NCBI GenBank assembly: GCA_026985515.1
Contig: JALSQH010000100.1
Span: 1 to 14,103 of the forward strand
DNA: 14,103 nt
From: a bacterium
Lineage (GTDB): Bacteria; JALSQH01
Direction of reading: 5' to 3'
Below are positions 1-14,103 of this stretch, piece after piece; position 1 is the first letter of the stretch, and each line of letters begins with the position of its first letter. The translations under genes and the position numbers were made by a program. Below the pieces are notes generated by a model. It saw only the letters and a program-made list of their open reading frames with translations, was not told the origin of the DNA and searched no databases.

Positions 1-2
1 GC

Positions 3-1586
3 AGGGGGTTCAAACTCTATCTCGGCTCTTCCAGGAGTTTTCTTTCACCGGGAAATCATACATTCTCTGTGCATCTCAATGTAAGAAGGATGGTGCAGGA
101 ATATGATAATTTTGATGAAGTCTACTGGAACATATTTTCCACCATTCAGTTTCCCGTAGATAGAGCTGAGGCAGTTATTGTTGCACCACCCGGGGGATTT
201 GAAAGGATAATGGCATACAGGGGATATTCAGGAAGAGAGGGCAGCAGAGAATGGAAAGGGGTGGCAAAGGTAACTCCTCAGGAGAGGAGTATTATCTTCA
301 CCCTTGAGGATGTTAAACCTGGTGAGGGATTCACAATTGCTGTTTCTTTCCAGAAGGGCTTTTTTGTAAAGGAGGATCTCTTATTCTGGCTAAGGGAGTT
401 GCTCAGAACAAGGGGAGATCTTCTTGCAGGAACAGGATTGATCTTTATCTTTTACTTCCTTCTCTGGTTGATGGCAGGTAAAGATCCACGGAAAGGAGTT
501 ATAATTCCTCTTTACTATCCTCCAGAGGGTATCTCCCCCGGAGCGGCGAGATACATCATGAAGATGGGTTATGATACTAAGGTACTTGTTAGCAACATCG
601 TTGATCTTGCCGTTAAGGGATATTTGAAGATAAATGAAGAAGATGGTGATGTTTATCTTGAAAGAACGGGAAAAGCCCCGGATAAGGATCTGACCGGTGA
701 CGAGAAGTATCTGTTGAGACATCTTTTCTTTGGAAGGGAGGTCGTGGCACTCTCAAGAAGTGAGAACAGGTTTTTGCAGGAGGTGATAAGAAAGTTCAGG
801 AAAAAGCTGGCCAGCAGTTATGAGGGGAAATTCTTTAAATCAAATATATGGCTTTTTGGCCTGGGTTTTCTGCTGAGTGCAGCGGTGTTGATAAAGAGTG
901 CTCTGTCATATCCCATGGCTCCATTTGTAATTTTCATTCTTCTGTGGATCTCGATGTGGAGTGTGGGAGTATATTCACTTTTCAGAAGCTTTGTGGTCAC
1001 ATTCAGAGCCATGCTTGAAACGCATGAAGCTAGATATATTTTCCTTTCAGTGGTTCAATTTCTATTTTTTCTTGTGTTCCTGGGTGGAGAGGCAGGGGGA
1101 TTTTTCTTTCTAAAAATGGCTTCAGATACAGCTTTTCTAATTTTCACCATTTTTGTCCTTTTTATCAATGTTGTGTTTTACTACCTCCTTAAGGCCCCCA
1201 CACGACTGGGAAGGAAACTGATGGACAGGATTGAGGGATTCAAACTCTATCTCAGGGTGGCGGAAAAGGAGAATCTTGATGCGCTCATAAAAAAGTATGG
1301 TGTGGAGGGACTTTTTGAGAGGTATCTTCCCTATGCAATAGCCCTTGATGTGGAAAAGAAGTGGGGTGAAAAATTTGAATCTCTTTTGATGGAGTATGGA
1401 AGGAGTGATTACTCTCCATCCTGGTACACGGGCACTGTATCTGGAATATCAGCTCTACCTGCAGCAGTTTACACATCGGTCAGCACCAGTGTTTCTTCGG
1501 CAACAGGAACTTCGAGAACTTCAGCGGCAGGGGGAGGTGGTGGAGTGGGAGGTGGTGGAGGTGGAGGGGGAGTGGGAGGCTGGTAG
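3..1586 (+). CDS. DUF2207 family membrane protein, 5' end outside the window
   Basis: The reading frame is open from the first bases, so the gene begins upstream; a GTG at 69 is available but is unlikely to be the start. The residues before it (G-F-K-L-Y-L-G-S then L-S-P-G-N-H-T-F) fit the extracellular beta-rich DUF2207 domain, which continues with the family-like Y-W-N and F-P-V signatures. Counting from GTG 69, a first membrane segment lies at about 119-137. A cytoplasmic part follows (Y-Y-P-P-E-G-I-S-P at 149-157, winged-helix-like), then three to four hydrophobic segments between about 260 and 375. A Ser/Thr-rich stretch at 465-485 leads to an almost pure glycine tail ending in Trp (487-505), typical of this family (E. 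coli YciQ-like). Function is not established. It abuts the convergent acyl-CoA dehydrogenase with no base between the stop codons. Confidence 0.85.
   Translation, partial: RGFKLYLGSSRSFLSPGNHTFSVHLNVRRMVQEYDNFDEVYWNIFSTIQFPVDRAEAVIVAPPGGFERIMAYRGYSGREGSREWKGVAKVTPQERSIIFTLEDVKPGEGFTIAVSFQKGFFVKEDLLFWLRELLRTRGDLLAGTGLIFIFYFLLWLMAGKDPRKGVIIPLYYPPEGISPGAARYIMKMGYDTKVLVSNIVDLAVKGYLKINEEDGDVYLERTGKAPDKDLTGDEKYLLRHLFFGREVVALSRSENRFLQEVIRKFRKKLASSYEGKFFKSNIWLFGLGFLLSAAVLIKSALSYPMAPFVIFILLWISMWSVGVYSLFRSFVVTFRAMLETHEARYIFLSVVQFLFFLVFLGGEAGGFFFLKMASDTAFLIFTIFVLFINVVFYYLLKAPTRLGRKLMDRIEGFKLYLRVAEKENLDALIKKYGVEGLFERYLPYAIALDVEKKWGEKFESLLMEYGRSDYSPSWYTGTVSGISALPAAVYTSVSTSVSSATGTSRTSAAGGGGGVGGGGGGGGVGGW
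1530..1580 (+). repeat. G-rich low-complexity tract coding the Gly tail
   Basis: About fifty bases made almost entirely of GG, GGG and GGGGG runs separated by single A or T. They encode the glycine tail of the DUF2207 protein. The G-runs are long and close enough to allow a G-quadruplex in the + strand or its RNA. No intrinsic terminator hairpin is visible at this convergent junction. Confidence 0.6.
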
Positions 1587-2738
1587 TTACTCCAGGCGTC
1601 CCCTTTTCAGCATCTCCTTGAGAATGATAATTCTCTGAATTTCACTTGTTCCTGCACCAATTTCCATCAGTTTTGCATCTCTTGCCAGTCTCTCCACCGG
1701 AAAGTCCCTGGTGTATCCATAGCCCCCAAGAATCTGGACAGCGGAAAGGGCAGCTTTTGTTGCCGCTTCCGAGGAAAAGACCTTTGCCATGGCTGCATCC
1801 ATGTTTGCCTTCTCCCCTCTCTTTGCCTTTTCGAGAGCGGCATAGATCAGATACCTTGACGCATGGTAAAGGGTAACCATATCTGCTATTTTTTCCTGTA
1901 CCATCTGAAAATCAATAATTGGGCGGCCAAATTGTTTCCTCTCCTGTGCATACTGGAGGCTTATGTTTATTGATTCCTTTATTATTCCAAGGGCAATTCC
2001 AGCAAGGGTTGCTCTCTCAATATCAAGATTCCTCAGCATCATGTAAACGCCGTTATTTTCATCCCCCATCAAGTTTTCTTCAGGAACCTCGCAATCCTCA
2101 AAATATATTTCAGATGTGGGGGAGGACCTCATTCCCATTTTTTTAAACTTCTTTCCCACCTTCAGACCTTTGAATTCTTTTTCAACTATGAAGATACTTA
2201 TTCCATGCTTCCCCTTCTCGGGAGATGTTTTTGCATACACAACAAATATGTCTGCCACCGGTCCATTGGTTATGAATGTCTTTGTGCCATTTAAAATATA
2301 TCTGTCCCCCTTCTTTACTGCAGTGGTTCTTATACTGGTTGCGTCAGAGCCTGCCTCCGGCTCTGTCAGTGCCATGGCTCCAATTTTCTTCCCGCTGGCA
2401 AGATCAGGGAGGTATTTTTTCTTCTGATCCTCACTGGCATGCAAGAGAATGTTATTTGTGCAGAGGATTGTGTGATCACCGTATGAAAGGGCAAGGGCTG
2501 GATCAACGGTTGCTATCTCTTCCATCACAATGGTTGCACCAACAATATCTCCACCTGCGCCTCCATATTCCTCCGGAACAGTTATTCCCAGAAGTCCCAT
2601 CTCAGCAAGGTAATTGAATCCTTCTCTGTTGAATTCCTCCTTTTCATCGTAGAGTGGAGCAAGGGGTTTCAACTTCTCCCTTGCCAGCTTTGAAACTTCC
2701 TCTTTCAGCAGACGGTACTCTTCATTCAGTTCAAACAT
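1587..2738 (-). CDS. Acyl-CoA dehydrogenase, isovaleryl-CoA dehydrogenase-like
   Basis: A 383-aa FAD flavoenzyme of the usual family length, oxidising an acyl-CoA to the 2,3-enoyl-CoA with electrons passing to ETF. Visible motifs are [10 protein letters not shown] at 123-132 (flavin/substrate loop), R-K-Q-F-G-R-P at 267-273 and the C-terminal G-G-Y-G-Y at 338-342. The usual catalytic Glu of medium/short-chain enzymes (in I-Y-E-G-T) is replaced by Ala362 (G-A-G-T-S-E). A Glu stands at 241 in L-D-I-E-R, the helix position used as catalytic base in isovaleryl-CoA dehydrogenase. A branched short acyl-CoA substrate, e.g. from leucine, is therefore the best guess. The start is supported by GGGAGG a few bases upstream of ATG. 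It is last in the long minus-strand operon, 31 bp after the histidine kinase, and metabolically unrelated to its neighbours. Confidence 0.9.
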
Positions 2739-2769
2739 TTTAACCTCCCTGGTTAAACTTTTTAAAATA

Positions 2770-4278
2770 TTAGCACATCTCTTTTCCCTCTGGCAATTTT
2801 ATTTGAAACCTGGTTCCAATTTCTGGAGAGGATTCAACCTCTATTTTCCCTCCCATCTGTTCAATTATCATTGATGATACATAGAGGCCAAGACCCGTTC
2901 CCTTCCCTGGCTCTTTGGTGGTGAAGAAAGGGAGGAATATTTTTTTAAGGTTCTTCTCCTCTATGCCGATTCCGTTGTCCTCAATCTGCACCGTGATGAT
3001 TTCTTCACTTTTTTTAAGTTCAACCCTGATGTATCCTCCCTCATTCTTCCCGAATTTTTCCCTTATGGCATCGGAGGCATTTACCAGAAGATTAAGGATT
3101 ACCTGAAGAAGTTTTTCCTCCTCTGCGCAGATTTCATAATCCTCTCCCCTCACCTCCACACTGATTCTTTTGAGTTTTCCCTGAATATTCAGCAGATCCA
3201 GAGCCCTGTTTATCAGATTTTTCAATCTAACCTTTCTGTATTCTTCCCGTCTGGGTCTTGAGAAGTCAAGGAGTGTTCTTATCAGATTGTCAATTCTCTT
3301 TCCTTCACTGAGTATTCTCCTGAGTATATCCTTTTCCTCATCTGAAATGTCTGGTGACTGAAGAAGTATCTGTGTCAGCCCGATTATTGAGGTTATTGGA
3401 TTGCCAATTTCATGGGCAAGACCGGAGGTCATCTGCCCGATGAGGGCGAGTTTCTCATTTTTTATTATTTCCTCCTGCATCTCCTTTAATTTCCTGTAGG
3501 CTTCGTTCAGTTCCCTCACCTGGTTGATTATGGTATTTCTGTCTTCTTCAATTTTTTTTGACATGGAAAACATGGACTCTGCCAGAAAACCCAGTTCATC
3601 GCTGGAGTGAAAGGGTTTTTTCTTCAGAAAGTCCCCTCTGGCAATCTTTTCAGATGACTCAATTAATTTTCCAATTGGTGAAATAACCTTCCTCTCCGTG
3701 ATCCAGAGGAGAACCACAATTATAACAATTGAGGTGGCGAAGATGTATAGAAAGAGCAACCTGAAGATTCTCTTTGCGACCCCATTGAACCAGGAGAGAT
3801 CAAACCTCATTATGATCTGTATATTTCTCCTGCTTCGCATAAATATGTCGACCCAGTGATACTCTGAAACGGTGAGAATTCGTTTTTTCAGGTTTAGAAA
3901 AACTTTTTTTTCCTTTTTTGAGGAGAGAAAGGCTGCAATTTCATCTCCGGTACCTGAAATATTTCCCGTTTTTACGACGGGCTCCCAGCTGTAGAGAATT
4001 TCCATTCCCAGGAGAATCCCCTTTTTCCTCAGGGGATCAGAGAGCCATCTGGTGAGGGTTTCTATATCAGGGGTTTTTCTGGAGGAGATGATTGTTTTTT
4101 CTGCATAGCTTTTTGTTATTTCTGAGAATAGTTCAAAATTTTTAATCTGTTCTTTGAGAACTTCAGTTTCAACTATCTTTACAACACTCCAGCTGAGAAG
4201 GAAGACCAGAGTGAGAAAGAGGAAGAGATACCAGATAATAAGACTGAGAGAAAGGGAGTGAACCCATCTAAGTTTCAT
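2770..4278 (-). CDS. Membrane sensor histidine kinase (HAMP-HisKA-HATPase)
   Basis: 502 aa. TM1 is at about 11-33, an unrecognised extracytoplasmic domain at 34-170 and TM2 at about 171-193. HAMP follows at 194-246, a short coiled coil at 247-278, and HisKA with phospho-acceptor His289 (G-L-A-H-E-I-G-N-P). The ATPase domain shows the N box (Asn400), the G1 box D-N-G-I-G-I at 434-439, the F box F-L-P-F-F-T-T-K at 448-455 and the G2 box G-K-G-T-G-L-G-L at 458-465. All catalytic elements look intact. The subgroup resembles NtrB/AtoS-type kinases that usually pair with sigma-54 activators. No response regulator is in the window. It starts 6 bp after the prepilin peptidase stop without a clear Shine-Dalgarno, suggesting coupling. 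A PilS-like role for the sigma-54-type pilin promoter is possible, but PilS normally has about six N-terminal membrane segments, so this is only inference. Confidence 0.92.
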
Positions 4279-4284
4279 ACAATA

Positions 4285-5103
4285 TTAGAATAGCAACAAA
4301 TGGACCAGTTTGTCCACACCAATCAGATATGTGAGAAACGCCCCCCCGGCAATGAAGGGACCAAAGGGGATATATCTGACCTCCTGAAGCTCCTCCTCTT
4401 CCACCCTTTTCCCTGTTTTTATGGTCAGTGGATATCCTATAACGATCCCCAGAAATGAACCAATTATCAGTGTGAAGAGGATGCCATACAGGCCAAGGAA
4501 AACCCCGGTGGCGGTGAGTATTTTTATGTCTCCACCTCCCAGTGCGGGGTAATCGATTTTTTTTACTTTTTCATATACAAAGGAGATAAGCAGAGGAATT
4601 CCTCCTCCGATCAGTGCCCCGGCGATACCCTGTATGGGGGAGGTTTTTAAGAGATGGAGAAAGAGGAGGATCAGACCCACACCAAGAAGAGGAAGTGATA
4701 GTTCATCTGGTATGGTGTAGGTATCCCAGTCAATTGCAGATATGACGAGGAGACAGCCGAAAAAGAAAAAGTATATAAAAAACTCAGGAACAGTTTCTGA
4801 TTTGAGAGCGATTAGTATGGAGATAATTCCTGTCACGAATTCCACAATCGGGTATCTCATGGATATCTTTGCACCACAGTATCTGCATTTGCCTTTGAGG
4901 AGAATATAGCTCACCAGAGGGATATTGTCGTACCATTTCAGTCTGTGCCCGCAGACGGGACAGTGGCTTGGAGGGTAAATAATAGATTCTTTTCGTGGAA
5001 TTCGGTATATGCATACATTGAAGAAACTTCCCCACACAAGGCCCCAGATAAATGCAGAGAGAAGTATGAACCACTCTGGAATATGAAGGATAAGTTCTTT
5101 CAT
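4285..5103 (-). CDS. pilD: Prepilin peptidase / N-methyltransferase (type IV leader peptidase)
   Basis: 272-aa polytopic inner-membrane aspartic protease (A24A). It cleaves the short leader of type IV prepilins and N-methylates the new N-terminal Phe. The cytoplasmic N-terminal domain has the S-F-F-N-V-x-I-Y-R-I-P signature at 26-36 and the four-Cys zinc motif C48-x2-C51 and C73-x2-C76, which marks the bifunctional form. The catalytic aspartates are Asp125 (A-I-D-W-D-T) and Asp192 in G-G-G-D-I-K. Several membrane segments fill 85-270. Its ATG overlaps the stop of the preceding 58-aa gene (ATGA). The pilin at 13155-13535, processed at Gly7/Phe8, is an obvious substrate, together with the second pilin if it is intact elsewhere. 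Identification is secure. Confidence 0.95.
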   Translation of the reverse strand: MKELILHIPEWFILLSAFIWGLVWGSFFNVCIYRIPRKESIIYPPSHCPVCGHRLKWYDNIPLVSYILLKGKCRYCGAKISMRYPIVEFVTGIISILIALKSETVPEFFIYFFFFGCLLVISAIDWDTYTIPDELSLPLLGVGLILLFLHLLKTSPIQGIAGALIGGGIPLLISFVYEKVKKIDYPALGGGDIKILTATGVFLGLYGILFTLIIGSFLGIVIGYPLTIKTGKRVEEEELQEVRYIPFGPFIAGGAFLTYLIGVDKLVHLLLF

Positions 5104-5276
5104 CGCAACATTCTTATTATCAGAAAGGAGATTACTGCAAAAATAAGTCCACTGATTCCTATTATGAGCCCGGTAATCCTCTGATATTTGGGTTTCACAT
5201 AGAAAAATACGAAAAAACCCAGCAGAGAGGAAAACAAACCGAGAATTATGTAAAAGTAGTAAAGTGATAAATTCAT
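5100..5276 (-). CDS. Small two-TM membrane protein (58 aa), unknown function
   Basis: A 58-aa reading frame between the GT2 glycosyltransferase and prepilin peptidase genes. Its ATG overlaps the glycosyltransferase stop as ATGA (5273-5276) and its own TGA overlaps the prepilin peptidase ATG (5100-5103). It therefore exactly bridges the two genes, which is the strongest evidence that it is real. It has two hydrophobic helices, about residues 5-27 and 36-54, joined by a short basic loop (K-P-K-Y-Q-R), and ends R-M-L-R. No family recognised. The double overlap suggests translation is coupled, giving amounts similar to its neighbours. It may be a subunit or stabiliser of the transferase, ABC permease or peptidase. 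Confidence 0.75.
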   Translation of the reverse strand: MNLSLYYFYIILGLFSSLLGFFVFFYVKPKYQRITGLIIGISGLIFAVISFLIIRMLR

Positions 5277-6232
5277 TTTGGTTTCAGATCCCTGTTATAT
5301 TCCATGTCAAACCACATTGCAAAGAGGAGAAACTGGATGCCGGAGATCGTTAGGAACATGGCAAACAGTGCACTTGTTGGTGCCACACCATGACCCATCA
5401 ATCGTATGATGAAGAGGTAAAGTCCAAAAATCAGGCCCGGAATGGTCAGAACTACACCTGCAGTGTAAAAGAATACGAGAGGATGAAAGTCCCTGATTAC
5501 ATACTTTTCCCACATTCTCCTGAAAAAACCTCTGAGAAGAAGCATGGAGATGGGGAGAATCACTTTAGGAATCTTCATCTTGGATTTCTCCCCCACATTG
5601 TAAAGGGGATTGACTGGCACATCCATAACCCTCATGTTGACAATGTTCAGTTTTATGAGAATGTCGTTGGGTACTCCATACCTTTTGTAAATCGTGTCCC
5701 AGTCAATTGCAAGGAGGGCCCTTCTGTTAATGACGGTGTAACCTGTCTGGGAATCTGCAATGTGCCAGTATCCTGATGCGATTTTGGTAAGAAGTGAGAG
5801 GAAGGCGTTTCCAAGGTACCTTACCTTTGGAATTTTCTTCCATGCCTCACCGGTGAAAAGTCTGTTGCCTTTGACATAGTCAGCCCTGTCTTCAACAATG
5901 GGGTCAAGAAGTGAGGGAAGGTCAGCCGGGTCCATCTGTCCATCCCCAGCCATTACAGCCACAGCATCAAGTTCAAGTTCAATGGCTTTTTTGTATCCTG
6001 TTGCTATTGCTCCTCCAACCCCCTGATTTTTATCATGTCTTATGAGTATCACCCTTTCATCTCTGTGATCGGAAATATATTTTTTAACCACTTCAGCCGT
6101 ACCGTCGCTGCTCGCATCATCAACGACGATGATGGTATCAACAAAATCGGGTATCCCTTCAAGCACCCTGTATATCTGCTTTTCCTCATTATAGGCGGGA
6201 ACGACCACTCCCGTTCTTTTTCCCCTGTACAT
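5273..6232 (-). CDS. GT2 family glycosyltransferase, polyprenyl-phosphate sugar synthase type
   Basis: 319 aa. The N-terminal GT-A fold has V-P-A-Y-N-E-E at 11-17, V-V-D-D-A-S-S-D-G-T at 36-45 for nucleotide-sugar binding, D-G-Q-M-D-P at 97-102 (DxD-like metal site) and D-S-Q-T-G-Y at 160-165. Two C-terminal membrane segments lie at about 252-277 and 286-307. This is the Dpm1/GtrB-like layout, in which a sugar is moved from a nucleotide donor to a polyprenyl phosphate on the cytoplasmic face. The sugar cannot be read from sequence. It starts 2 bp after the ABC permease stop, with AAGGAG inside that gene. Because two GT-C proteins in the same operon belong to families that use polyprenyl-phosphate sugars, it is the likely donor synthase for them. 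Confidence 0.9.
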   Translation of the reverse strand: MYRGKRTGVVVPAYNEEKQIYRVLEGIPDFVDTIIVVDDASSDGTAEVVKKYISDHRDERVILIRHDKNQGVGGAIATGYKKAIELELDAVAVMAGDGQMDPADLPSLLDPIVEDRADYVKGNRLFTGEAWKKIPKVRYLGNAFLSLLTKIASGYWHIADSQTGYTVINRRALLAIDWDTIYKRYGVPNDILIKLNIVNMRVMDVPVNPLYNVGEKSKMKIPKVILPISMLLLRGFFRRMWEKYVIRDFHPLVFFYTAGVVLTIPGLIFGLYLFIIRLMGHGVAPTSALFAMFLTISGIQFLLFAMWFDMEYNRDLKPK

Positions 6233-6234
6233 TT

Positions 6235-7008
6235 TCAGTAAAACTCCTTCTTTTCAAAGATCAGAGTTGAGATGGTGAGGAGAAAAAGAATATATGCCAC
6301 TGCGTAGAAAATAGAATTGATAACATAACCCTCTGGTAAGGTAAGATTGTGTACCACTTCGTTTTTTATATTCAGATTGTGGAAGTTGGGGAGAATATTG
6401 TAGAAAAAGAGGATTGTAAACTTTAAAACAGGCGAACTGGCCATTTTCATTGTGAGAAGAGATTTTAATTCCTCCAGTGAATTGCCAATCAAATAAAGTG
6501 TGGTTGTGAAGAGTCCGCTTAAAATGGGAGAAGAAAAAGTGGAGAAGAAGATGGAGATTGCTATGGTCAGGGAAATTTCCATAAAGATGAAAAAGGCTCC
6601 CACAAAGAGGAGAGAAGTTATTTTCCCCTTAACAATTACTATGAAGATAACCACGAAAACAAGCATTAAAACTTCCTGAACAAAGAGTGTGAGAGAAAGT
6701 CCAAGAAATTTCCCGAGGATAAACTGCCACCTTTTAACAGGTTTTGGTATGACTGTGAATATGGTTTTTCTCTGAATTTCGTTGTAGATCATCCCTGTTC
6801 CTATGATAATTGCCATTGCCACGCCGAGCAACTCTATTCCACTGAATCCAAAATCAATGACAAATCTCCTGGTTTCCCCCATAGTAAAACTTCCCAGAAT
6901 TGTGGAAATACCGAGCAGGATCAGAAGGAAAAATAGGACGGTGTAGAGAATCCTGTTTCTTATGGCTTCTCTGTAGGTGTTAACTGCCACCACGTATATC
7001 TTTTTCAT
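6235..7008 (-). CDS. ABC-2 type transporter permease (PilI-like position)
   Basis: 257 aa from ATG 7008. The frame stays open further upstream to an ATG at 7086, but 7008 is preferred: [15 protein letters not shown] is a typical ABC-2 permease start and GGAGGAG lies about 10 bases before it. About six membrane segments can be drawn, at roughly 19-40, 57-76, 95-125, 128-160, 165-185 and 225-248. The family-typical cytoplasmic loop ([10 protein letters not shown] followed by [13 protein letters not shown]) lies between the second and third. It overlaps the ATPase gene by 29 bp, so the two form one transporter. In Myxococcus xanthus an ABC ATPase and permease (PilH, PilI) sit between pilA and pilD and are needed for pili; the arrangement here matches. 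The substrate is unknown. Confidence 0.88.
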
Positions 7009-7921
7009 ACTTTCTGTACTCCTCCATGAATAGATCCTCCAGCATGACTCTTCTTGGTATAAAAGAGAGGATTTCCAGTTGTTCATTAACAGCTTCTTTC
7101 AGAAGCTTCTGGGCTTCTCCGAAGTCCTTCAGGGTAACTATGATTGAACTCCCCGAAGGTGAATATTCAAGCCCCTTGTTTTTCACCCACTCCTTTGCAT
7201 TTGCCGTCAGTTCAATTTCATATCCTGTGGATCTTTTAACCAGCAGTTCCTCGATGCTGCCTGTTTCCACTATCCTGCCCCGAATCAGAATTGCCACCCT
7301 GTCGCAGATCATCTCCACATCTGAAAGGATATGTGAGGAAAAAATTATTGTCTTACCCTTTTCCTTCAGGGAGAGAATTATGTTTTTAAGTTCCTTCCTC
7401 CCCACGGGATCAAGGCCTGTCATTGGTTCGTCAAGTATCAGAATTTCCGGGTCATTTATCAGAGCCTGAGCCATTCCAACTCTCTGCAACATACCCTTTG
7501 AAAATTTCCCTATCCTCGTATCCTTCCATTTAGTCAGAGAAAGAAGATCAAGTAGATATTCGATTCTATCATGAAGTTTTTTTCTCTCTATGTTGAAAAG
7601 CCCCCCGTAGAATTGAAGAAGCTCAACAGGTGTGAGGTATGTATAAAAGTAGGGATTTTCAGGGAGAAATCCAATGGAGTTTTTTGCCTCCAGGTCATCG
7701 GGACTTTTATCTAAAATTTTCACCTCTCCCCCGCCAGGAAAGATGAGACCGGTAAGTATCTTAAAGGTTGTTGTTTTCCCCGCTCCATTGTGGCCAAGCA
7801 GACCAAATGTTTCACCCTTCTTCACAGAAAATGAAATACCCCTCAGGGCAGTTATCCTTTTCCTGATAATGTGGCCCGTGGGATAAGATTTTCTCAAATC
7901 TTTTATTTCAATGGCATTCAT
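6980..7921 (-). CDS. ABC transporter ATP-binding protein (PilH-like position)
   Basis: 313 aa. Walker A G-H-N-G-A-G-K-T is at 43-50, a Q-loop substitute E-N-P around 88-90 (F-L-P-E-N-P, common in ABC-2 exporters), the signature F-S-K-G-M-L-Q-R at 140-147, Walker B I-L-I-L-D-E-P at 160-166 with Glu165, and the switch His197. Residues from about 230 on form the extra C-terminal domain common in ATPases paired with ABC-2 permeases (CcmA/NatA type). It energises the permease encoded by the next gene, which overlaps it by 29 bp. It starts in an ATGA overlap with the TPR gene. Context (pilin, prepilin peptidase, glycosyltransferases) suggests export or assembly related to pili or their glycan. Confidence 0.93.
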
Positions 7922-8769
7922 CTTTTCAGGTATATTTTGATCCTTTTGTTATACACAGTGCTTCTGACCTCACCATCTTGTGTGAGATAGTATTTGCCTC
8001 CGAAAGGTTCCGGAGGTATCTCTCTCAGGTACCCCTTTTGCACAAGTTCATTCAGTGATTCTGGTAATCTCCCCTCCCTTTTCCTGAATCTACTGACGGC
8101 ATCCTCAAGGATTCTGAAATTTCTTTCAGCAATTATCATTTTGATTCTTCTGAGGATTTTCCTCTTTGTTTCTTCATTTCTCGTGTTTTTATAGACCTCC
8201 CAGAGAATTTTAAGGGCTGTATCTGCATCATTTTCCTTTGCCAGCAGTTTGCCTGCAAGACTCACGACAAAGAGTGGTCTTCCCGGTTTTGTGGCTGCTT
8301 CTTTGAAGTAAAAGGCGGCCTTTCTGTAATTTTCTTTGAAGTAGAGATAGATAAAACCTGTTATGAACCAGAGATACCAGTTATCAGGAAGGTATCTCAA
8401 CCCCTTCTGGAGAATTTTTATTGCGCTGTCAGTATCGTGTGCCTCCCAGGGAAGTATTGTCCCCGCAAAGCGGTAGGGATAGAAAAATCTGGGATCAAGG
8501 GATGTGACTGCGTTGAGTAGAGAGACAAGATATTTGAAATTTCTATCACTTTTCAGATGCTCTCCGGTGTAAACGAGGGTCTTCATCCAGATAATATCAG
8601 CAAGAACATTGTTGTAACCAAATGATATCAGCTGGGCATATTTATCAATGGGGAGGTAGAAGAAATCCTCAACTTCTCTTCTTTCCATTCTGTGAATCCT
8701 GCCATTCAGGTAACAAGCTGCTCCAAGCAGCAGGATAGCTATTGAAGTGACAATCCACCTTCTCTTCAT
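7918..8769 (-). CDS. Membrane-anchored TPR protein with GspG-like C-terminus
   Basis: 283 aa. One N-terminal membrane helix (about 5-22) is followed by a helical region with TPR-like pairs at about 77-200 (S-L-D-P-R-F-F-Y-P-Y, A-I-K-I-L-Q-K-G-L, A-A-F-Y-F-K-E-A). The tail at about 218-272 reads as a helix, then a pattern like the C-terminus of the type II secretion major pseudopilin GspG: Y/F-R-K-R-E-G-R-L-P-x-S-L-N-E-L-V, K-G-Y-L, I-P-P-E-P-F-G-G-K-Y. The protein itself has no prepilin leader. Both ends overlap neighbours by ATGA. It takes the place, before the ABC pair, that the accessory gene pilG holds in M. xanthus, but I cannot assert homology. A periplasmic scaffold linking the transporter to pilins is inference. 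Confidence 0.75.
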   Translation of the reverse strand: MKRRWIVTSIAILLLGAACYLNGRIHRMERREVEDFFYLPIDKYAQLISFGYNNVLADIIWMKTLVYTGEHLKSDRNFKYLVSLLNAVTSLDPRFFYPYRFAGTILPWEAHDTDSAIKILQKGLRYLPDNWYLWFITGFIYLYFKENYRKAAFYFKEAATKPGRPLFVVSLAGKLLAKENDADTALKILWEVYKNTRNEETKRKILRRIKMIIAERNFRILEDAVSRFRKREGRLPESLNELVQKGYLREIPPEPFGGKYYLTQDGEVRSTVYNKRIKIYLKR

Positions 8770-10319
8770 CTGATCTTTACAACCTCTACCACTTCATCAT
8801 TGTATAATATAGTTGCTTTTGATGCAAAGAGGTTTTTAAAGGATTCCACATCCTTCCTGGTGAAGTTTATTGATATAAAGCGTGACAGGAGAGTTTTGTT
8901 GATGGCGAGGCAATCAACTCCAAATTTTTTAAATGGATAAAATGAGTTTTCCCTCACTGCTGTGAGCAACCAGTTACCCTCAATATTTGTGGAAGGCTCA
9001 AACATGAAGGGTCTGTTAATGTAGTAACCTCTTCTACCTGTAAAGTAGAGGAAAATTTTTTTACATGGTGACCTGTTAATAAAATCATACATGTTTTTAT
9101 ATGGAAGATGCCTCCTCTTCCACTTTTCTTCTGACATTCTGCCAGTTAAAAAGGGTAAAATTTCAACACTTGAAGTGTGGGAGATAAAGTAGTTTGCTGG
9201 TTGAATAAGCGTGACTAAGAGAAGAATGGATGCAATTAACCTGTTTCTTTCTGAGAGCTTGCTGAGACCTTCCACTGTCAGTATGAGAAGAAAAGGTACG
9301 GCAGGCAGAAAATATCTTGCACGAAGTGGTTGAGTAAAAAATACGGTCAGGATGAAGAGAATTGCAATGGCAATGAAACCCCTGTTCCACTTATCTCTGT
9401 AGCTGGCGAAAATGGGGAAAATGATCAGATAGGGGGCAAGGGATCCGTCAAAGAGGGCGGGAACTCCATCCTTTCCATAGAAGAACACCCTTACCGGTGC
9501 AAGAAGTATCTGAAGGGTGGATTCGTGATAGACAAGTTTTCTAAGGGTGAGAGGATCGATGTAGGTTGTGAATTTAACAGGTGTGGGATTGAAGTGGTGT
9601 ACCTCCCTTATCTTTAAAAGGCCCGGTAAAAGGGGAAAGAGTGGATTTCCAGTATCCACATAATTCCACCAAAGCCAGAATCCATTCAGGAGAATAAGAA
9701 AAGAGATCGTTATTGAGGTAAAAATAATTCTGCTCCTGGCATCGGGGAGGAAGAGAAGAAGGATAAGAAACGAAAAGAGGAGAAGGGGAATGGCAGTATA
9801 CTTCGTTCCAAATGCAAGGGAGAAGAACAGGGAGGCAGTTATCAGATGGAAAATCTTTTCAGAAATAAGATATTTTCTTGTGTGAAATACTCCTGCTGCT
9901 ACAAAGGCGGAGACCCATATATCCACATAGGAAGAGGAGATTATCTGACCCACCACAGGTATAAAAAGAAAGAGGAAAATAAGCATGTACCGATCCTGTC
10001 GTCTGTTAAGAAAGGTGAAAATTTTCAGATACGCAGAGAGATAGAAGAGAAGGAGAGTTGAAGCAATTATACCAGAGAAATGTGCCAGAACGAAGTTGTG
10101 AGGACCGATGAGATAGTAGAGAATGAAAAAGATGGGTGGAAAGTGGGATGGGGTGAACCAGTAAAAAGGTGTGATTTTACCCGTTAACTTCCACAGGTGC
10201 GGAAGACTAAGAGTGTAGAAGAGCTCATCTTTTAAATAGGGTGGGAGAAAGGCCATGGAAATATATGTTATGGCAAGAATAATTATGACGAAGAGCAAGA
10301 GAAATCTGAGAGTCTTCAT
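8766..10319 (-). CDS. GT-C glycosyltransferase, PMT/ArnT-like (GT39/GT83 type)
   Basis: 517 aa with about ten or more membrane helices up to residue 380, then a soluble C-terminal domain of about 130 residues. After TM1 the first periplasmic loop has the acidic pair Asp31-Glu32 (L-K-D-E-L), the hallmark catalytic position of GT-C enzymes. Y-V-D-I-W at 131-135 and the W-x-x-W-N-Y-V-D-T-G-N-P-L-F-P stretch at 215-229 are typical of undecaprenyl-phosphate-sugar transferases. The acceptor could be protein, lipid A or a glycan and cannot be told from sequence. Overlaps of 4 bp at both ends embed it in the pilus operon, which makes pilin or another envelope protein an attractive acceptor. Confidence 0.82.
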   Translation of the reverse strand: MKTLRFLLLFVIIILAITYISMAFLPPYLKDELFYTLSLPHLWKLTGKITPFYWFTPSHFPPIFFILYYLIGPHNFVLAHFSGIIASTLLLFYLSAYLKIFTFLNRRQDRYMLIFLFLFIPVVGQIISSSYVDIWVSAFVAAGVFHTRKYLISEKIFHLITASLFFSLAFGTKYTAIPLLLFSFLILLLFLPDARSRIIFTSITISFLILLNGFWLWWNYVDTGNPLFPLLPGLLKIREVHHFNPTPVKFTTYIDPLTLRKLVYHESTLQILLAPVRVFFYGKDGVPALFDGSLAPYLIIFPIFASYRDKWNRGFIAIAILFILTVFFTQPLRARYFLPAVPFLLILTVEGLSKLSERNRLIASILLLVTLIQPANYFISHTSSVEILPFLTGRMSEEKWKRRHLPYKNMYDFINRSPCKKIFLYFTGRRGYYINRPFMFEPSTNIEGNWLLTAVRENSFYPFKKFGVDCLAINKTLLSRFISINFTRKDVESFKNLFASKATILYNDEVVEVVKIR

Positions 10320-10501
10320 TTTTTCCAGAAGTCGGGAACGGTGAGGAGAATTGTATTGAAGATCAGAACGATGACAAAGAGCAGTAATTCAAGGCCCCCG
10401 AAAATAATATCTTTCTCCTCTCTGATTTTCATAAATCCTATGTATCCGGCCCAGATAGCCAGAATCAGATCTATCACAGCTTCAATATGGATATGATCCA
10501 T
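10316..10501 (-). CDS. Small two-TM membrane protein (61 aa), unknown function
   Basis: 61 aa with two hydrophobic helices, about 8-24 and 34-53, joined by a charged loop (K-I-R-E-E-K-D). The N-terminus carries D-H-I-H-I-E and the C-terminus ends P-D-F-W-K-K. No family recognised. It overlaps the upstream 198-aa gene by 28 bp and the downstream GT-C gene by ATGA, and the frame fills the gap between them exactly. It is therefore probably real and translated by coupling. It is similar in size and topology to the 58-aa protein at 5100-5276, but the sequences do not look alike. Confidence 0.7.
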   Translation of the reverse strand: MDHIHIEAVIDLILAIWAGYIGFMKIREEKDIIFGGLELLLFVIVLIFNTILLTVPDFWKK

Positions 10502-11070
10502 ATCATGTACCCCAGAACGAAGGTTACAAAACTTATTTTTGCTTTAACTTTGTCTTTTGTAAGAATCATGAAAATAACACTTCCAGTCCATGTGAATAAT
10601 CCAATCAGCAGGAAAATTGATGCTACCAGATCGGGATCTTTAATATTGTCTCTCTCAAGTGCACGAGGATCATCGTAGAGTTTTGCTATGTGTTTATTTA
10701 TGGTTTTAAGTTCACCTTTAAAAGGTATGTAGAAGGATCTGTTTACCATGATACAACCCTTTGCAGCTAACCAGGCGTATTTTGCAAGCTTTGTTTTACC
10801 CTTATTTTCGTACAGATTTCCCAGAAATTCAAGTTTCTTCAAGCTCTTTTTGTAGTATGGGGAAAGTGGAAAGTACAGGTGGCAGGCCTTCTCATATGTC
10901 ATGATGAGTTTGTAGTTATCCCAGAAGTAGAGTTTCTTTAAAGAAGCTTCCTCAAGTTGAAGGGCATTGTGGTAAAGAGTTGCTGACTGCAGGTACAACC
11001 TCCCCACCAGAATAATGGTTGCAATTGCCACCGTCAGAACAATTTTCTGTGCTATTTTTCCTCCTGACAT
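10474..11070 (-). CDS. 198-aa membrane protein, unknown function
   Basis: One N-terminal membrane helix (about 9-24) precedes a soluble helical middle part (30-145). This part contains a TPR-like stretch: Y-E-K-A-C-H-L-Y-F-P-L-S-P-Y-Y at 59-73, then G-N-L-Y-E-N-K-G-K-T-K-L-A at 84-96. Two C-terminal membrane helices follow at about 149-170 and 178-196. The middle part most likely faces the periplasm. No named family recognised. AAGGA stands about 9 bases before the ATG, which lies 19 bp inside the end of the DUF2723 gene. The mix of a small helical-repeat domain with terminal membrane helices suggests an assembly or scaffold partner of the neighbouring GT-C proteins. Confidence 0.75.
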   Translation of the reverse strand: MSGGKIAQKIVLTVAIATIILVGRLYLQSATLYHNALQLEEASLKKLYFWDNYKLIMTYEKACHLYFPLSPYYKKSLKKLEFLGNLYENKGKTKLAKYAWLAAKGCIMVNRSFYIPFKGELKTINKHIAKLYDDPRALERDNIKDPDLVASIFLLIGLFTWTGSVIFMILTKDKVKAKISFVTFVLGYMIWIISILKL

Positions 11071-13109
11071 TTGCTATCCTTTTTCTCAACACATTTAAGA
11101 AAACGGTTTGAATCTATTATCACATCCTGAGAAACTGCCTTTTCTCTTGCCAGCAGAAGGTATTTTTTTGCCTCTTCAAATTTTCCAAGTTTTGTCAGGG
11201 TCTTACCCATAAAAAGGAGATAGTAGGAATCAGATGCATCCATACCGGACACTATGGTAATTCTGTTAAAGTAACGATACGCTTCGGTGTATTTGCCTTC
11301 TTTGTATTTGAGAAGCCCAAGATTGAGGAATGCATTTGGATCCGGAAGGGCCTTTTTCATATACTCTTCGCCTTTTTTATATTCACCGGCAATGAAGTAG
11401 GCAATTCCAAGGTTTATGTTAAAGGTTTTTTCCGGGAAATCCTGAGGATACCATTTCTTCAAAATTTTTAAAATTTCAATCATCAGATGGGGTCTCCCAT
11501 TCTTTGCCAGAAAAACTCCTATTCCATCAAGTGTTGAGCCAATGAAGGGACTCTCATCTGGATAGAGAGAGAGGCCATTTGATGCATCTATCTCCATGTA
11601 GTTTATTACCCTCTTTGTGTATTCAGTAAATTCAGTTACCACAGTGGCAAAGTTTATATTTTTTGCATATCTCTGAAAGCATTTCTCACCCGGTAACAGC
11701 GGGCAGCAGGACAGCAGAACAGGATGCACTGCGTCTGATATTTCAATATATACAGGGAGTCTCCCACTGTATTTTTTTACAAATTCCGTCATGGTTCTGT
11801 AGTCGTCAATGTACACAGAATAGTCAGCTATTTCAGGAAATCTCTTTTTATCAATGGGAGAAAAGAAATCCCTCATAAAAATCATTCCGGGTGAAAATAT
11901 TTCAAGATCATCTCGTGTTCTTTCAATATCCTGAAGATCCCTCATAACGAACCATGATGCATCGCTTATCATGACAGAATTTTTTGGTGTGTAGATGAAG
12001 TCCGGCAGGTAAAAGCTTCTTGCTACCCAGTAGTTGTACTTGTTTGTTCTGGGAAATGAGAGGAGTGCCTCTGTAAATAGACCCAGAACTATAGCAATTG
12101 CCACGATTCTTTTACCATGTTCTTCGAAAGTTTCAATGATCCTCTTACTGCCATATCCTGCAGCGATAACAAAAATTGCGTGTGAAGGGAGAAGGGGGGT
12201 ACCGATTTTCCAGGAAATAAAAAAGAGTATGTTAAAAATTGCGAGAAGAATAAAAAAGGAAAAAAGAGGTAAATTTTCCACAGCCAGAAAATAGAATCCT
12301 GCCAGAGAGAGAAGAGGAACAACCGGAGAAAAATCAATGTTGATATTTTTGATGAAAATTTTAATGTACTTAATCAGCTCAGCCGTGGATGCTGAGAGGA
12401 TCCCCACTCTGTCTCCCTTATCTTTTGCATCTGTGAGCTGATAGATCATTCCGGTCAGTGTCTGGGGATTACCCCAGTTAAACTGTGGCCACTGGTGTGC
12501 TCTCAGTGGAAGAAAAACGTATGTCGAAAACCCGAGAAAAAATAGAGCTGTGACAGCAGGAATAAGTCTCCATCGAAGTTTTGCCGGAGTGTAGTAGAAA
12601 TATGCAAATGCGAGGGCGGGAAGGAAAAGAGCCACCGTCGCATGAACTCCACTGCTAAGTCCATATATGAAGCTCCCAAGCAGAATGTACTTCTTTTCCC
12701 GTGTTCTGGTGAAGCGGATAACGATGTAGAGCAGAAGCAGGAAGAAAAAAGAGTTCATTGTGTAAACTTCTGCTACTGTGGCGTTGTGCCAGAGGGGATA
12801 GGAGAAGGCAAAAAAGAGGGAGAGAAAAATCGAAAGAATTTTTCCTGTATCGAGTTCAAGGAGTATGCGATACAGCATGTAAGTGGCGAGAGATGCGAAA
12901 AATGCGGAGACTAAATTTCCCCTCAGGTAAAGGTTACCCAGGGGTAAAAGTGAAAACACTTTCCCGAGCTCAACATAGGTGGGCGAACCTGCCGGGTGGG
13001 AAATCCCCAGAGTTTGAATGAGATCCTGAAATTCTGGCGTATCTCGCCAGAAAATTGTGGGCGAAACAGTGAAAATATATACAAAAAAAGAGGCAAGAAA
13101 GACAACCAT
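11052..13109 (-). CDS. DUF2723 GT-C-like membrane protein with C-terminal TPRs
   Basis: 685 aa. The N-terminal half is a polytopic GT-C fold of the DUF2723 family. TM1 ends at a P-T-I-F-W-R-D-T-P-E-F-Q loop with Asp23 and Glu26, followed by the family signature T-L-G-I-S-H-P-A-G-S-P at 33-43 and the L-G-N-L-Y-L-R-G-N-L-V-S-A-F stretch at 57-70. Ten or so helices run to about 350. A soluble region follows from 360, and TPR units lie at about 563-660 (I-N-L-G-I-A-Y-F-I-A-G-E-Y-K-K-G-E-E-Y). DUF2723 proteins are related to protein O-mannosyltransferases. Prediction: transfer of a lipid-linked sugar to a periplasmic protein. ATG 13109 is the only usable start in this stretch, with no clear Shine-Dalgarno, and lies just 11 bases after the U-tract of the pilin terminator. 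It is first in the twelve-gene run. Confidence 0.85.
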   Translation of the reverse strand: MVVFLASFFVYIFTVSPTIFWRDTPEFQDLIQTLGISHPAGSPTYVELGKVFSLLPLGNLYLRGNLVSAFFASLATYMLYRILLELDTGKILSIFLSLFFAFSYPLWHNATVAEVYTMNSFFFLLLLYIVIRFTRTREKKYILLGSFIYGLSSGVHATVALFLPALAFAYFYYTPAKLRWRLIPAVTALFFLGFSTYVFLPLRAHQWPQFNWGNPQTLTGMIYQLTDAKDKGDRVGILSASTAELIKYIKIFIKNINIDFSPVVPLLSLAGFYFLAVENLPLFSFFILLAIFNILFFISWKIGTPLLPSHAIFVIAAGYGSKRIIETFEEHGKRIVAIAIVLGLFTEALLSFPRTNKYNYWVARSFYLPDFIYTPKNSVMISDASWFVMRDLQDIERTRDDLEIFSPGMIFMRDFFSPIDKKRFPEIADYSVYIDDYRTMTEFVKKYSGRLPVYIEISDAVHPVLLSCCPLLPGEKCFQRYAKNINFATVVTEFTEYTKRVINYMEIDASNGLSLYPDESPFIGSTLDGIGVFLAKNGRPHLMIEILKILKKWYPQDFPEKTFNINLGIAYFIAGEYKKGEEYMKKALPDPNAFLNLGLLKYKEGKYTEAYRYFNRITIVSGMDASDSYYLLFMGKTLTKLGKFEEAKKYLLLAREKAVSQDVIIDSNRFLKCVEKKDSKCQEEK

Positions 13110-13120
13110 CTCTGGATAGG

Positions 13121-13144
13121 AAAAAAGAGGGGGATCGCTCCCCC
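13121..13144 (-). terminator. Rho-independent terminator after the pilin gene
   Basis: On the minus strand GGGGGA, loop GCGA, TCCCCC, then CTC and six T. The six-base-pair, mostly G-C stem starts about 10 bases after the pilin stop. It is a well-formed intrinsic terminator. The T-run ends only 11 bases before the ATG of the DUF2723 gene, so any transcription entering the operon from the pilin must read through it. Confidence 0.85.
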
Positions 13145-13154
13145 ACTTTTCTCA

Positions 13155-13535
13155 TTACTTGACTGTGATCTTACCGGTTGAGGAATTGTAAACAAAGCTC
13201 TTAGTACCGAGCTTGTGATATGCAATTCCGGACCAGGTCTGTCCACCTGTATCAGCTGTTGCGTTGATGGTTACATTCTTTGAGCACTTGGCACCCAGGT
13301 CTGTTCTGTTTGGAGTTCCACCCAGTGTACAGGAGAAGTCAACATACACCTGGTTGTCTGCATAGTAGGCTTCCTCAGCACTTACCAGGTTCCTCAGGTC
13401 GCTCTTGGCTGTGGAGTCGTAGGCTTTCTTTCTGTAGGATGAGAACTGAGGGATGGCTATTGCTGCCAGAATACCAATGATTGCAACAACCACGAGTAAC
13501 TCAACCAGCGTGAAACCTTTTGCACCCTTCTTCAT
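13155..13535 (-). CDS. pilA: Type IVa major-pilin-like protein
   Basis: 126 aa. Class III leader M-K-K-G-A-K-G is cut after Gly7 before Phe8. The mature protein (119 aa) has Glu5 and the canonical hydrophobic F-T-L-V-E-L-L-V helix. In mature numbering aromatics fall at F1, F24, Y27, Y32, Y50, Y51 and Y57. All but Y50 coincide with the aromatic positions of Geobacter sulfurreducens PilA (F1, F24, Y27, Y32, F51, Y57). Unlike that 61-residue pilin, this one carries a C-terminal globular part with one probable disulfide (precursor C69-C84) and Trp101. The shape, with a Cys pair and short beta region, fits a small type IVa pilin. AAGGAGGTGA just upstream of ATG is a near-perfect ribosome binding site, implying high expression. 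A sigma-54-like promoter lies upstream and a terminator follows directly. Confidence 0.93.
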   Translation of the reverse strand: MKKGAKGFTLVELLVVVAIIGILAAIAIPQFSSYRKKAYDSTAKSDLRNLVSAEEAYYADNQVYVDFSCTLGGTPNRTDLGAKCSKNVTINATADTGGQTWSGIAYHKLGTKSFVYNSSTGKITVK

Positions 13536-13540
13536 TGTTT

Positions 13541-13551
13541 CACCTCCTTTC
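13541..13551 (-). promoter_or_regulatory. Very strong Shine-Dalgarno of the pilin gene
   Basis: AAGGAGGTGA is placed about 5 bases before the pilin ATG and is nearly fully complementary to the 16S rRNA tail. It fixes the start codon and is much stronger than any other ribosome binding site in the window, as expected for a major structural subunit. Confidence 0.85.
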
Positions 13552-13572
13552 TATTTTATTTTCAACTTTTTC

Positions 13573-13589
13573 ATGCACATCCTGTACCA
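13573..13589 (-). promoter_or_regulatory. Sigma-54 (-24/-12) promoter candidate for the pilin gene
   Basis: TGGTACAGGATGTGCAT on the minus strand matches TGGCAC-N5-TTGCA at all but two positions, keeping the invariant GG and GC at correct spacing. Transcription would begin near 13562, leaving a leader of roughly 27 bases that contains the ribosome binding site. Sigma-54 control of pilA is known in Pseudomonas, Myxococcus and Geobacter. A competing GGCAC box about 60 bp further upstream lacks the GC element at the right distance. Confidence 0.65.
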
Positions 13590-13619
13590 TTTTGAATACC
13601 ATGCTGCCTGTATAAAATG

Positions 13620-13634
13620 TGACAAAAATTGTCA
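13620..13634. promoter_or_regulatory. Perfect palindrome, probable activator site 1
   Basis: TGACAA-AAA-TTGTCA is a 15-base palindrome with perfect six-base arms, centred about 65 bases upstream of the predicted sigma-54 start site. Position and symmetry fit a binding site for an NtrC/PilR-type enhancer-binding protein. A weaker copy lies 31 bases further upstream. Confidence 0.55.
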
Positions 13635-13650
13635 GTGAAAGTGCCTGATG

Positions 13651-13665
13651 TGTCGAAAATTGTCA
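13651..13665. promoter_or_regulatory. Near-palindromic copy, probable activator site 2
   Basis: TGTCGA-AAA-TTGTCA keeps the right arm and spacer of site 1 and differs at two positions in the left arm. Centre-to-centre distance to site 1 is 31 bp, about three helical turns, so both would lie on the same face of the DNA. It overlaps the stop codon of the truncated upstream pilin, so part of its sequence is also coding. Confidence 0.45.
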
Positions 13666-13980
13666 TTTCTCCCTTATTCTGCCTACTGTTGAATCAAAAA
13701 TATATGTTGTGTTTCCCCTCAGGTGGTATGAACTTGCGCTCCAGGCATCTCCCGTGGTGTTTACTGAAGCCTGAATGGTAACCTGAGAGGAGCAGATGAA
13801 ACTCATATTTGTTCCCTGAGAAACATTTCCATCCTGACAGAAGTAGCTGTGGTAGGTCTGATATCCGGCGTAGTAAGCCTCTTCAACATTGACTAAATTT
13901 CTCAGGTTGTCAAGGGCAACAGAGTTGTAGGAATAGACCTTATACCTCTGGTAAGCAGGAATAACAATTGCTGATAAAAT
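13663..13980 (-). pseudogene. Second type IV pilin, N-terminus missing at a sharp junction
   Basis: An open frame of 105 codons ending in TGA, clearly pilin but without start or leader. From I-L-S-A-I-V-I-P it aligns without gaps to the intact pilin for 48 residues, up to and including the first Cys. Shared features are L-R-N-L-V, E-E-A-Y-Y-A, the second Cys, D-A-W-S and the S-x-Y-H-L region. Homology stops exactly at 13980; the next codon is not the expected Gly and an in-frame TAA follows four codons on. About 21 residues (leader, Phe1, Glu5, start of the helix) and the ribosome binding site are missing. The body has no stop or frameshift, so the break is recent or the piece is kept, for example as a silent cassette. 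Sequence divergence from the neighbour indicates an old duplication. Confidence 0.8.
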
Positions 13981-14103
13981 AGGTAGTGTAAACGTTTATT
14001 CGCAAAAAAGTTGAGGTAGGATTTTTTAATGAATAAAACTTGGTAGGACGATGAAGGGAGTTTTAAATCTCAGAGGGACTCAAATTAATAAAAATTGGAG
14101 GCC
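13981..14103. mobile_element. Possible end of an insertion element or rearrangement next to the pilin fragment
   Basis: A 123-base AT-rich stretch beginning at the exact point where pilin homology ends. It starts AGGTAGTGTAAACG and holds the palindrome TAAACGTTTA (13989-13998) and three GGTAG motifs (13982, 14015, 14042). An ATG at 14051 (+ strand, TAGGA just before it) opens a frame to the window end that could be a transposase start, but its 17 visible residues match nothing I know. The GTGTAAA near the edge is reminiscent of IS256-type ends, though that is weak. The other end and any target duplication are outside the window. Confidence 0.4.

Follow-up and report, generated by a model that had tools for sequence, protein, structure and literature searches.

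Gene content and layout of the locus

The window analyzed here is an entire bacterial contig of 14,103 nucleotides (JALSQH010000100.1; contig C100 of genome G000) that carries, on its minus strand, a pilin gene (13155 to 13535) followed by twelve open reading frames in a chain reaching position 1587. Behind the pilin come, in order, genes for a TMEM260-like glycosyltransferase (T260), a 198-aa membrane protein (P198), a 61-aa membrane protein (P61), a second GT-C-type glycosyltransferase (GTC), homologs of PilG, PilH, and PilI, the glycosyltransferase GT2, a 58-aa membrane protein (P58), the prepilin peptidase PilD, a histidine kinase, and an acyl-CoA dehydrogenase. Genes were assigned by HMM searches or by searches against solved structures, which bore out the pilin, ABC ATPase, ABC permease, GT2, PilD, and DUF2723 identities proposed in a first-pass annotation. 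Recomputed from the ORF coordinates, the junctions among the twelve genes are -19, -28, -4, -4, -4, -29, +2, -4, -4, +6, and +31 bp, reproducing every value in that annotation; the -29 junction presupposes that the permease starts at the ATG at 7008.

The pilin had been counted as part of the same overlapping chain, a description that holds for the twelve genes after it and fails for pilA. The junction between pilA and the next gene, absent from the earlier list, is +45 bp and holds a strong intrinsic terminator, which places pilA outside the chain. This terminator (13144 to 13129, minus strand) is a GGGGGAGCGATCCCCC-TCTTTTTT hairpin with a folding energy of -21.2 kcal/mol, compared with -8.8 +/- 2.6 for 1000 shuffles, and it is the top-ranked minus-strand intrinsic terminator of the whole window. 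Similar hairpins with a T-run lie 3' of pilA at six other loci (L030, L033, L043, L122, L155, and L160). The encoded PilA is a major-type type IV pilin of 126 aa with a GFTLVE prepilin motif, as evidenced by matches to PF07963 (N_methyl; 2.6e-9) and, across its N-terminal 75 residues, to the NF041775 PilA_Myxo model (2.4e-19).

About 40 bp upstream of pilA, TGGTACAGGATGTGCA (13574 to 13589, minus strand) departs at two positions from the sigma-54 pattern TGGCAC-N5-TTGCA. Because the scan did not rise above chance (five such matches in the window versus 2.9 expected, weak alone), the site is treated only as a promoter candidate. The genome encodes PilSR/NtrC-type regulators, which, with the position upstream of pilA, are compatible with such a promoter.

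A Myxococcus-type pilus core

The PilG-type protein (283 aa; 7918 to 8769, minus strand) combines a transmembrane anchor, a TPR-like solenoid, and a GspG-like C-terminal segment. Its profile (A2) matched TPR structures at 3e-19 and GspG/EpsG at 0.01 to 0.07 at the C-terminus, and its structural model has a pLDDT of 84. A search of genome contigs with the window protein returned no matches, and one with myxobacterial PilG returned two named loci. The PilH-type ABC ATPase (313 aa; 6980 to 7921, minus strand; PF00005, 9e-28), which stands beside PilG and PilI at other loci too, is followed by the PilI-type ABC-2 permease (6235 to 7008, minus strand; PF12679, 9e-12). PilD (272 aa; 4285 to 5103, minus strand) matches both PF06750 (A24_N; 5.6e-39) and PF01478 (A24; 8e-18) and is the single prepilin peptidase found in the genome, where a type II secretion system is also present. 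Next lies the histidine kinase (502 aa; 2770 to 4278, minus strand), with HAMP, HisKA, and HATPase domains detected by HMM; a histidine kinase directly follows PilD at L028 and L092 as well.

PilA followed on one strand by homologs of PilG, PilH, and PilI and by PilD is the arrangement by which we recognize a Myxococcus-type type IVa pilus locus. The Myxococcus xanthus pilA-pilG-pilH-pilI-pilD region (Wu et al. 1998, as cited in PMC3724824; PMC6060248) has the same pilin, TPR protein, ABC ATPase, ABC-2 permease, and peptidase in the same order, also on one strand. The parallel had been drawn before from gene order, and it now has sequence support from a homologous locus in Citreicoccus inhibens (Myxococcaceae; L175/L033). 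There, a pilin that matches the Myxococcus PilA model at 1.8e-54 precedes homologs of the TPR protein, ATPase, and permease, and the window PilG-type gene is syntenic with the PilG position. The five genes that precede pilA in a Myxococcus-type locus, pilB-pilT-pilC-pilS-pilR, lie together elsewhere in the window's genome, on contig C233, which breaks off inside pilR, the point after which pilA would be expected. The ends of that contig share no 12-mers with the window, and the two could not be joined by end overlap. Unlike the M. xanthus region, the window has six added genes, namely, those for the two GT-C proteins, GT2, P198, P61, and P58.

Glycosyltransferases and small membrane proteins

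T260 (685 aa; 11052 to 13109, minus strand) is a TMEM260/DUF2723-like GT-C glycosyltransferase with C-terminal TPRs. It matches PF11028 at 4e-26, passing the family threshold (92.3 bits; cut-off, 24.2), and the solved TMEM260 structure 9rql at 4e-18. Like human TMEM260, an O-mannosyltransferase of family GT117 (PDB 9rql; PMC11292533), it has an alignable N-terminal GT-C region in which the catalytic-type Asp of GDSGE is retained. This residue, in the first extracytoplasmic loop, belongs to WRDTPEF in T260 and aligns with its counterpart in GGDSGEL of TMEM260. Unlike the human enzyme, T260 is bacterial, ends in TPRs, and is linked to a pilin.

GTC (517 aa; 8766 to 10319, minus strand) is PMT-like, as evidenced by a match to NF047510 (1.5e-9). 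It has no Pfam match itself, and its homologs at L144, L145, and L146 match PMT_2 (PF13231) and have GT2, PilD, or pilin neighbors; the L145 homolog adjoins PilD, and the L146 homolog sits between GT2 and pilA. GT2 (319 aa; 5273 to 6232, minus strand) resembles dolichol- or polyprenyl-phosphate-sugar synthases and has C-terminal transmembrane segments. Its match to PF00535 (2e-27) is joined by AglJ-like (2e-22) and PpgS-like (3e-16) matches. It is 60% identical to GT2 of the distant genome G057, which adjoins the GTC of that genome, versus 26 to 41% for the other proteins that the two genomes have in common. GT2 is not an obligatory part of the locus, since it is missing at the same position in the sister genome G001 (locus L028). 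G001 likewise yielded neither T260 nor P198, but this genome is ~80% complete and its contig ends in GTC.

P198 (10474 to 11070, minus strand) has an N-terminal transmembrane helix, TPR-like helices, and a C-terminal transmembrane hairpin. It belongs to no family in Pfam, NCBIfam, or PHROGs, and its AlphaFold2 model (pLDDT, 89.6) resembled no PDB fold significantly (best E, 0.32). With homologs in 23 of 386 genomes, P198 represents a widespread protein family that is unannotated in the libraries searched. P61 (10316 to 10501, minus strand; an ORF with a -28 overlap) and P58 (5100 to 5276, minus strand; kept at L028) are two-transmembrane proteins that matched nothing in PHROGs. P61 weakly resembles small proteins beside short P198 genes at L098, L100, and L105; uniting P61, P58, and those neighbors in one family was rejected because the E values, 7e-4 to 3.5 from small searches, are too weak. 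A rhomboid assignment for P58 was likewise dropped (PF01694, 20.2 bits; cut-off, 22.6).

Recurrence in other genomes

In several unrelated families, homologs of T260, GTC, P198, and GT2 have pilins, PilGHI, or PilD as neighbors; the outcome that the first-pass annotation named as refuting, a lack of such co-occurrence in other genomes, was therefore not observed. In G057, pilA-T260-GTC and T260-GTC-GT2 occupy two short contigs, and a third carries TPR/PilG-PilH-PilI-x-PilD-histidine kinase. A single contig of G179 reads pilA-pilA-PilG-T260-PilH-PilI-P198-x-PilD-histidine kinase, and G034 has PilC-histidine kinase-response regulator-pilA-PilG-PilH-PilI-P198-PilD. Quantitatively, 6 of the 24 nearest T260 homologs lie less than 1 kb from a pilin, compared with 0 of 242 background ORFs (Fisher p = 3e-7); the pilin-adjoining homologs are at L058, L109, L110, L112/L113, and L122. 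A pilin lies at most 3 kb from 21 of 48 PilG loci (p = 4e-8). Glycosyltransferases are modestly enriched near PilG when the loci used for model building are left out (5/114 versus 0/125; p = 0.02), with p = 0.12 for the 20 unselected loci alone.

The pairing of a pilin gene with a neighboring gene for an extracytoplasmic glycosyltransferase thus recurs across lineages, and related cassettes have been described. In Pseudomonas aeruginosa, TfpW has been described as a pilin-modifying GT-C arabinosyltransferase, and in the TfpO and TfpW accessory cassettes, as here, pilA is followed by an intrinsic terminator and then by a glycosyltransferase gene (PMC11841053). Unlike those cassettes, compared by description only, the window has a TMEM260/GT117-like GT-C protein and links it to PilGHI and PilD. 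PglL-type O-oligosaccharyltransferases also adjoin pilins, and for Acinetobacter baylyi pglL-comP, both enzyme and substrate were established by experiment (PMC3643930). PglL is a Wzy_C ligase, whereas the window enzymes are GT-C proteins. A Wzy_C ligase fills the same slot at L030, L155, and L187, and one adjoins PilG or PilI in further lineages (L036, L178, L182, and L191). Since both halves, PilGHI-PilD and pilin-adjacent glycosyltransferases, have thus been described, the earlier suggestion of an undescribed module is too strong. In the literature searched, no description turned up of the two halves joined with TMEM260-like enzymes and P198; within that search, which most subscription journals fell outside, no article tied DUF2723 to glycosyl terms or TMEM260 to pilin.

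Proposed function and alternative explanations

We propose that the window probably represents a Myxococcus-type type IVa pilus locus (pilA, PilGHI, PilD, and histidine kinase) with a dedicated extracytoplasmic pilin-glycosylation set. Its most likely function is extracytoplasmic O-glycosylation of pilin alongside PilGHI-dependent pilin handling, for which we infer the acceptor, the sugar, and the transport substrate. Under this model, pilA would be transcribed at a high level, with most transcripts halted at the terminator and read-through yielding a low level of the accessory enzymes. GT2 would load a sugar onto polyprenyl phosphate at the cytoplasmic face, the lipid-linked donor would be flipped outward, and T260 and/or GTC would pass the sugar to Ser/Thr residues of membrane-held pilin. 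PilD would cleave and methylate the prepilin, and, ahead of fiber assembly by PilB/PilC, PilG-PilH-PilI may act on pilin or on some accessory substrate. P198, P61, and P58 may partner the transferases or the transporter in the membrane.

Three-component extracytoplasmic glycosylation systems consist of a GT2, a flippase, and a GT-C enzyme (PMC11127046); the window likewise has GT2 and GT-C proteins but, unlike those systems, no recognized flippase of the GtrA or MATE type within the chain. P58, P61, or PilHI could fill that role. That no such flippase was recognized also speaks for an alternative in which PilGHI itself serves glycosylation, flipping the lipid-linked sugar or loading pilin onto the transferases as one unit with them. 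In several lineages, moreover, PilGHI-type trios have extracytoplasmic transferases or other glycan-related enzymes as neighbors, in some cases with no pilin close by (Wzy_C at L036, L178, and L182; PMT_2 at L176; PS_pyruv_trans at L039 and L159). We nonetheless consider this unlikely, given that Citreicoccus and several other families have PilGHI after pilA with no transferase nearby and that pilGHI mutants of M. xanthus are reported to have defects in pili and in the translocation of pilin (PMC3724824).

A bolder form, in which PilG-PilH-PilI is the transport arm of extracytoplasmic glycosylation and not a pilin exporter, with P198, P61, and P58 as dedicated partners, strikes us as rather improbable. 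If true, it would give the PilGHI transporter a function and define a new pilus-glycosylation machine across several bacterial lineages. To our knowledge, there is no direct demonstration of what PilG-PilH-PilI transports, and the repeated association of this transporter with extracytoplasmic glycosyltransferases opens its function to a concrete test.

It is improbable, too, that the glycosyltransferases are unrelated membrane enzymes for cell-surface glycans or other glycoproteins, inserted by chance or drift and unlinked to pilin. Lateral insertion is suggested by the high identity of GT2 to its distant homolog and by its absence in G001, and TMEM260-class GT-C proteins are common (145 of 386 genomes) and mostly lack a pilin neighbor, so T260 could act on another protein. 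Against chance insertion, at least six families independently show T260, GTC, or GT2 next to pilins or PilD. TMEM260-like enzymes beside pilins also suggest that this family, studied best in humans, has a protein substrate in bacteria.

That a single transcript runs from pilA to the dehydrogenase, making the whole chain one coregulated operon, is very improbable. The eleven junctions of -29 to +31 bp on one strand would fit such an operon, but the terminator stands directly 3' of pilA and the last gene is metabolic. This acyl-CoA dehydrogenase is probably a bystander; it and the histidine kinase, the genes past PilD, keep their synteny at the sister-genome locus L028.

Pilus Genes of the Myxococcus Type

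The window is best read as a Myxococcus-type pilus locus that would carry a pilin O-glycosylation set. Its TPR protein, ABC ATPase, and ABC-2 permease (PilG, PilH, and PilI) are homologous to the three genes behind the Myxococcus-type pilin of Citreicoccus inhibens (Myxococcaceae), which matches the PilA_Myxo model at 1.8e-54, and this homology bears out the Myxococcus xanthus parallel drawn in the first-pass annotation. M. xanthus reportedly needs pilG, pilH, and pilI both to translocate pilin and to form pili (PMC3724824). TPR structures match the PilG profile, as does, more weakly, the C-terminal tail of the type II secretion system (T2SS) protein GspG/EpsG, and the predicted model is consistent: its TPR solenoid leads into a long helix and then a small hairpin. 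Free-standing proteins of ~120 aa that match PilG only in its GspG-like tail (L108 14678-15034; G219:C10:120633-120848) sit a few kilobases from a free-standing hairpin like the C terminus of P198, the window's 198-aa membrane protein.

PilD is the sole prepilin peptidase found in the genome, and a T2SS operon with GspC-J-like order (L154, on G000:C174) must depend on it too. Contig C233 carries PilB, PilT, PilC, a PilS-like kinase, and PilR, and stops inside pilR. Because pilA comes after pilR in M. xanthus-type clusters, C233 may precede C100, the 14,103-bp contig that the window spans in full; the ends of the two have no sequence in common. C100 is one of 268 contigs in a 2.36-Mb genome, whose only same-family relative among the genomes searched is G001 (about 80% complete), all others being "same domain."

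Gene Chain and Terminator

The overlapping chain previously described is present: pilA (13155-13535) is followed by twelve same-strand genes with the junctions reported, if the permease start is taken to be ATG 7008. The pilin's own place in it is decided by a junction left unlisted, and it falls outside: 45 bp separate pilA from the next gene and contain GTGGGGGAGCGATCCCCCTCTTTTTT, which ranks first among the window's intrinsic terminators on the minus strand (hairpin of -21.2 kcal/mol versus -8.8 +/- 2.6 in shuffles). A hairpin and T-run occupy the same place in six other loci (L030, L033, L043, L122, L155, and L160); the hairpin is weak in L109, and L029, L058, L092, and L110 showed none. 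The window thereby resembles the pilin/accessory cassettes described in Pseudomonas aeruginosa and further species, which likewise have a terminator behind the pilin gene, proposed to reduce accessory expression (PMC11841053).

Upstream of pilA is a candidate sigma-54-like site, from a scan whose result does not rise above chance. Between pilA and the contig end, a second pilin-like sequence (13672-13986, minus strand; 40% identity to PilA residues 20-124) lacks the prepilin peptide as well as the greater part of the N-terminal helix, and is either a truncated pilin pseudogene or a silent cassette. At the far end, an acyl-CoA dehydrogenase gene (1587-2738, minus strand), probably a bystander, lies 31 bp behind that for the histidine kinase, an order kept in the sister genome (L028). 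Convergent with it is a large membrane protein (3-1586, plus strand) whose reading frame runs off the edge of the contig and whose glycine-rich tail ends in VGGW; by eye, it looks like a DUF2207-type protein.

Inserted Genes and Their Recurrence

T260 (11052-13109) is a TMEM260/DUF2723 GT-C protein with TPRs. It aligns with solved TMEM260 at 4e-18, placing the Asp of WRDTPEF opposite that of GGDSGEL, where the GT-C catalytic residue is expected. Homologues of the second GT-C protein, GTC (8766-10319), are recognised as PMT_2, and GT2 (5273-6232) is similar to polyprenyl-phosphate sugar synthases. P61 and P58 are peptides with two TM segments each. P198 belongs to none of the families of Pfam, NCBIfam, or PHROGs, although relatives were found in 23 of 386 diverse genomes; its predicted model, a confident TPR-like bundle that follows one TM helix and precedes a C-terminal hairpin, found no match in the PDB.

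T260, GTC, GT2, and P198 do co-occur with pilin, PilGHI, or PilD elsewhere. Three contigs of G057 read pilA-T260-GTC, T260 C terminus-GTC-GT2, and TPR/PilG-PilH-PilI-x-PilD-histidine kinase. Because its GT2 is 60% identical to that of the window, above the 26-41% of the other shared proteins, the comparison points to lateral movement of GT2. A single contig of G179 carries pilA-pilA-PilG-T260-PilH-PilI-P198-x-PilD-histidine kinase, and G034 has pilA-PilG-PilH-PilI-P198-PilD. The sister order is GTC-PilG-PilH-PilI-P58-PilD-histidine kinase-dehydrogenase, with GT2 missing at that place. L099 reads T260-P198-x-GT2; GT2 genes lie directly behind T260 in L110 and L122 and within the same cluster in L112 and L113, and in L102 and L103, P198 comes after a PilHI-type ABC pair. 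Other lineages have a Wzy_C O-antigen-ligase-type protein, which lies between pilA and PilG (L030, L155, and L187) or adjoins PilG or PilI (L036, L178, L182, and L191). A polysaccharide pyruvyl transferase gene separates PilG-type and PilH-type genes in L039 and L159.

In 20 regions around the best T260 homologues, a pilin lies ≤1 kb from 6 of 24 T260 genes, compared with 0 of 242 background genes from unrelated regions (p = 3e-7). Pilin occurs within 3 kb of PilG at 21 of 48 loci (p = 4e-8). Nine of these 48 have an extracytoplasmic transferase around PilG (9/118 large ORFs near versus 0/125 far; p = 0.001), an enrichment with p = 0.02 without the model-building loci and p = 0.12 in the 20 unselected loci alone.

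Function and Novelty

Experimental precedents for pilin-adjacent glycosyltransferases that modify the neighbouring pilin are PglL/ComP in Acinetobacter baylyi (PMC3643930) and TfpO and TfpW (PMC11841053), and a GT2 acting with a GT-C enzyme and lipid-linked donor is an established extracytoplasmic scheme (PMC11127046). Here, we infer pilin as the acceptor, as well as the sugar, the flippase, and the PilGHI substrate. Because PilGHI is linked to transferases, in some cases without pilin, it may itself serve glycosylation. As for the module being "undescribed," its halves are each of known kinds, while the literature searched showed no case of the two joined together with TMEM260-like enzymes and the P198 family.

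Short P198 relatives of 128-133 aa (L098 9824-10437, L100 53-630, and L105 9716-10306) have a two-TM protein of 61-77 aa directly upstream. By eye, the large gene behind them resembles an RNase J-type ribonuclease, followed in L098 and L100 by UppP- and FtsK-like genes.
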